In this document: piece after piece, positions 1 to 64,000 of the stretch
Position numbering within the stretch: position 1 is the stretch's first letter
Layout: every line of letters begins with the position of its first letter
From: Nitrosovibrio tenuis
GTDB lineage: Bacteria; Pseudomonadota; Gammaproteobacteria; Burkholderiales; Nitrosomonadaceae
DNA length: 64,000 nt
Reading direction: 5' to 3'
NCBI RefSeq assembly: GCF_900109785.1
Contig: NZ_FOBH01000004.1
Span: 124,001 to 188,000 of the forward strand
The notes under the pieces: model-generated
The model's input: only the letters and a program-made list of their open reading frames with translations
Database searches by the model: none
Told to the model about the DNA's origin: nothing
Program-made: the position numbers and the translations under genes

Positions 1-1293
1 TTTGCCGATGTCCTGCACCGCCGAGCGCGTGCGATAGGTAATCACAGTCGCCGCGATGGCGGCGCGATCCCGGCCATATTTACCGTAGATATGCTGGATC
101 ACTTCTTCCCGACGCTGATGCTCGAAATCGACATCGATATCGGGAACCTCGTTTCGCTCCCTGGAAATAAACCGCTCAAACAGCAAATTGCTGCGCTCCG
201 GATCGATTTCGGTAATGCCCAGGCAATAGCAGACTGCAGAATTGGCCGCCGAGCCGCGTCCCTGACAGAGAATGTCCTGCGAGCGGGCGAACCTTACGAT
301 ATCGAATACTGTTAAAAAATAAGGCTCATAGTTGAGCTCCGCAATCAGCTTTAATTCATGTTCGATTTGTCCCCTGACCTTGGCTGAAACGCCATTCGGA
401 AAACGCCGGGTGATGCCCTCTTCAACCATGCGCCGGAGATAACCCGCATAGGTCTCGTCTGTTCCGGTTAATTCGTCAGGATATTGGTAGCGCAGCTCAT
501 TCAGCGAAAAAGTACAGCGGGCGGCAATGTTTATGGTCTCGCGCAGGAGTTCCGGCGGATAAAGCTGCCCCAGTCGCGGTCTGGCGCGCAAATACTGTTC
601 CGCATTAGGCTCCAGCGCATAGCCGCATTCAGCCAGCGGTTTACCCACGCGAATGGCGGTCATCGTATCCTGCAGAGGCTTGCGGGAAGCATCATGCATG
701 ACGACATCCCCCGCAGCCACGAGTGGCATGCCTGTGATATCCGCCGCCAGTTGTATCCGCTCGAACAATTGATCTTCGCCACCGTGAAGCAACAGCTCGA
801 CAGCGGTCCAGCAGCGACCAGGAAAGAGCGACAGCGCCCAGCGCATGTCATCCATCAAAGTGCTGTCCGCCTGGGTGAGACCGGGAATCAATAAGACGAG
901 ACAGTCTTGTAGCAGCGCGAGATGAGGCGCATCCGGGCAGTTTTCAAAATCCTCACGGCTGATGCGATAAGCGCCTTTCTCGGCGCGTTGCCGTGCCAGT
1001 GTGATGAGTTCGCACAGGTTGCCGTAGCCATTCAGGTTCATGGCCAGGCATACCAGCCGCAATCCATCCTCCAGCATGAATTCGCTGCCAATGAGAAGAT
1101 GCAGGCCGACTTTTTTGGCTTCGGAATGGGCTCTTACAACCCCGGCCATAGAGCATTCATCGGTAATGGCAAGAGCTGAATAGCCCAGGCTTGCGGCACG
1201 TTCGACCAGCTCTTCCGGCATGGAAGCGCCTTTCAGGAAGCTGAAACTGGAGCGGCAATGAAGCTCGGCGTATGAGCAAATGGCGGAATACAT
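1..1293 (-). CDS. dnaE2: Error-prone DNA polymerase DnaE2/ImuC, N-terminal part (cut by window edge)
   Basis: Encodes the first 431 residues of an alternative C-family polymerase that carries out translesion synthesis with ImuA and ImuB. The N-terminus has the DnaE2-type PHP region ([15 protein letters not shown] near residues 9-23, then [12 protein letters not shown]). Near nt 121-150 the protein reads VPDIDVDFE, the catalytic-aspartate motif of C-family polymerases. Family members run to about 1030-1080 residues, so more than half lies beyond the left edge. The ATG at 1293 follows the imuB stop by 14 bases without a clear Shine-Dalgarno, suggesting translational coupling; a later in-frame start closer to ELHC cannot be excluded. 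It is the last gene seen in the lexA-imuA-imuB-dnaE2 operon, so SOS induction is expected. Confidence 0.93.
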
Positions 1294-1307
1294 GAGTAGA
1301 AGCTGCC

Positions 1308-2894
1308 TTATCCAAACAATCCCTGCAAATACCAGCTCGCATCTTTGTTCCCTTTATCCCCGTCCTTTTTATCCTTGCTCTCTTTATCCTCGCCTTCCTT
1401 ATCCTTTTTTATCGGATCATATTCACGGTAAATCCAGAGCAATTGGCCCAGTGCATTCTCGGCAATGAAATAATCGCGCGCGATCAACGCATCATCCCAC
1501 CAACCGGCTTCGATCCGCTCCGGCCCCGCGAGCAGTTTCAATGGCGAACCATAAACCGGCTGGTGGCGTTGCAGCTTCAGTTCCAGCGGGGTTTCGATTA
1601 GCCAGGCGGGACGAGGTAACTCGGCTGGAATGATTTCATGGCGTGAAATTCTGTCCTTTTCCTTCGTTCTTCTCGTTTTTCCTCTCCCTGCTGCCTCTGT
1701 TTCCAAAGGCTCGAATCTCTGGCTGCACTCCGGCCGATGGTCGGGGACAGCTTTCAAGCCTGTGATGGCCTGGGGCCCCAGGCGGGCAGAAAGTTTCTCG
1801 ATAAATCGGTTCAATGAGGTTGTCTCCGATTGCGCGCTGGGGAACAGTTCCAGATTGGCATTTGCCCCCGCTGCGATTTCATCCGCTATCAGCTCGAGTT
1901 CGCAGACCGGGGCAGCCAGTTTTGCGCGCTCCAAGCGCTCGCGCAGCAAAAGCATTAAATGGCGGGAGTCGCCGCTTTGTTCGGAAAGCCGTATGTCGAT
2001 GGGCGTGGATTTATGCGGCTGCCGGAGAGAAAATTCATGATGCAGGACAAACGAAAATGCCAAAGCTGCTGCATGGCGCGAAGCCAGCCATCCGCACATC
2101 TGTTCGATCAGCCGCTGCACGGGAACCCACAACAACTCGACATTTTCAACTTGCGCCAATAGCCTGAATTTTTGCTGGAAGGTTTCGGGCGCTGCAAACC
2201 ATTTCCGTGGATCGGGGGAGTCGCCATAAGCACAATCCAATTCAGCCAGCAGATCCGGACCAAATCGGCGTGCTAGCCCGCTGCGGGGCAGTCTCCGCAA
2301 ATCGGCAAGTGCTTTGCAGCCTATGCCGCGAATGACTTCAAGATGAGGCTGGGCTGATTCCAGCAGATTGACAGGCAGGGAATCGAGCAACAAGCGGAAC
2401 CTGGCGGCTGTCCCATTGACAACGGTTCGAGGTTGAGCTGACCGCGCGAGCAGCCATGCTCCCCTGGCGGTAGGAGCGACACCTGTACAGATTTGCAAAC
2501 CCTGCGCGGTGACGGCCCGGTTGAGTAATTGGCACAGCTTTTTCAGGCCGCCGAACAGCTTCAGGCTTGCGGAAACTTCGCCCATCAGGCCGCTGTCTTG
2601 CAAAATAATATTGGGCGTGAAGCGCAACGCGGCATACACGGCCTCCTGCAATGCTTTCATTTCCTCGTTGGGGTCCTGTTCCACCACCACCAGGCCCGGA
2701 AAAAGCGCCATGGCACTGGCAAGGGTCTGATGAGCCGCTATTCCCCGCTCTTGCGCCGGCTTGTTGGCCTGCTGGATATAGCTCTGATTACCTTTGCGGG
2801 CAGTCACCGCCATTGCGGGAATGAGCGCAGCGGGAAACCGGCGCTCAATCCAGTCAAGCGACAGTGCCGGGCAATGAAGAGCGATCCACAGCAT
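1308..2894 (-). CDS. imuB: ImuB, Y-family polymerase-like mutasome protein
   Basis: Non-catalytic Y-family polymerase homologue of about 528 residues that bridges DnaE2 to the beta sliding clamp. I start it at the ATG at 2894 ([15 protein letters not shown]), the usual ImuB beginning; the longer upstream reading runs through the imuA 3' end and looks spurious. The Y-family acidic motif near the N-terminus is replaced by [11 protein letters not shown], as expected for ImuB, which lacks polymerase active-site acids. ANLELFPS in the C-terminal third resembles a beta-clamp binding motif. The end ([21 protein letters not shown] then WYLQGLFG) is ImuB-like but is split by an unusual Lys/Asp/Glu-rich insert. 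The start overlaps imuA by 41 bases. Confidence 0.92.
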
Positions 2895-3636
2895 TGTGAG
2901 ATGATGAATTGTGGGGCAAGGAAAATACCCCAGCGGAGCTGGAGAAAGGTCTGGTCGGGGGCAAGATAATACGGATCGGCAAAGCAGCTGGAGCGCCCCG
3001 GCGCTTGAGCACACGAACGGAAAGAGCGTGCTGTCGCGCTGAACCAAGCACTACTCTGAGGGGCGCTGCGGAGGGTTCAAATTGGGCACTCACCGGCCTG
3101 AACAAAAAAACCACACTGGTGGCAGCCCGCGCAATGATTTGCAGTCTGCGCGTCATTTGCTGGCTTACCTGAGAGAGCCAGCCGATCACGATGCCAAAGG
3201 CGGCGCTTTTGATGCCTTGCTCAAGTGCCCATAATCGCTCGGCGGGCTTGTAAACCCTGGCCATTACAATGCGCCCGCTATCGATATTCAGATTCTCCCA
3301 CGCATGCATGTAGGGAATATAAGGGGGGCCTACCAATAAAATATTTCTTCCTTTCCCAGTGATCTGCTCGAGCGATGGACCCAACAAACTGATTTCGCCC
3401 AGCCCTTCCGCATTCAACAACAATTCTGTCAGATTCCGGGTAGGCCATCCCCCTCCGGGCAATTCCTTGTCCAGTTTATCGAAACCACTGGAAACAACCG
3501 GGTCGGCTGCAGATCCTAATGCATCGCCGCGCCATATTCTGCCCTTGAATCGAGCCTCTATTTGTAATAGCGATAGCGGCGATACTGAAGGTACTGGTAC
3601 TGGTGACAGGGATGGGGAAGCAGCAGGCATTGGCAT
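2854..3636 (-). CDS. imuA: ImuA, RecA-like mutasome protein
   Basis: A 260-residue RecA/SulA-related protein of the SOS mutagenesis cassette. It shows the family pattern SSGFDKLDKELPGGGWPTRNLTELL, spread over about residues 48-73, then ISLLGPSLEQIT and NILLVGPPYIPYMHAWENLNI. It probably contacts RecA and ImuB at stalled replication forks. It begins 16 bases after the lexA stop and its 3' end overlaps imuB, so the genes are co-transcribed. The first 20 residues are low-complexity Pro/Ser/Val repeats from a repetitive DNA stretch, so the true start may be further in; no other strong start was found. Function is assigned from family and order. Confidence 0.9.
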   Translation of the reverse strand: MPMPAASPSLSPVPVPSVSPLSLLQIEARFKGRIWRGDALGSAADPVVSSGFDKLDKELPGGGWPTRNLTELLLNAEGLGEISLLGPSLEQITGKGRNILLVGPPYIPYMHAWENLNIDSGRIVMARVYKPAERLWALEQGIKSAAFGIVIGWLSQVSQQMTRRLQIIARAATSVVFLFRPVSAQFEPSAAPLRVVLGSARQHALSVRVLKRRGAPAALPIRIILPPTRPFSSSAGVFSLPHNSSSHNAVDRSSLPGTVA

Positions 3637-3652
3637 GGCGAAAATTCATCAC

Positions 3653-4288
3653 TTACAGGCTGGAACCGGGGCGGGCATGAGGGCGGTGTGGGGCCACATG
3701 GGCTTTGCGGATCAGGCCCACATAAAATCCGTAGATTTCCAGCTTCTGCTCGGGCCGGATGGGCGGATAGTCCCTGCCCCGTTTTTCGTTGCGCGCTTCG
3801 AGGTAATAGCCTTCCTGATCCCTGGCCAGGACTTTGAGGGTGAATTCATTATCCACAATGGCCAATACGACTTGACCGATCGAGGCTGTATTGCCCCGCT
3901 CGATAATCACCATATCGCCCTCGAGTATTCCCAGATCGATCATCGAATCCCCCTTGACGGGAAACAGAATGGTTTGGGATGGCTTTTCGATCAGATAGTC
4001 ATCGATGCGCAACAGCTCAGGCTGAACGTCGAAAGCCTGTTGCGGCAGTCCTGCCCATACCCTATGCCCGACCGTGCGCTCGAAAAAGCGGAGCGTGGGG
4101 CGCAGCCGGCCGCCGGGCGCATTTTCCAGAAAACCTTCTTCCTTTAGCCGTTGAACGATCTGGTGGGTCCAGGAACGCGCTTTTACATTCCACAGCGCGG
4201 ACAATTGGGTAGTCGATGGAATGATTTTTTCGCGGACATAGTAATCCTGAAGTTTGCCAAGGTAAGTAAAAATGTCGAGTTGCTGCAT
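3653..4288 (-). CDS. lexA: LexA-type SOS repressor
   Basis: A 211-residue repressor with an N-terminal winged-helix DNA-binding domain and a C-terminal S24 self-cleaving peptidase domain. The cleavage site is Ala79-Gly80 (GHRVWAGLPQQ), the nucleophile Ser115 lies in KGDSM and the general base is Lys152 (NEFTLKVLARD), so the auto-proteolysis machinery is intact. I chose the ATG at 4288 over an upstream TTG at 4303 that lies inside the operator. It leads the imuA-imuB-dnaE2 cassette and probably represses it. The recognition region differs from the main betaproteobacterial LexA type, fitting the different operator sequence upstream. A second, housekeeping lexA may exist elsewhere in the genome. 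Confidence 0.93.
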   Translation of the reverse strand: MQQLDIFTYLGKLQDYYVREKIIPSTTQLSALWNVKARSWTHQIVQRLKEEGFLENAPGGRLRPTLRFFERTVGHRVWAGLPQQAFDVQPELLRIDDYLIEKPSQTILFPVKGDSMIDLGILEGDMVIIERGNTASIGQVVLAIVDNEFTLKVLARDQEGYYLEARNEKRGRDYPPIRPEQKLEIYGFYVGLIRKAHVAPHRPHARPGSSL

Positions 4289-4300
4289 GATGGAATTAAT

Positions 4301-4346
4301 CAAGAACGTTTGTTCTCATTATAGAGAACAAACGTTCTTGATTCAA
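4301..4346 (-). promoter_or_regulatory. lexA promoter with twin LexA operators
   Basis: A perfect 17-bp inverted repeat (4301-4317 and 4324-4340) is separated by six bases. On the minus strand those six bases read TATAAT (4318-4323), an ideal -10 box. Seventeen bases upstream is TTGAAT (4341-4346), a good -35 box. Each arm contains the palindrome GAAC-N4-GTTC (GAACGTTTGTTC at 4304-4315, its complement at 4326-4337). One operator thus fills the spacer and the other covers the transcription start. This box resembles the Gram-positive SOS box rather than the CTGT-N8-ACAG site usual in beta- and gammaproteobacteria. Confidence 0.9.
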
Positions 4347-4432
4347 TTCAAGCGAGCGATCTCCTGCTTGCTAATGGATACAGTAATTGGAATGCGTAGT
4401 GAATGCGCCCTGTCTGGCGCACCATGAAACAT

Positions 4433-4462
4433 AAAAAAAACGGCCATCAACTGATGGCCGTC
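4433..4462 (-). terminator. Rho-independent terminator of the copper operon
   Basis: Read on the minus strand, a 10-bp stem (ACGGCCATCA / TGATGGCCGT) with a two-base centre is followed by eight T residues. It lies about 30 bases after the stop codon of the large multicopper oxidase gene and marks the end of that operon. Confidence 0.9.
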
Positions 4463-4490
4463 ATTTAAGAGCGAGTTTCAGTAATTATTA

Positions 4491-7322
4491 TTAATTACGC
4501 GATGCGTTTTGTTGGGCGGGCGTCAATTGGTCCTTCCATTCTCCCGGCAGATTCTTAACCCAGCTATTGTATACATTGGGAATAGCAAGAACCCCCTGGC
4601 CACCATAGCCTGCCAGACTGCTGATGCGATCATCGGTTTGCGTATTGCCATCACTTACCAGTGAAACCCGGCCCGCGATCATGGCATCAGATAAATCTCC
4701 ATCATTGTTGGGATCGGCGTCCACCACGATAAGCTCATTGGAGAACTTGCTGGTTACATAGGCGTAGTACCCTCCTCCTTTCTTTGCTCCAAAATTGGCT
4801 CCGTGGCAGCCTGCATCGCAGGGCAGCATCTTGGCCACCTTGTCGGTAGCGGTATCGATGACAATTATCGACTGGCCCATATTCGCAACGACTACGGCAC
4901 GGCCATCGGGGGAAACGGGTAACTGGATGGGGAGCATGCCGACGGTAGCCTGCCCGTCACTATCGCGGTCGACTATGGTGCCATCAATGGGATTGTAGTC
5001 GGCGATAAGGTTGATGGTTTTCTTCAAGGTCCCATCCTTATTGATGACGCTCACACTATGATGCAACAGGTTGGCCGCATAGAATTTGCTTGCGTCCGGC
5101 ATCATGCCGATAGCGATAGGGTGAGCCCCGGGGGCGGAGTCTCCCGTTGGAGTTCTCTCCAGGATGCCGCCGCTATTGATGTCATAAAAACCCACATCAC
5201 TCGTAAAAATGTTGGGCGTGACGGCCAGGGCCTGATTCCCGTCCACGCTAATCCAATGTCCGTGAGGATTTGTGGCAGGCTGACCGGCTTTCTGCGTGGG
5301 CATCATCCGGGCGACTTCGGTTGTTCCTGCCGGGATCATGGACATGCCGTCCTCGCCATTATTGGTAACCGTGATGTCATCGTTGTCGGGGCGCGTCATG
5401 ACATGGGCCGGAGCTTCGCCTACCTGTATGTTTTTGATCAACGCCCCCGTTTTCTTGTTGATCATGGTCAATTTGTTATCAAACCATTGGGTCTGATAGA
5501 CCACCGATTGATCCCTGTTGGTCCACATATTGTGCGGGTTATTCATATTGATCTGCGGCAAGGCGATCTTGCGCGCCGGTTTCCAGGTGCTCGCGTCAAC
5601 GACAGTGATAGTTCCGGGCTTGGTCTTGCCTGCGGTTTTCTCAAACTGGGTATCGACCCATACCTCACCCACGCCTGGAATTGCGGGGGCAATAGGCGGT
5701 GTCAGGGCAATATCGTTGCCGTATCGAGCGATCAAGACATCCGACAGATTGGCGACCGCCCCGCCGGTGATACGGACGGGAACGCTGGGATAGGTCACCT
5801 TCCAGGGCGTGGTAGAGGTAAAATCTTGCCAGTTGTTGGGGGCGGTAGCGATAAAGAAGATTCTCAGCAACCGTGTGGCGAGGTCGCTGCTCGTTGGGAG
5901 ATTCACAATGCCGGTAGCAAGATCGATGCTTTCGCCGAGATCAAGCCCGTCGGTTGCCGGGTCATCCACGATGACTGCGCCAAACATATAAGGATGTACC
6001 TTACAGGTAAATACATATAAACCCGGCGTCGTCAGCTTGACAATACCACCACCTTTGTAGGCTCGGCTTTGATCAAAGGGCATCGATGCATGCTCCGATT
6101 TGGCCTTGTCGCGCCCTCTGCCTCTACCCTTGTCGTGATTTCCGTGGTTGCCGTGATTGGAGTGCTGCTTGGCGTGGTGACCATTGATAGGGTCGTCCGC
6201 TCCACTGGGCCAAAGCAGGCTGGTCATGGTGTGCACGGTGTTGGTCTCCGCCATGATAAAGTTGACGCTGCTGCCTGGCGGAATGACTTCCAGGGAGCGG
6301 GTGCCGCCGGTAATTTTGAAAATGGTATCGGCCCGGGCGCTTCTGTACCAGCTTGCCGGTTCATCCGAAATTACGAATGTGACGAGGCCGGGGTCATCGC
6401 TTGCATTGCCAAAAATGGCGCCATGAGGGGATGCACCGGCAACGCTGTTACCTGGCCCCTTTTTTGAGCCTTTGTTTGCATCAACTCTAAAACTTCCATG
6501 CATGCCCGCTTCCATATGGGAAAACAGGTGGCAGTGGTACTGCCAGTGGCCTGGGCCAACTCCGGTGCCCGCTTTAAGGGTGAAAGTGTGGCCGTCGGAA
6601 CCATCTGCCATCAGTTTGACGTCAATGATGCTGTTGGTACCCGGTTCAAACCACCGATGAGCGTGCAGGTGGAAGGTATGGCCCGGTCCTGCCGACAGAA
6701 TATGAAATCTGACGATATCCTCCTCCACCGCTCCCAGAACCGGATTGGTCCACAGTGGTGTCTGTGTTCCGGTTTTAGAAATTTCTGTTCCCCAGAAGGT
6801 CGAGCCAACCATGAATAAGACGTACTGTTTATCCAGTTCTGATGCTTTTACCGATTTGATCGCACCATCACCGTCAACGTATCGTTCTACCTTCCCATCC
6901 ACGCTATCAACGACGATGGCTCCAAACAGGCCGAGAAGCTCCTGTCCATCACCTAAGTAGGGATGAGCGCCTGTTTTGCTGGCATTGAATGAGTAGCTTA
7001 TCGTCCCTCCGGGTCCTGCTTTCGCAGCGCTGGTGTTCGAAAGCCCGGGTACCTTGAATCCTGCGGGTTTACCTGTATTGTTGATGACTGTGATATTGAC
7101 AGTGTCGCCCTGTTTCACAAAAAGAGTCGGTCCTGGGATAACCGCAGGCCTGTCTCCCCGTTTGTAACCGAACTGACCGTTGGGTAAAACCTCGGCAGAC
7201 AGATTGATGTCATGAGTTGCCGCCCTTGCCATGGATGGGGCCAAAACCAAGGCCGCCAGCAGCGCAAAGGTCATCGCGGTTGTAGCGACTTTCTGCTTAA
7301 ATCCAAGAATATTGTTGCTCAT
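4491..7322 (-). CDS. Multicopper oxidase-like/cupredoxin/beta-propeller protein (last-domain copper motifs only)
   Basis: A 943-residue exported protein with a signal peptide ending near MARA-ATH (residue 35). Residues about 37-140 form a cupredoxin domain in which the first-domain motifs HxHG and HxH are lost (GKPAGFKVPG; GAHPYLGD). Residues about 140-282 keep the last-domain motifs HTFHLHAH (215-222) and HCHLFSHMEAGM (263-274), giving type 1 copper ligands and half of a trinuclear site. Residues about 310-455 are another cupredoxin with H364, C440, H443 and M446 and a His-rich insert (about 382-411). The rest, about 545-920, looks like a YVTN-type beta-propeller. SD AAGGA precedes the ATG. 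It follows the complementary oxidase gene by 42 bases. Substrate unknown. Confidence 0.88.
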   Translation of the reverse strand: MSNNILGFKQKVATTAMTFALLAALVLAPSMARAATHDINLSAEVLPNGQFGYKRGDRPAVIPGPTLFVKQGDTVNITVINNTGKPAGFKVPGLSNTSAAKAGPGGTISYSFNASKTGAHPYLGDGQELLGLFGAIVVDSVDGKVERYVDGDGAIKSVKASELDKQYVLFMVGSTFWGTEISKTGTQTPLWTNPVLGAVEEDIVRFHILSAGPGHTFHLHAHRWFEPGTNSIIDVKLMADGSDGHTFTLKAGTGVGPGHWQYHCHLFSHMEAGMHGSFRVDANKGSKKGPGNSVAGASPHGAIFGNASDDPGLVTFVISDEPASWYRSARADTIFKITGGTRSLEVIPPGSSVNFIMAETNTVHTMTSLLWPSGADDPINGHHAKQHSNHGNHGNHDKGRGRGRDKAKSEHASMPFDQSRAYKGGGIVKLTTPGLYVFTCKVHPYMFGAVIVDDPATDGLDLGESIDLATGIVNLPTSSDLATRLLRIFFIATAPNNWQDFTSTTPWKVTYPSVPVRITGGAVANLSDVLIARYGNDIALTPPIAPAIPGVGEVWVDTQFEKTAGKTKPGTITVVDASTWKPARKIALPQINMNNPHNMWTNRDQSVVYQTQWFDNKLTMINKKTGALIKNIQVGEAPAHVMTRPDNDDITVTNNGEDGMSMIPAGTTEVARMMPTQKAGQPATNPHGHWISVDGNQALAVTPNIFTSDVGFYDINSGGILERTPTGDSAPGAHPIAIGMMPDASKFYAANLLHHSVSVINKDGTLKKTINLIADYNPIDGTIVDRDSDGQATVGMLPIQLPVSPDGRAVVVANMGQSIIVIDTATDKVAKMLPCDAGCHGANFGAKKGGGYYAYVTSKFSNELIVVDADPNNDGDLSDAMIAGRVSLVSDGNTQTDDRISSLAGYGGQGVLAIPNVYNSWVKNLPGEWKDQLTPAQQNASRN

Positions 7323-7364
7323 TTTTTATCCTTTATATACCTGTTCGCTAGGTGCATCTTCCCA

Positions 7365-8384
7365 TTAGTGGCCGGCGTTGACGTTGAAGCTCCCCTTCAT
7401 CCCCATCAATTTGCGTGAGAAATTTGCGTTTAGATATTGCGCGCTGTCCGATGCTTTGATCGTAAATACGTGTTTCTCCAGGGGACCGATATCTTTGGTA
7501 TTGATCATTTTTGTGGTGCCCGGATCAATCCATTGATAACCCCCGAGCTGGAATCGGTTCAAGTAAGTACCCATGGCGATGAGATGAAACCTGATGTTGT
7601 CATCTCTTTTTGCGGTCAGGAGGGGATTGACTCCGAGCCATGTTTGTTTCTTGCTCACGCCGTCAATTTCCATTCCCCAGAACGCATCGTCGCTCATGTA
7701 AAGCACGTAATCCTTTTTGATGTGGGATATGGGTAGACTGGTAATACTGCCGCCGTTACTCGCGGCCACCATGCCGGATGCCGGATTGACAATGACGGCG
7801 CCGTAAAGACCTTTGTCTTCGGAACCGTTGTGTGTTTCGTAATTGTGGTCGTGGTATGGCCAGGTACCCGCGGTACCCGGTGCAACATCCCAGAGGTAGG
7901 TATAGAAGCGTCCCCCGTGGTCCGGATAGGCACCTTCATCTTCAATCTTATTGATAACTTTGAGCGAGCCATCGCTCAAGATCGTGTAATGGACACCGTG
8001 TACATGGACGCTGACCTGCTGATCTGGGGTAATCGTAATAGCATTGCGAATCGTGAGCCGAACCTTGTCCCCCTCCGTGAGAACGATTGTCGGTCCCGGA
8101 ATGGTGGCGTGCGGGCTGTATCGGGAGGTAATATTTACGCCGTTGACGTGGTGCTCGACCATTCGATAGGCGAGCAATCCGTCGGCGGTTTGTTCCCCGA
8201 TCATTTCAATGCGATGGTCAGCACTGATGCTTTCACCGGAATGCAACAAAAACATCGTCAGAAAAAAGGTAGATGAAATTGTCAACCGAGTAAAAACACG
8301 CTTGAATCCGCTTGCAATTGACGAGGTAAACAGGTGATCAGAAGCAAAAAACTCCCCCGCATCACAGCTATGTTGGTACATCAT
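7365..8384 (-). CDS. Two-domain multicopper oxidase-like protein (first-domain copper motifs only)
   Basis: A 339-residue exported cupredoxin protein with a hydrophobic N-terminal segment (about residues 33-48). Domain 1 keeps the trinuclear-site motifs HVHG (127-130) and YHDH (177-180). Domain 2 has lost the partner motifs: TYLNRFQLGGYQW (273-285) stands where HTFHLHAHRW occurs in the downstream protein, and QYLNANFSRKLMGM (316-329) where QYHCHLFSHMEAGM occurs. By itself it cannot build a complete trinuclear cluster. SD GAGGAG lies about 10 bases before the ATG. As first gene of the pair it probably sets expression of both. It most resembles two-domain laccase/nitrite reductase-like proteins. 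Confidence 0.87.
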   Translation of the reverse strand: MMYQHSCDAGEFFASDHLFTSSIASGFKRVFTRLTISSTFFLTMFLLHSGESISADHRIEMIGEQTADGLLAYRMVEHHVNGVNITSRYSPHATIPGPTIVLTEGDKVRLTIRNAITITPDQQVSVHVHGVHYTILSDGSLKVINKIEDEGAYPDHGGRFYTYLWDVAPGTAGTWPYHDHNYETHNGSEDKGLYGAVIVNPASGMVAASNGGSITSLPISHIKKDYVLYMSDDAFWGMEIDGVSKKQTWLGVNPLLTAKRDDNIRFHLIAMGTYLNRFQLGGYQWIDPGTTKMINTKDIGPLEKHVFTIKASDSAQYLNANFSRKLMGMKGSFNVNAGH

Positions 8385-8771
8385 GTCTGAGAGACTCCTC
8401 TAGATTTGGAATTTTTAAAAGCGAGCTCGGAGGTCGCGAGGGTTTTCCGTTTAGCCGATAGCTCTGAGTTCTTCCGATGAAACCTGGACCCCTGCAGCTC
8501 TATACTGTTGGTGGGCGTATGAGTATTTCCTTTGCTCGGCGTCGAGTTCGATCGCTACAAGATCGAACTCCCCGCACCAGGGCAATTCGCCAATTACTTT
8601 GGCCGCGCCAGATTATGAGTTAATAACCCTGTCGGAACCATGGGATGGATGTACTTCTTTGGCTGGGAAGATGTACCTGTGTTTCCTGTTAATATCGGTA
8701 CACTTGCACCACGACACGAGAATAGAGGAAGGGTAGAGCTGAGCAGGACAACGGGCTGTGCCCAACGATAG
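8385..8771. other. Intergenic region upstream of the copper operon
   Basis: 387 bases between the copper operon start and the 3' end of the response regulator gene. It should hold the operon promoter. Apart from a 10-bp inverted repeat at 8544-8570 I see no gene or strong sigma-70 box. Confidence 0.6.
8544..8570. repeat. Perfect 10-bp inverted repeat, possible operator
   Basis: GAGTTCGATC (8544-8553), seven-base centre, GATCGAACTC (8561-8570). It lies 160-186 bases upstream of the copper operon start codon. No T-tract follows, so a binding site for a dimeric regulator is as likely as a hairpin. Confidence 0.5.
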
Positions 8772-9509
8772 CTATTGCAGATTGTTGGTATGAGTTGTTG
8801 ACTGAGAGGCTGTCGCAATAAAGTGGTGGTGGTGGAGTTTGGCAAACATGAAAAGATCAAAGCGGTTGGTGATTTCCAATTTGCTGAAAATGGACGTTAG
8901 ATGATTCCGCAAGGTCTGTTCGCCGATATATAGCTTTTTCGCGAGTTTTTTATTCGAAGCGCCCGCTTCGGTTGCGAATGCGTTGATGATCAAGCGCTCT
9001 TTTCGGGTAAGACTGGCAATTTTTTTAGTGATGCAGTCTTCAGGCTTTTGGCCTGTGCGTAAAAAGTTGCTGAAGATACGTCCGGTAGTACCCCGGTCGA
9101 GCCACAGTTCGCCCGCATGTATCTTTTCGATGGCTTTGAGGATGTTTTGGGTGGACTCTTCTTTATAAATAACGCCGCGCGCCCCATTCAGTACAGCCCC
9201 GTCAACAGCGGCCTGATCGTGAATCTCGGTAAAGATGATAATGTGGGAGCGCTCTTCCTCCAGCAGATTCGGGATGAGGTCTATGCCTTTTTCCATTCCG
9301 AGATAAAGGTCGAGTAAAACGACATGGGGCTTCTTCTCTCTGGCCAGCCGCGTAGCATCCAAGCCATTGGTTGCCTTGCCAACAACTTCCATGCGCGGTG
9401 ACTCATTATTTATGAGCTTTTCGAGCCCCCAAAGAACGATCTGATGACTATTAACCAGGAGGACGTGAATGGACATGTCGGAAGTGGAATTATTAAATTT
9501 TTCTGCCAC
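8772..9509 (-). CDS. NarL/LuxR-family response regulator with altered acidic pocket
   Basis: About 245 residues: an N-terminal receiver domain (about 13-130) and a C-terminal LuxR-type helix-turn-helix (about 165-230, LTRKERLIINAFATEAGASNKK...GEQTLRNHLTSIFSKLEI, here given in two parts). The phospho-acceptor Asp67 (VVLLDLYLG), Thr94 and Lys116 are present. The acidic pair usually next to the first strand is Asn20-Ser21 (LLVNSHQIV), so Mg-dependent phosphorylation may be weak or absent. The start may be GTG 9509 or ATG 9476 (MSIHVLLVN). No sensor kinase lies nearby. It sits between the copper operon and the pilus-like operon, so either could be its target. Confidence 0.85.
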   Translation of the reverse strand: MAEKFNNSTSDMSIHVLLVNSHQIVLWGLEKLINNESPRMEVVGKATNGLDATRLAREKKPHVVLLDLYLGMEKGIDLIPNLLEEERSHIIIFTEIHDQAAVDGAVLNGARGVIYKEESTQNILKAIEKIHAGELWLDRGTTGRIFSNFLRTGQKPEDCITKKIASLTRKERLIINAFATEAGASNKKLAKKLYIGEQTLRNHLTSIFSKLEITNRFDLFMFAKLHHHHFIATASQSTTHTNNLQ

Positions 9510-9993
9510 CTCGGGGGTGTTGAAAAAAGCATAGTATAATTTTTTTCATTATGCAATTGGGGTCATTATGTAAGGGTATGGTTGTACCGGTACTAATATT
9601 TATCATATCTTTCAAAAACTTATTAATGATATGAAATGATGAGTTATGCTCCGGAGTGGAGATACTCTATTTTCGCAACGGCAGTAATTTTGTTTTTTTC
9701 AATACCGGGGTGATAAATGAAGCACGGCTATCGAACCTCTGGTGTACGCGGATATCCGAGTGAAAAGAGATATGGCAACCTGAGCGGTGCACGGCTATGC
9801 TTAAGCGTGACTTGCGCTAGCCCGGCAAGTTTTATTCCCGGCTATTGCTTGCGTCATCCGTCGTCTGTAACCTAATATGTTTGCTAAATATGATTTCCCT
9901 CAAAAAATTTCTCGAGATCGACTTCGCCTGTCTCTTCATTTTTGGTAATCTTTTTGTCATGCATGAGGCTTACACTCTGCACTGTGAAAGTCT
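9510..9993. other. Divergent intergenic region
   Basis: 484 bases between two divergently transcribed genes, expected to hold both promoters. Visible elements are the palindrome GTACCGGTAC (9584-9593) and a 7-bp inverted repeat TCATATC/GATATGA (9603-9609, 9628-9634). No gene was recognised. Confidence 0.5.
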
Positions 9994-10449
9994 ATGAGTA
10001 AATCCCGAAATACTGTGAGCAAATATTGGCGAGTTTCGCGCCGATATGACGCGGACGGATTCACCCTCCTTGAATTACTGGTTGTAATGGTCATTATCGG
10101 ATTGCTGGCCGGTTACGTCGCGCCCAAGTATTTTTCGCAGGTCGGTAAGTCTGAAGTTAAAGTGGCTCAAGCGCAGATTGACTCCCTTGAAAAAGCGCTG
10201 GATCAATATCGGCTGGATACCGGGCATTATCCCGCTACCGAGCAAGGATTGCCCGCATTGATGGGCCGACCGGCAAACGAGCCGAAATGGCAGGGGCCTT
10301 ACCTGAAGAAGGCTGCCCCACCCGATCCCTGGGGACGCCCGTACGTCTACAAATATCCGGGGGAACGCGGGGAGTACGATTTGTACTCCTTCGGCAAGGA
10401 CGGCCAGCCAGGGGGTACGGGGGAAGCAGCGGATATCACGAACTGGTAG
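9994..10449 (+). CDS. gspG: Major pseudopilin, GspG-like
   Basis: A 151-residue type II secretion major pseudopilin. A long basic leader ends at the prepilin peptidase site DG-FTLLELLVVMVIIG (cleavage before Phe, Glu at +5). The remainder has the GspG hallmarks: a long N-terminal helix, TGHYPATEQGLPALM, WQGPYLKK, PDPWGRPYVYKYPG and YDLYSFGKDGQPGG, the calcium-binding C-terminal loop region. It should polymerise in the inner membrane/periplasm as the pseudopilus shaft. It is the first gene of an eleven-gene operon on this strand; the next gene starts six bases after its stop. Confidence 0.95.
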   Translation: MSKSRNTVSKYWRVSRRYDADGFTLLELLVVMVIIGLLAGYVAPKYFSQVGKSEVKVAQAQIDSLEKALDQYRLDTGHYPATEQGLPALMGRPANEPKWQGPYLKKAAPPDPWGRPYVYKYPGERGEYDLYSFGKDGQPGGTGEAADITNW

Positions 10450-10455
10450 GTTGCG

Positions 10456-11640
10456 ATGCGGTACGAAGTGAAAGCTGTGCTAGCCGGGCAGGGTACGGTA
10501 TTTCTGGAACTCGACGCGGATAACGAGGAGGAGGCTCGTCTCCAGGTCGCGGCGAAGGGTGGAATGGTATTGCATGTCAGGCGGAGATTTTCCGGCTGGA
10601 TACCGAAGCGCAGAGTGCGGTTTCCGCTCGCACACTTCAGTCAGGAATTGCTTTCGCTGCTGGTAGCGGGGCTCAGCTTGGTGGAGAGCATCGAAACGCT
10701 GGCGGATAAAGAGCAGGACGCAGGAACGCGTAAAATTATTCAGGGCCTGCTGGCGCGGCTTTACGAAGGCGTTACTTTTTCCCGGGCACTGGAGTCCTAC
10801 CCTCAGGCATTTCCGCCCCTTTACGTCGCGAGCGCAAGGGCGAGCGAGCGTACCGGCGACCTTCCCGAAGCCTTGACGCGTTTCATAACTTACCAGACGC
10901 AGATGGATCTGGTTCGCAAGAAATTGATCGGCGCGTCTATCTACCCGGTTCTTCTGTTATCGATTGGCCTGCTCGTGGCTATATTTCTCCTGGTTTTCGT
11001 GGTGCCGAAGTTCAGTGCAATTTATGAGGACGTTGGAGCGGATTTACCTTGGCTTTCGATGCTTCTGATCAAGTGGGGGCGTCTCGTGCATGACCACGGA
11101 TGGCAACTGGCGGGCGTTGCAGGTGCTATGCTGGGTTTTATTATTTACGGCGTAAATCAGCCGTTGTTCAAACAATGGGTTAACCAGCAATTATGGCATA
11201 TTCCTGCTATTGGGGAACGCATGCGCGTGTATCAGCTTGCGCGTTTTTACAAAACGCTGGGTATGTTATTGCGGGGCGGCATCCCGGTGGTAAAAGCGCT
11301 CGAGATGGTGGATGGCCTGTTGCAGCCACACTTTCGGCCGCGGGTTCGCGCTGCCGCGGTCCGTATTCGCGAGGGCAAAACTATTTCGGCGGCCATGGAG
11401 GCGGAAGGGTTGACCACCGCTGTCGGCAATCGCATGCTGCGGGTCGGCGAAAGGACAGGCCTCATGGGTGAAATGATGGAGCGCATCGGTAATTTTCATG
11501 ATGAAGAAATTGCGCGCTGGGTTGAATGGATAACCAAGCTGATTGAACCGTTGCTAATGGCGGTCATCGGTGGCGTGATCGGTGGAATAATCATTCTCAT
11601 GTATATGCCAATATTCCAGTTGGCGGGAAGTGTCGGTTGA
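10456..11640 (+). CDS. gspF: Inner-membrane platform protein GspF
   Basis: A 394-residue polytopic membrane protein with the two repeated GspF/PilC domains (first about 65-190, second about 265-390) and three membrane segments (about 168-190, 215-235, 365-390). Typical motifs are FSQELLSLLVAGLSLVESIE and FYKTLGMLLRGGIPVVKALE. It links the GspE motor to pseudopilus assembly. Its TGA stop overlaps the TTG start of gspE in TTGA, so the two are translationally coupled. Confidence 0.95.
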   Translation: MRYEVKAVLAGQGTVFLELDADNEEEARLQVAAKGGMVLHVRRRFSGWIPKRRVRFPLAHFSQELLSLLVAGLSLVESIETLADKEQDAGTRKIIQGLLARLYEGVTFSRALESYPQAFPPLYVASARASERTGDLPEALTRFITYQTQMDLVRKKLIGASIYPVLLLSIGLLVAIFLLVFVVPKFSAIYEDVGADLPWLSMLLIKWGRLVHDHGWQLAGVAGAMLGFIIYGVNQPLFKQWVNQQLWHIPAIGERMRVYQLARFYKTLGMLLRGGIPVVKALEMVDGLLQPHFRPRVRAAAVRIREGKTISAAMEAEGLTTAVGNRMLRVGERTGLMGEMMERIGNFHDEEIARWVEWITKLIEPLLMAVIGGVIGGIIILMYMPIFQLAGSVG

Positions 11641-13505
11641 GTCAAGTTGTTGAATCCGCCATGCCATCGCCGGCAAGCGCTTCGATAGTGGTTGAATCCG
11701 CCGTGCCATCGCCGGCAAGCACTTCGATAGTGGTTGAATCCGCCGTGCCATCGCCGGCAAACGCTTCGATAGTGGTTGAATCCGCCCTGCCATCGCCGGC
11801 AAGCGCTTCGATACTGGTTGAATCCGCCGTCCCATCACCGGCGATCGCTTCAATCGATGCACGTCAGCTTTTTGAAGCGCGTGCAGAGGCGGCCAGCCAG
11901 GGTATTCCGGTCATCCGGCTGCTGGAGGAACAATACGGCTGGGCGCCGGATGTCTTGATTGCGGAACTCGGCAGGCTGCTGCGGATGCCCGTATTGACAA
12001 TGGAGAATCTGCGCTCTTTTCATACCGCGTTTGAAAAATTGTCTTTTAATGAAGCGGTCACGCAGGAATGCGCGTTGTTCCGCGATGGAGATGATTACAT
12101 TCTGGCTGTAGGCAATCCGTTCCTGCCTCATCTGAGAGCCTGGGTGGAGGATCGTATTGACACCCCTGCAGCGTGGCATTTGGTCCACCCAGCCGATCTG
12201 GCTGCTTTTTTCTCGCAGCAGGAACAGACGATGCGCGCCATGGACAGCGTGCTCCCGGCGGCCCATCGCCGTGCCGAACAGGCGGGTGAGGAAAACCTTT
12301 CGCTCAAGACCATCAACGAAGGCACCAGCCCGGTGGTGCGGCTGGTGCATTCCACGTTATATGACGCGCATAAATCGCAGGCGAGCGATATTCATCTTGA
12401 GATGGCAACCGGAGCGCTATCCATCAAGTATCGAATAGATGGTGTACTGACGGCAATTGGGGTTGTGCAAGGCGCCGATCTGGCGGAACAGGTCATTTCC
12501 CGCATCAAGGTGATGTCCGATCTGGATATTGCCGAGCGGCGCGTGCCTCAGGATGGTCGGTTCAAGATTTCCATCCAGGGCCGGGAAATTGATTTTCGCG
12601 TATCGATCATGCCGAGCATTTTTGGCGAAGATGCGGTGTTACGTATCCTCGACCGCCAGGCGCTGGCAGATCACGTCGAAGGCCTCACGCTTAATCATCT
12701 CGGATTCGACAAGCCCACTATGGCGGGCTTGCGGCGCCTGAGTTCGGAGCCGTATGGAATGCTGCTTGTGACCGGTCCTACCGGCAGCGGCAAAACCACA
12801 ACGCTTTATGCAGCGATTTCCGAAGTCAACACCGGCCACGACAAAATCATCACCATTGAAGATCCGATTGAGTACCAGTTGCCGGGCGTACTCCAGATTC
12901 CCGTCAACGAAAAGAAGGGGCTGACGTTCGTGCGGGGCTTGCGCTCCATTCTGCGCCACGACCCCGATAAGATTATGGTTGGCGAGATTCGGGACCCGGA
13001 GACCGCGCAAATTGCAATACAAGCCGCGTTGACGGGCCATCTGGTTTTCACAACGGTCCATGCCAATAATGTATTCGACGTCATCGGGCGTTTTTCACAT
13101 ATGGGCGTGGATCCTTACAGTTTTGTGTCAGCCCTCAACGGAATCGCGGCGCAAAGGCTGGTTCGCCTGCTTTGCGCACACTGCGCGATAGAAGAACGCC
13201 CGGACGAGCAGCTGATTCGGGAATCCGGAATCGATCCTGAACATGCCCGCACGTTCCGGTTTCGTGCGGGAAAAGGTTGCGGTCAATGCCGGGGAAGCGG
13301 TTACCGGGGACGCAACGCGATTGCGGAGATGCTGGTGCTGAATGATGAAATTCGCGAACTCATCGTGGCGCGGGAACCGATCCGACGGATAAAGGAAGCG
13401 GCAAAGCGCAATGGCACCCGTTTCTTGCGTGACGCGGCGCTTGATATGGTAAGTACCGGGCAAACCAGCTTACAGGAGGCCAACCGTGTCACTATTGTGG
13501 CATGA
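11637..13505 (+). CDS. gspE: Secretion/pilus assembly ATPase GspE with N-terminal repeat
   Basis: A 622-residue GspE/PilB ATPase driving pseudopilus assembly from the cytoplasm. After a repeat-encoded segment (residues about 5-74) come the N-terminal MshE-like domain and the catalytic domain. The Walker A motif GPTGSGKTTT is at about 380-389; the His box, TIEDPIEYQLPG and a tetracysteine zinc element (CAHC and CGQC pairs) follow. The TTG start at 11637 lies after GGGAAG and overlaps the gspF stop; ATG 11661 is an alternative that would still include most of the repeats. The 42-bp tandem repeats have no counterpart in ordinary GspE. The 3' end overlaps the next gene by 20 bases. Confidence 0.94.
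   Translation: MSQVVESAMPSPASASIVVESAVPSPASTSIVVESAVPSPANASIVVESALPSPASASILVESAVPSPAIASIDARQLFEARAEAASQGIPVIRLLEEQYGWAPDVLIAELGRLLRMPVLTMENLRSFHTAFEKLSFNEAVTQECALFRDGDDYILAVGNPFLPHLRAWVEDRIDTPAAWHLVHPADLAAFFSQQEQTMRAMDSVLPAAHRRAEQAGEENLSLKTINEGTSPVVRLVHSTLYDAHKSQASDIHLEMATGALSIKYRIDGVLTAIGVVQGADLAEQVISRIKVMSDLDIAERRVPQDGRFKISIQGREIDFRVSIMPSIFGEDAVLRILDRQALADHVEGLTLNHLGFDKPTMAGLRRLSSEPYGMLLVTGPTGSGKTTTLYAAISEVNTGHDKIITIEDPIEYQLPGVLQIPVNEKKGLTFVRGLRSILRHDPDKIMVGEIRDPETAQIAIQAALTGHLVFTTVHANNVFDVIGRFSHMGVDPYSFVSALNGIAAQRLVRLLCAHCAIEERPDEQLIRESGIDPEHARTFRFRAGKGCGQCRGSGYRGRNAIAEMLVLNDEIRELIVAREPIRRIKEAAKRNGTRFLRDAALDMVSTGQTSLQEANRVTIVA
11649..11858 (+). repeat. Five tandem 42-bp repeats inside gspE
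   Basis: Five consecutive copies start at 11649, 11691, 11733, 11775 and 11817. Each encodes 14 residues of the form VESAVPSPASASIV; the last copy is most diverged. Copies differ by few bases, so the array is probably recent and could change in number. There are no spacers, so it is not a CRISPR array. Confidence 0.95.
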
Positions 13506-14328
13506 CCGGCTTCAGGTTTTTTTTGCTCCTGCTCGGGTCATACTCGTGCGCTCGTATAAAGGCGTGAAACCAAAACCTGCCACACAACTATCCGTCGAAT
13601 GTGAGCATAAGCCGGATCAAGCTGCATGGGAATCTCCGCTTGCGCAATTGGAGGAGATAATTGCTAACGCCCAAGGAACCGAAGTAGTCATTACTCTTTC
13701 CAATCACTTTATGCGATACGCGGTTCTGGCTTCGCAGAAAAATATTGCGAGCGCTGCTGAATTGCATGCATATGCGGAATTTCACATGCGTGAAGTATTT
13801 GGAGAACGTGCGGCGGAATGGATGATTAGTGTAAGCGCCTGGGACCCATGCAGCGGCGGTGTCTGCGCGGCAATGCCGCGCAGCCTGTTCGAACGGCTGG
13901 AAGAACTTACCGCGCGCGGCAAGACAAGGCTGAAATATATCGAGCCTTACTTAACCGCGACATTCGATCACTGGCGCAAACACTTCGATGCCCGCCGGGG
14001 GTGGTTCGTATTGGTCGAAACCGGCCGTTTTTGCCTTGCTTTGCTGGAGGACGGAGCCTGGCAGCGAATAAGCAATCAGAGAATCGTCCATAATCTGGAA
14101 GATGAACTGCTTGTAACGCTCGATCAGGAGGCAATACTCTTTTCCGGACGCAAGGAAGCGATCGAAACAGTTTATTTATTCGCGCCAGAGCATCCGCAAC
14201 TGATATTGCCTGAGGATTGCGGTTGGCGGGTTACTTCTCTGCATACTGTCAATACGCTTCCTCCACCGCATTACCCGGCCGGCGCTATTGTTCCTGATAA
14301 GGCCAACGAATGCGCAGCCTCAGGCTAA
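13486..14328 (+). CDS. PilM/GspL-like cytoplasmic assembly protein
   Basis: A 280-residue protein in the position of PilM or the cytoplasmic part of GspL, between the ATPase and PilN/PilO-like genes. It starts with GTG at 13486, supported by AGGAGG six bases upstream (13474-13479). The sequence is weakly conserved; LEEIIANAQGTEVVITLSN and the alternating strand/helix pattern (WFVLVETGRFCLALLEDG) suggest an actin-like fold. No membrane segment is visible, favouring PilM over full GspL. It would dock the ATPase to the inner-membrane PilN/PilO pair. Assignment rests mainly on order and size. Confidence 0.72.
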   Translation: MSLLWHDRLQVFFAPARVILVRSYKGVKPKPATQLSVECEHKPDQAAWESPLAQLEEIIANAQGTEVVITLSNHFMRYAVLASQKNIASAAELHAYAEFHMREVFGERAAEWMISVSAWDPCSGGVCAAMPRSLFERLEELTARGKTRLKYIEPYLTATFDHWRKHFDARRGWFVLVETGRFCLALLEDGAWQRISNQRIVHNLEDELLVTLDQEAILFSGRKEAIETVYLFAPEHPQLILPEDCGWRVTSLHTVNTLPPPHYPAGAIVPDKANECAASG

Positions 14329-14837
14329 GATTCCCGGACAGCGGGGGCGAAGCGCGGCAAGCCGGCTATGCCGTTATGATGCTCGGTATAATCGTTCTGG
14401 CCGGAGTGCTCTATCAATTCCAGGTGGCCATGAACGAGGTGGCTTATTGGGATCTGCGCATTGCCAGCATGGACCGGCGGATAGAGCGAAAAACGTCGCC
14501 CGAGGTTTTCTCCGGGCCGGAGAGACCGGAGATGAAACGGGAGGTAAGAAAAGCCAATGCAGTGATGAGCGAACTTGATCTGCCTTGGGGAGCTCTGTTT
14601 GATTCGATCGAGTATGCCTCAAGCCACGATGTGGCTCTGCTCTCGATTCAGCCCGATGCCTCAAGCCGAAAGATGCGAATTGGCGGCGAAGCCAAAAATA
14701 TTCCGGCGATGCTCGAGTTCGTGGGCGCCCTTGAGCGCGAGCCCGCGCTAAAGGACGCTCACCTGCTCAAATACGAGATCAAGCGCGATGATCCGCATCG
14801 GCCCGTGACCTTCTTCGTATCCGCATCATGGGCTTGA
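14310..14837 (+). CDS. PilN-like inner-membrane assembly protein
   Basis: A 175-residue bitopic protein: a short cytoplasmic N-terminus, one membrane helix (about residues 19-38, YAVMMLGIIVLAGVLYQFQV), a helical stretch, then a small alpha/beta periplasmic domain (about 100-175). This architecture and the position just before a PilO-like gene point to PilN/GspL C-terminal type. It overlaps the genes on both sides by a few bases, showing tight coupling. It probably pairs with the next product in the inner-membrane ring. Confidence 0.72.
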   Translation: MRSLRLRFPDSGGEARQAGYAVMMLGIIVLAGVLYQFQVAMNEVAYWDLRIASMDRRIERKTSPEVFSGPERPEMKREVRKANAVMSELDLPWGALFDSIEYASSHDVALLSIQPDASSRKMRIGGEAKNIPAMLEFVGALEREPALKDAHLLKYEIKRDDPHRPVTFFVSASWA

Positions 14838-15406
14838 GTCGATTATCCGACATGATCCTGCGGATACGGTGGCAGGCGGAGCAGCTTGGCACGCCGGGAA
14901 AAATCGGCCTGGGGCTGTTGGTTTTTTCAATAGTGTTTTTTGTGGCGGCAGTATTGCCTCGCCAGGCGGAGTCGAGCGCCCTGATGGTCGAGGCAGAGAC
15001 CATGCAGGCGCGCTTAAGAGCAGAACCTGCGCCGGAAGGCGAGAAAGCGACCCGAAAGATACCGCGCACGCAAGGGTTGAAAGTATTTTATGCTTTTTTT
15101 CCGAATACTGATTCGACCCCATTCTGGATCGCGGAAGTGGTACAGGCCGCGGCAAAGAACGGTGTGGAAATCAATGGGACAGAATATCGCATGGACCGGG
15201 AGAAAGAAGTGAAACTGGCGCGCTATGAGATGATATTGCCAGTTCGGGGGCAATATCCGCACGTGCGCGGTTTTGTTGCCGATACCCTGCGGGCTGTCCC
15301 GGCACTCGCGCTTGTCGATGTTGCGATAAAACGCGAGAGCGTACAATCGGAATTGCTTGAAGCAAACCTTAAATTCAATCTCTATCTGAGCGAAGGCAAG
15401 AAATGA
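14828..15406 (+). CDS. PilO/GspM-like inner-membrane assembly protein
   Basis: A 192-residue bitopic protein with one membrane segment (about 26-44, IGLGLLVFSIVFFVAAVLP), a charged linker and a periplasmic ferredoxin-like domain (about 85-190) containing YEMILPVRGQYPHVRGFVAD, typical of PilO. It should heterodimerise with the PilN-like protein and connect the motor to the secretin via the following PilP/GspC-like protein. It overlaps both neighbours by 4-10 bases. Confidence 0.72.
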   Translation: MGLSRLSDMILRIRWQAEQLGTPGKIGLGLLVFSIVFFVAAVLPRQAESSALMVEAETMQARLRAEPAPEGEKATRKIPRTQGLKVFYAFFPNTDSTPFWIAEVVQAAAKNGVEINGTEYRMDREKEVKLARYEMILPVRGQYPHVRGFVADTLRAVPALALVDVAIKRESVQSELLEANLKFNLYLSEGKK

Positions 15407-15951
15407 AACAGGCCGCGGGGCGAGGGCGGGCATTGTGGCTGGGCGGTGCCCTGGCGGCAGCGCTTCTCGCCGCTCAATGGGTGAGCGGAGAAGACGGCGG
15501 CGCGGATTCGGGGCGAGCGGTTGAAGACACGATGCCACGAAAGGAAGTGCGCCCTCCGGAAAACCAACCGGCAAAGGAAACAGGACGCGACGCCGCAAAT
15601 GAAGCCGAGCAGTTACAGCTCGAGCGATTGGAGCGCCGGAAATTCAGTGCGCAGGCAGGTGACATTTTCCGGAACCAATCATGGGCACCGCCGCCTCCGC
15701 CTGCCTCTTCGAAACCCCCTCCTCCGGCACCGCCACCCCTGCAATTCAAGTATCTCGGCAGAGTTACCGAAGGAGATGAAACGCGAGTGTTTCTAGCTCT
15801 GGCCGAACGTAATTATATTGTCAGGCCGGGGGAGAACATCGATAGCCAGTATCGAATGGATGCGGTGAACGAACACGCCATCACCCTCACCTATCTCCCT
15901 CTTAACGCAAAGCAGATGCTTGCTATCGCAGGGCCAGGGAACGTTCAATGA
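15403..15951 (+). CDS. PilP/GspC-like connector protein
   Basis: A 182-residue protein with an N-terminal hydrophobic segment (about 10-24), a charged and proline-rich linker (PPPPPASSKPPPPAPPP near 85-104) and a small C-terminal HR-like domain (LQFKYLGRVTEGDETRVFLA...). This layout matches PilP or GspC homology-region proteins, which bridge the inner-membrane platform to the secretin. The proline run probably spans the periplasm. It ends with a four-base overlap into the secretin gene. Confidence 0.7.
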   Translation: MKQAAGRGRALWLGGALAAALLAAQWVSGEDGGADSGRAVEDTMPRKEVRPPENQPAKETGRDAANEAEQLQLERLERRKFSAQAGDIFRNQSWAPPPPPASSKPPPPAPPPLQFKYLGRVTEGDETRVFLALAERNYIVRPGENIDSQYRMDAVNEHAITLTYLPLNAKQMLAIAGPGNVQ

Positions 15952-18197
15952 CAATGGGGAAGTGCCTGGTAGTTGTCCTGATCCTGGCTGCGTTCACTGG
16001 ATGCGCGACAAATAAGGCGTTTGTCGAAGGCAAGCGGCTGATTGCGGAGGGCAAGATGGATATGGGCCTTGCCGCCCTGGAGAAGGCGGCGCGCGAGGAC
16101 CCGGATAACCTAGAGATTCGCGCGGTGCTTGCCCGGCAGCGCGAAGCGGTCGCTGCGCGTATTATGTTCGAAGCTGATAACGCCCGTTCGTCCGGGGATC
16201 TTGCCGCCGCCGAGCGGGGGTATCGTCATGTACTTGAGATAAACCCGCGCCATGAGCGCGCGGAGGCTGGCCTGGCTGCGCTCGATATGGATCGCCGGCA
16301 CATGGCGCTCATGAAACATGCGGAAGAACTATTGGAACGCAACGATTACGCGGCCGCGGAAGCCGAAGTCCGGTCGGTGTTGCAGGATAATCCCATGCTG
16401 CGGGATGCCCGGCGGCTTATGCAGCGTATTCTGGAATTGGAACTGCAAGGTGACAAGATGGGGCCGGTATTGAAGACAGCGTTCAAGAAACCGGTTACGC
16501 TCGAGTTTCGCGACGCGGGTTTGAAATCCATATTTGAAATCATGGCTCGCACAGGTGGAATCAATGTCGTTTTTGATAAAGATGTCAAGCAGGACACCAA
16601 GACCACTATTTTCGTCCGCGACACGCTTATCGAAGACGTATTCAAGCTCTTGCTCGTGACTAACCAGCTCACGCACAAAGTGCTCAATGAAAATTCGGTT
16701 CTGATCTATCCTAATACCCCCGCCAAGCAAAAGGAATATCAGGAGCTGATGGTGCGTAGTTTTTATGTTTCCAATACCGATGTTAAGCAGATAGTCGCGA
16801 TGGTTAAAGGATTGGTTAAAACCAAGGACGTGCATATCGACGAAAAGCTCAATCTTTTTGTCATGAAGGACACCGCGGATGCGATTCGTCTGGTCGAGCG
16901 GCTTGTCTCGCTCAATGATCTGGCCGACCCGGAAGTCATGCTGGAAGTCGAGGTTCTGGAAATCGGACGCAACCGCCTGCTCAATCTCGGCTTGCAATAT
17001 CCCGATAAGATTACGGTGAACATGCTTACCGCTGGCGCTGCCGCTGCCGGCGTTCCAGCGGCTTTCCAGATCAGCAGGTCGGGGGTTAACGGCAACGGAG
17101 CAAATCTGGATCAGCTAACCGGATTCATTGCCAACCCGGCATTGCTTATCAATCTCAAGCAGCAGGACGGAATCGTCAACGTTCTGGCCAATCCGCGGAT
17201 ACGGGTAAAAAACCGTGAAAAGGCAAAGATTCTTATTGGCGACAAGGTTCCTGTGGTCACAACGACGGCCACGGCTAATGTCGGCATTGCCTCATCAGTG
17301 AGCTATCTCGACGTGGGACTCAAGCTGGACGTGGAATCCACGGTTTCGCTACAGGATGAGGTTTCAATGAAGCTCAGCCTTGAAGTCAGCACTATTGTCA
17401 AGGAAGTGCAGATCGCAAATGGGGGGCTCGCCTACCAGGTGGGAACGCGTACCGCGGCCACGACGCTTGCGTTAAGGGACGGTGAGACGCAGGTTCTGGC
17501 GGGACTGATCAGCGATGAAGAGCGTACTACCCTCTCCAAGGTGCCCGGGCTGGCCGAACTGCCGTGGCTGGGCAAACTGTTTACGAATTATAATGTCACC
17601 CGCAACAAAACGGAAATTGCGCTCCTCATTACGCCGCGCATCGTGCGCAATATTGCCCGACCCACAAAATCGGCCAGTGAACTTCATTTTGGTACCGAAA
17701 CCACGGTTGGGGTGCCGCCGCTGACAATTGGGAAGGCGGCCCCGCGATCGCTCGCCATATCGTCCGGTTCGGCGGCTGGCGGTGCACCTGGCGGGCCTTC
17801 CCAGCCTGCTCGTTTACCGGATGAGCCGCCCGCGCCGCAAGCTGCTAGCGCTGGCTCTCCGACTATAACAATATCGGCACCCGAGCAAGTGCTCGCAGGC
17901 AAGGAATTCGCAGTCAACGTCAACCTTTCCGGCGCGGAAGCATTCCCCCCCGGTGAGCTGGAGCTGAATTACGATGCCAGCGCGCTTGAATTACTGGATG
18001 GGGGAGACAAGTCGGGGGCTCGCGTGTTGAAGCTCGGCAAGGGCGGAGGAGCGGTGGAATTGCGCTTCCAAGCTGTTGCGCAAAAGCCCGGCTCAGCCCA
18101 GATCGCCGTTAAGAACGTCACTTTCCGGGATGAAGCCGGCAATCTCCTTCCTGCCCCGGTTGCGTTACCGCCCGCGGTCAGCGTTGATATTCGTTGA
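15948..18197 (+). CDS. gspD: Outer-membrane secretin GspD-like lipoprotein with TPR and cohesin-like domains
   Basis: A 749-residue secretin. The lipobox ends at Cys19 (LAAFTGC), so it is probably lipid-anchored. TPR-like repeats fill about 25-165, followed by secretin N-domains (VTLEFRDAGLKSIFEIM...) and the secretin domain (about 300-580, LANPRIRVKNREKAKILIGDKVPV; VGLKLDVESTVSLQDEVSMKL, each given in pieces). The C-terminal 115 residues (about 635-749, ITISAPEQVLAGKEFAVNV to VSVDIR) resemble a cohesin domain. Secretins with cohesin-like tails occur in environmental proteobacteria, but no dockerin partner is visible here. It should form the gated exit channel of this machine. Confidence 0.9.
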   Translation: MTMGKCLVVVLILAAFTGCATNKAFVEGKRLIAEGKMDMGLAALEKAAREDPDNLEIRAVLARQREAVAARIMFEADNARSSGDLAAAERGYRHVLEINPRHERAEAGLAALDMDRRHMALMKHAEELLERNDYAAAEAEVRSVLQDNPMLRDARRLMQRILELELQGDKMGPVLKTAFKKPVTLEFRDAGLKSIFEIMARTGGINVVFDKDVKQDTKTTIFVRDTLIEDVFKLLLVTNQLTHKVLNENSVLIYPNTPAKQKEYQELMVRSFYVSNTDVKQIVAMVKGLVKTKDVHIDEKLNLFVMKDTADAIRLVERLVSLNDLADPEVMLEVEVLEIGRNRLLNLGLQYPDKITVNMLTAGAAAAGVPAAFQISRSGVNGNGANLDQLTGFIANPALLINLKQQDGIVNVLANPRIRVKNREKAKILIGDKVPVVTTTATANVGIASSVSYLDVGLKLDVESTVSLQDEVSMKLSLEVSTIVKEVQIANGGLAYQVGTRTAATTLALRDGETQVLAGLISDEERTTLSKVPGLAELPWLGKLFTNYNVTRNKTEIALLITPRIVRNIARPTKSASELHFGTETTVGVPPLTIGKAAPRSLAISSGSAAGGAPGGPSQPARLPDEPPAPQAASAGSPTITISAPEQVLAGKEFAVNVNLSGAEAFPPGELELNYDASALELLDGGDKSGARVLKLGKGGGAVELRFQAVAQKPGSAQIAVKNVTFRDEAGNLLPAPVALPPAVSVDIR

Positions 18198-18202
18198 GTC
18201 GC

Positions 18203-18706
18203 ATGAAGGGAAGAGTTGGGGGAAAAAATTCCGTAGTTGATGACCGGGGTTTCAGCCTGGTCGAGCTCACCACTGTTGTAGCGATTATGGCAATCCTGGC
18301 CTCCTCGGCGGTACCCCTGTACGAACTCACCGTGAAACGCGAAAAAGAGCAGGAACTGCGCGTCGCCTTGAGGCAGATTCGGGAAGCCATTGATGCATAC
18401 AAACGCGCGGTGAACGATGGCCGGGTCGCGCGCGAAGCGGAAAAATCGGAATACCCCCGCAAACTGGAGGACCTGGTTGAGGGTGTGCCGGATATCAAGG
18501 ATGCGTCGAAGCGGAAGATCTATTTTTTGCGGCGCTTGCCGCGCGATCCGATGTCTGACGATCCTTCGTTATCTGCAGCCGCGACTTGGGGGAAACGCGC
18601 ATACGAAAGTCCGCCCGACAATCCGCAGGACGGCGAGGACATTTTCGATGTGTACTCGCGCTCGCCCCTGACGGGTTTGAATGGCATCGCTTATGATAAG
18701 TGGTAA
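18203..18706 (+). CDS. Pseudopilin (minor)
   Basis: A roughly 167-residue type IV pilin-like protein. The prepilin peptidase site is DRG-FSLVELTTVVAIMAIL, with Glu at +5. The body is short and charged, with PRDPMSDDP and a C-terminal IAYDKW. I use the ATG at 18203; a TTG at 18194 overlapping the secretin stop in TTGA is also possible. It is likely a minor pseudopilin beside the shaft subunit. Confidence 0.85.
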   Translation: MKGRVGGKNSVVDDRGFSLVELTTVVAIMAILASSAVPLYELTVKREKEQELRVALRQIREAIDAYKRAVNDGRVAREAEKSEYPRKLEDLVEGVPDIKDASKRKIYFLRRLPRDPMSDDPSLSAAATWGKRAYESPPDNPQDGEDIFDVYSRSPLTGLNGIAYDKW

Positions 18707-18719
18707 GCGCCGGCAGGCA

Positions 18720-19154
18720 ATGCTCATTCCCATGTCTGACAAATGCTGGCGAAACGCCGGAACAAGCGATTCCTTACCGGACGACCGGACTGATCATGGC
18801 TTTACTCTGGTTGAGTTATTGGTCGTGATGGCAATCATCGCAACCCTGCTGAGCATTGTTGCGCCTAAATATTTCAACTCGCTGGACCGATCGAAGGAGA
18901 CCGTGCTGCGGCAGGACCTGAACATCATGCGCGATGCGATCGATAAGTTCAACAGTGATACCGGAAAGTACCCAAGTGAGCTGGCTGAGTTGGTGGAAAA
19001 ACGGTATTTGCGCTCGATTCCAGTTGATCCCTTGACGGAAAGTTCGGATACGTGGATTGCCGTTCCGCCACCCGACGCAGTCGGCGGGGTCTATGACGTG
19101 CGCAGCGGTTCATCGGAACAGGCGAAGGACGGGACCTCTTATGGGGCATGGTAG
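18720..19154 (+). CDS. Pseudopilin, GspG-like (minor)
   Basis: A pseudopilin of about 144 residues with peptidase site DHG-FTLVELLVVMAIIATLL and a GspG-like C-terminal part (DTGKYPSELAELVEKRYLRS, VDPLTESSDTW, VYDVRSGS). Several in-frame ATGs lie between 18681 and 18732; none has a strong Shine-Dalgarno, so the leader length is uncertain. Its closest relative here is the first gene of the operon, suggesting duplication within the cluster. It overlaps the next gene by seven bases. Confidence 0.82.
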   Translation: MLIPMSDKCWRNAGTSDSLPDDRTDHGFTLVELLVVMAIIATLLSIVAPKYFNSLDRSKETVLRQDLNIMRDAIDKFNSDTGKYPSELAELVEKRYLRSIPVDPLTESSDTWIAVPPPDAVGGVYDVRSGSSEQAKDGTSYGAW

Positions 19155-19885
19155 GAGCGGAGGGCGTGCGGGACATCGTAAGCCGGTGTAACAGCCGGGA
19201 AAGAGGTTTCACCTACCTCTGGGTGATGTTTGCCGTTGCAATTACCGGTGTCATGCTGGCCGGTGCGGGACAGCTATGGCGCACCGAGGCTCAACGGGAA
19301 AAAGAAAAAGAGCTCATGTTCATAGGTGAACAGTTCAGGCTGGCAATCGGCTCGTACTATGAAAGTTCACCCGGGATGAAGCGCTACCCGCCTTCGTTGG
19401 AAAAACTGCTTCTGGACGATCGCTTCCCAACCGTTAAACGGCACTTGCGCAAAATCTTTTTTGATCCCATGACAGGTACCCGCGAGTGGGGGCTGGTCAC
19501 GCAACCGGGTGTCGGAATCATGGGAGTGCACAGCCTTTCGGCTCAGACGCCGCTTAAGCGTGCCAATTTTCACGAACGCTACGGGTCGTTCGCCGAAGCG
19601 AAAAGTTACAGAGACTGGAAGTTTGCGTATTCCCCTGGAGAAGCGGGATCTACGGCCTCCCAGCCTCAAAATCAACCCCAACCTCAAGGTCAACCCCAAC
19701 CTCAAGGTCAACCCCAACCGCAGGGTCAAACTCAAATACAACCGGGAAGCGGGCCCGACACACGCCAGGCGCCCGCTCAACCACAACCATCGCCTGGGCC
19801 GTCCCAGGATACTCTCGGCCCCCCCTCGGAAGCCGAATCCGATTCCCAAAGACTCGGTAACTCCTTGCAGAGCATGCGGTATTAG
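19148..19885 (+). CDS. Pseudopilin lacking Glu+5, with Gln/Pro-rich tail
   Basis: A 245-residue pilin-like protein. The leader ends at RERG-FTYLWVMFAVAITGV, so the residue at +5 is Trp instead of the conserved Glu. In type II systems the tip pseudopilin GspK also lacks this Glu. The globular part (about 45-160) contains RYPPSLEKLLLDDRFP and FDPMTGTREWG. The last third is a low-complexity tail with three QPQPQG-type repeats followed by Pro/Gln/Ser-rich sequence, unusual for a pseudopilin. It is the last gene of the operon. Confidence 0.8.
   Translation: MVGAEGVRDIVSRCNSRERGFTYLWVMFAVAITGVMLAGAGQLWRTEAQREKEKELMFIGEQFRLAIGSYYESSPGMKRYPPSLEKLLLDDRFPTVKRHLRKIFFDPMTGTREWGLVTQPGVGIMGVHSLSAQTPLKRANFHERYGSFAEAKSYRDWKFAYSPGEAGSTASQPQNQPQPQGQPQPQGQPQPQGQTQIQPGSGPDTRQAPAQPQPSPGPSQDTLGPPSEAESDSQRLGNSLQSMRY
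19673..19726 (+). repeat. Three tandem 18-bp repeats
   Basis: Copies of CAACCCCAACCTCAAGGT start at 19673, 19691 and 19709 (the last with three changes). They encode QPQPQG and lie in the tail of the last pseudopilin. Confidence 0.92.
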
Positions 19886-20316
19886 CGGCATTTCCCAATA
19901 CCTGTCTGGGGGACAAATTGAAAGACGCTTTTGCTCGCCGTCTTATCTGCCAGCCTACCTGCCTGCATTAGCGTCCGAATTTTAGGCCCATCAGCGACCC
20001 TCCTACTGCCCAGTAAAACTTCAAGCGTTAATAACACAGCTTCGGTATGGGCTTCCCCCACTGTTCGAGCCGGAGCAAACAATATTCGGAGATGTTATTC
20101 GACGCTGATCTTATCCAAAGGGGGTTCCAGCTTCCGCGAAACATGTTTTCAGCTCTGATGTGATCCGTTTTACCTACGTCATCACCACGATCTTCATAAA
20201 TTTGACACGTATGGTTAATTATTCTGTCACGCGGCATGCCGAAAATAGACGGGCTTCTGATGCTGGCCGATGGTTAAGCCAATATGCGATAAAAATAAAA
20301 ATCAAGGATAAAAATT
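19886..20316. other. Intergenic region before the EpsA gene
   Basis: 431 AT-richer bases with no supported gene. It should hold the promoter of the following regulator; AAGGA about 10 bases before its ATG is the ribosome binding site. No clear terminator for the pilus-like operon was found. Confidence 0.5.
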
Positions 20317-21084
20317 ATGGGGGGGCGCATCACTCTGACGGAACGAGAAATGGAATATCTCTTCCGTATCATTGACTCGTCGACCTCCATTCTTCTGCGC
20401 CATCAGTTTTTTCTGTGGGCCCAGGGCGAAGTTCAAAGCCTCTTACCACATGGGCTGCTCATATGTACATGCGACGAGGGATCCGGCCAACCGATCAGCA
20501 TTGAAAAATTTAGCCGTACCAATATAGGCGAAGCCACGTTTTCAGAACTTTGCCGGCCGGACGGCGGCATCGTGTTTCGCGTCATATCTGCATGGAACAT
20601 GGGAAAGAACCGGCCGGTTCTGCTTTGCCCGCATTATGCAGATTGCATTTCCTACAGCCAATTTGCAAATGATCTCAAGCATGACGATCTGGAACGGATT
20701 GCAGCGCATGGAATGTTCGACGCCAATGGCCGGACAAGAAGTTTATTCACTTTCACGCAGATTCCAGTTGCGCTGACCGAGCGCCATGCATATTTCCTCG
20801 AACTGCTGATGCCCCACATGCATATGGCGCTGGTGCGCATGTTGTTTCATGAACGGCATCAACATGGCATAGTGGCGGGAAAGACGAAGAAAATGATTAC
20901 CGATCGTCAAACGGAAATTTTGCGTCATGTTCAGATGGGCAAAAGTAACGATGAAATCGCGCATTTGCTCAGCATCAGTCCCCTCACGGTCAAAAACCAC
21001 ATTCAAAAGATCCTGCATAAGCTGGGTGTCAACAATCGGGCTCACGCGGTCGCCAAGGCAATGGCGCTAAAGATCACGCTCTAG
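20317..21084 (+). CDS. epsA: EpsA-type LuxR transcriptional regulator (PEP-CTERM/XrtB-associated)
   Basis: A 255-residue DNA-binding protein with an N-terminal region typical of the EpsA family (LTEREMEYLFRIIDSS, QFFLWAQGEVQSLLPHGLL) and a C-terminal LuxR helix-turn-helix (about 190-250: ITDRQTEILRHVQMGKSNDE, SISPLTVKNHIQKILHKLGV). EpsA regulators accompany XrtB exosortase and exopolysaccharide loci in betaproteobacteria. Here it precedes a riboswitch-led gene for a PEP-CTERM-type protein, which supports a role in surface or biofilm gene control. It has no receiver domain, so its signal is unknown. No exosortase gene lies in this window. Confidence 0.85.
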   Translation: MGGRITLTEREMEYLFRIIDSSTSILLRHQFFLWAQGEVQSLLPHGLLICTCDEGSGQPISIEKFSRTNIGEATFSELCRPDGGIVFRVISAWNMGKNRPVLLCPHYADCISYSQFANDLKHDDLERIAAHGMFDANGRTRSLFTFTQIPVALTERHAYFLELLMPHMHMALVRMLFHERHQHGIVAGKTKKMITDRQTEILRHVQMGKSNDEIAHLLSISPLTVKNHIQKILHKLGVNNRAHAVAKAMALKITL

Positions 21085-21637
21085 TCCCGAAGTGCTCGCT
21101 TGATCGCGATAACGGCACAGCTGTTGTCAATAACCCGCGTTCCACCCCAGGCCCATAGCGGAAGTTATCCATTTCAAGCTCGGCAGTAACTTCATCTTTC
21201 CTGCGTTCTCGACTTATCGCGCACTTTCACCGCGTAGTCCGAACGCCTCATTAAATGCCCTCGCAGTTATACATTTACTGTCATGTAACCCCTTTATTCT
21301 TCGGAAGCGAAGTGGAGCCCGCGCGACAGGGAACGAAATAATGATGGAGAGGAAGTACTACAAAAACCACGGCCCGGCTTCACCAGCGCTTAAAGATGGA
21401 AAGATAAAGTGGCAGGGTCCGGCAAAGGGTATCAAATGCTCACGCCGGTCGGAACAAAGCCAAACCCGTTGCGAGGCGGGGACGGAAAGCCGCGGACCTC
21501 CTTATAAAGTAAAGGCGGAGGTAGCCGGGTTGCTCCAAAATCGACTGATCAGATGAGACAAAGGTGACTTGATTCTCAAAATCAGCCGGTTGTTAGATAT
21601 CAGGTGCAACTCATTAACTTTATAGGGAGTATCAGTT
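21085..21637. other. Long leader region between epsA and the PEP-CTERM gene
   Basis: 553 bases without a supported gene. The 3' half holds a cyclic-di-GMP-I riboswitch (21451-21536). About 100 bases separate the aptamer from the start codon; AGGGAG (about 21622-21627) is the ribosome binding site. The expression platform is not obvious: there is no T-tract terminator, so control of translation or an unusual antiterminator is possible. Confidence 0.7.
21451..21536 (+). promoter_or_regulatory. Cyclic-di-GMP-I (GEMM-I) riboswitch
   Basis: The sequence fits the GEMM-I consensus: GCCAAACC, then a stem CCCGTT/GGCGGG closed by a GCGA (GNRA) tetraloop, then GGACGGAAAGCC, then a second stem ACCTCC (about 21496-21501) pairing with GGAGGT, then AGCCGGGTTGC. 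Outer bases GGAACA and TGCTCC can form the closing helix. It lies in the 5' leader of the PEP-CTERM-type gene, so that gene, and possibly the genes after it, should respond to cyclic-di-GMP. Confidence 0.93.
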
Positions 21638-22525
21638 ATGAAGATTAATTGTAAATTCAAAGTGCTCGCAGTTACCGCTGTAATGGCAGCCTCGGCTCCG
21701 GCGCTGGCTGCCATAGAAGGCGGTCCCACGGGCAACGGCGAACTGCTGCTCAACGTACGTTATTACGGCGGCGACTCCGCCACCTCCGGCGGGGATGACA
21801 TCTCTGGCTTGTTCGACCTTGGCTTTAAAATGAACGACATGATCGCCCTGAACGGTCAAACCGGCGTCAGCAAGAGCTGGGACATGACCAGCGGCGCCTA
21901 TGGCGCTTCCTGGAATCAGTTGATGAGCTTTGTCACCAGCCATGGTGGCGACGTGAGTAAAATCGGCTTCAACGTTATCGCGTTGGATAGCAGCAGCCCG
22001 AATACTACCGGCGGGGTGCATTATCTGACCACGGCGAATGTAGATTCCTATCCGCTCATAGGAAACGCTAACGTGAAGGCGATGTCCGGTATGCAACAGT
22101 ATGTGGATGCCAACAACAGCCGCGGCACCCATGCCACCGACGCCAATGGCGCTAGCACTGCTACGCCGACGGACGCACCCAATTCTTTTTTCGGCGCGAT
22201 CAACGGTTTTGGACAGGGCGACACCTGGATTACCAAGGCTGGTGTCGATACAACCCAGCCGCTGAACACCGACCAGAATTTCTGGCTTCTGACGACCTCC
22301 TCTACATCAAGCCTGGCCAAGGGCATCACGACCCCTTTTGGGGTTGACCTGGATCAGGACGGCAAAATCACCGGTAACGAGTTCAGCAAATTCAATATGA
22401 ATGCCAACGGTACCCTCAGCTTCACAAGTCCCGTAAGTGCGATACCCGAGGCGGATACCTGGGCCATGCTGCTCGCTGGTCTGGGCATGCTTGGCGCGAT
22501 GGTGCGTCGCCGGACCAGTATCTGA
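21638..22525 (+). CDS. PEP-CTERM-type surface protein (PEAD variant)
   Basis: A 295-residue secreted protein with an N-terminal signal peptide (cleavage near PALA-AIEG, residue 25) and a C-terminal sorting tripartite signal: IPEADTWAMLLAGLGMLG followed by MVRRRTSI. The motif is PEA instead of PEP, a variant common in betaproteobacterial XrtB/XrtC systems. The middle is Gly/Ser/Asn-rich without a recognised catalytic domain; VDLDQDGKITGNEF (about 242-255) looks like a single calcium-binding EF-hand-type loop. An exosortase elsewhere should process it at the envelope. It is led by the cyclic-di-GMP riboswitch. Confidence 0.88.
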   Translation: MKINCKFKVLAVTAVMAASAPALAAIEGGPTGNGELLLNVRYYGGDSATSGGDDISGLFDLGFKMNDMIALNGQTGVSKSWDMTSGAYGASWNQLMSFVTSHGGDVSKIGFNVIALDSSSPNTTGGVHYLTTANVDSYPLIGNANVKAMSGMQQYVDANNSRGTHATDANGASTATPTDAPNSFFGAINGFGQGDTWITKAGVDTTQPLNTDQNFWLLTTSSTSSLAKGITTPFGVDLDQDGKITGNEFSKFNMNANGTLSFTSPVSAIPEADTWAMLLAGLGMLGAMVRRRTSI

Positions 22526-22617
22526 ATTTTCTCGCGAATCTGCTCCCGCCTTCCTCCACGAGATGGAAGGGGTGAGTGCGAGTCGCATTACCAATTCTTT
22601 TAAAAAAGGATATCAAC

Positions 22618-24117
22618 ATGACAATGAAGCTGAGTAAGATTGCTCTGGCTGTAGCGTCGATTTGCGCAACCCCGGCCGCTTTTGCGTTGACGCCTGCCCA
22701 GATCGCCGCCGGTCCCACCACCTACGTATGGCTGTCAGGCAATTCCGCCCCCGCCAATGCCGTGTTTCGCAGCGTATTGTCGCTGTGTAACGGGCTTGCC
22801 GGCAATACGGGCACCAACGATGCGCACATGTACCTGGAAAGCACCGGTACCGAACCTGGCAAGAGCAGCGGCGACAGGGTTGCCTACGCCTGCACTATGA
22901 ATTCCATCGCCGGTTCGCTGGCAGGCAAGAAGGTGGTGGTATATCACACGGTTGAAGGCGGTTCTTTCAATGCCTACGCCCCTCACCTCAGCATGGCGGG
23001 CGAGCCGAACTCCCACGGCTATCTGCCGGGTAACCTCCAGCGCGTCAATGACTTGGCGTTGCAGGGCGGTGGCGGTAAATGCGCCGCCGGCGCCGCCAGC
23101 GCCACCAGCGTTACGCTTAATGGCGTGACTTCCAATATCGGCCGCTACAATAGCTGCGACCTGGTTACCAAAACCTTCACGACCGCCCTCAAGGGCGACG
23201 CAGCGGGTGTGGCGGGACAGAGCTACCCTGATGGCGGTTTTTCCGATACCGAGTACCCGATCAATAAACAAAATCTGCAAATCGGTACGGGCTTGGCCTC
23301 AATCGGCAGCGAAGTGGCAACCAACATCGGCCAGGTTTTTGGCGTGGGAGTGAGCTATCCGCTTTATTTCCAGTTGCAGAAGAATGACGTCGCTGCCGGC
23401 ATACTGTCCGCCGCCACATGCACCACCGGCTTTACCGCGGCTGCCCCCAATCTCGCCCTGGCTTGCCAGCCTAATCTTCCGGCCCAGCGCTACAGCGCGA
23501 TTGCCAACGTGGCTACAATTGGCGGGGTGGACGGAAGCCTGTTTGGCGGCCCTGCGGGTTCCGTCGTCAATCTGGCGCGGCGCGTCCCCACTTCCGGCAC
23601 TCAATCTGCTTCCAATATACGCTTCCTCGCCAAGCCCTGTGCCACTGGGATTTCGCAAGGTGCGCTGGAGCCGGCCCGTGCCACCGACAGCACCGCGACC
23701 GCGGTGGTCACCGAGCAGTCCAGTACCGGCGGCGTGAAAACCGCGTTGAATGCCGCGAGCTTAGCGGGTCAATTTGGCTTGGGCGTTATATCTGGAGATA
23801 ACACACCGGCGCCCACAGCCACGACTGACCGTTGGGCCTTCGTCAAGCTGAACCGCGTCTCTCCCAACTCCGACGCGCAACAGCGGGCCGAAGCGATGGA
23901 TGGTTCTTACGACTTCTGGTACGAGATGGCAGCGTTCACCGCCGGCGGCACAATCAGCCCGGCCAGCTCGGCGGGTGCCGCGCTGATCGCGGCAGCTACA
24001 GCCACCTTGGGTTCAAGCGATCTGAAGGGTATCTTCGCCACACCGTTGGCCGGTTCCAGCGGCCCCACCTCCACCGGTGCGCGCCTCGGCAACTCCTGCC
24101 AGCCTGCGATCCAGTAG
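22618..24117 (+). CDS. Exported protein of unknown function, possibly periplasmic-binding-protein-like
   Basis: A 499-residue exported protein; the ATG at 22618 has AAGGA seven bases upstream and opens a clean signal peptide (cleavage near AFA-LTP). I do not recognise a firm family. Segments such as VWLSGNSAPANAVFRSVLS and QVFGVGVSYPLYFQLQKND, and the overall size, recall phosphate-type solute-binding proteins. The mature chain has eight cysteines, which could form four disulfides. It lies 92 bases after the PEP-CTERM gene and before the two-partner secretion pair, so it may be an accessory to surface attachment. A binding function is an inference only. Confidence 0.65.
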   Translation: MTMKLSKIALAVASICATPAAFALTPAQIAAGPTTYVWLSGNSAPANAVFRSVLSLCNGLAGNTGTNDAHMYLESTGTEPGKSSGDRVAYACTMNSIAGSLAGKKVVVYHTVEGGSFNAYAPHLSMAGEPNSHGYLPGNLQRVNDLALQGGGGKCAAGAASATSVTLNGVTSNIGRYNSCDLVTKTFTTALKGDAAGVAGQSYPDGGFSDTEYPINKQNLQIGTGLASIGSEVATNIGQVFGVGVSYPLYFQLQKNDVAAGILSAATCTTGFTAAAPNLALACQPNLPAQRYSAIANVATIGGVDGSLFGGPAGSVVNLARRVPTSGTQSASNIRFLAKPCATGISQGALEPARATDSTATAVVTEQSSTGGVKTALNAASLAGQFGLGVISGDNTPAPTATTDRWAFVKLNRVSPNSDAQQRAEAMDGSYDFWYEMAAFTAGGTISPASSAGAALIAAATATLGSSDLKGIFATPLAGSSGPTSTGARLGNSCQPAIQ

Positions 24118-24189
24118 GCATTGCACCTCGCGGGCGGTGCAATGCCGCCCATCAGGTTATACAGGGACAGCCCATACATGGGCTGTCCC
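24118..24189 (+). terminator. Two consecutive hairpins after the exported-protein gene
   Basis: Immediately after the TAG stop, GCATTGCAC (24118-24126) pairs with GTGCAATGC (24137-24145). Next, GGGACAGCCCAT (24164-24175) pairs with ATGGGCTGTCCC (24178-24189) over a two-base centre. No long T-tract follows, so they may attenuate, protect the mRNA end, or terminate weakly before the tpsB gene. Confidence 0.55.
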
Positions 24190-24242
24190 ATTTGTACGTA
24201 TATGAAAACGTAATGTTGGGCAGGTGTGTCAGAGTAGGTTTG

Positions 24243-25808
24243 ATGTTGCGAATGATAAATAAATTGCTCTGGGCGGCGTGTCTGGCTAGCCTGTGGGGAG
24301 GGATGCACACGGCGTATGCGCAGAACGCGCGCTTCGATGTATTCGAATACCGGGTAGACGGAACGACATTATTGCCCGTCACAGTTGTTGAACAGGCGGT
24401 TTATCCCTATCTGGGCGAAAACAAGACACTTGAGGATGTGGAGCAGGCCCGCGACGCGCTGGAACGCGCCTATCACGGAGCAGGCTACCTCACGGTGCTG
24501 GTAAGCATTCCCCAACAAAAGGTGGATAGCGCGGTGGTCATGCTGACAGTGACCGAGGCACCCGTAAAGCGGTTACGCGTAGTCGATTCGCGCTATTTCA
24601 GCCCGAACGATATCAAGGCTGGCATCCCCGAGCTGGCCGAAGGGAATGTCCCCAATTTCCCTGAAATGCAAAAACAGTTGGCCAACCTGAGTCGTTCGGC
24701 CGATCGCCGGGTTACACCCGTGTTAAGAGCCGGCAAAACACCGGGCACGGTGGAAGTCGACCTGAAAGTGAAGGATCAGTTACCGCTGCATGGCAGCGTG
24801 GAACTCAATAGTCGCCAGATTCCCAACACGACGCTGACACGGCTCAGCGCGAACGTAAGCTGGGATAACTTATGGCAAAGGCAGCATAGTCTGGGGGTGA
24901 CCGGACTGATCACACCGGAGAACCCGGACCAGAGCAAGGTAATTTCCGCAAATTACACGATGCCCCTGGCATCCGGTTTTCTTGCCTTATATACCATCTA
25001 CTCTGCCTCCTCCGTGGCATCCCTGGGCACGCTTAATGTCCTGGGCAACGGCATGATATTCGGGGGACGTTACATCTTACCCCTGCCGGGAAGTGAAAAA
25101 TTCTTTCATACGGCGACGTTTGGCGTGGACTACAAGGATTTTATCCAGAACGTTAATCTCATCGAAGGCGGCAATTTCAATACCCCAATCACCTATATGC
25201 CTTTTACGGTGGGATGGGATGGCACCTGGATAGGCGAGGGGCGCAATACCAAACTCGGGTTATCCGCGAATTTCCACATGCGCGGACTGGTGGGAACCGA
25301 AGCGGCATTCGCCAACAAGCGCTTCAAGGCGCACTCCAATTACATATTCCTGCGAGGTAATCTCTCCCATACGGAAACCATGCGCCAGGGCTGGGGCGTT
25401 ACAGGCCGGGCAACCTGGCAGCTTGCCGCCCAGCCGCTAATCAACAATGAGCAATCCATCGTCGGCGGAATCAATACGGTACGCGGCTACTATGAGGTCG
25501 AGGCACTGGGGGACGACAGCGCCACAGGGCAACTGGAAGCTTTTACGCCCAATTACGCCGGGTACCTGGTCGAGGCGCTGGAGGAATTTCGTCTGCTGGC
25601 TTTTATCGACGGGGGAACCGTGCGCGTGCTGGAGCCGTTGCCCGGGCAGAAAGATCGCTTCAATCTGGCGGGCACGGGGATGGGTCTGCGCTTCAGGGGC
25701 TGGAAAACCGTTTCAGCCGATTTCAGTTGGGCCGTGGCGCTGGAAGACGCAACCAGAACGAAAGCAGGCGACAAACGCGTTCATTTCACGTTCCGGCACG
25801 CATGGTGA
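24243..25808 (+). CDS. TpsB outer-membrane transporter of two-partner secretion (ShlB/FhaC family)
   Basis: A 521-residue outer-membrane protein with a signal peptide (cleavage near AYA-QNA), a POTRA-type domain (about 28-105, FDVFEYRVDGTTLLPVTVVE), a second POTRA (about 108-180) and a C-terminal 16-strand barrel ending FTFRHAW with a terminal aromatic residue. GINTVRGYYEVEALGDD matches the conserved VRGY/F motif of the barrel-plugging loop. It should export the giant adhesin encoded 171 bases downstream. I start at ATG 24243; ATG 24252 is an alternative. Confidence 0.92.
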   Translation: MLRMINKLLWAACLASLWGGMHTAYAQNARFDVFEYRVDGTTLLPVTVVEQAVYPYLGENKTLEDVEQARDALERAYHGAGYLTVLVSIPQQKVDSAVVMLTVTEAPVKRLRVVDSRYFSPNDIKAGIPELAEGNVPNFPEMQKQLANLSRSADRRVTPVLRAGKTPGTVEVDLKVKDQLPLHGSVELNSRQIPNTTLTRLSANVSWDNLWQRQHSLGVTGLITPENPDQSKVISANYTMPLASGFLALYTIYSASSVASLGTLNVLGNGMIFGGRYILPLPGSEKFFHTATFGVDYKDFIQNVNLIEGGNFNTPITYMPFTVGWDGTWIGEGRNTKLGLSANFHMRGLVGTEAAFANKRFKAHSNYIFLRGNLSHTETMRQGWGVTGRATWQLAAQPLINNEQSIVGGINTVRGYYEVEALGDDSATGQLEAFTPNYAGYLVEALEEFRLLAFIDGGTVRVLEPLPGQKDRFNLAGTGMGLRFRGWKTVSADFSWAVALEDATRTKAGDKRVHFTFRHAW

Positions 25809-25979
25809 TGGGTAAACATCCAATGCAGGATCGGCCGCGATAAACCGCGCAAAACATGCAACACATGCAACCTGCTGAAAAACAAAGATTAAACGTCACA
25901 GGCGAGCGGAACGGGAATGCGCCAGCATTTTTTGATGTTCGCCAATAGCCTGAGACCAGCTCTCAAGGAATAGCACAGA

Positions 25980-28900
25980 ATGAATCGGAATATCTATCGC
26001 CTGATTTTCAACATAACGTCAGGTATGACGGTTCCCGCCGCGGAAACCGCACGCAGCCGCGGCAAGTGGGGACGCCGGGTGCGGGCAACAAGCGGGAGAG
26101 TCCTGCTGTCGGCAGGATTACTGCTGGCTACGTCGGCACAGGCGGAACTGCCGGTACCCTGCGCAGGGGGCAGTTGCGGTATAGCGATACCGGATTTCGT
26201 CACGACGGGCCAGGCCAACTATCATATCCATGACCATCAGGCCGTGGTCAACCAGGTGGGCGACAAGGCCATTCTCAACTGGGAAAGTTTCAATGTCAGT
26301 CCTGGTCATTCGGTACAGTTTCAGCAGGTGGATAGCCTTGCCGCGCAGAACCTGGTACAGGGCGCCAATTTTATCACGCTCAACCGCATCTGGGACAACG
26401 ACCCCAGCGTAATCGCCGGCATTCTCACCCAGGCAGCAGGCCAGAACGCGAACGTCATTCTGGTCAATACCAATGGCATCGCCTTCACGGGATCATCGCA
26501 GGTGAACCTCGGCAGCTTCACAGCCAGCAGCCTGGATATCAAGGACAGCTTCATCCTCAACGCGTTCCTGACCACCCAGAAGACGAGCCCGCAGTTCGAA
26601 GGCTCGGGCGGCTTCATCAAGGTGCTGGAGGGCGCGCGCATCACGGCCGGCAGCCAGGGCCGCGTGATGCTGATTGCACCCACGGTGATTAATAAAGGCA
26701 GCGTGCAGGCGCCCGACGGTCAGGTGATCACTGCGGCGGGAACCAAGGTATTTTTGCGTTCCGCTTCGAACCAGCCCGTGGACGCCAATGTGCGCGGCCT
26801 GCTGGTGGAAGTAGACAGTCCCGCGGGCCTCAGCGATTTTCAAACGGATAACCCGGGCATCAAGGACGGTAAACTCGATGGGCAGACCGTGGCGCTGAAA
26901 GATGGCGCGCTGGATAAACTCGGTCATGTCACCAACCTGGGCGAACTGAGCACTCCCCGCGGCAATGTCACCATGGTGGGGTATGCGGTCAATCAGCAGG
27001 GCATCGCCCGGGCAACGACCTCAGTAATCGCCAACGGCTCGGTGTATCTGCTGGCAAAGGATTCTGCCTTTGCGCAGGATAATTCCACGCGCGGCGGCCG
27101 CGTGGTTCTCGCCGATGGCAGCCGGACGGAAGTGCTGCCGGAAGTGTCGGATAACACGGGTTTGGTGGATGGTTTGACGGGGACGGGTCTCGCGCTCCGA
27201 TCTCAGGTGAGAGTGCTGGGACAGGATATACGGATGGAAAACGGCGCGATCATCAATGCGCCGGCAGGGGAAGTGAATTTCTTCGCCATGGACGATCCCA
27301 GCCTCCTTTTCACGGGTAGTGATCCGTTCCAGGCAGTAAACGCGCCTATTTCCAATACCGCCCGCGTTCACATCGCCGGTGGAGCGCGCATAAGCGTGAG
27401 CGGACTGGAAAACGTGGCGGTTTCCACGGCGCGCAACGGGGTGGAAGTCGAATTGCGGGGGGATGAGCTGAAAGATTCTCCGGCCAACCGCGATGGTCCG
27501 CTGCGTAGCCAGAAGGTGTTTGTCGACATCAACCGCGCCTTGAACAATGCCAACGCGGGCAATCCCACCCTCATCGCCAGGGACAGCCTTCTATCCTACC
27601 AGGCGCGGCTGGAACGCGGGGTTGCCGAGCGGTCGACCGAGGGCGGCACGGTTCGGGTAAGCTCCCTGGGGGAGGCCATAATTGAATCCGGCGCGGTGAT
27701 CGACCTGTCGGGCGGCAGCCTGAGCTACACCCCGGCCAATGTGCCAACCACGCTGGTCATGTCCCGCGGAATATTGACCGATATCGCCGATGCGCGGGCC
27801 GATGTGCGCTATGATGGCATCGCCACCCGCTACACGCAGGATTTCGGACGCTGGAATATAAAAGAAGTAATCGACCTGGGGCGGAGCTTCAATTATGACC
27901 CCGGCTATATCGAAGGCAAAAATGCCGGCGCTCTGGAGGTAACCGGGCTGCGCGCAACAGTGATGCAGGGCGATATCCAGGGCCGCACCATCGTTGGCGA
28001 GGTGCAGCGCGACCTCGGCATCGTGCCTGCCGGCGCCCGTTTTACCCTGGGCGTCGATCCGGTCGCCAAAAGTTTTCCTTCTATCGACTATAAGATGAAC
28101 CAGGTGGTCGAGCTGAGCAGCAGCGCCGCCTTGCCCGCAGGGTTCAAGTTCGGCGATGCGCTCTCGCCCGATCTCGTCAGGACGGTCAGCCTTAATCCCG
28201 GGCTGCTCGGCAAGGATAAAGTCGCCAATCTGGAAATTTTCAGCAATCAGGCGGCAGCCGTGCGCGAGGCTTTGCGTGCCCCGCAGGGCGGCAGCGTGCA
28301 CATCACGGCACAGGGCATCACGATCGACGGCGATATCGAAGCGCCCTCCGGCTCGATCGTGCTGAACGCGAGCAGAAACGACTTCAATACCCTCTCTGAG
28401 CCGTTGAATTTGATCGTGGCCAATGGGGTTACGTTGTCGGCCCGGGGGGCCTGGGTAAACGAATTGCGGGGAGTGCCGGCGGGATCGGACGAAGTTGCGC
28501 TGGTGCATGGCGGCAATATCGCGCTATCGGCGCAGGATAATCTTGCTCTCGGACACAATACCCTGCTGGATGTGACCGGCGGGGGGCGGCTCAGGGTCGA
28601 TGGTCAGGGAAGGGTCATTGCCGGAAGCGGCGGCGAAATCAGCCTGGCGGGCCTCGCGGTTTCACGCCTCGACCAGAATGTGCGGGGCTATGGCATCGGC
28701 GGCGGCGGCACGCTTACTGTTTCCAGCAACCGGATTCAAATCGGCGGAGTGCCTGACAACTCGCTCGGCACGGTCAACCTGGACACTGGATTTTTCGAGC
28801 GGGCCGGTTTCGCCAATATCAATCTTGCCGGGATTGAGCGCCTGGCACTATCCGAGGGGGTTCGGATCAAGCCCACTGTTCTCAGCCTGGAATTGCAGCC

Positions 28901-31900
28901 CGACTATACCTTGCGGCCAAGCGGAAGCAGGATAGAAAATTTCACCCACCAGGTAAAACTGGATGATTTAGTGCGCCAACCGGTGAATCTGAGCCTTGCC
29001 GCCAGAAATTCCGCGGATGGGACAGGCGATCTCCTGATCGAGAAGGGCGCGCATATCGAGGCCGATCCCAGGGCAAGCGTCACCCTCGAGGCCGGGCGTC
29101 TGCTGGATATAAGAGGGCGCATCACAGCGCCGGGCGGTAATATCACGGCTACGTTGAATCATAGCCAAGAGAGGGACTTCAATCCCACCAACGCCCTGTG
29201 GCTGGGCAAGCAGGCGGTACTCGATGTATCGGGCGTCGCGCTCACCTACCTCGACAAGCAGCGCCTTACCCAGGGCACGGTGTTGAATGGCGGTAACATA
29301 ACGCTGAATGCGCAGTTTGGCTATGTCGTGGCCGAAACGGGTTCGAGCATCCGGATGGCGGGCGTGGCGCCGGTGCGGCTGGATATCCTGAACCAGGCCG
29401 GCGGCGTGGGACAATGGGTCGGCAGCGACGCGGGTTCTCTCAGCATCAAGGCGCGCGAGGGCGTATTGCTAGATGGCGGAATGGCTGCCCAGGGAGGGAG
29501 CACATTAAATCGTGGTGGAACATTCAGTCTGGTTTTTGGATTCCTGGATATTCCAGAGAAAGGCTTTCCCACTGGCGAGCGCATATTGAGCCTGGCACAA
29601 ACGGTGACGCCGCAGACGAGCGGCCTGACCCCGGGCGCGGCCCTTCCTGCCGGGCTGAACGGGAAGGCTCGGCTGGGCGCCGCGGCGCTCAAGGGAGCGG
29701 GTTTCGATCGCATCACGCTCAAAAGCCGCGATGCGATCCGGCTGGAAAACGGCTTGAATCTGGGCGCCAACCGCGCGTTGGCATTGAAAGAAGTGGCGCT
29801 CGACGCGCCGCGTATCGAAACAGCCGGGGGCGACGCCGCGCTGAAGGCCGAAACGCTGCGGCTGGGCAATTATGACGTAAACCGTGTGGATGCCGTCAAT
29901 ACCCCGGTTACAGGTAGCGGCGCACTCAAGGCGGACGCACAACTGCTGGAACTAGCCGGCAACCTGACCTTGACCGGCATGGCGCGCGCCGAACTGAACG
30001 GAGCCGAGGAAGTTCGCCTGGCGGGGGTTAGCAGCGGGAGCTCCGCACGCCCGGCAGGCGCCTTTTCGAGCGCAGCCGACCTTTTTTTTCGCGGCGCAGT
30101 GATAGCCCCGACAACCTATAGCCAGATCAGCATTAACGCGCCGGGACGGACGGTTGCGTTCAGTAGCGACACCATGCAGCAGTCCCAGCCGCTGTCCGCA
30201 CTCGGCAGCCTTGCGGTAACCGCTGCGAACGTCGTTCAGGCCGGCAATCTGTGGGCGCCGTTCGGCCAACTGAATTTCATTGTTTCGGATACGCTCACGT
30301 TCAAAAGCGGCAGCCTGACTTCGATTGCCGGGGCGCCTGGCAGCCTGATTCCGTTTGGCATAACAGTGAATGGCCGGAGCTGGATATACAGGCCCGACTC
30401 GTTCGAGATCCCGCAACTTGCGTTGCCTGAAAAATCCATCCGCATCATCCAGGCAGCCAACGTCGACATGCAGGCGGGCGCAGCGGTCCGGCTCGCCGGC
30501 GGAGGAGATTTGCAAGCCTACGAGTTCAGCGTGGGACCCGGCGGAGCGCGCGATATCCTGGATGACCCCGGCACCTATGCGATCTTGCCCGGCTATGCTA
30601 ACGGATTTGCGCCGGGAGACAGACAGGAGAACGCCGGCTTCGACCGCGCAGCGGGGGATGCCGTCTATCTCTCCGGCATCCCGGGACTCTCTGCGGGTGT
30701 GTATACGTTGCTGCCCGCGCATTATGCCCTGCTGCCAGGCGCCTATGCCGTGAGACTCAATGCGCATGTGCAGAACCTGCTGCCGGGTCAGGCTTACAGC
30801 AGGCAGGACGGCATCCAGGTCGTACCGGGCTACATCACGGATAGCCGCGCGGCATCGGGCGGCCCGCGCGACGCGCTGTGGAGCGGGTTTGAAGTGTTGA
30901 CCCGCGAGCAGGTTTTGCAGCGTTCGGAAATCAATCTTAGCCGCGCCTCGGACTTTTTTACCATAAGCCAAAGCCGTCCGCAGGATGCGGGCCTGCTCTC
31001 GATTGCCACCACCGGCGGGCTGAAGCTGGATGCCATTTTCCAGCTGAGTGCAGCCGAAGGCGGCCGGGGTGCAGCGGTGGACATCAGTGCGCTTAAAATT
31101 GCCATTACCGACGGCTCGCCATCCGGAGTCGATCCGTTGGCCACGCGTATCGATGCCACTACACTCGACGCTATGGGTGCGGCCAGCCTGTTCCTGGGTG
31201 GCACGCGCACCCCCGGCAGCACCCGTAGCGATGCGACCATTCTCACGGTCGGGGCGGATGAAGTGACCTTGGCCAATGACATCTCCCATCCCCTGAAGAG
31301 TCAGGAAATCATCCTGGCGGCAAGGAACACCCTCACGCTAAAATCCGGTAGTGCCATCGATGCACAAGGCAGCATGGATAACGTGGGCGGAGCAGGAAGC
31401 TATCGCACGGCCGGCAATGGCGCGCTGGTACGGGCTGCCTCGACGTATGCCGCATTTTCGCGCACGGACAGTCCGGATCGCACGCTGGGCATACTGACCG
31501 GCGAAGCCGGCAGCACGATCCGCGCGTCGAATTCGATTACGCTGGATGCCACCCTGCAGAATACGTTTGCGGGCACGACTATTTTCGCTGATGACAAGGG
31601 GAATCCGGTCGCTGGAAATTTATCCGTCGGCGCTACACGCGTGAATTTGGGCAACGCACCCACAGGCTCCGAAGGCCTGGTCCTGAACCAGAGCGAGCTC
31701 GATAGGCTGAACAGCCTGAATTCGCTGACCCTGACAAGTTATTCCACTTTTGACCTCTATGGCGATGTCGGCGTCGGCGGGATAAATGCCGACGGCAAGC
31801 CGACGCTGCAGGCTTTAAATCTGTTGGGCGCGGGGCTGGCGGGTCTGAACAATAGCGATAAAACCGCGCATCTGCGCGCAGCCAGCATATCGATTTCGAA

Positions 31901-34900
31901 CCCTGCGGCGGCGACATTCACTTCGGGCGGCACACCGGGCAACGGCGCCCTGGCAATCCAGGCGGACAGGCTGGTGCTGGGTGAAGGCTCCAAAGCCATC
32001 CAGGGGTTCTCCCAAATCGACGCCACAGCGAATGAACTGGTCGGGCGCGGCGCCGGCAGCACCGACACGGCCGGGAAAATCAATTTGAATATTGCACGGG
32101 TCAGCGCCGAGCCAGGGTCTAACCAGACCCTGGCCGCAACCGGTCAATTGAATGCTGCCAAGGTTGTGGCGGATCGTACCCTTGCTGCTGTCGATACGCT
32201 GGGAGCGAAGTGGACGCTGTCGGGCACGAGGGTAACCTTTGATACCCAGGCTGATCTGCCTTCGGGCGCGCTTAAACTTGTGGCGACTACGGGTAATCTC
32301 GAGCTGGGGACAAATGCGGAATTGAATGTGGCGGGAAAGCCGGTGGCTTTCTTCGACGTGGTTCGCCCATCGCCGGGCGGCACCGTCGAACTGGCGAGCG
32401 ATAACGGGAACGTGCTCGTTCAAACAGGAGGGCGGATAGATGTATCGGCGGCCGCGGGCGGCAACGCAGGCAGCGTGATCATACGCGCGCCCAATGGCAC
32501 GGCCACCGTGAATTCCGCAAACCTGCAGGGCTCGGCCGCACTGGGCGCCGATGGCGCGAGGGGCGAAGGCGGCCGTTTCCAACTGGATGTTGCCTCTCTG
32601 AATGACTTTTCCACACTGAACACGATACTCAACCAGGGAGTGTTCGATGGCGCAAGAACGCTGCGCGTGCGCACGGGCGATGTCAGCCTGGCCGCTGCCG
32701 ATACGGTTAAGGCCAGAGAAGTACGCATTGCGGCGGATGGCGGCAAACTCGATGTGGCCGCCCATATCGACGCCTCGGGTAAAGATGGAGGCAATATCAA
32801 TCTTTACGCCAGGAACGATGTGGCTGTGCAGTCGAGCGCGAAGCTCGACGCCTACGCAACAGGCGACGGTCAAAATGGTGGCGAGGTGGAAATCGGTACC
32901 ACGGAAGGTAGGCTGAGCCTGGCCGACGGCGGCACGCTGGATGTGCACGGGGGCGGCAGCGGCGGCCAGGCTGGGCAGGGCGGAAGCGTGCTGTTGCGCG
33001 CGCCCCGTACCGGCAGTGGCGCGGGAAATGACGCGGCCGTGGGCAGCGTCGCCAGCAGCATCGACGGAGCCAGATCCATCGTGGTGGAAGCGGTCAAGGT
33101 ATACAACAACATCACCACGCTTACCGGCACCGGCGCAAGCAGCGGCGCGACGTTGAGTCTGGCTACGGTCAATTCCGACAATGCGAGCTTCGCGTCCAGC
33201 GCAGGCGCGATTGCCGCGCGCCTGGGCAAGGCCGGCGATACCGCCTTTCATGTGCGGGCCGGGGTGGAAGTGCGCTCAGCGGGCGATCTTGCACTCAGCC
33301 AGGACTGGAATCTCGGTACCAGCCGCACAGGCGGCGAACCGGGCATGCTGACCTTGCGCGCGGCTGGCAATCTCAATCTCAATAGCAACCTGTCCGATGG
33401 ATTCAATGCCGCGACGGCATTCAGCAGTGGCACCACGCCAGCGACGTTGCTGGCAGGAGATTCATGGGGTTATCGGCTCGTTGCCGGGGCCGATACCGGC
33501 GCGGTTGACCCGCTGACGGTCAAGGCGGGCAGCGGCGACGTAACGCTGGCGGCCGGAAAATTGGTACGTACAGGCACGGGGGACATCCACATCGCCTCCG
33601 GGCACAACATTAAACTTGCCGATAATAAGTCCGCCATCTACACCGCGGGACGCATTGCCGACGTAGCCAACGGTTTTGTTGTTCCCGCCAATGCCCAGTT
33701 CAGCCAGGGCGGCGGCAACGTCAGCCTGTCGGCACAGGGAGATATCAGCGGCGCGCCCTCGGCGCAACTCTATTCCAACTGGCTATTCCGCCAGGGGCAG
33801 TTGAATCAGTCTACGGGGGCATACACTCTCCAGCCTGCCTGGTGGGTGCGCTTCGATCAGTTCCAGCAAGGCATCGGCGCGCTGGGCGGAGGCGACGTTA
33901 CGCTGATCGCCGGGGGCAATGTCAAAAACGTCTCCGCGAGCACACCGACTCAGGCACGCATGGCCGCCACCGCGCCGGATGTGACCAAACTGGTTACAAC
34001 CGGCGGCGGGGATGTGCGGGTTGAAACCGGGGGTGATTTGCTGGGCGGGCAATATTATGCCGATCGTGGCGACCTGGTGCTGAAGGTGGGCGGCAAAGTC
34101 GACAGCGGGCAGAATGTGAAGGGCAGCGCGCTCTATACCATCCTGGCGCTGGGCGATGCGCAGGCGCGGGTTCAGACGCAAGAGGATCTCAATATTCAGG
34201 CGATATTGAATCCACACCTGGTGGTGCAGTCATCCGGCACAGGCACGGCATTCAATATTGGTAGCAGCGGGGTCAGGGACCCTCGCTGGAGCCTGTTTTC
34301 AACTTATGGCCCGAATAGCGGCGTGCAAGTACAGAGCCTGGACGGCGATGTAACGCTACACACGGGTGTGGGGGGACTCCCGCTATCGAATGCCTATGGG
34401 TCTCCGCTCAACTTCAATATCAGTCCTGCCAAATACAGCGCCGCCCTGCTTTCAATTCTGCCCCCCAGCCTGTCGGCCACGGCGTTTCACGGCAATACAT
34501 CCATCCAGGGCAGTGAAAATATAACATTAAGCCCCGCAGCGCGTGCCGATCTGGCCCTGCTGGCATCAAATTCGGTCAGCATCGCCAACCTCGTGGCCAT
34601 GAGCGATCGCGATCCAGCGCTGATCCCGAGTGCGGTCAGGCCGGATACGGGCTTCAATCTGTTTCCAAATCCGGCTGTGAATCCGGCTGACATCAACCTC
34701 ATCCACGCCGCCGTGCCCGTCCATACCGGTGATACCCAACCCGCGCGTATATATGCTGTCGCCGGCGATGTTCAGGGCGACTTCAATACGCTTACCCTGG
34801 ATCTGTCAAAGGCAGTTCAGATTCGTGCCGGGCAGGACGTGCGCGACCTGGGCATCGTGGCGCAGCATGTGAATGCCGGGGATGTCAGCCGGGTAGTGGC

Positions 34901-36185
34901 AGGCAGGGATGTCGCCTTCACTTCCGGAAACGACCGTACCAACAACGCCAAAATCTGGATAGGGGGCCTAGGGCGACTGGAAGTGACGGCAGGGCGCAAT
35001 ATCGACCTGGGGACGTCGGCGGGCATCGTCAGCCGCGGCGACCTCGACAATGCGCAACTGCCCAAGGGCGGGGTCGATATCCATGTCGCGGCGGGTGTAG
35101 GCGCGCAGGGAATCGATTATACCGGCGCCATTGACCGGCTGATCGCCGAACTGTCCGCCGCGGGCAGCACAGCAAATGATGCGCTTCTGTGGCAGGCCCG
35201 CTGGCTGACGGGCAACAATACCCTGAAGGGTTCCGATGCACTCGAGGCAGTCCAGGCGGTGCGCGCGCTGGACGCGGATACCCAGCGCATCATGGTGCGC
35301 GAAATGGTCTATACGGCTTTGCTCGTCACCGGACGCGACTTCAACAACCGCGACAGCCCCTATGCCCGAAATTACGAGCGCGGCTATGCGGCGCTGGAGT
35401 TGCTGTTCCCGGGGTTGCGTGAGAAAAACGCGGATGGCAGCTTCAAGAACTATCAAGGGGAAATCAACCTCTTTGCCAGTCGCATCAAGACGGAGCGCGG
35501 GGGCAATATAGAATTCATGGTGCCGGGCGGAGACTTGATAGTTGGCCTCAGTAATACGCCGGCGGTGCTGGTGAATACCGGCAATGACGTCCTGGGCATG
35601 CTGACGGTAGCGGATGGCAACATTCGCGGATTTTCGCGCGGCAATATCCTGGTCAATCAGTCGCGCATTCTGACCGTTGGCGGCGGTAATGTCCTGTTGT
35701 GGTCGAGCGAAGGCGATATCGATGCCGGCAAGGGCAAAAAGAGCGCAACCGCGGTGCCGCCTCCGCTCATCAAGGTGGACGCGAGCGGCAAGGTAACGCA
35801 GGAATTGCAAGGGGCTGCCTCAGGCAGCGGGATTGGTGCGCTTTCCACGGGCGCCACAATCGCAGGCGACATCGATCTGATCGCCCCCAAGGGCACGGTG
35901 AACGCGGGCGATGCCGGTATCCGCGCTGGCAATCTGAACATTGCCGCCCAGGTTGTGCTGGGGGCGGATAATATCGCCGTGGCAGGTACCTCCACCGGTA
36001 CTCCTGTCGCGGACGCAAGCGCGGTCAGCGCTACCACCTCGGGCGCCACGTCGCAAGGGGACGATGTAGCCAAAGCAACGGCCGCCTTATCCCAGAATCT
36101 TTCGGATGCGGCGCAGGCAGCGGATCAGATGAGGAAACTTAAGCCGACATTTATTTCGGCTGAAGTGATCGGCCACGGCGAATAA
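25980..36185 (+). CDS. Giant TpsA exoprotein, filamentous haemagglutinin family
   Basis: A 3401-residue exoprotein. It opens with an extended signal peptide (MNRNIYRLIFNITSGM, basic linker, then hydrophobic LLSAGLLLATSAQA near residue 55). The TPS secretion domain follows (about 57-300: FVTTGQANYHIHDHQAVVNQ, LNWESFNVSPG, NVILVNTNGIAF). Most of the rest is Gly/Ala/Asn-rich beta-helix repeats. The C-terminal part (ADVQGDF-like strands, YERGYAALELLFPG, INLFASRIKTERGGNIEFMV) resembles the DUF3739 end of FHA-like proteins. The last 50 residues are helical. Probably a surface or secreted adhesin; no toxin module is recognisable. AAGGAAT precedes the ATG. Confidence 0.92.
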   Translation: MNRNIYRLIFNITSGMTVPAAETARSRGKWGRRVRATSGRVLLSAGLLLATSAQAELPVPCAGGSCGIAIPDFVTTGQANYHIHDHQAVVNQVGDKAILNWESFNVSPGHSVQFQQVDSLAAQNLVQGANFITLNRIWDNDPSVIAGILTQAAGQNANVILVNTNGIAFTGSSQVNLGSFTASSLDIKDSFILNAFLTTQKTSPQFEGSGGFIKVLEGARITAGSQGRVMLIAPTVINKGSVQAPDGQVITAAGTKVFLRSASNQPVDANVRGLLVEVDSPAGLSDFQTDNPGIKDGKLDGQTVALKDGALDKLGHVTNLGELSTPRGNVTMVGYAVNQQGIARATTSVIANGSVYLLAKDSAFAQDNSTRGGRVVLADGSRTEVLPEVSDNTGLVDGLTGTGLALRSQVRVLGQDIRMENGAIINAPAGEVNFFAMDDPSLLFTGSDPFQAVNAPISNTARVHIAGGARISVSGLENVAVSTARNGVEVELRGDELKDSPANRDGPLRSQKVFVDINRALNNANAGNPTLIARDSLLSYQARLERGVAERSTEGGTVRVSSLGEAIIESGAVIDLSGGSLSYTPANVPTTLVMSRGILTDIADARADVRYDGIATRYTQDFGRWNIKEVIDLGRSFNYDPGYIEGKNAGALEVTGLRATVMQGDIQGRTIVGEVQRDLGIVPAGARFTLGVDPVAKSFPSIDYKMNQVVELSSSAALPAGFKFGDALSPDLVRTVSLNPGLLGKDKVANLEIFSNQAAAVREALRAPQGGSVHITAQGITIDGDIEAPSGSIVLNASRNDFNTLSEPLNLIVANGVTLSARGAWVNELRGVPAGSDEVALVHGGNIALSAQDNLALGHNTLLDVTGGGRLRVDGQGRVIAGSGGEISLAGLAVSRLDQNVRGYGIGGGGTLTVSSNRIQIGGVPDNSLGTVNLDTGFFERAGFANINLAGIERLALSEGVRIKPTVLSLELQPDYTLRPSGSRIENFTHQVKLDDLVRQPVNLSLAARNSADGTGDLLIEKGAHIEADPRASVTLEAGRLLDIRGRITAPGGNITATLNHSQERDFNPTNALWLGKQAVLDVSGVALTYLDKQRLTQGTVLNGGNITLNAQFGYVVAETGSSIRMAGVAPVRLDILNQAGGVGQWVGSDAGSLSIKAREGVLLDGGMAAQGGSTLNRGGTFSLVFGFLDIPEKGFPTGERILSLAQTVTPQTSGLTPGAALPAGLNGKARLGAAALKGAGFDRITLKSRDAIRLENGLNLGANRALALKEVALDAPRIETAGGDAALKAETLRLGNYDVNRVDAVNTPVTGSGALKADAQLLELAGNLTLTGMARAELNGAEEVRLAGVSSGSSARPAGAFSSAADLFFRGAVIAPTTYSQISINAPGRTVAFSSDTMQQSQPLSALGSLAVTAANVVQAGNLWAPFGQLNFIVSDTLTFKSGSLTSIAGAPGSLIPFGITVNGRSWIYRPDSFEIPQLALPEKSIRIIQAANVDMQAGAAVRLAGGGDLQAYEFSVGPGGARDILDDPGTYAILPGYANGFAPGDRQENAGFDRAAGDAVYLSGIPGLSAGVYTLLPAHYALLPGAYAVRLNAHVQNLLPGQAYSRQDGIQVVPGYITDSRAASGGPRDALWSGFEVLTREQVLQRSEINLSRASDFFTISQSRPQDAGLLSIATTGGLKLDAIFQLSAAEGGRGAAVDISALKIAITDGSPSGVDPLATRIDATTLDAMGAASLFLGGTRTPGSTRSDATILTVGADEVTLANDISHPLKSQEIILAARNTLTLKSGSAIDAQGSMDNVGGAGSYRTAGNGALVRAASTYAAFSRTDSPDRTLGILTGEAGSTIRASNSITLDATLQNTFAGTTIFADDKGNPVAGNLSVGATRVNLGNAPTGSEGLVLNQSELDRLNSLNSLTLTSYSTFDLYGDVGVGGINADGKPTLQALNLLGAGLAGLNNSDKTAHLRAASISISNPAAATFTSGGTPGNGALAIQADRLVLGEGSKAIQGFSQIDATANELVGRGAGSTDTAGKINLNIARVSAEPGSNQTLAATGQLNAAKVVADRTLAAVDTLGAKWTLSGTRVTFDTQADLPSGALKLVATTGNLELGTNAELNVAGKPVAFFDVVRPSPGGTVELASDNGNVLVQTGGRIDVSAAAGGNAGSVIIRAPNGTATVNSANLQGSAALGADGARGEGGRFQLDVASLNDFSTLNTILNQGVFDGARTLRVRTGDVSLAAADTVKAREVRIAADGGKLDVAAHIDASGKDGGNINLYARNDVAVQSSAKLDAYATGDGQNGGEVEIGTTEGRLSLADGGTLDVHGGGSGGQAGQGGSVLLRAPRTGSGAGNDAAVGSVASSIDGARSIVVEAVKVYNNITTLTGTGASSGATLSLATVNSDNASFASSAGAIAARLGKAGDTAFHVRAGVEVRSAGDLALSQDWNLGTSRTGGEPGMLTLRAAGNLNLNSNLSDGFNAATAFSSGTTPATLLAGDSWGYRLVAGADTGAVDPLTVKAGSGDVTLAAGKLVRTGTGDIHIASGHNIKLADNKSAIYTAGRIADVANGFVVPANAQFSQGGGNVSLSAQGDISGAPSAQLYSNWLFRQGQLNQSTGAYTLQPAWWVRFDQFQQGIGALGGGDVTLIAGGNVKNVSASTPTQARMAATAPDVTKLVTTGGGDVRVETGGDLLGGQYYADRGDLVLKVGGKVDSGQNVKGSALYTILALGDAQARVQTQEDLNIQAILNPHLVVQSSGTGTAFNIGSSGVRDPRWSLFSTYGPNSGVQVQSLDGDVTLHTGVGGLPLSNAYGSPLNFNISPAKYSAALLSILPPSLSATAFHGNTSIQGSENITLSPAARADLALLASNSVSIANLVAMSDRDPALIPSAVRPDTGFNLFPNPAVNPADINLIHAAVPVHTGDTQPARIYAVAGDVQGDFNTLTLDLSKAVQIRAGQDVRDLGIVAQHVNAGDVSRVVAGRDVAFTSGNDRTNNAKIWIGGLGRLEVTAGRNIDLGTSAGIVSRGDLDNAQLPKGGVDIHVAAGVGAQGIDYTGAIDRLIAELSAAGSTANDALLWQARWLTGNNTLKGSDALEAVQAVRALDADTQRIMVREMVYTALLVTGRDFNNRDSPYARNYERGYAALELLFPGLREKNADGSFKNYQGEINLFASRIKTERGGNIEFMVPGGDLIVGLSNTPAVLVNTGNDVLGMLTVADGNIRGFSRGNILVNQSRILTVGGGNVLLWSSEGDIDAGKGKKSATAVPPPLIKVDASGKVTQELQGAASGSGIGALSTGATIAGDIDLIAPKGTVNAGDAGIRAGNLNIAAQVVLGADNIAVAGTSTGTPVADASAVSATTSGATSQGDDVAKATAALSQNLSDAAQAADQMRKLKPTFISAEVIGHGE

Positions 36186-36198
36186 AATTGTTGTTCCC

Positions 36199-36238
36199 CA
36201 GGCTGGATTTCAGCCTGAAATTCGGCCTCGAATTTTTT
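36199..36238 (+). terminator. Tandem hairpins, probable terminator of the tpsA transcript
   Basis: CAGGCTG-GATTT-CAGCCTG (36199-36217) is followed directly by AAATTCG-GCCT-CGAATTT (36218-36235) and three more T. They lie 14 bases after the tpsA stop. Confidence 0.6.
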
Positions 36239-36244
36239 GGAAGC

Positions 36245-36336
36245 CGGCCATACTGCCAGAACCATTAGCGGAATAGTGCGACTTGGTGGAGTATGGCCGT
36301 GCCGGCGGCGGACCACTGATGGTGTGGCGGTCCGCC
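36245..36336. repeat. Inverted repeats between convergent genes
   Basis: CGGCCATACT (36245-36254) and AGTATGGCCG (36290-36299) form a perfect 10-bp inverted repeat. A second hairpin, GGCGGACC/GGTCCGCC (36307-36314, 36329-36336), follows. They may end transcription from either side. Confidence 0.55.
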
Positions 36337-36449
36337 CTTGCACATTGCTTTCTTTCTTCTGTTCTTCTGATAAGTTTCGATATTTCTGGACTTCATATTC
36401 GATAGATCATAGACGCTTCGGAGTAGCTAACCAGCATTAAATGGGGAGA

Positions 36450-37769
36450 TTATTTAAGATTCATGCAGCTGGCGTAGTAACTCACTGTGGCGGGCCAGTC
36501 GCTGAATATGCCGAGGATGCCGACATCCCGGTTTAAAACGTCGAGAACCTTCATCATGTCGCCTTCGCGCTTGATTGCGGAATCGATGGTCTGATAATAA
36601 AATCCATTGTCACCATCAGCCAGTATGCCGGACCGCTCAAGCGTCCAGGTGATGATATCGAGACCGGCCGATTTGGCTTGCCTGGCATACCGGGAAGCCA
36701 CGATATTGCCGCTGCCATCGACGTCCAGCAGCGCGAATATCGGGGGCGCAACGATATTGATTCCCTCGGCTTTATAGGCGGCCAGTTGCGCGGCAGTGGG
36801 CAACTCAGCAACCGTATTTGCATCGTCAAGGAACACTGCCTGTTTCCCGAAGTGAGGTTCTTTGGCGATCCAGTAACGGATGTCGCCAATATCGAAGGAC
36901 TGGGCGTAGACGTTCTGGGGTTTGACGCTCTCAGCCTTGTATTCATCAATCATCTGCTGGGCGTAAGCTTGCTGCGTATAGTCGCCAACGCCGTCGCCAT
37001 CGCTGTCATATGGCATTTTTACGCTGGCGCTTTTGAGCTCGGGTGTCATTTTTACGCCGAGCCTCTTGAATAGCTGGATACTCTCTTTATGGGTAAGCAG
37101 GGTGCCGCTGGTGGGGCCGGAATACAGGTCTGTGCGCCAGCTCGGGGTGCCGTGTAAATAGTCCTTGGCGCTCGTTGCGGCCGGATTAAAACCATCCATT
37201 TTGCCTCTCAGACTTTTAAATTCATCCACTGTCAAGTCGCTTGTACAACACAGTGCCGTAGCCTCCTGAACGAGTTTTCCCGCGGCATCGAACTGAGCGG
37301 GGGTAAAGGGTTTGCTGCATTTCCCAGCCAATGGCGTATCGAGGATATTGGTGGTCGTGTGCAGATCGCACTGCGAATGGCGGCAAACGAGTTCCTTGTC
37401 CCTGGTAAACGTCACGTCGCATTCCACGATGCCGGCTCCCATACGCGCGGCGGCCTCGTAGGATTCCTTGGTATGTTCGGGAAACTGAAGGCCAGCCCCA
37501 CGGTGACCAATGGAAAAAGCCGATTTGCGGAATGGGCCGCTCTCGCAATGCTTGAGCCTGCTCTTCAGAGCGCTGGGCTCCATGTCATTGATGAGAAAAA
37601 ATGGACGCGGCCCGAGCTGGACAGCGCCGGCTCCCGATTCATCATGGTGGCGATCGGCTTCCCCATCGTCGTGATGTTGGTTTGCGAACGACGTGCTCGT
37701 AAACGCGCAGAGGACAACCATGAGAACGAAGGTTACTAAAGTGGTTAAAATAGAATTTCGCGGTAACAT
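36450..37769 (-). CDS. Secreted glycerophosphodiester phosphodiesterase
   Basis: A 439-residue exported enzyme that would hydrolyse glycerophosphodiesters to glycerol-3-phosphate and an alcohol in the periplasm. The signal peptide ends near SFA-NQHH; a His/Asp-rich stretch follows. The GDPD catalytic motifs are present: [15 protein letters not shown] (HRG and the downstream Glu), [11 protein letters not shown] (ExD) and [13 protein letters not shown] later GDGVGDY/DSDGDG segment may bind calcium, as these enzymes often use Ca2+. It resembles GlpQ more than cytoplasmic UgpQ, and is longer than both. SD GGGGAGG lies upstream of the ATG. No glp transport genes are nearby. Confidence 0.88.
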
Positions 37770-38095
37770 GCCGGACCTCCCCAGTGAGTAAAAGAATGTT
37801 TCACATTACATCCACGGTCGATGTAAGTCTGACGTTACCTCCACTCTTTTTCATTTTAACGAGGATGTTGTTAATCCAAACAGATCACCCAGAGAATAAA
37901 TAAAAAGCCAGCTGTTTAGTCTCAAATATAGTCGCCCAGCCCCCACCAGCCGTCAGACCCCTGCCACCGTCGGCACAAGGCGGCGCTACCTCTTCGTTGA
38001 TCCCTTTCGTTAAGTAATGATCCATTCGGATCATGGTTCTCACTCAGGGCTGTAATCTGGCGCGCGGATAATTCCGGGGGTAATTTTTCAGGTTG
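37770..38095. other. Divergent intergenic region
   Basis: 326 bases between the phosphodiesterase and the ExbB-fusion operon, expected to carry both promoters. No convincing Pho box, riboswitch or terminator was seen. Confidence 0.5.
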
Positions 38096-39763
38096 ATGGT
38101 TGACATATCCATGCGTGTCCTTGTACTTCTGCTTGCTTCTGTACTGTGCACATTTTCCCTTTCCAGCCATGCCTGGTGGAACGATGAATGGACGAACCGC
38201 AAGAAGGCCACGCTGACCAGTCCATCAGGCGAAGTCGCGGATGCGCCAGTGCTGATCCGTTTGCATTCCGGTAACTTCGATTTTCTTTCCGCGAATGACG
38301 ATGGCAGCGACCTGCGTCTGGTGTGGGGAGACGACAAGACCCAACTCAAATTCCATATCGAGAAGTGGGACAGCGCGAATCAGCTTGCGCTGGTCTGGCT
38401 GAAGGTGCCCAAACTCTCGCCTCAGACGGAAGTGTTTCTTTATTACGGCAATGAAAGTGCCACGTCTGCGGCTGACCCCCGGGGCACATACGATGCCAGC
38501 AGTGCCGTATATCACTTTGCAGAGCCGGAAGGACATCCACAGGACAGCGGACCAAACGGCCTGCATGCCCAGTCCTCCGCCCAACGTATCCCCGCTTCAT
38601 TCGCCAATGGGGGCGCGGGATTCAACGGTGCCCAAAGCGTGATGCTCCCTGCCGTGGAAGCGCGCGGTGGATACAGCTTCGCTGTCTGGATCAAGCCTGC
38701 ATCGCTGGATGGCGTCTTGTTCCAGTCGGACGGCATGACCGCGTCGCTTGAAGCGGGGAAACTCAAGGTGAAATCGGGCGGGGCGAGCGTGGTTTCTGGG
38801 GTATCGCTTACAGCAAGCCAATGGCAACACCTGGGGTTCACGGTTTCCGATGCGCTGCGCATATACATAAATGGCAAACCGACAGGTGAAGCACCCGGCG
38901 CCGTATTGCCAACCGGCAGCGCGGCATTGGGCCTCGGCTTCAAGGGTGAAATGGACGAGGTGCAGGTCTCGGGCCTGGTGCGCAGCGCAGACTGGTTAGC
39001 CGCACAGGCTGCGCAGGGGCCGGATGGCAGGCTGGTTACACTAGGCGAAGAGGAAACAGTCGAGGGCGAGGCGGAAGCTTCGCATATGGGCATTATTCTT
39101 CGGTCGTTGACGGTAGACGGCTGGGTCGCGATTGGCTTGCTGTCGATCATGTTGGTGATAGCAATTTGGGTGATGTCCACCAAAGCCGCTTATATCAATC
39201 GAGTGGATAAATCCAACAACCGTTTTATGGACAAGTTCCGCGAATTGTCGACCGATCTGGCGATGATCGAGGCAAAGGGACTGGGAAAAGAGTTCGAGCA
39301 TTCCTCGTTGTACCGCATCTATCACATTGGCGCGGTCGAGTTGGCGCATCGCTTCCAAGACACCGAGTCGACGCATATCACGAAGTCCCTATCGCCGCAA
39401 TCGCTGGACGCAATCCGCGCCAGCCTGGATGCCGGGCTGGTGGAAGAAATTCAGCGCATGAACAAGTTCATGGTGCTGCTCACCATCGCCATCTCGGGCG
39501 GGCCATTCATCGGGCTGCTGGGCACGGTGATGGGGGTAATGATCACGTTTGCCGCAATCGCCGCGGCCGGTGACGTCAACGTCAATGCGATCGCGCCCGG
39601 CATCGCGGCCGCCTTGGCAGCGACGGTTGCGGGAATGGGGGTAGCGATCCCATCCCTCTTCGGATACAACTATCTTGCTTCCCGCATCAAGACCATCGTA
39701 TCTAGAATGCATATTTTCGTCGATGAGTTTGTTACCAAGCTCGCCGAAAATTACAGCCGCTGA
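38096..39763 (+). CDS. DUF2341/LamG-like domain fused to an ExbB/TolQ/MotA proton channel
   Basis: A 555-residue fusion. After a signal sequence (RVLVLLLASVLCTFSLSSHA) residues about 27-130 form a DUF2341 domain (WWNDEWTNRKKATL, VWLKVPKLSPQTEVFLYYGN) and about 140-305 a LamG/concanavalin-like domain (YSFAVWIKPASLDGVLFQSD, LRIYINGKPTGEA). A membrane helix (about 341-360) leads into an ExbB/TolQ domain with two further helices (GGPFIGLLGTVMGVMITFAA; GIAAALAATVAGMGVAIPSL). ExbB usually begins outside only with a short tail, so this is a large exported sensor or glycan-binding extension on a proton channel. ATG 38111 is an alternative start. ExbD and TonB genes follow directly. Confidence 0.88.
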   Translation: MVDISMRVLVLLLASVLCTFSLSSHAWWNDEWTNRKKATLTSPSGEVADAPVLIRLHSGNFDFLSANDDGSDLRLVWGDDKTQLKFHIEKWDSANQLALVWLKVPKLSPQTEVFLYYGNESATSAADPRGTYDASSAVYHFAEPEGHPQDSGPNGLHAQSSAQRIPASFANGGAGFNGAQSVMLPAVEARGGYSFAVWIKPASLDGVLFQSDGMTASLEAGKLKVKSGGASVVSGVSLTASQWQHLGFTVSDALRIYINGKPTGEAPGAVLPTGSAALGLGFKGEMDEVQVSGLVRSADWLAAQAAQGPDGRLVTLGEEETVEGEAEASHMGIILRSLTVDGWVAIGLLSIMLVIAIWVMSTKAAYINRVDKSNNRFMDKFRELSTDLAMIEAKGLGKEFEHSSLYRIYHIGAVELAHRFQDTESTHITKSLSPQSLDAIRASLDAGLVEEIQRMNKFMVLLTIAISGGPFIGLLGTVMGVMITFAAIAAAGDVNVNAIAPGIAAALAATVAGMGVAIPSLFGYNYLASRIKTIVSRMHIFVDEFVTKLAENYSR

Positions 39764-39774
39764 CAGGGAATGAA

Positions 39775-40179
39775 ATGAAAGTTCAGGAAGAAAACGAGCT
39801 TTACGACGAAATCAACGTGGTGCCGATGCTGGATCTCGCCTATGTGCTCCTGGTCATTTTCATAATTATGACCACAGCATCGGTACAAGGTATAAAGGTC
39901 AACCTCCCCAAGGCCAGCAATTCACCCAGTCTGGCCAAACCCACGACCAAGGCAATCACGATTAATGAAAACGGCCAGATCTTTCTGGACGCCTATCCGG
40001 TGACGCTGGATGAATTACGAACCCGTCTGGGGCAGCTGAAGGCGGCCAATCCTGAACTGCCGGTCGTCGTCAAGGGAGATACGGTCGTGCAATACGGCAA
40101 GGTCATGGACGTGCTCGAATTACTTGGGCAACTCGATATAACCCAGTTAGGCCTGGTAACCCAACGCCTGGTGAAGTGA
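39775..40179 (+). CDS. exbD: ExbD-type biopolymer transport protein
   Basis: A 134-residue inner-membrane protein with a short cytoplasmic tail, one helix (DLAYVLLVIFIIMTTASV, about 19-36) carrying the conserved channel Asp in VPMLDLAYVLL, and a periplasmic domain (about 45-134). It forms the proton channel with the fused ExbB encoded 11 bases upstream and would energise the TonB encoded 15 bases downstream. Confidence 0.93.
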   Translation: MKVQEENELYDEINVVPMLDLAYVLLVIFIIMTTASVQGIKVNLPKASNSPSLAKPTTKAITINENGQIFLDAYPVTLDELRTRLGQLKAANPELPVVVKGDTVVQYGKVMDVLELLGQLDITQLGLVTQRLVK

Positions 40180-40194
40180 TGCCTGGGAACATCG

Positions 40195-40860
40195 GTGGAA
40201 AGTGATAAACCAGGTTGGATGCGCTGGGGGATTGTTGTACTTGTTTTGGGTGCGGCCGTCGCGCTGGGATTGTGGCTGAAAGATTTTCTTGGAAGCGATA
40301 AGCCGCCACCAAAAACTTCGTTGCAGCAGATCACCTTGCTCAAACCTCCGCCACCGCCACCTCCTCCACCACCGGAGCAGAAACCGCCGGAACCGGTGGT
40401 AAAGGAAGAGGTAAAGCTGCCCGAGCCTGCGCCAGAGCCGATGGATCAGGCTGATGAGCCGCCGCCAGGGCCGGATCTGGGTATCGATGCTGAAGGCACG
40501 GGAAGCGGCGACGCGTTCGGGCTCGTGGGAAAAAAAGGCGGGGCCGATCTGATAGGCGGCGGGGCCAAGGGAAATCCCTGGGCCTGGTATGACGCAATAG
40601 TGAATGACGCGGTGAATTCCGCCTTTCAGGAAGCTCTGGCGCGCGAGAAGGCGCTTAAAGACAAGACTTACAAGGTGGTGGTCAAAATGTGGATCGATGC
40701 CACAGGAAAGGTTACGCGAACTGCGCTGGTTGACAAGACCGGCGACCTAAAGGTTGATGAATTACTCAAAGACGTGCTTCAGAATCTGCGGGCCCTGCGT
40801 GATGCCCCCCCCGCCGACATGCCGCAACCAATAAAAATACGCGTGACCTCACGTGCTTGA
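40195..40860 (+). CDS. TonB-like energy-coupling protein
   Basis: A 221-residue bitopic protein: N-terminal membrane helix (about 9-30), a proline-rich periplasmic spacer (ten consecutive prolines near 51-60, then Pro/Glu-rich), a Gly/Asp-rich stretch and a C-terminal TonB domain (about 130-221, WAWYDAIVNDAVNSAFQEAL, YKVVVKMWIDATGKVTRTAL). GTG start. It overlaps the short unused leader of the porin gene and is clearly co-transcribed. TonB normally contacts a TonB box of a receptor with a plug; the neighbouring barrel shows no plug domain. Confidence 0.87.
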   Translation: MESDKPGWMRWGIVVLVLGAAVALGLWLKDFLGSDKPPPKTSLQQITLLKPPPPPPPPPPEQKPPEPVVKEEVKLPEPAPEPMDQADEPPPGPDLGIDAEGTGSGDAFGLVGKKGGADLIGGGAKGNPWAWYDAIVNDAVNSAFQEALAREKALKDKTYKVVVKMWIDATGKVTRTALVDKTGDLKVDELLKDVLQNLRALRDAPPADMPQPIKIRVTSRA

Positions 40861-40885
40861 TGGTCTAGAGAAGAAGCGTAACGGA

Positions 40886-42592
40886 ATGAATATGCATTTG
40901 ACGCTAGCAGCCGCAGCCATAGCACTGGCATGTGCGGGCAATGCTCAGGCAAAAACCGATGAGCGCGAAAAGGTTGAAATCCTGTATGAGACGACGTTGA
41001 ACCTGATCCATCTTCTGGTTGAGCAAGGCGTCATCAAGCAAGAAATGGCTGACGAAATGATACGAAAAGCGGAGCAAAAAGCAAAGGCCGCGCAGCAACT
41101 ACAGCCAGCCCCGGAAAAAACCGTCGAGCCTGTGGCCAGCCCGCCTAAGAAAGGCGAAGTACGGGTAACTTACGTCCCCGAGCACATCAAAAGAGAAATT
41201 CGCGATCAACTGCGCGAGGAAGTGATCGGCCAGGCCAAACAGGATGGCTGGAAAGAGGTAAGCGTTGCCCCCGAATGGACAAGCCGCTTCAAGCTGGAAG
41301 GGGATATACGGCTAAGGGAACAGGCCGACTTCTACCCCAAGGGCAATGCTCCTGCCGCCAATTTTCAGGCCATCGGCCAGCAAATCGACAACACCACCGA
41401 CGATAGTTTTCACCGGGAACGGGTTCGCATGCGTCTCGGCATCAATGCCAACGTTACTCAAGGGGTGGATCTGGGGCTGCGCTTGACCACAGGCAATGTC
41501 AATGATCCGTTAATAACCGGGCGTTTGCTAGGCCCCCCCCCGATATCCATTGGGTCCCCGGTATCCACGCTCCAGACACTGGGAACCTTCGATAGTAAAT
41601 TCAGCTTTGTGCTGGATCAGGTTTATCTCCGGCTTACCCCATGGAACTGGCTCACCGTCAGTGGCGGCCGTTTCCCCAATCCCTTCTTCATCGGAACTGT
41701 GGGGAATATATACACGGGTATTCTCAGACCAGGACACACCATACCCACGGCGGGGGTGCAACATACTGATCTGTTATGGGATGCCGACTTGAATTTCGAA
41801 GGCCTGGCTGTCAATCTTCATCCTTGGCAGATGGAAAACAGGACCGTCAAACCATTCATTAACGCTGGGATATTTCCTCTGCAGAAAATCAATCAGAGCG
41901 AGACGGTCAAGGCCAAGGATAAATGGTTTTACGGGGTTCAGGCCGGGGTGGAGTGGTCGCCGGAGGAAACCGATACCAAAGTCAGGATGGCAGCTGCCTA
42001 TTATGACTTCCGTAATATTCACGGCGTCCGCAACCCGAACTTCGGCGACACCTTGTTCAATCAGACCGCCACCCTGTTCCGGCAGAAAGGCAATAGTCTT
42101 TTCAATATCGATAACGATGGCGATCCCACCACCAATCTTTGGGCGCTGGCGGCCGATTACAAGCTCGCCAACGTGACCATGGTGGCGGACTACTCGAAAT
42201 TCAGGCCCATCCATGTTATAGGCACCCTGGACTATGTGCGCAACGTAGGATACGACCAGAATAAAATTCTTGCGCGAACCGGGCAAGACATCAAACCACA
42301 GATCGACGCCTACCAAGTCCGCCTTACCGTGGGCTATCCCGTGATTTCGGAACGGCACCAGTGGCAGGTTTTCGCTTTTTACCGCTACTCCGGACGAGAC
42401 TCGATGCTTGATGCCTTCACTGACTCGAATTATCTCATGGGTGGAACCAACCATAAGGGCTATACGCTCCATGCCCTGTATGGGGTGGCCCATAACACCT
42501 GGCTGGGACTGCGCTATAACTCTTACAGTTCAATCAGCGGCTTGCCCTTGGCTATCGATTCGGTGAACCTGGATCTTAACGCCAGGTTTTAA
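40886..42592 (+). CDS. Putative porin with N-terminal coiled-coil segment
   Basis: A 568-residue outer-membrane protein. A signal peptide (cleavage near AQA-KTDE) is followed by a helical, charged region (about 24-95, EILYETTLNLIHLLVEQGVI) that could form a periplasmic coiled coil, then a beta-barrel (about 135-568: WTSRFKLEGDIRLREQADFY, VYLRLTPWNWLTVSGGRFPN) ending DLNARF with the terminal Phe recognised by the BAM machine. This resembles the putative-porin family of betaproteobacteria. No plug or TonB box was recognised. ATG 40886 chosen because it opens the signal peptide. Confidence 0.85.
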   Translation: MNMHLTLAAAAIALACAGNAQAKTDEREKVEILYETTLNLIHLLVEQGVIKQEMADEMIRKAEQKAKAAQQLQPAPEKTVEPVASPPKKGEVRVTYVPEHIKREIRDQLREEVIGQAKQDGWKEVSVAPEWTSRFKLEGDIRLREQADFYPKGNAPAANFQAIGQQIDNTTDDSFHRERVRMRLGINANVTQGVDLGLRLTTGNVNDPLITGRLLGPPPISIGSPVSTLQTLGTFDSKFSFVLDQVYLRLTPWNWLTVSGGRFPNPFFIGTVGNIYTGILRPGHTIPTAGVQHTDLLWDADLNFEGLAVNLHPWQMENRTVKPFINAGIFPLQKINQSETVKAKDKWFYGVQAGVEWSPEETDTKVRMAAAYYDFRNIHGVRNPNFGDTLFNQTATLFRQKGNSLFNIDNDGDPTTNLWALAADYKLANVTMVADYSKFRPIHVIGTLDYVRNVGYDQNKILARTGQDIKPQIDAYQVRLTVGYPVISERHQWQVFAFYRYSGRDSMLDAFTDSNYLMGGTNHKGYTLHALYGVAHNTWLGLRYNSYSSISGLPLAIDSVNLDLNARF

Positions 42593-42663
42593 TTTTTTCC
42601 CCGTACCAGTCGCCCAAATTTTCTGTTAGCAAAGTCAAATCGTATACGAGCAGGAGCAAGAAG

Positions 42664-43305
42664 ATGATTCGGCAGATACTATGTCAAGGTGTAGCCATCA
42701 TCTTCCTCTTGGGCTCGTTGCAGCCCGCAATAGCTGCCGCCAAGGATTCAAAGGATACGAAGAAAGAGAAGCAGGCGTTGCGCCGCATACAGCAACAGTT
42801 GAGTGAAGCCCAACAGCAGAAAGCGGCTGTGGAGCAAGAAAAAACGGTGCTTGAAGAAACACTAAAGAAAACCCATAGCGAAACGGAATCTCAAAAACGC
42901 GCGGCGGCGAGCGCGGCGGCCAGCGCGGCATTCAGGATTTCCCGGCTGGAGAAGGACGTGGAACTGGCCAACCATGAAAAAGCCGAATTGCACGCGCGGC
43001 TCGACCAAGCGGGCAAACGGAACGAGGAGATATCCGGCCAACGCAACCAATTGGAACAGGATCTGCGAAATATTACCGTGTCGCTTGCGAAGCAGAATGA
43101 GCAAAGGAAACTTTGTGAAACCCATAATGGCGAGCTTTATAAAATAGGCCGAGAACTGGTCGATTGGTATTCTGCCAAGGGGGCGCTGAACGCCATTCTG
43201 GAAGCAGAGCCCTTCACACGTATGAAAAGTGTTGAAATGGAAAATCTGCTGGAAAGCTACCGTGACAAGCTTGAAGGCCAGCGTCTGGAAAATAAATCCC
43301 AATGA
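42664..43305 (+). CDS. Periplasmic coiled-coil protein
   Basis: A 213-residue exported protein with signal peptide (IIFLLGSLQPAIAAA) and a long heptad-rich coiled coil (about 33-145, Glu/Gln/Lys-rich). The C-terminal part (CETHNGELYKIGRELVDWY, AEPFTRMKSVEMENLLESYR) is conserved-looking but of unknown function. It lies 71 bases after the porin gene and is probably the last gene of the ExbB-ExbD-TonB-porin operon, perhaps linking the inner-membrane complex to the porin across the periplasm. That role is a guess from context. Confidence 0.75.
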   Translation: MIRQILCQGVAIIFLLGSLQPAIAAAKDSKDTKKEKQALRRIQQQLSEAQQQKAAVEQEKTVLEETLKKTHSETESQKRAAASAAASAAFRISRLEKDVELANHEKAELHARLDQAGKRNEEISGQRNQLEQDLRNITVSLAKQNEQRKLCETHNGELYKIGRELVDWYSAKGALNAILEAEPFTRMKSVEMENLLESYRDKLEGQRLENKSQ

Positions 43306-43650
43306 ATCCGAACAAAATCTCTATCCAATCCCGCCCAAGTTTCCAAGGATGTGAAAATGATACCGTGACTGATTTAAACCGCGCCAGTCACAACTGACCT
43401 GCAATCTGCTATTAAGGAACCGATATCACTGGAACGGATATCATTGCTATCCAAGATGTCTTAAGCCGAAAACCAATCTCTTCCTCCTATTTGCTGTGTA
43501 CTCGCGGCTGCCGAGGCGCACAGACTGATCTTATCGCACATCATTCATTATTTTATTTCTTGCTCCTCCAAAGCTGGTAAGCAATAATATCGGGTTCTCT
43601 ACCGCCTTCTCTGCAAGGTGAATCCTCACGTATTTCGGATAAGTCCCAGT
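43306..43650. other. Intergenic region upstream of trpG
   Basis: 345 bases between the coiled-coil gene and trpG. I looked for a trp leader peptide with tandem Trp codons and an attenuator and saw neither. No gene recognised. Confidence 0.5.
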
Positions 43651-44250
43651 ATGCTGTTGATGATCGATAATTACGATTCCTTCACTTACAACCTGGTGCA
43701 ATATTTTGGCGAGCTGGGTGAAGAAGTAACGGTATTTCGCAATGACGAAATCAAGCTCGACGAAATCGAGCAGCTGAAGCCTGCGCGAATCGTAATCTCG
43801 CCCGGACCGTGCACACCCAGCAAAGCGGGAATATCGATACCGCTGATCGAACGCTACCATAGCCGGATTCCCATATTGGGCGTATGCCTCGGCCACCAAA
43901 GCATAGGGCAGGCTTTTGGCGGCACAATCGTTCATGCACGGCAGGTCATGCATGGCAAGACTTCTCCTATTTTCCACAACGACTTGGGCTTGTTTCACGG
44001 TCTGCCAAATCCTTTCCATGCAACGCGCTATCATTCGCTTGTGATCGAGCGCGAGGGCCTTCCCGATTGCCTGGAGGTCACCGCGTGGACGGAAGATGGG
44101 GAAATCATGGGTATCCGCCATAAAACTCTGGCAATCGAAGGTCTGCAGTTTCACCCTGAATCTATCCTGACCGAGCACGGGCACAGGTTGCTGGCAAATT
44201 TCCTGGATCAACATACAGCGGCGGGAAAAGCGGTGCCAAGTGCCATGTGA
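43651..44250 (+). CDS. trpG: Anthranilate synthase component II (glutamine amidotransferase)
   Basis: A 199-residue class I glutamine amidotransferase that supplies ammonia to TrpE for anthranilate synthesis; in many proteobacteria it also serves PabB. It begins [19 protein letters not shown] and has the oxyanion motif [11 protein letters not shown], nucleophile Cys in [13 protein letters not shown] and the His-Glu pair in [12 protein letters not shown] 43651 chosen since the residues upstream are not conserved. trpD and trpC follow, with trpE outside the window. Confidence 0.96.
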
Positions 44251-44276
44251 GTGAGATATCCAAAAAGGACATCGTT

Positions 44277-45329
44277 ATGAAACCGCAGGAAGCGCTGACC
44301 CGCATCATCGAACATCGTGAAATTTTTCACGATGAGATGCTCTCGCTCATGCGCCAAATCATGCGTGGGGAGCTGTCGCAAGCGCTGATTGCAGCGATCA
44401 TCACCGGGTTGCGGGTAAAAAAGGAAACGATTGGGGAAATTGCCGCCGCGGCGCAAGTAATGCGGGAATTTGCGACCCGGGTAGAAGTGCCGGATCAGCA
44501 ACATCTTGTGGACACCTGCGGCACGGGCGGAGACTCCGCCCATACGTTCAATATTTCCACCGCGGCGGCGTTCGTCGCGGCCGCCGCCGGGGCAAGAGTC
44601 GCCAAGCATGGAGGGCGCTCCGTTTCCAGCAAATCAGGAAGCGCCGATGTGCTAGAGGCGCTTGGCGTCAACCTCAACCAGACACCTGCGCAAATAGCAG
44701 AGGATATAGGAGAAATCGGCCTCGGCTTCATGTTCGCCCCCCATTTTCATAATGCGATGAAACACGCCGCGCCCGTACGGCGCGAACTGGGCATTCGTAC
44801 CCTATTTAATATTTTGGGTCCGCTGACCAATCCTGCAGGGGCGAAGAACCAGTTGCTAGGTGTGTTTCACCCGGATCTCGTCGGCATACTGACGCGAGTG
44901 CTGCAGCGCCTGGGTAGCCATCACGTAATGGTGGTCCACGGCAGTGGTGACCAAGGCGGATTGGATGAGATCACCATAGCCGGCGAAACCTGGATAGGCG
45001 AGCTCAGGCATGACGAGGTAATTGAATACCTCGTCAGACCGGAGGATTTCGGCATGAAAACCGCCCCCATCGAAACGATACAAGCACAGGACCCTGCCCA
45101 TTCCAGAATGATTCTGACATCAGTGCTGGATAATCAGCCCGGCCCGGCTCTGGATATCGTGCTACTTAACGCAGGTGCGGCGATTTATTTGGCAGGGGTG
45201 GCAGAGTCGCTGGAACGAGGTGTAGCAAAAGCACGCGCAGCAATCGAAAGCGGTGCTGCGAAAGCAAAGTTATGCGAACTTGTCGCGTTCTCGAATCGGG
45301 ACAACACTTCGGGTTCGGCCCATGGCTGA
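44277..45329 (+). CDS. trpD: Anthranilate phosphoribosyltransferase
   Basis: A 350-residue enzyme joining anthranilate to PRPP, second step of tryptophan synthesis. Conserved motifs are [18 protein letters not shown] (PRPP-binding loop), [20 protein letters not shown] and [20 protein letters not shown] 44277 (MKPQEAL) has AAGGA nine bases upstream and is preferred to a GTG at 44247 overlapping trpG. The 3' end overlaps trpC by eight bases. Confidence 0.97.
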
Positions 45330-46203
45330 CATTCTGCAACAAATTCTTGCCGTCAAGCTTGAAGAAATCGCCGCGGCAAAAACCCTAAAACCATTGCTTG
45401 CGATGCGCCGGGAGGCAGAAGCTGCACCACCACCGCGGGACTTTACCGGTGCCCTTCGCGCCAGGATTGCCGCCGGGCGGCCCGCCGTTATTGCGGAAAT
45501 CAAGAAGGCCAGCCCCAGCAAAGGTGTAATAAGAGAGCACTTCGATTCCGCCGCTATCGCCATGAGCTATGCGCTACATGGTGCGGCCTGCCTGTCGGTG
45601 CTTACCGATGAGCGTTTTTTTTGCGGTAGTGTGAAATATTTGAAGCAGGCCAGGGCCGCCTGTAATCTTCCGGTTCTGCGCAAGGATTTCTTATTGGAAG
45701 AATATCAGGTGTTCCAGACCCGGGCGATGGGTGGCGACTGTATTTTGATAATTGTCGCTGCCTTTCGAATGTCGCCCGTTCCGGGCGAAGAGGGGAAGCA
45801 TCCGGAGAAAATGGTGGCGGAGATGCTCAAACTCGAATCGCTCGCGCATGCGCTGGGCATGGCAGCGCTGGTGGAGGTGCATGATGACGAGGATCTGGAA
45901 CTCGCGCTGCAATTGAATTCTCCGCTGATCGGTATCAATAACCGTAATTTACGTACTTTCGAAACAAGCCTGGACACCACGTTACAATTATTGAATCGCA
46001 TCCCTCCGTCACGTATGGTGATTACCGAAAGCGGCGTGCGCGCGCCGGCTGATGTCGCGCTGATGCGCGACCATGGGGTAAATGCGTTTTTGATCGGCGA
46101 AGCGTTTATGCGCGTCGCCGATCCGGGTGTGGAGCTGGCGCGGCTGTTCGAAGAGAACCAGACAGCATATGTCTCGGGAAAGAGCTCTTATGAAGTCGGC
46201 TAA
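45322..46203 (+). CDS. trpC: Indole-3-glycerol phosphate synthase
   Basis: A 293-residue TIM-barrel enzyme that closes the indole ring from CdRP. Motifs: [15 protein letters not shown] (catalytic Lys), [54 protein letters not shown] and [15 protein letters not shown] short insert ([14 protein letters not shown]) lies between strand elements. Monofunctional, without a TrpF domain. ATG 45322 overlaps the trpD end. Confidence 0.97.
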
Positions 46204-46423
46204 TTCCATCTATTCGGTTACAGCTGGAAACAGTCTGTTGCAAAAAAGCAACAAATAAATCCCCCCCCAACGCAAACTCTCTTTATTTCCTTGCTAGGTG
46301 TTGCCGCGTTAGGCACAATCTCTCAACCCTCTCACTCTGAGAGGTCCAAGCAGCGGGACACACTCCACCGAAATAGGGTCGGTGAGAGGACCCACCGTTT
46401 CAACTTTAAAGGAGATTTTCCAC
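46204..46423. other. Leader region of the porin gene
   Basis: 220 bases. AAAGGAG (46408-46414) is a strong ribosome binding site for the porin. The rest should contain its promoter; no defined boxes were found. Confidence 0.5.
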
Positions 46424-47737
46424 ATGAAAAAGAAACTGATTGCTCTGGCTGTCGCCGGTGCACTCGCGGCCCCGGTGGTTGCATCCGCTCAGGGGACAAA
46501 CGTCACGATTTTTGGCCGGGTACAAGCTGAATACAGCCTCGTCGATTTTTCCACCCAGCACAGCCAAGGGGGGCTTCAAGATAACTCCCGCTCCTCACGG
46601 TGGGGTTTGCATATCACGGAAGATCTGGGTAACGGGCTGAAAGCCAACGCACGCCTGGAAATGGGGTTGAACACGGGTTCCGGTTCCGCCACGACGCCCC
46701 GTGAACAATGGGTTGGGCTTTCCAGCAATCAATGGGGCGATGTCAAATTCGGCCGTGTTCAATCTCCGTTCAAAGACTTTGCCGGTGGGATGACAATCGA
46801 TCCGTTCGCTTATACCACCCTGCAAGCCAACGGCGCGGGCGGTACCATGTCCGGCGGCGCCAACGGCCTGGGTTCGGGTGCAAACGGCTTCGTCAATAGT
46901 GCGATCCGTTTCGATTCCGCGAATATGGCAGGTTTTTCGTTCGCCGCTCTATTCATGCCCGGCGATGCCAACACGCTCAATCCTCTTAATTCCGGCAGCA
47001 TCACATCCAGCTTCCTTCCCGGTGGCTTGGGTAGCCAAGGCAATACCGGCGGCCGGAACGGTGACTTCGACGGTCAGGCTGCTGCCAAATACCATGCTGA
47101 CTTCATGGGCATGGGATTTGATGTATTCGGTGGCTACTCCCGCGACAACGCCAATAGCTTCCAGAGAGCCATCGGTCTGAAAACTGAAGAAGTATGGCGT
47201 GTGGGCGCTGCCTGGAGCTGGGAAAATCTGAAATTCGCCGGCCAATATGAACAAATCAACAACGCGATTGGTTCGGCGACCTGTACCACCGCTGCTTCCC
47301 TGACTGCTAATCCTCTTGACGCGGCTAGCACCTTAAACCCCGGCCATGGCCTTGTGACTGGGCAATGCAATTCCGCAATGAACTGGGGCGGTGACGGTAA
47401 CATCTGGCACGCGATGGGTAGCTACAGATGGGGCAACACCACCCTGGTGGCCCAAGGTGGTATGACTCACGCGAACTCAACGGGCGGTAACGGGTTTGTT
47501 CCTGCCGCACAAAAACGTGCTGCCGATAGCTTCACGGTGGGCGTCATTCACAACCTGAGCAAACGCACCAGTATCTTCGGCGGCTATCAACATGTTTATG
47601 TAAGAAACGGTAATACTGCTGCTGCGAATGACCTGCCCGGTGTTGCTACCGACTCCGGTGGTGCAACCTTCACCGCACCTGCGTACGCAACAGGTAACCG
47701 CGCTACTTATACGATTGGCCTTCGTCATAACTTCTAA
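46424..47737 (+). CDS. General porin, betaproteobacterial type
   Basis: A 437-residue trimeric outer-membrane porin. Signal peptide KKKLIALAVAGALAAPVVASAQG is cleaved near Ala-Gln; the mature start NVTIFGRVQAEYSLVDFS, the segment SSRWGLHITEDLGNGLKANA and the C-terminal TIGLRHNF with terminal Phe are typical of the family. The PEFGG-type loop 3 motif is only partly conserved (KFGRVQSPFKDFAGG). Strong ribosome binding site and own terminator suggest high monocistronic expression and diffusion of small solutes. Confidence 0.94.
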   Translation: MKKKLIALAVAGALAAPVVASAQGTNVTIFGRVQAEYSLVDFSTQHSQGGLQDNSRSSRWGLHITEDLGNGLKANARLEMGLNTGSGSATTPREQWVGLSSNQWGDVKFGRVQSPFKDFAGGMTIDPFAYTTLQANGAGGTMSGGANGLGSGANGFVNSAIRFDSANMAGFSFAALFMPGDANTLNPLNSGSITSSFLPGGLGSQGNTGGRNGDFDGQAAAKYHADFMGMGFDVFGGYSRDNANSFQRAIGLKTEEVWRVGAAWSWENLKFAGQYEQINNAIGSATCTTAASLTANPLDAASTLNPGHGLVTGQCNSAMNWGGDGNIWHAMGSYRWGNTTLVAQGGMTHANSTGGNGFVPAAQKRAADSFTVGVIHNLSKRTSIFGGYQHVYVRNGNTAAANDLPGVATDSGGATFTAPAYATGNRATYTIGLRHNF

Positions 47738-47756
47738 TAGAAGCAAGGTAGTTAAG

Positions 47757-47785
47757 AATGGGGCGCCTAGCGCCCCATTTTTTTG
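47757..47785 (+). terminator. Strong rho-independent terminator after the porin gene
   Basis: ATGGGGCGC (47758-47766), CTA loop, GCGCCCCAT (47770-47778), followed by a run of T. Confidence 0.95.
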
Positions 47786-48217
47786 TTTTCCAATGAAAAG
47801 ATTTTGAGAGGTCGTATCAGGAAGGTGGATCAGGCGAACTATTGAGTCAGGCTAAAGGCCCGTTTCGCCCCTCTCGGTTCTGTCGAGTCCCGGCATTTAT
47901 AGTGCCTTGATTAAAAGCAATTAACCCTGAAAAGGGTATGTGTTTAGTTTATGAAATATACGTGCTACCATACTGACGCGATAAAAATGCCATTACAAAA
48001 AATGGGCAGACTGGCGCAAACCCGTACTCGTCAATATCTGTGAGCAAATTGAAACAAGCGAAGTGACATCTACCAAGTCTGGCAGCGCCGGGAATGAGGT
48101 TGCATACCTAAGAGACCAGCGTGATCGAGTCACATTCAGCCTGAAAATAACGGGAAAATCAAGGCGGTTTCGCCTGCGGCTATCAATCAGTTTATTGAGT
48201 TTTTTGGAGGGTTCGTC
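47786..48217. other. Intergenic region upstream of hpnH
   Basis: 432 bases with the hpnH promoter expected; TTGGAGGG (about 48203-48210) is its ribosome binding site. I found no convincing gene, repeat or RNA element. Confidence 0.5.
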
Positions 48218-49327
48218 ATGGGAGTGCCGTTACGTCAACAGCTAACTGTCGCCGGTTATCTGCTGAAGCAGAAGTTGAAAGGGGTCAAGAAATACCCTAT
48301 GGTTCTGATGCTGGAACCTCTATTTCGTTGTAATTTAGCCTGTGCAGGGTGTGGCAAGATCGACTATCCCGACGAGATTCTGGACAAACGGCTTTCATTT
48401 GAGGAATGCATGCAGGCTGTTGATGAGTGCGGTGCGCCCATGGTATCGATTCCAGGCGGCGAGCCCCTGATACACAAGGAAATGCCCGAAATCGTCGCCG
48501 GCATCGTGGCACGGAAGAAGTATGTCTATTTGTGTACAAATGCGCTGCTTTTGAAGAAAAAGATTGACGATTATACGCCATCCCCTTTTCTGACTTTTTC
48601 CGTTCATCTGGATGGCCTGAAAGAGAGGCACGATGCCTCGGTTTGCCAGGACGGCGTTTTTGATCGGGCGGTTGAGGCTATAAAAGTAGCAGTATCGAAA
48701 GGATTCCGGGTTACCGTAAACTGTACCCTGTTTCAAGGTGAAACCCCGGAGGATGTCGCTGAGTTTCTCGATTATGCAATGGAACTGGGTGTGGAAGGCG
48801 CGACCATTGCACCGGGATTCAGCTATGAGCGTGCTCCGAGACAAGACATCTTCATTAAGGGAAAGGATACCAAGAATTTATTTCGAGATATTTTCAAGCT
48901 TGGCAAGACCCGCAACTGGAAATTAAACCATTCCTCGCTTTACTTAGATTTTTTGGCCGGCAACCAGAATTATCAGTGCACGCCCTGGGGTAACCCAACC
49001 CGTAACATATTTGGCTGGCAAAAACCCTGCTATTTGTTGACGGATGAAGGCTATGCGGCAACATTCCAGGAGCTGTTGGATGATACGCCTTGGGAAAAAT
49101 ACGGCAACAGCAGCAATCCTAAGTGTGCCCAATGCATGGCTCACTGCGGCTATGAGGCGACCGCGGTTGAAGATATGTTACAGCATCCGATAAAGGCTTT
49201 TATCACCTCCATCAGGGGGCCGAAAACGACCGGTCCCATGGTAGCCGAGCCGACCCCAAAATGGGCGACCGAGCAACTAAAACCCCGAAAGACGATTGGT
49301 GGTATTCCAGTCAAGGTAGAGCGATAA
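48218..49327 (+). CDS. hpnH: Hopanoid biosynthesis radical SAM protein HpnH (adenosylhopane synthase)
   Basis: A 369-residue radical SAM enzyme that adds the adenosyl radical to diploptene to make adenosylhopane, the first step of side-chain extension. The cluster-binding motif is CNLACAGC (Cys38, Cys42, Cys45); GGEP-type motif SIPGGEPLIHKEM follows, and a C-terminal cysteine cluster (NPKCAQCMAHCGYEATA) is conserved in HpnH. A strong GGAGG precedes the ATG. It is separated by 317 bases from the hpnMN operon but belongs to the same pathway. Confidence 0.96.
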   Translation: MGVPLRQQLTVAGYLLKQKLKGVKKYPMVLMLEPLFRCNLACAGCGKIDYPDEILDKRLSFEECMQAVDECGAPMVSIPGGEPLIHKEMPEIVAGIVARKKYVYLCTNALLLKKKIDDYTPSPFLTFSVHLDGLKERHDASVCQDGVFDRAVEAIKVAVSKGFRVTVNCTLFQGETPEDVAEFLDYAMELGVEGATIAPGFSYERAPRQDIFIKGKDTKNLFRDIFKLGKTRNWKLNHSSLYLDFLAGNQNYQCTPWGNPTRNIFGWQKPCYLLTDEGYAATFQELLDDTPWEKYGNSSNPKCAQCMAHCGYEATAVEDMLQHPIKAFITSIRGPKTTGPMVAEPTPKWATEQLKPRKTIGGIPVKVER

Positions 49328-49644
49328 TTATACTGCCAGGATATCCTCTATGAGCCGGCCGCCCGGTACGTCATCCAAGCCTATGCTGTTTGATGGCGTA
49401 CCGCGGAGCAGCTGGTTCCGCTCCAGAATACTCAACATGTGAAATTATTCATTGCGGAGCAAGAATCTGAGGCCCCCTGGTCGCCGGTTGCGCTAGCAGT
49501 GAATCGAATTTGAAATAAAAAACTTTCCAGCATTAAAGCTCGATGCTGGCCTCTGACACATCAGCTAGTTCTGCACAAATTTGTACCCTGTGGCTGAGCC
49601 GTTCGGTTTAGGCAAGATAAATACACTTGGTTAAGGTTGTCGAG
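49328..49644. other. Intergenic region between hpnH and hpnM
   Basis: 317 bases. A 30-codon reading frame from 49350 has no recognisable homology and was not annotated. The hpnM promoter is expected here; AAGG (49633-49636) is a weak ribosome binding site. Confidence 0.45.
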
Positions 49645-50274
49645 ATGAGAGTCCTGCACAGAATGAAGTCCTTATTGCAATTCCAGATTATCGGGGTCAT
49701 GGTGCTGATCGCGCCCTGCACTTGGGCGGAAGCGCCGGATGCCCGTGGTCCGGAACAGGTGGTGAATTATTTGCATGACTCACTTATCAAGGCAATGCGT
49801 GAAGGCGAAAAACTCGGCTATCGCGGCCGTTTTGATTTGCTGGCTCCTGTTGTTGATCAAACTCACGATCTCGATTTCATTGCACGCACTACCCTGGGGG
49901 CCAATTGGGCTCAATTGGATGCCGAGCAACAGCGCACTTTTTCAGATATCTTCCGCAAACTGAGCATTGGGACGTATGCGGGATGGTTTAAGGGTTACGG
50001 GGGGGAGCGTTTCGAATTTCTGGAGCGACAAGCCATGCCACGAGATCAGGTTATGGTGCGCAGCAGGCTGGTCCAGCCAAGCGGCGAAGTCGTACGTTTC
50101 GATTACATCCTACGGCAGGGGAAAGATGGCTGGCGCATCATCAATATCCTGGCGGACGGAGTCAGCGACCTCGCGCTGAAACGCGTCGAATACCGCGCCA
50201 TTCTTCAACGCGATGGGTTTCCCACACTCATCGACATGCTCAAGAAAAAAATCGTCCTGACCGAGCAAGGCTAA
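49645..50274 (+). CDS. hpnM: HpnM, MlaC-like periplasmic lipid-binding protein
   Basis: A 209-residue exported protein of the toluene-tolerance/MlaC family. Signal peptide ends near TWAEA; the domain shows YRGRFDLLAPVVDQTHDLDF, TLGANWAQLDAEQQRTFSDI and a lipid-pocket region with DYILRQGKDGWRIINILADG (VSDLALKR), as in MlaC and HpnM. It should shuttle hopanoids or phospholipids through the periplasm together with HpnN. ATG 49645 is preferred to TTG 49627; ATG 49663 is also possible. Confidence 0.9.
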   Translation: MRVLHRMKSLLQFQIIGVMVLIAPCTWAEAPDARGPEQVVNYLHDSLIKAMREGEKLGYRGRFDLLAPVVDQTHDLDFIARTTLGANWAQLDAEQQRTFSDIFRKLSIGTYAGWFKGYGGERFEFLERQAMPRDQVMVRSRLVQPSGEVVRFDYILRQGKDGWRIINILADGVSDLALKRVEYRAILQRDGFPTLIDMLKKKIVLTEQG

Positions 50275-50328
50275 GAAAACAACCGTCTAGCAGCAGGGAC
50301 TGTTTGTCCAAAATTGCTTCCCAGAAGG

Positions 50329-53022
50329 ATGACTCCTCCACCCCACGCTTCTTCTCATAGCCGCACCTACGAGCTCTTTGCCCACTGGTCAGTTATTTCG
50401 TACCGTTATGGCGGCTGGGTCCTTCTTATCGCTTTGCTGGTCGCCGCGGGATGCGGCATATACGTCTCGCGCCACCTCGGTATGAATACGGACACGACGG
50501 ACATGCTCTCCGAGCACTTGCCGTTCCGCGTCAATATGAAGCACTACAATAAAACGTTCCCTCAGGACGTGGACACGATGCTAGCGGTACTGGAAGCACC
50601 CACGCCCGAGCAGGCTCAAATTGCGACAAAGCGTCTTGTAACCCGCCTAAAGCAGGACACCTTAAACTTCCACGATATCTATCCGCCCAAGGTTGACGAT
50701 TTTTTTTCACGCAATGCCTTGCTTTACGAGAGCATCCCAGAACTGGAACGCATCACGGATCGTCTGGCAGCGGCCCAGCCGCTCATTGCACATATCGCAC
50801 GAGACCCGAGCTTGCAGGCGCTTGCTGCTGTAATCAGCGGAGCAGTCGAGGAATTACGGAAAGGCCGCACCATGGAACTTCGCCCGGTGCTAGCGGGCGT
50901 GAGCGCAACAGTGGATGCGCGCCTCGCCGGTTCGCCCCGAGAATTGTCGTGGCAGACGCTATTTCAGGGTGAGCCCCAAAAAAGGAAATACCAGGAATTG
51001 ATCGTAATAAAGCCCAGGCTTGATTATTCTCAACTATTCCCGGCTGAGCAATCCATTTCGGCACTTCGTGCCGCAGCAAGAGAAACCGGCGTAACAGATG
51101 ACAGTCCCGTGCGGCTGCGCATAACCGGCGAGGTTGCATTAGCCGATGATGAACTCAACAGTTCGTTACGCGGCATGGAATTCGCGGGAGTTCTCACATT
51201 TGTTTTGGTCGGCGTGGTGCTCTACTTCGCGATGCGTACTGGGGGACTGATACTCAATGTACTCGTTTGTCTGACGATGGGCCTGATTCTCACCGCGGCG
51301 TTCGCTACTGCTGTCGTCGGTCACCTGAATCTGATTTCCATCGCATTTGCCGTGCTGTACATCGGTTTGGGGGCGGACTTTGCTATCCACTTTCTGCTAC
51401 GGTACAGAGAGGTTCTTGAGGGCAGGGCTCTGCCGGCCGAGGCCATGCGCATGTCGGGCGGCGATGCGGGCGCCGCGTTGACCGCGTGCACAATCACCAA
51501 CGCCATTGGTTTCTACGCGTTCATACCCACCGATTACAAAGGGGTAGCGGAGTTAGGGATTATCTCGGGTACAGGCATGATCATCAGTTTGCTGGTGACG
51601 CTAACCATAGGCCCTGCCCTGCTACGCTTTCTACCGAAACGGTTCCCAACGAAATCGGTTAATGGGAAGAGCCCGGTAGGGAAAGTGCTCGAGCTGTCTT
51701 TGAGGTGGCATAAGTTGACCTATGCCGTTACATTGGCGGCTTCAATTGCTGCGCTTGCGATGCTGCCTCAGGTTAGGTTTGACTATAACCTGCTGAATAT
51801 GCAGGATCAGAACGGAGAAGCGATAAAGACGTTTCGGGAACTTCTTTCAGAACCAGACCATTCGCCTTGGCATGCGTTTACGTTGGCTAAAGACCGCAAC
51901 GAAGCTGCACATTTGGCTCAGCGCCTGGCGGAACTTCCGGAAGTGAATAAAGTGGTCACCCTTCTTGACTTTGTGCCAAAGGATCAGGATGAAAAACTCA
52001 TGCTGATCGAGGAAATGGCGCTCACGATGGGGCCGATTACCCTATCGACGGGGAAACGCGTGGCGGGCGAACATATATCGGCGCAACAGCGCAAGGCACT
52101 GAATGAACTGGCTGCCTCGCTGGATCAGCTGATAGCCGATCATCCTCACCATCCCGCTGCCGAGGCGGCACGTGCCCTCAGGGTCTCCCTCGGCAAGCTT
52201 TTTGCCCAACTTGATGCCGCTAACCCTGCCGAGAGAAATAATCTGCTGCGCTCGGTGGAGGAAGATCTGCTGGCGACGTTGCCTACCGCCCTGGAGAACC
52301 TCCGTGCTGCTACCAACGCTGCCCCGTTTGGTGAGCAGGATCTTCCGGAATCGTTAAGCCAACGCTGGCGCAGCCAATCGGGCGAGTATCGGTTGGCCAT
52401 CTATCCAGCGGAAGATCTTAACGACAATGAAGCGTTACGCCGCTTTGTGCATGCAGTGCAGCGTGTGGCGCCGAACGCTACTGGCGCGCCCATGGTCAGT
52501 CTTGAGGCAGGAGAGGCCGTGGTACAGGCATTCATTCAGGCATTTCTGTTAGCTCTGGCAGGCATTATCGTGGCGTTATTGATAGTGTTGCGCAGCTTTA
52601 AATACGCATTGCTCGTATTGATTCCACTGCTGTTATCCAGCTTGTTCACCGCCGCATTCACTGTTTTGCTGGGTGTACCGTTCAACTTCGCAAATATTAT
52701 TGCCTTGCCGCTGTTGCTTGGTCTTGGTATCGACAGCAGTCTGCACATGGTGCATCGAAGCCTTAACAATGAACTGGTCAGCGAAGTTCTGATTCATACA
52801 AGTACCGCCCGCGCAATTTTCTACAGCGCCTTGACTGCCCTGGTTGATTTTGCAAGCCTCATGCTTTCCTCGCATCAAGGCACTGCCAGCATGGGAATAT
52901 TGCTTACGGTCGGCCTGACTTTTACCCTGATATGTACTCTTGTGATACTTCCGGTACTACTGCGGGCGCCCACCCGAAGTATCGGCGCGGGAAATTCCGA
53001 AGAAGCGAGGTCAAGGTCATGA
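50329..53022 (+). CDS. hpnN: HpnN, RND-family hopanoid transporter
   Basis: An inner-membrane protein of about 897 residues with the two-fold MMPL/RND layout: helix 1 near the N-terminus (WVLLIALLVAAGCGIYV), a periplasmic loop, five helices (about 285-430: GVLTFVLVGVVLYFAMRTGG, ADFAIHFLLRYREVLEG), then a repeat with a second loop (about 480-735) and helices (FLLALAGIIVALLIVLRSF, LLLGLGIDSSLHMVHRSL). HpnN is needed to move hopanoids to the outer membrane in relatives. A TTG at 50314 five codons earlier is an alternative start. Follows hpnM by 54 bases. Confidence 0.93.
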   Translation: MTPPPHASSHSRTYELFAHWSVISYRYGGWVLLIALLVAAGCGIYVSRHLGMNTDTTDMLSEHLPFRVNMKHYNKTFPQDVDTMLAVLEAPTPEQAQIATKRLVTRLKQDTLNFHDIYPPKVDDFFSRNALLYESIPELERITDRLAAAQPLIAHIARDPSLQALAAVISGAVEELRKGRTMELRPVLAGVSATVDARLAGSPRELSWQTLFQGEPQKRKYQELIVIKPRLDYSQLFPAEQSISALRAAARETGVTDDSPVRLRITGEVALADDELNSSLRGMEFAGVLTFVLVGVVLYFAMRTGGLILNVLVCLTMGLILTAAFATAVVGHLNLISIAFAVLYIGLGADFAIHFLLRYREVLEGRALPAEAMRMSGGDAGAALTACTITNAIGFYAFIPTDYKGVAELGIISGTGMIISLLVTLTIGPALLRFLPKRFPTKSVNGKSPVGKVLELSLRWHKLTYAVTLAASIAALAMLPQVRFDYNLLNMQDQNGEAIKTFRELLSEPDHSPWHAFTLAKDRNEAAHLAQRLAELPEVNKVVTLLDFVPKDQDEKLMLIEEMALTMGPITLSTGKRVAGEHISAQQRKALNELAASLDQLIADHPHHPAAEAARALRVSLGKLFAQLDAANPAERNNLLRSVEEDLLATLPTALENLRAATNAAPFGEQDLPESLSQRWRSQSGEYRLAIYPAEDLNDNEALRRFVHAVQRVAPNATGAPMVSLEAGEAVVQAFIQAFLLALAGIIVALLIVLRSFKYALLVLIPLLLSSLFTAAFTVLLGVPFNFANIIALPLLLGLGIDSSLHMVHRSLNNELVSEVLIHTSTARAIFYSALTALVDFASLMLSSHQGTASMGILLTVGLTFTLICTLVILPVLLRAPTRSIGAGNSEEARSRS

Positions 53023-53112
53023 GTTTGACTTTGGAAAGATTGAGCATGCCAAGCCTTCCGCCGGCTTTTTCAGTAACAGATAAAGTTATACGCGACTTGG
53101 GCAATTATTGTT

Positions 53113-53118
53113 TATAAT
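53113..53118 (+). promoter_or_regulatory. Possible -10 box for mlaA
   Basis: TATAAT, about 105 bases before the mlaA start, in the AT-rich gap after hpnN. No good -35 at the right spacing, so this is only a candidate. Confidence 0.3.
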
Positions 53119-53223
53119 TCGCACCTTGAGATAATTCAACCGGATTAAGAATTAAAAAGGATTAAAAAGAATTACGGGGGATCCAATACTATTAACAAGG
53201 TTGGCTCTGCGTCTTGCCTGATC

Positions 53224-54051
53224 ATGAAAAGTACACCGATTCTCGCCTTATTGCTGGTATGTGCATCAGTGCTGGCAGGTTGTGCAACCATGCGCCCGAG
53301 CGACCCGAACATGGAGGCGCTCGAATCCCATGAGAGAATGGATTCCATTGACCCTAACGAGAAAACTAATCGTAAATTTTACGAATTTACCGATATGGTC
53401 GACCGGAATATTCTGGCGCCGGTTGCGGACGTGTATATAAAGTATGTGCCCAACCCCATGCAGCGTTCGATCGGCAATTTCTACGACAATGTCGCTTATC
53501 CAAACGTCATACTAAATGATTTTTTGCAGGGAAAGATACGTCAGGGGTTTCAGGACACTTTGCGTTTCGTCATAAACTCCACAATAGGCGGGGTGGGTCT
53601 TTTCGATGTGGCGGGGCCTATGGGACTGCCACAGCATGACGAGGACTTTGGCCAAACGCTCGGCGTTTGGGGGGTTGGCACGGGATCTTATCTTTTTGTT
53701 CCTCTGCTCGGCCCCAGCAGCTATCGGGACGCGCCCGGCATTCCGGTGAGTTTTTTCAGCAATATGCTGTTTGTCGCGGGAACATTCGCGAGTAGCGCCG
53801 TGATGGCGCCGATTTCCGTTCTAGGTATCATCGATAAGCGGGCCCGGTTATCGGGACCCATGCGTGTTCGCGACCAGGCAGCGCTGGATCCCTATCTATT
53901 TGTGCGTGAAGGGTTTTTACAACAGCGCAAGCATTTGATTTACGATGGCGACCCGCCACCCGAAAGCTATGATGATCCGATGAACCACGACATACCACCG
54001 AACGAGCCCGCAGCCGGAACTGTAGGCCAAACCATTAAACCGAGGCCGTAA
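53224..54051 (+). CDS. mlaA: MlaA/VacJ outer-membrane lipoprotein
   Basis: A 275-residue lipoprotein with lipobox VLAGC (Cys at about 20). Family motifs: DPNEKTNRKFYEFTDMVDRN, VYIKYVPNPMQRSIGNFYDN, NDFLQGKIRQGFQDTLRFVINSTIGG (in pieces), LPQHDEDFGQTLGVWGVGTG and LFVPLLGPSSYRD. MlaA removes or passes phospholipids from the outer leaflet. The mlaBDEF genes are not here; the presence of an MlaC-like HpnM and HpnN beside it suggests a hopanoid-linked lipid route. Confidence 0.94.
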   Translation: MKSTPILALLLVCASVLAGCATMRPSDPNMEALESHERMDSIDPNEKTNRKFYEFTDMVDRNILAPVADVYIKYVPNPMQRSIGNFYDNVAYPNVILNDFLQGKIRQGFQDTLRFVINSTIGGVGLFDVAGPMGLPQHDEDFGQTLGVWGVGTGSYLFVPLLGPSSYRDAPGIPVSFFSNMLFVAGTFASSAVMAPISVLGIIDKRARLSGPMRVRDQAALDPYLFVREGFLQQRKHLIYDGDPPPESYDDPMNHDIPPNEPAAGTVGQTIKPRP

Positions 54052-54216
54052 GAGGTTCCAGATGGACATGACCCATTTGTATTAAGCGGCGACTCGTCTT
54101 TGCAGTTGGGATTTTCTCGCAAAACCATTTTCGTGATGATAGCAGCTACATATGACAATAATATGGATGCGTTGGGTAATTTGCGTAACCCGCTTGAGGG
54201 AGCATGGTAAAAACAA

Positions 54217-56175
54217 ATGAAGATATTTAAAACCATAGCCAGATTGGCTTCGCACGATCGGTACGTCGGTTCGTCAAATACCAGTACGGATATAAAATCG
54301 CCAGAGGATGGGTTGGCTGCGGCGCGCAAGGCTCTGCTGTCTCTTCAAAAAGAAAACGGCCACTGGTGTTTTCCCCTGGAAGCGGACTGCACGATTCCGG
54401 CGGAATATGTGCTAATGATGCACTTCATGAATGAAGTGGATATAGGACTTGAAGGCAGAATTGCCCGGTTCATTCGTGAGAAGCAGGATCCCGAGCATGG
54501 CGGCTGGCCGTTGTTCTATGGCGGGCATTTTGATCTAAGCGGCACAGTCAAGGCATACTATGCCCTGAAAATTGCGGGCGACGCGCCGGAGGCCCCCCAT
54601 ATGGCGCGCGCCCGCGCGGCTATTCTGAATCATGGCGGCGCAGCCCGGGCGAATGTATTTACCCGCTTGATGCTTGCAATGTACGGCCAGATTCCCTGGC
54701 GAGGCGTTCCATTTGTACCGGTCGAGATCATACTGTTACCTCAATGGTTCCCGTTTCACTTGAGCAAGGTTTCGTATTGGTCTCGTACTGTGACGGTGCC
54801 GCTATCCATCCTTTGCAGCCTGAAAGCACGCGCAGCAAATCCTCGTAACGTCCATATTCGTGAGCTTTTCACGGTTGCCCCGGAACAAGAGCGAGATTAT
54901 TTTCCCGTGCGCACTCGCCTCAACCGACTGCTCCTGCTCATCGAACGTACTGCTTCGCTATTTGAACCGTTCATCCCCCAGGCCTTGCGCCGTATCGCAC
55001 TCCGTCGGGCAGAACGCTGGATAGTTGAGCGGCTTAATGGCGAATGCGGGCTGGGAGCAATTTTTCCGGCCATCGTAAACGCGAGCGAAGCACTTGCATT
55101 GTTGGGATATCCCTACGAACATCCTTATCGGGAACAGTGCCGCAAGGCACTACTCGGACTCGTGGTCGAAGAGGGGGAGCGCGCCTGGGTTCAGCCGTGC
55201 ACCTCACCGGTATGGGATACCGTTCTGGCAACCCTTGCCTTACAGGAAGATCCCGACGTGGATCAGAAGCCTATAAGAAAGGCTCTTGATTGGCTGATTC
55301 CCAACCAGATACTTGACGCACCCGCGGATTGGCGGGGCGCTCATCCGGGATTGGCGGGGGGCGGCTGGGCGTTCCAATATGCAAATCCCCATTATCCGGA
55401 TCTGGATGATACCGCTGCGGCAGCATGGGCGCTGCAGCAGGCAGATTCAGACGTTTATCGCGAGAATATAAAGCGAGCGGCAGACTGGCTTGCCGGCATG
55501 CAATCGAGTAATGGCGGCTTTGCGGCTTTCGATTCCGATAATACCTATTACTACCTCAATGAAATCCCTTTTGCAGATCATGGCGCATTGCTCGATCCGC
55601 CTACCAGCGATGTGACAGCTCGCTGCGCGGGCTTTCTGGCATTATATGGCGAACCCAGACACAAGCAGAACGTGGAACGGGGTCTTGAATACTTGTTCCG
55701 TGAGCAGGAACCCAGCGGTGCATGGTTTGGGCGCTGGGGGAGCAATTATATTTACGGCACCTGGTCGGTACTTGAAGCTTTCCGGCTAGCCCGCGTGGAT
55801 ATGAATCACCTCGCTGTTCGCCGGGCAGTACAATGGCTGAAGTCCGTGCAACGTGATGATGGCGGATGGGGTGAAGGCAATGACAGTTATTTCACACCGG
55901 CGCAGGCCGGACAGTTTAACCGAAGCACGTCCTTTCAGACAGGCTGGGCGGTGCTGGCTCTGATGGCGGCTGGCGAAGGGCATAGCCATGAGGTCCGCCG
56001 TGGTATCGAATACTTGTTATACGAGCAGGGCAGTGATGGCTTATGGCACGATCCATGGTTTACCGCCCCGGGTTTTCCCAAGGTTTTTTACCTGAAATAT
56101 CATGGCTATGACAAATATTTCCCCGTGTGGGCCCTGGCCAGATTCCAATCACTGAGCCGCAAGACTTCTGTGTGA
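54217..56175 (+). CDS. shc: Squalene-hopene cyclase
   Basis: A 652-residue monotopic membrane enzyme that cyclises squalene to hopene/hopanol. The catalytic DxDD motif is Asp395-Leu-Asp397-Asp398 (YPDLDDTAAAAW). QW repeats occur across the protein (KENGHWCFPLEADCT, QDPEHGGWPLFYGG, QSSNGGFAAFDSDN, QRDDGGWGEGNDSY, GSDGLWHDPWFTAPGFPKVF). Length matches the family. The ATG at 54217 lies after GAGGGAG at a long spacing. Overlaps hpnG by four bases (GTGA). Confidence 0.97.
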   Translation: MKIFKTIARLASHDRYVGSSNTSTDIKSPEDGLAAARKALLSLQKENGHWCFPLEADCTIPAEYVLMMHFMNEVDIGLEGRIARFIREKQDPEHGGWPLFYGGHFDLSGTVKAYYALKIAGDAPEAPHMARARAAILNHGGAARANVFTRLMLAMYGQIPWRGVPFVPVEIILLPQWFPFHLSKVSYWSRTVTVPLSILCSLKARAANPRNVHIRELFTVAPEQERDYFPVRTRLNRLLLLIERTASLFEPFIPQALRRIALRRAERWIVERLNGECGLGAIFPAIVNASEALALLGYPYEHPYREQCRKALLGLVVEEGERAWVQPCTSPVWDTVLATLALQEDPDVDQKPIRKALDWLIPNQILDAPADWRGAHPGLAGGGWAFQYANPHYPDLDDTAAAAWALQQADSDVYRENIKRAADWLAGMQSSNGGFAAFDSDNTYYYLNEIPFADHGALLDPPTSDVTARCAGFLALYGEPRHKQNVERGLEYLFREQEPSGAWFGRWGSNYIYGTWSVLEAFRLARVDMNHLAVRRAVQWLKSVQRDDGGWGEGNDSYFTPAQAGQFNRSTSFQTGWAVLALMAAGEGHSHEVRRGIEYLLYEQGSDGLWHDPWFTAPGFPKVFYLKYHGYDKYFPVWALARFQSLSRKTSV

Positions 56176-56876
56176 GAAAAATAGGAATTGTCACGGCAAT
56201 GCGGATGGAGGCCCGCTGTATTACGCGGCGTCACTTGCCTTTTAACCAAAGAATCAGCCTGGGCCAGAGCGCGTCGATATGGCTCTGTGGTATGGGAGAA
56301 GAGGCGGCCCTGCAAGCAGCAGCAGGATTAAAGGCAGGCGGGGCGACTGCCCTGATGAGCTTCGGGTTTGCGGGGGCGCTGGATCCAAACTTGCGCCCCG
56401 GCGATCTGGTATTGCCAGAAGCTATTCATGCCGGCTATTCCATGCCCGTCGACTTAAGCTGGAGATCGCGTCTACGGCAGATGCTTCCCGCCTCCCTGAA
56501 TGTCAGCGACGGTACATTGGCCACGAGCAGACTAGTGCTGAGTTCGGCAAGTGCAAAGCTCGAGTTGGCGCGCGCTACCGGGGCGTGCGCGGTAGACATG
56601 GAAAGTGGAGCAGTGGCAGAAGCTGCCGCTCATGCGGATTTGCCGTTCATGGCAGTGCGTGTGATCTCTGATGCGGTAGAGTTTTCGCCACCCGCTATTC
56701 TAATGGATGCGGTCCATCCGGATGGCAGCGCCAATCTCGCCCGTCTGCTGCTTTTGTTGTTACGAGGCTCTGTATCACTCTCAACTTTACTTCGTCTCGC
56801 GGTGGAGTCTCGTGCGGCGTGTTCCACTTTGTCCACCGTGGCGAAATATGCCGGCACGGAATTAGGGATCGCCTGA
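56172..56876 (+). CDS. hpnG: HpnG, hopanoid-associated nucleoside phosphorylase
   Basis: A 234-residue PNP/UDP-family phosphorylase that releases adenine from adenosylhopane to give ribosylhopane. Starts with GTG at 56172 inside the shc stop (RKIGIVTAMRMEARC). Motifs: LCGMGEEAALQAA, MSFGFAGALDPNLRPGDLVL, VDMESGAVAEAAAHADLPFM and VRVISDAVEF. With hpnH and shc in this window it completes three steps of the pathway. Confidence 0.92.
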   Translation: MRKIGIVTAMRMEARCITRRHLPFNQRISLGQSASIWLCGMGEEAALQAAAGLKAGGATALMSFGFAGALDPNLRPGDLVLPEAIHAGYSMPVDLSWRSRLRQMLPASLNVSDGTLATSRLVLSSASAKLELARATGACAVDMESGAVAEAAAHADLPFMAVRVISDAVEFSPPAILMDAVHPDGSANLARLLLLLLRGSVSLSTLLRLAVESRAACSTLSTVAKYAGTELGIA

Positions 56877-57014
56877 AGTCTCTGAACAGGTTGTCCCTCT
56901 ATCAACGCAAGCGATAGCTTCGTTATTCAACCAGGCATCCACGGAAAACTTGTTCCGGGATTCCTTAACGAGTAGAATATCGCCCTTTCGCATCAGGCAT
57001 TTAATGGAGAGCAC

Positions 57015-57284
57015 ATGCCAGTCACAACCGATCAAAAAGCACAGGTGGTGCGCGACTATCAGCGAGCCGCTGGAGATACGGGTTCCCCCGAAGTACAAGT
57101 CGCGTTATTGACGACGCGGATCAACGACTTAGCCAGTCATTTCAAAGCACACGTTAAGGATCATCATTCTCGTCGCGGCTTATTGCGCATGGTTAGCCGC
57201 CGCCGTAAATTGCTCGATTACCTGAAGCACAGCAGCACAGACCGATACCGCATGCTAATCGAGCGTCTAGGCCTGCGCAAGTGA
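57015..57284 (+). CDS. rpsO: 30S ribosomal protein S15
   Basis: An 89-residue S15 with full-length family sequence ([64 protein letters not shown]). Binds 16S rRNA in the central domain. Located before pnp as in most proteobacteria. GGAG lies about seven bases before the ATG; the 138-base leader could hold autoregulatory structure. Confidence 0.98.
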
Positions 57285-57285
57285 C

Positions 57286-57307
57286 ATCTCTCTTCTGAAG
57301 GAGAGAT
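57286..57307 (+). promoter_or_regulatory. Hairpin between rpsO and pnp
   Basis: ATCTCTC (57286-57292), eight-base loop, GAGAGAT (57301-57307), just after the rpsO stop. No T-tract follows. It may stabilise the rpsO mRNA end, attenuate transcription, or be a processing site; in E. coli this intercistronic region is cut by RNase III. Confidence 0.6.
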
Positions 57308-57404
57308 AGCGAATTTGAATTGCTTTTTAAAAAGGCATTTTCAATAAGTCTGAGCTCCAAATGCTGGCCGAAACGACGAAATGATCTTATAGAAAGGGTA
57401 CTAA

Positions 57405-59513
57405 TTGAATTCGATAAAGAGAAGTATTGCCTACGGGGCTCATCAATTAACGCTGGAAACGGGCGAAATAGCAAGGCAATCGCACGGCGCTGTGATGGTT
57501 ACCATGGACGACACCGTAGTTCTGGTTACCGTCGTAGGCGCAAAGACCGCTAAGCAGGGGCAAGACTTTTTTCCCTTGACTGTCGATTATCAGGAACGCA
57601 CCTATGCCGCGGGTAAAATACCCGGCAGCTTTTTTAAACGTGAAGGCCGCCCCTCCGAAAAAGAAATTCTTACATCCCGCCTGATCGACCGCCCCATCCG
57701 TCCGCTGTTCCCTGAAAATTTTTATAATGAAGTGCAAATCGTCGCCACGGTTTTATCGTCTGATAACGAAGTGGACGCGGATATACCGGCCATGCTCGGC
57801 GCATCCGCAGCGCTCGTCCTTTCGGGCATACCATTTGATGGGCCTGTTGGCGCAGCCCGTGTCGGATACATCAACGGGGAGTATGTTCTAAATCCCACCA
57901 CCACCGAATTAAAGCAAACGCAACTGAATTTAGTAGTCGCAGGAACCCAACAAGCTGTGCTGATGGTGGAATCCGAGGCAACAGAGCTGTCGGAAGACAT
58001 AATGCTGGGCGCCATTACTTATGGTCATCAGCAAATGCAGGCGGCGATTGAGGCCATCAACGGCCTGGCTGACGAGGCCGGGGTTACCGCATGGGACTGG
58101 GTACCGCCTCAGAGGGATGGGGCCCTGGCTCAAAAAATTGCTGATTTGGCCGAAACGGATCTGCGTGCTGCGTTCCAATTGAAGCAGAAACAGGTGCGCT
58201 CCGAAACCATAGATAATATCTGGAGAAAAGTCTTTTCCGAGCTCGGCGTTGATGAAGAGGGTGGTCCTGATGCACAGGCTGTAAAGGAAGCATGCTTTGC
58301 CCTTGAATCACGAATCGTACGCTCCCAGATTCTGGATGGCGAACCCCGCATAGATGGACGGGATACTCGCACAGTCCGGCCTATTACCATACGCAACGGT
58401 CTGTTGCCGCGCACCCATGGCTCAGCCCTATTTACCCGTGGAGAAACCCAGGCACTGGTTGTCGCGACCCTCGGTACAGGAAGGGATGAACAAAAAATTG
58501 ATGCGTTACAAGGAGATTACTCCGAGCGCTTCATGCTCCACTATAACATGCCCGCTTATGCTACCGGCGAAACTGGCCGTGTAGGCACACCCAAACGACG
58601 CGAAATTGGGCACGGGCGCCTTGCCAAACGAGCGCTCATTGCGGTATTGCCCACCCCCGAAGAATTTGGTTACTCGCTACGAGTTGTATCCGAGATTACT
58701 GAATCCAACGGTTCCAGCTCTATGGCTTCGGTTTGTGGCGGATGCCTGGCATTAATGGATGCGGGCGTGCCCTTAAAGTCGCATGTGGCGGGCATTGCCA
58801 TGGGGCTCATCAAGGAGGGCAACCGGTTTGCGGTGCTGACCGATATTCTCGGCGATGAAGATCATCTGGGCGATATGGACTTCAAGGTTGCCGGTACCGA
58901 GAAAGGTATTACCGCACTTCAAATGGATATCAAGATTCAAGGCATTACGAAAGATATTCTGCAAGCCGCGCTGATCCAGGCAAAAGAAGGACGCATGCAT
59001 ATTCTCGGGATCATGAAAGAGGCTCTGCCGGCAACTCGAGCGGACATCTCCGAGCATGCACCGCGCATCATCAAGCTGAAAATCAACCCCGAAAAAATCC
59101 GTGATGTAATCGGAAAGGGTGGCGCAGTGATCCGGGCACTTACGGAGGAGACCGGCACCACCATCGATATCACTGATGACGGCACCGTTATGATAGCTTG
59201 CATTAATGCCGAAGGTGGCGAACTGGCAAGAAAGCGCATCGAAGATATTACTGCCGAGGTAGAGGTGGGAAAAACATATGACGGTACCGTATTGAAGCTT
59301 TTAGATTTTGGTGCGATCGTCAGTGTGCTGCCTGGCAAAGATGGTTTGCTGCATATTTCGCAAATTGCCAACGAACGTGTCAATAACGTAGCCGATCATC
59401 TCAAGGAAGGCCAGGTGGTCCGCGTGAAAGTCCTGGAAGCCGATGACAAGGGACGTTTGCGTCTCAGTATGAAAGCCGTTGCGGCTGATGCCACAGATAA
59501 CGCGGTTTCCTAG
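57405..59513 (+). CDS. pnp: Polynucleotide phosphorylase
   Basis: A 702-residue 3'-5' exoribonuclease: two RNase PH domains (about 1-230 and 310-545), then KH (about 555-615, [20 protein letters not shown]) and S1 (about 622-690, [20 protein letters not shown]). Core motifs: [48 protein letters not shown] and [20 protein letters not shown]. The start is TTG at 57405, supported by AAGGG upstream and by agreement with the usual N-terminus. Confidence 0.98.
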
Positions 59514-59544
59514 GCGAGCCCTGCTTTAAAAAATACTTCTAGGA

Positions 59545-59583
59545 AACAACACCCCCCAGTCTGAAACTGGGGCTGTTGTTTGA
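59545..59583 (+). terminator. Probable terminator after pnp
   Basis: A long stem built from AACAACA/TGTTGTT and CCCCAGT/ACTGGGG around a CTGA loop (59545-59580), ending in TTT. It lies about 30 bases after the pnp stop. Confidence 0.75.
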
Positions 59584-59644
59584 ATATCTAGCTTAAACGT
59601 GTAAGGATTGAAAAAAATGGATAGAAGAGAAGATAGCAGAGTGC

Positions 59645-60067
59645 TTATTTGGCTATCTGTTTTTCTCTTATTTCATCAAGCGTTTTACAATCAATGCAGA
59701 GGGTAGCAGTAGGACGGGCTTCGAGACGTTTCAGGCCGATTTCCACCCCACAACTTTCGCAATAACCATAATCTCCGGTATCTATTTTTGCGATCGTTTC
59801 ATCAATTTTCTTGATCAGCTTGCGCTCACGATCACGATTTCGTAATTCCAGCGCCATGTCAGACTCTTGACTGGCCCGGTCATTAGGATCGGCGAAAATC
59901 GTCGCTTCATCCTGCATGGTGTGCACTGTGCGATCGATATCGTGCCCCAACTCAACCTTAATGCCTTCCAGTATATTGCGAAAATGCATAAGCTGCTTGG
60001 AACTCATGTAACTTTCTCCCTTCTTCGGCTTATAAGGAGCGATTTGTTTTTGCAGTTCTTGCGGCAT
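59645..60067 (-). CDS. dksA: RNA polymerase-binding transcription factor DksA
   Basis: A 140-residue DksA. A coiled coil (about 25-105, with the tip [19 protein letters not shown] that enters the RNA polymerase secondary channel) is followed by a C4 zinc finger ([26 protein letters not shown]). Works with ppGpp to adjust stress and rRNA transcription. Convergent with pnp. Confidence 0.97.
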
Positions 60068-60169
60068 ATTAATATTCCTTCATTCCTGGTATGGTATAAA
60101 GACCTCAAAATATTATATAGCAACTAAGCTTTTGTTCGCCTGGGCGTCCCGTAAAGCGCCGTTACGCCT

Positions 60170-60376
60170 CTACCGTCCCAACTCATAAGGTTTAGCGGTT
60201 TCCAGCCCATGCAAGGCAGCACGAATTCTTGCAGAATTCTCATCGCTTGAATACCCCTGAAGAAAAAATAAATAGATCATTTTCATTATTAGAAGCAGGC
60301 TTGCGCTGATCTCTCCCACCCAGATGCCATGTGCCGCCAGAACCTGTGCACATAAATGGTGATCTACCTGTGCCAT
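60170..60376 (-). CDS. Small hypothetical protein
   Basis: A 68-residue reading frame with an internal hydrophobic segment (ISASLLLIMKMIYLFFLQGY). Ribosome binding site is weak (GGGA). It fills an otherwise empty gap of about 420 bases upstream of the EF-hand gene, on the opposite strand. I do not recognise it; it may not be a gene. Confidence 0.35.
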   Translation of the reverse strand: MAQVDHHLCAQVLAAHGIWVGEISASLLLIMKMIYLFFLQGYSSDENSARIRAALHGLETAKPYELGR

Positions 60377-60486
60377 AGTGAATGTTTCCCAAATCGGCTT
60401 GCCGCTATATGACTAGGGCAGGAAACCGGCCGCCCGGCGCTTGGGAATTGTGACATAATATTTCCCCTCAAATTCAGGAGACAATT

Positions 60487-60894
60487 ATGCGCAACAAGAA
60501 ATCTCTCATTTCAATCGCAATGGGCTCTGCCTTTGCCAGCAGCTTAGGCATCACACCCGCTTGTGCGGCTGATGACCTTTTCGCGTTGCAAACATTGGAT
60601 AAGGGCTATATGCTTGCCTATGCTGACAGGGTCGACCCAAATAAATATGGTGGAGCAAAACCCGGATCTGGTGGAGCAAAATCCGCGGAAGGCCGATGTG
60701 GCATGTCAATGGTGGACGCCAATAAAGACGGCAAGGTTACCAAGGAGGAATTTCTCAAGCACCACGAAGCCATATTCGACAGTATCGATGCCAACAAGGA
60801 TGGCGCGGTCGATCAGCCAGAGGCCGATGGTTACTCGGGCAAGTCCAATGCGGCGTCCCCGAACACAGCGCCACACGGCGCGATGAAAAAATAA
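60487..60894 (+). CDS. EF-hand precursor-like protein with EGRCG motif (bufferin/HvfA-type cassette)
   Basis: A 135-residue exported protein; signal peptide ends near PACA-ADD. The mature part has one cysteine, in SAEGRCGMSM (EGRCG at 68-72), resembling the EGKCG core motif modified in HvfA-type peptides. Two canonical EF-hand loops follow: DANKDGKVTKEE (77-88) and DANKDGAVDQPE (101-112). The downstream DUF692 and DUF2063 genes are the modification pair of bufferin, HvfABC and methanobactin-like systems, so this is probably their substrate, with Cys71 the modified residue. A good SD (CAGGAGA) precedes the ATG. Copper binding or protection is the known theme; the ligand here is an inference. 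Confidence 0.75.
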   Translation: MRNKKSLISIAMGSAFASSLGITPACAADDLFALQTLDKGYMLAYADRVDPNKYGGAKPGSGGAKSAEGRCGMSMVDANKDGKVTKEEFLKHHEAIFDSIDANKDGAVDQPEADGYSGKSNAASPNTAPHGAMKK

Positions 60895-60923
60895 TTCCGA
60901 AATAATTCATTCGTGTTCTTCAT

Positions 60924-61763
60924 GTGGTAGCTCCGGTTATTTCAGGTGCAGGCGTGGGTCTTCGGCGGGAGTTAATTCCCGCTCTAAAAACCTGCGTTCC
61001 CGCCACCATTGATTTTTTCGAAATTGCCCCCGAAAACTGGATCGACCTCGGCGGCCCATTGGGCCGGGATTTACGGGTATTTACAGAGCGCTACCCCTTC
61101 GTTTGCCATGGCCTCTCGCTCTCGATCGGCAGCCCGGCGCCTCTGAATGAAGAGTTATTGCGAAAGGTTCGGCAATTTCTTGAACAGCATGGGATCAACC
61201 TCTATACCGAGCACCTGTCCTACTGCTCGGACGAGGGGTATTTATATGATCTGCTTCCGATACCCTTCACCGAGGAAGCGGTAAAGTATGTTGCAGGGCG
61301 CGTCCGCCGTGTCCAGGATATTCTGGAGCGCCGCATTGCGCTTGAAAATGCTTCGTATTACGTGCAGGCACCCATTACGGAAATGAGTGAAGCGGATTTT
61401 ATCCGCTTCGTGCTGGTCGAGGCGAACTGTGACTTGCACCTTGACGTGAATAATGTGTATGTTAATAGCATTAACCATGCTTATGATCCTCTCGAATTCA
61501 TCCGCGCCATGCCTTCCGAACGCATTGTCTACATGCATATGGCCGGGCATTACAACGAAGCGGAGAATCTGATCATAGACACGCACGGCACCAACATCAT
61601 AGATCCCGTGTGGTCATTGTTGGAAGACACCTATCGCATTCATGGAATTGCACCCACGCTGCTGGAACGCGATTTTAATATTCCACCCCTTCATGAACTG
61701 ATGCATGAAGTAGAACGTATTGCGCTGATTCAGGCCCGGCATATCAATGCAAGTCATGGCTAG
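60924..61763 (+). CDS. DUF692 multinuclear-iron oxygenase-like enzyme (MbnB/BufB/HvfB family)
   Basis: A 279-residue TIM-barrel protein of the DUF692 family, whose members use a multinuclear iron centre to modify peptide cysteines. Family motifs: GAGVGLRRELI, DFFEIAPENWI, FVCHGLSLSIGSPAPLNEEL (metal His), YTEHLSYCSDEGYLYDLLPI, RIALENASYYV (metal Glu), DLHLDVNNVYVNS (metal Asp) and VYMHMAGHYN, DTHG (metal His). All expected ligand residues are present. GTG start at 60924, 29 bases after the precursor gene; overlaps the partner gene. Confidence 0.93.
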   Translation: MVAPVISGAGVGLRRELIPALKTCVPATIDFFEIAPENWIDLGGPLGRDLRVFTERYPFVCHGLSLSIGSPAPLNEELLRKVRQFLEQHGINLYTEHLSYCSDEGYLYDLLPIPFTEEAVKYVAGRVRRVQDILERRIALENASYYVQAPITEMSEADFIRFVLVEANCDLHLDVNNVYVNSINHAYDPLEFIRAMPSERIVYMHMAGHYNEAENLIIDTHGTNIIDPVWSLLEDTYRIHGIAPTLLERDFNIPPLHELMHEVERIALIQARHINASHG

Positions 61764-62517
61764 ATTGCTACCTGAGTTTCAGCGCTTCCAATACGCTTTT
61801 ACTTCGCATATACGTAACCCCAGGGCAAACCCCTGCCCGCCGGGGATTGAAGCCCGGCGCATGCGAATATACCGGAGCCTGGTTTACAAAAATCTGGAGA
61901 GCTTTCTGCTGAATTGTTTTCCGGTCCTTCGGAAAGTGCTGGGAGAGCGGCGATGGGCACGGCTCGTGCGCGACTTTCTTGCCGACCACCACAGCTGTTC
62001 GCCTCTTTTTCACGAGATACCCCAGGAATTCATGCGGTTCCTGCAAACGGATGGGGCCGTGCCTGCAACTTATCCGAAATTTGTGCTGGAACTGGGGCAT
62101 TATGAATGGATAGAGCTGGTACTTTTCACTTCATCCGATACACCGGACTGGGAAGTAATCGACCCGGCAGGCAACCTGCTTGAAAAGCGTCCTGTTTTGA
62201 ATCCGGTGCTCGCTAACCTGCGTTATAGCTGGCCCGTGCATCGCATTGCTCCGCGCATCAAGATCTTACCGGCTGAAACATATTTACTTGTATTTCGCGA
62301 TGCCGGCGACCAGGTTCAATTTACAGAAATTAATGCGTTTACCTCGCGCCTGCTCCATCTTCTGGAGTCTGCGGACTACACGGGGCAAACGGCGCTTGAA
62401 ATCATCGCTACGGAAAGTCAGCACCCTTCGCCTGAGGTCGTGATTCAGGGTGGCGTTAAAATTATGCGTGATTTACGGATGCGTGGCGCTTTCCTGGGCA
62501 CTACTTCATGTGAATAA
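61747..62517 (+). CDS. DUF2063 partner protein (MbnC/BufC/HvfC-like)
   Basis: A 256-residue protein with an N-terminal DUF2063 helical domain (about 5-110: FQYAFTSHIRNPRANPCPPG, RRMRIYRSLVYKNLESFLLN, CFPVLRKVLGERRWARLVRD) and a C-terminal domain (about 115-256) as in longer HvfC/BufC proteins. It should bind the precursor and form a complex with the DUF692 enzyme. ATG 61747 or 61756; both overlap the DUF692 gene. It is the third and last gene of the cassette. Confidence 0.9.
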   Translation: MQVMARLLPEFQRFQYAFTSHIRNPRANPCPPGIEARRMRIYRSLVYKNLESFLLNCFPVLRKVLGERRWARLVRDFLADHHSCSPLFHEIPQEFMRFLQTDGAVPATYPKFVLELGHYEWIELVLFTSSDTPDWEVIDPAGNLLEKRPVLNPVLANLRYSWPVHRIAPRIKILPAETYLLVFRDAGDQVQFTEINAFTSRLLHLLESADYTGQTALEIIATESQHPSPEVVIQGGVKIMRDLRMRGAFLGTTSCE

Positions 62518-62615
62518 ATTTAATTGTTGTATCGGCTCTTGGCTACGCCCCGGTTTGAGCTTCAGATATGCCTGATAGGGTATGACCCCTATATCTACCC
62601 ATCCGGAGAATCTTC

Positions 62616-63254
62616 ATCAAGTTCAATCCGCTGGACCTCAAGAAAATTTCCCGTCTGACGGTTGCACACTACAACGAACGCGCCGCAGCTTTTTGGCAAG
62701 GGACGAGAAATCATGACGTCAGGCAAAACATCGCCGCGTTGCTACAGAACATCGAGTGCGATCCGCCCTGTAAAATACTCGATTTTGGCTGTGGGCCGGG
62801 ACGCGATCTCAAGGTTTTCAAGGAGCTTGGCCATCTCGCGGTGGGACTGGAAGGTGCCGAGCGTTTTGTCGAAATGGCTCGCAGCTACAGTGGTTGCGAT
62901 GTGTGGTTCCAGGATTTTCTAAGCCTCGATCTGCCGAGCGAATACTTCGATGGCATATTTGCCAATGCTTCGCTATTTCATGTCCCTGGCTGTGAAGTGC
63001 CTCGTGTATTGAAGGAGCTCCGGGCCACGCTGAAACCGGGCGGTATACTATTCAGCTCCAATCCGCGCGGCAGCAATGAGGAGTGCTGGAACCAGGATCG
63101 TTATGGTATGTATCATGATATTGAAGGCTGGCGGCGCTACATGACCGCGGCGGAGTTCGTTGAAATGACTCACTACTACCGCCCGGCGGGTCTTCCGCGC
63201 GAACAGCAGCCGTGGCTGGCCAGTGTGTGGCGCAAACCGGACATATTGTGCTGA
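62616..63254 (+). CDS. SAM-dependent methyltransferase with non-canonical start
   Basis: A class I methyltransferase with SAM motif ILDFGCGPGRDLKVF, acidic residue in VGLEGAERFVEMA, IFANASLFHVP and LKPGGILFSSNPRG. The conserved-looking N-terminus (NPLDLKKISRLTVAHYNERA, then AFWQGTRNHDVRQNIAALL) lies upstream of the first usual start (TTG 62739). In that frame no ATG, GTG or TTG occurs after the preceding stop; an ATC at 62616 sits seven bases after GGAGA and is the likely initiation point, or a lost ATG. From ATC the product is 212 residues. Substrate unknown; it follows the DUF2063 gene by 98 bases and may be unrelated to it. Confidence 0.75.
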   Translation: MKFNPLDLKKISRLTVAHYNERAAAFWQGTRNHDVRQNIAALLQNIECDPPCKILDFGCGPGRDLKVFKELGHLAVGLEGAERFVEMARSYSGCDVWFQDFLSLDLPSEYFDGIFANASLFHVPGCEVPRVLKELRATLKPGGILFSSNPRGSNEECWNQDRYGMYHDIEGWRRYMTAAEFVEMTHYYRPAGLPREQQPWLASVWRKPDILC

Positions 63255-63284
63255 GCAGGGATAGACCGCTTGCAACTCATTGAT

Positions 63285-64000
63285 ATGTCGGTAAAGGATG
63301 TCGTCGTGATAGGGGCGGGGGCGGCAGGTATGATGTGTGCAATCGAAGCGGGCAAGCGCGGGCGCTCGGTATTGCTGCTGGATCACGCGAGCAAGCTCGC
63401 CGAAAAAATTCGCGTATCCGGCGGCGGGCGGTGCAATTTTACAAACCGCTACACCAGGCCGGAAAATTTCATTTCACACAACCCACATTTCTGCCGGTCG
63501 GCACTGGCGCGTTTCACCCCCCAAGACTTTATCTCGCTCGTCGAAAAGCATGGCATCCGTTATCACGAAAAGAAGCTGGGGCAATTATTTTGCGATGGCA
63601 GTTCCCAGCAAATCATAGACCTGCTGCGGCATGAGTGCGATGCTGCGGGTGTTGAATGGCAGATGCCGTGCCGCGTCAGTAATGTAGAACGAATCAGCGC
63701 CAGCGATGCCCGATTCATGCTGGAGACCGGGCGTGGCCTAGTGAGCACGCGCGCACTGGTGATTGCAACGGGCGGCCTTTCCATCCCACAAATCGGCGCA
63801 ACGTCTTTCGGCTATCGCGTGGCGGAACAATTCGATATCAACGTGACACGGCTGCGGCCAGCATTGGTTCCGCTGATCTTTGCCCCGGAACAACTGACCA
63901 GTTTTTCGCAACTTCCAGGAATTGCAATGGAGGCGACGGTGAGTTGTGATGGAGCAAAGTTTCGCGAAAATTTATTGATCACACATCGGGGCTTGAGCGG
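63285..64000 (+). CDS. HI0933/YhiN-family FAD-dependent oxidoreductase (cut by window edge)
   Basis: First 238 codons of a flavoprotein of the HI0933/YhiN family. The dinucleotide-binding motif is VVVIGAGAAGMMCAIEAGKR, followed by the family signature EKIRVSGGGRCNFTNR and later VIATGGLSIPQIGATSFGY. Full-length members are about 390-420 residues, so the C-terminal 40 percent is missing at the right edge. Physiological substrate is not established for the family. Starts 30 bases after the methyltransferase stop, without a clear SD. Confidence 0.92.
   Translation, partial: MSVKDVVVIGAGAAGMMCAIEAGKRGRSVLLLDHASKLAEKIRVSGGGRCNFTNRYTRPENFISHNPHFCRSALARFTPQDFISLVEKHGIRYHEKKLGQLFCDGSSQQIIDLLRHECDAAGVEWQMPCRVSNVERISASDARFMLETGRGLVSTRALVIATGGLSIPQIGATSFGYRVAEQFDINVTRLRPALVPLIFAPEQLTSFSQLPGIAMEATVSCDGAKFRENLLITHRGLS

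Follow-up and report, generated by a model that had tools for sequence, protein, structure and literature searches.

The window analysed here, 64,000 nucleotides of Nitrosovibrio tenuis contig NZ_FOBH01000004.1 (positions 124,001-188,000 of the forward strand), contains two genes, A and B, that encode adjacent paralogues of the SLAC-type two-domain laccases (Table 1). Both open reading frames are intact and lie 42 bases apart. SLAC-type two-domain laccases are the best PDB sequence matches of either protein and their fold matches likewise, and domains 1 and 2 of B match the SLAC fold structurally. A hydrophobic stretch at its N-terminus indicates that A is probably exported, and the N-terminus of B resembles a signal peptide. 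Beyond its oxidase domains, B carries another blue-copper cupredoxin and a seven-bladed propeller, parts that were absent from an earlier note on this DNA. The response regulator gene upstream is a possible regulator of the pair.

Table 1. Features of the A-B locus, with coordinates counted within the 64,000-nucleotide window (TNC, trinuclear cluster; T1, type 1 copper)
Feature	Coordinates	Strand	Description
Protein A	7365..8384	minus	two-domain multicopper-oxidase paralogue, 339 aa, keeps domain-1 half of TNC
A domain 1 (~residues 57-200)	7785..8216	minus	TNC ligands H127, H129 (HVHG), H178, H180 (YHDH); 75/75
A domain 2 (~residues 220-336)	7377..7727	minus	copper motifs lost, TYLNRFQL and NANFSRK instead
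Protein B	4491..7322	minus	two-domain oxidase paralogue fused to cupredoxin and seven-bladed propeller, 943 aa
B domain 1 (~residues 37-140)	6903..7214	minus	TNC motifs lost, GFKVPG and GAHPYLGD instead
B domain 2 (~residues 165-282)	6477..6830	minus	T1 ligands H215, C264, H269, M274; 78/78
B domain 2 TNC ligands	within 6477..6830	minus	H218, H220, H263, H265; 78/78
B third cupredoxin (~residues 305-455)	5958..6410	minus	type 1 set H364, C440, H443, M446; alignment and model
B C-terminal seven-bladed YVTN/lactonase-type beta-propeller (~residues 551-930)	4533..5672	minus	
NarL/LuxR-type response regulator	8772..9509	minus	Response_reg and GerE; recurs upstream in bacterial loci

Division of the copper ligands between A and B

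SLAC (type B) two-domain laccases are homotrimers in which one chain carries all ligands and the cluster forms between subunits. In the HxxHxH motif of multicopper oxidases (MCOs), the first histidine is a T1 ligand and the other two are TNC ligands; the eight TNC histidines are therefore composed of two plus two from domain 1 and two plus two from domain 2. The earlier note had described two adjacent MCO-like proteins with complementary motifs that jointly supply eight histidines. Its reading frames and motifs were confirmed, B of this genome having both domain-2 motifs (HTFHLHAH and HCHLFSHMEAGM), and A and B together present all eight TNC histidines plus the T1 site at the sequence level, though the first histidine of HxxHxH had to be reassigned from the TNC to T1. 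The Streptomyces SLAC-type laccases share the fold, the domain order, the T1 site in domain 2 and, when A and B are summed, the four motifs, but the A-B pair spreads the ligands over two genes, and one of these is fused to a cupredoxin and a propeller.

The same division is found throughout 75 A and 78 B proteins, distinct sequences from ammonia-oxidizing bacteria and archaea with many close kin among them, which were aligned with three intact oxidases and two Streptomyces SLAC-type proteins. Short A pieces with 230 or fewer residues aligned (L063, L107, L115) did not enter the counts, nor did truncated or broken B reading frames (L103, L104, L106 and the second L125 piece) or sequences lacking oxidase domains (L121, L129, L130, L131). 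HxHG and [WYF]HDH occur in 75/75 A and 0/78 B proteins, HxxHxH and HCHxxxH in 78/78 B and 0/75 A. Position by position, the domain-1 TNC histidines are present in 75, 75, 75 and 75 of the 75 A proteins and in 0, 0, 37 and 0 of the 78 B proteins; those of domain 2 are present in 0, 0, 0 and 1 A proteins and in 78, 78, 78 and 78 B proteins. This complementary half-site pattern is far beyond chance. Since single relic histidines remain, at the third domain-1 position of 37/78 B proteins and at the fourth domain-2 position of one A protein (L087), three or four ligands were lost and not always all four.

The T1 site of B domain 2 is complete in 78/78 proteins, and the type 1 ligands of the third cupredoxin are invariant in the 83 sequences aligned there. 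At the T1 cysteine position of domain 2, A has cysteine in 0/75 and aspartate in 67/75 proteins, and the T1-related methionine (73/75) and first histidine (67/75) persist, which could mean that A has a function in addition to contributing half of the cluster. Retention of a whole two-domain paralogue with the aspartate and methionine of domain 2 would also suit a chaperone or copper-delivery subunit that offers its domain-1 histidines only transiently to B as the enzyme. This is very improbable, however, because all 78 B proteins lack at least three of the four domain-1 ligands, and a mature B by itself would scarcely be able to hold the cluster.

Other assignments were considered and rejected. 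An MCO gene elsewhere in the genome (G000:C19, ~284 kb) encodes motifs of all four types but differs in its C-terminal half, and is another oxidase rather than the partner of either protein. A CuZ-like site as in nitrous oxide reductase was sought in the propeller of B; seven histidines are invariant in 13 sequences, but H734 and H755 do not exceed 90% in 83. As a lactonase-type nitrous oxide reductase (NF052460), B scores 27.8 bits against a cut-off of 700, and thirteen other propellers outrank the first NosZ row in comparisons of its propeller. B further differs from nitrous oxide reductase and L-NosZ by its single-cysteine, T1-type cupredoxin.

Joint occurrence of the two genes

Whether the two genes always occur together, a question raised in the earlier note, was addressed by genome searches that included A as a query. 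A and full-length B have identical distributions, being present in the same 14 of 61 related genomes and singly in none (Fisher p 4e-14, for genomes that are related and not independent). In public genomes, A and B are neighbours in 72/79 kept loci, forming 74 pairs, with gaps between reading frames of -268 to 60 bases except at L106, where B is broken. The contig scan behind these loci, which kept 80 of 151 relatives, started from the motifs of B and would overlook an A that has no B; that case is covered, for the 61 genomes only, by the A-query searches, in which A alone was not found. One archaeal locus (L112) contains a B paralogue without an A; the same isolate carries two A-B pairs (L110, L119).

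These distributions bear on two further explanations. Degenerating pseudo-enzymes, or annotation or sequence errors of one genome, might have been considered while the observation rested on a single genome, as it did in the earlier note, and nothing was found in their favour; since 14 genomes within the family show the pattern and A and B are neighbours in 72 of 79 public-genome loci, the survey refutes this explanation and leaves it next to no probability. Separate homo-oligomers without MCO chemistry, with half-sites that bind one or two metal ions for copper storage, for example, or with electron transfer through the T1 sites of B, are an unlikely but more serious contender. Four-histidine half-sites could hold copper by themselves, and B, with two complete T1 sites, could carry electrons without a cluster. 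If each protein worked alone, however, nothing would keep one quartet from drifting independently of the other, and invariance would not be expected; both quartets are invariant (75 A, 78 B), and the genes are adjacent and co-occur perfectly in the 61 genomes.

AMO is found in 3/4 genomes of the class with a B-family match (this genome included; G082 lacks AMO) versus 8/365 without, an association that is suggestive only. The distribution and the neighbouring genes suggest, but do no more than suggest, that the pair of ammonia oxidizers has a role connected with copper or nitrogen oxides.

Intact relatives and complementary divergence

Three relatives are unduplicated two-domain oxidases with all eight TNC histidines and the T1 site: two in genomes of the same class (G309, L140; G082, L141) and one on a plasmid of Methylocystis rosea (L150; WP_204982133 / WP_245435095). 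Each has a separate cupredoxin-propeller gene beside it, in the same gene order as in the A-B locus, and these pairs are the closest relatives found of A, of B and of the C-terminal half of B. They differ from A-B in having one oxidase gene, unfused, with the eight TNC histidines and T1. No second oxidase paralogue was present in the stretches read beside the three. With the intact oxidase as query, only the present genome and G024 matched at E 1e-20 in a phylum-wide sample of 398 genomes. Homologues occurring alone, which the earlier note took as contrary evidence, are represented by three proteins that keep all eight ligands, A itself never being found alone in the 61 genomes; the exception is L112, a B without A in its locus.

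A and B have diverged from the intact type in complementary domains. After masking of the motifs and four flanking residues, A is nearer to the intact L140 protein in domain 1 than in domain 2 in 73/75 cases, and B is nearer in domain 2 than in domain 1 in 78/78. Conservation within each family is less telling for A (0.570 in domain 1 versus 0.546 in domain 2): domain 1 exceeds domain 2 in only 66% of comparisons, domain 2 of B exceeds domain 1 in 99.7% of 2346, and the two SLAC rows themselves show higher conservation in domain 2, so the masked comparison with the intact type was relied on. In a 60-row tree, A forms one clade (100/98) and B another (99/91), each dividing into archaeal and bacterial parts, and the two trees mirror each other; pairwise identities in A and B are correlated (rho 0.91 over 69 pairs).

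Because intact relatives exist, the "duplicated and split" enzyme of the earlier note is better described as duplicated, fused and then reduced. An intact two-domain oxidase gene beside a cupredoxin-propeller gene would have been duplicated, one copy would have fused to the cupredoxin-propeller neighbour, and the two copies would then have lost complementary ligands.

A candidate hetero-oligomeric oxidase

We interpret A and B as exported proteins that together form a single obligate hetero-oligomeric multicopper oxidase, with its TNC between domain 1 of A and domain 2 of B, and assign this reading a probability of about 0.85. An obligate hetero-oligomer, as the earlier note proposed, is the reading that agrees best with the invariant half-sites, the co-occurrence and adjacency of the genes, the masked domain divergence and the mirrored trees. 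As the complementary halves are again found next to each other in relatives, ammonia-oxidizing archaea included, the two proteins, judged from sequence, very probably function only when assembled together. Electrons from the substrate would enter at blue (type 1) copper of B, either directly at the T1 site of domain 2 or via the extra T1 cupredoxin, and travel over the HCH bridge to a cluster of four domain-2 histidines from B and four domain-1 histidines from A, where O2 would be reduced to water. The cluster would occupy the position that corresponds to the D1/D2' interface between subunits in the SLAC homotrimers.

A tethered A-B model (pLDDT 77.4, pTM 0.80) suggests, by its pTM, that the two proteins are positioned relative to each other, but this value is weighed neither in favour of the proposed interface nor against it. 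The 50 Foldseek matches listed for it are all two-domain laccases aligned to B alone. No match to a sequential multi-domain ring was obtained for the tethered model (Foldseek, VIA), with values of TMq 0.27 and rmsd 22.4 against ceruloplasmin (5n0k) and TMt 0.32 against factor VIII (4bdv_A).

Ceruloplasmin and other six-domain multicopper proteins are rings of paired cupredoxin domains in which the TNC is kept at one interface only. A ring of three subunits cannot alternate, so a closed A2B or AB2 ring would hold one cluster and is proposed to be ceruloplasmin-like, except that ceruloplasmin is one polypeptide and A and B are separate subunits. In a trimer of two unlike subunits, two of the three interfaces would be without a cluster, a feature counted against a hetero-oligomer. 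MnxEFG and other multi-subunit complexes combine an MCO with further copper-binding subunits, and MnxG holds its own cluster ligands; their comparison with A-B consists of a weak PDB sequence match (9bxa) and a Foldseek row.

A shared enzyme of ammonia-oxidizing bacteria and archaea, in which the cupredoxin and propeller form the electron inlet and the hetero-oligomer acts, outside the central pathway, on a reactive nitrogen intermediate (NO, hydroxylamine or HNO), is a speculative and rather doubtful extension. In Nitrosocosmicus franklandianus, two genes described as copies of one MCO type, the archaeal "MCO3" (NFRAN_2029/2030), are both upregulated in biofilm, and the available portion of that article makes no mention of complementary sites (PMC12448741). 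The ferredoxin and ABM-monooxygenase neighbours named there also lie beside Nitrosocosmicus pairs (L128, L122), and on this synteny, not on sequence, the two copies are probably the archaeal A-B pair. A description of a heteromeric or complementary-site MCO was not found in the literature covered, which comprised titles and abstract openings with few subscription journals.

Those parts of the literature count and treat each MCO gene of ammonia-oxidizing archaea as an enzyme in its own right. If the hetero-oligomer is real, two adjacent archaeal MCO "copies" would be one enzyme, and either gene expressed alone would misleadingly yield an inactive protein. The pair would then show cleanly how, in nature, the two copies of a duplicated gene can decay in complementary ways within a single active site, a homo-oligomeric enzyme with its site at the interface having become an obligate heteromer with eight metal ligands split between two genes. 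Since relatives still carry the intact type, in one case on a methanotroph plasmid, the route from a homotrimer to a ceruloplasmin-like ring would be experimentally testable.

Divided copper ligands of two adjacent paralogues

A and B, adjacent paralogues of SLAC-type two-domain laccases, are separated by 42 bases and lie in one frame. For both, the top PDB sequence matches are two-domain laccases, chiefly from Streptomyces; Pfam recognizes Cu-oxidase_3 in A and Cu-oxidase_3, Cu-oxidase_2, and Lactonase in B. In A, domain 1 (D1) has the motifs HVHG and YHDH and domain 2 (D2) lacks any copper motif; in B it is D2 that has HTFHLHAH and HCHLFSHMEAGM, and D1 that lacks copper motifs. This division was followed through an alignment of 75 A proteins, 78 B proteins, three intact relatives (unduplicated two-domain oxidases), and two Streptomyces SLAC-type proteins, with all ligands present in the intact and SLAC-type proteins. 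The four D1 cluster histidines are each found in 75/75 A proteins and in 0, 0, 37, and 0 of the 78 B proteins; those of D2 occur in 0, 0, 0, and 1 of the 75 A proteins and each in 78/78 B proteins. B also has the complete type 1 (T1) set of His, Cys, His, and Met (78/78). The first D1 motif falls in an alignment gap in 13 of the B rows, and the same gap is visible in 13 archaeal B rows of the masked-comparison alignment. The half-sites are thus complementary, as the earlier note had claimed, with both D1 motifs in 75/75 A against 0/78 B proteins and both D2 motifs in 0/75 against 78/78.

The former T1 site in D2 of A keeps its first His in 67/75 proteins and its Met in 73/75. These traces, which most A proteins keep, are read as a sign that the domain-2 site of A was once complete. 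Where the T1 Cys used to be, 67/75 have Asp, a conserved swap that lies outside every explanation offered here.

We assign the host to the ammonia-oxidizing bacteria, family Nitrosomonadaceae, because the nearest named relatives are Nitrosospira and Nitrosovibrio and its genome encodes AMO. Outside the window, the same genome carries part of another cupredoxin-propeller gene (E 3.1e-36), which may be what is left of the stand-alone form found at full length in genomes G003, G007, G008, G021, G024, and G033. A further, distinct multicopper oxidase of this genome is intact and has every one of the four motif types; its homologues (1012-1024 aa) occur in six other genomes of the genus.

Coordinates of A, B, and other genes discussed
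Feature	Location	Strand	Size or remark
A	window 7365-8384	minus	339 aa
B	window 4491-7322	minus	943 aa
Downstream of B; presumably an SOS mutagenesis cassette, resembling LexA-type repressor, ImuA, ImuB, DnaE2	window 1-4303
Cupredoxin-propeller fragment (L143)	G000:C15:99040-99498		179 aa
Distinct intact oxidase (L033)	1568-4627 of locus (G000:C19, about 284 kb)		1019 aa
Ferredoxin-like and ABM-domain genes (L128)	3985-4905		divergent from A-B
Ferredoxin-like and ABM-domain genes (L122)	about 4088-4984		divergent from A-B
COX1-family ORF with separate upstream ORF, and NnrS (L150)	12036-14342 and 14796-16004		adjoin intact pair

Distribution in bacteria and archaea

When 61 related genomes were searched with A and with a profile of B, the 14 that proved to have A were also the 14 with full-length B; the profile found only a stand-alone cupredoxin-propeller in four other genomes of the same family. 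Being present in 14 of the 37 sampled family genomes, the pair is accessory. Of 151 relatives in the public genome set, 80 were kept, giving 79 loci. The A-B arrangement accounts for 69 of these, an A-B-A-B tandem for two (L059 and L088, both Nitrosomonas), an A next to a B that is broken into two frames for one, and a B-type protein only for seven. Two B-type-only loci lie at contig ends (L062, L103), and four (L121 and Nitrospira L129-L131) hold a cupredoxin-propeller with no recognised oxidase within the locus; no A was found within the locus of an archaeal B paralogue (L112), and two other loci of that isolate (L110, L119) are pairs. Bacterial record titles name Nitrosospira, Nitrosovibrio, and Nitrosomonas, with a small number of metagenome bins given as Chromatiales, Pseudomonadales, Burkholderiales, or simply Proteobacteria; archaeal titles name Nitrosocosmicus and other Nitrososphaerales.

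In two Nitrosocosmicus loci (L128, L122), ferredoxin-like and ABM-domain genes run divergently from the archaeal pair. Because the same kinds of neighbours adjoin MCO3, a multicopper oxidase lineage of ammonia-oxidizing archaea (NFRAN_2029/2030; PMC12448741), we infer that the MCO3 copies are archaeal A and B. Such neighbours were not found within L107, which is short, or L126. Two-domain multicopper oxidases of Nitrososphaera viennensis are discussed in passages of PMC7785015 and PMC11561398. No report of a heteromeric or complementary-site multicopper oxidase was found, judged by titles and abstract starts, with most subscription journals outside this scope.

Intact relatives and origin of the pair

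In two genomes of a class sample of 369 (G309, G082) and on a Methylocystis rosea plasmid there is one two-domain oxidase, which has all eight ligands; immediately downstream, the cupredoxin-propeller is encoded by a gene of its own. In a 60-row tree, A (100/98), B (99/91), and the intact proteins (100/99) each form one clade, the branch joining the intact proteins to A being less certain (90/81). Archaeal and bacterial rows separate within both the A and the B clade; this shared split suggests that the two genes have been transferred or inherited together.

Domain resemblance was compared with the motifs masked, together with four residues to either side of each. Against the G309 protein, A was closer in D1 than in D2 in 73/75 rows and B closer in D2 than in D1 in 78/78, with corresponding counts of 75/75 and 78/78 against the G082 protein and 75/75 and 76/78 against the plasmid protein, the rows being related and the counts not independent trials. 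This resemblance to the intact type indicates, at the level of sequence, that each protein retained more of the half still needed.

Predicted assembly and hints of function

Because A and B share one frame, they could be folded as a tethered chain (A 52-339, linker, B 1-465) from an alignment of 22 in-frame rows, giving a pLDDT of 77.4 and a pTM of 0.80. In Foldseek the tethered model had no good match to factor VIII, with its sequential four-domain arrangement (4bdv_A, TMt 0.32), nor did it match ceruloplasmin well (TMq 0.27). The cluster would form at the putative A.D1/B.D2 interface. A ring of A and B built like the homotrimer has room for one complete cluster only, so that an A2B, AB2, or simple AB dimer stoichiometry would be predicted.

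Distribution and neighbours offer only hints of function. In 30/79 loci, A has a gene for a NarL/LuxR-type response regulator close upstream (tblastn; Pfam). The intact type occurs with AMO/pMMO in G309 and without it in G082; the third case, on the Methylocystis plasmid, has a COX1-family ORF and NnrS near the intact oxidase and its cupredoxin-propeller, which together with the separate upstream ORF we take to be a nitric oxide reductase-like neighbourhood.

The obligate hetero-oligomer proposed in the earlier note is the interpretation best supported by these comparisons, which add to it an intact counterpart, an invariant pattern spread widely across two domains of life, and a further module for electron transfer.
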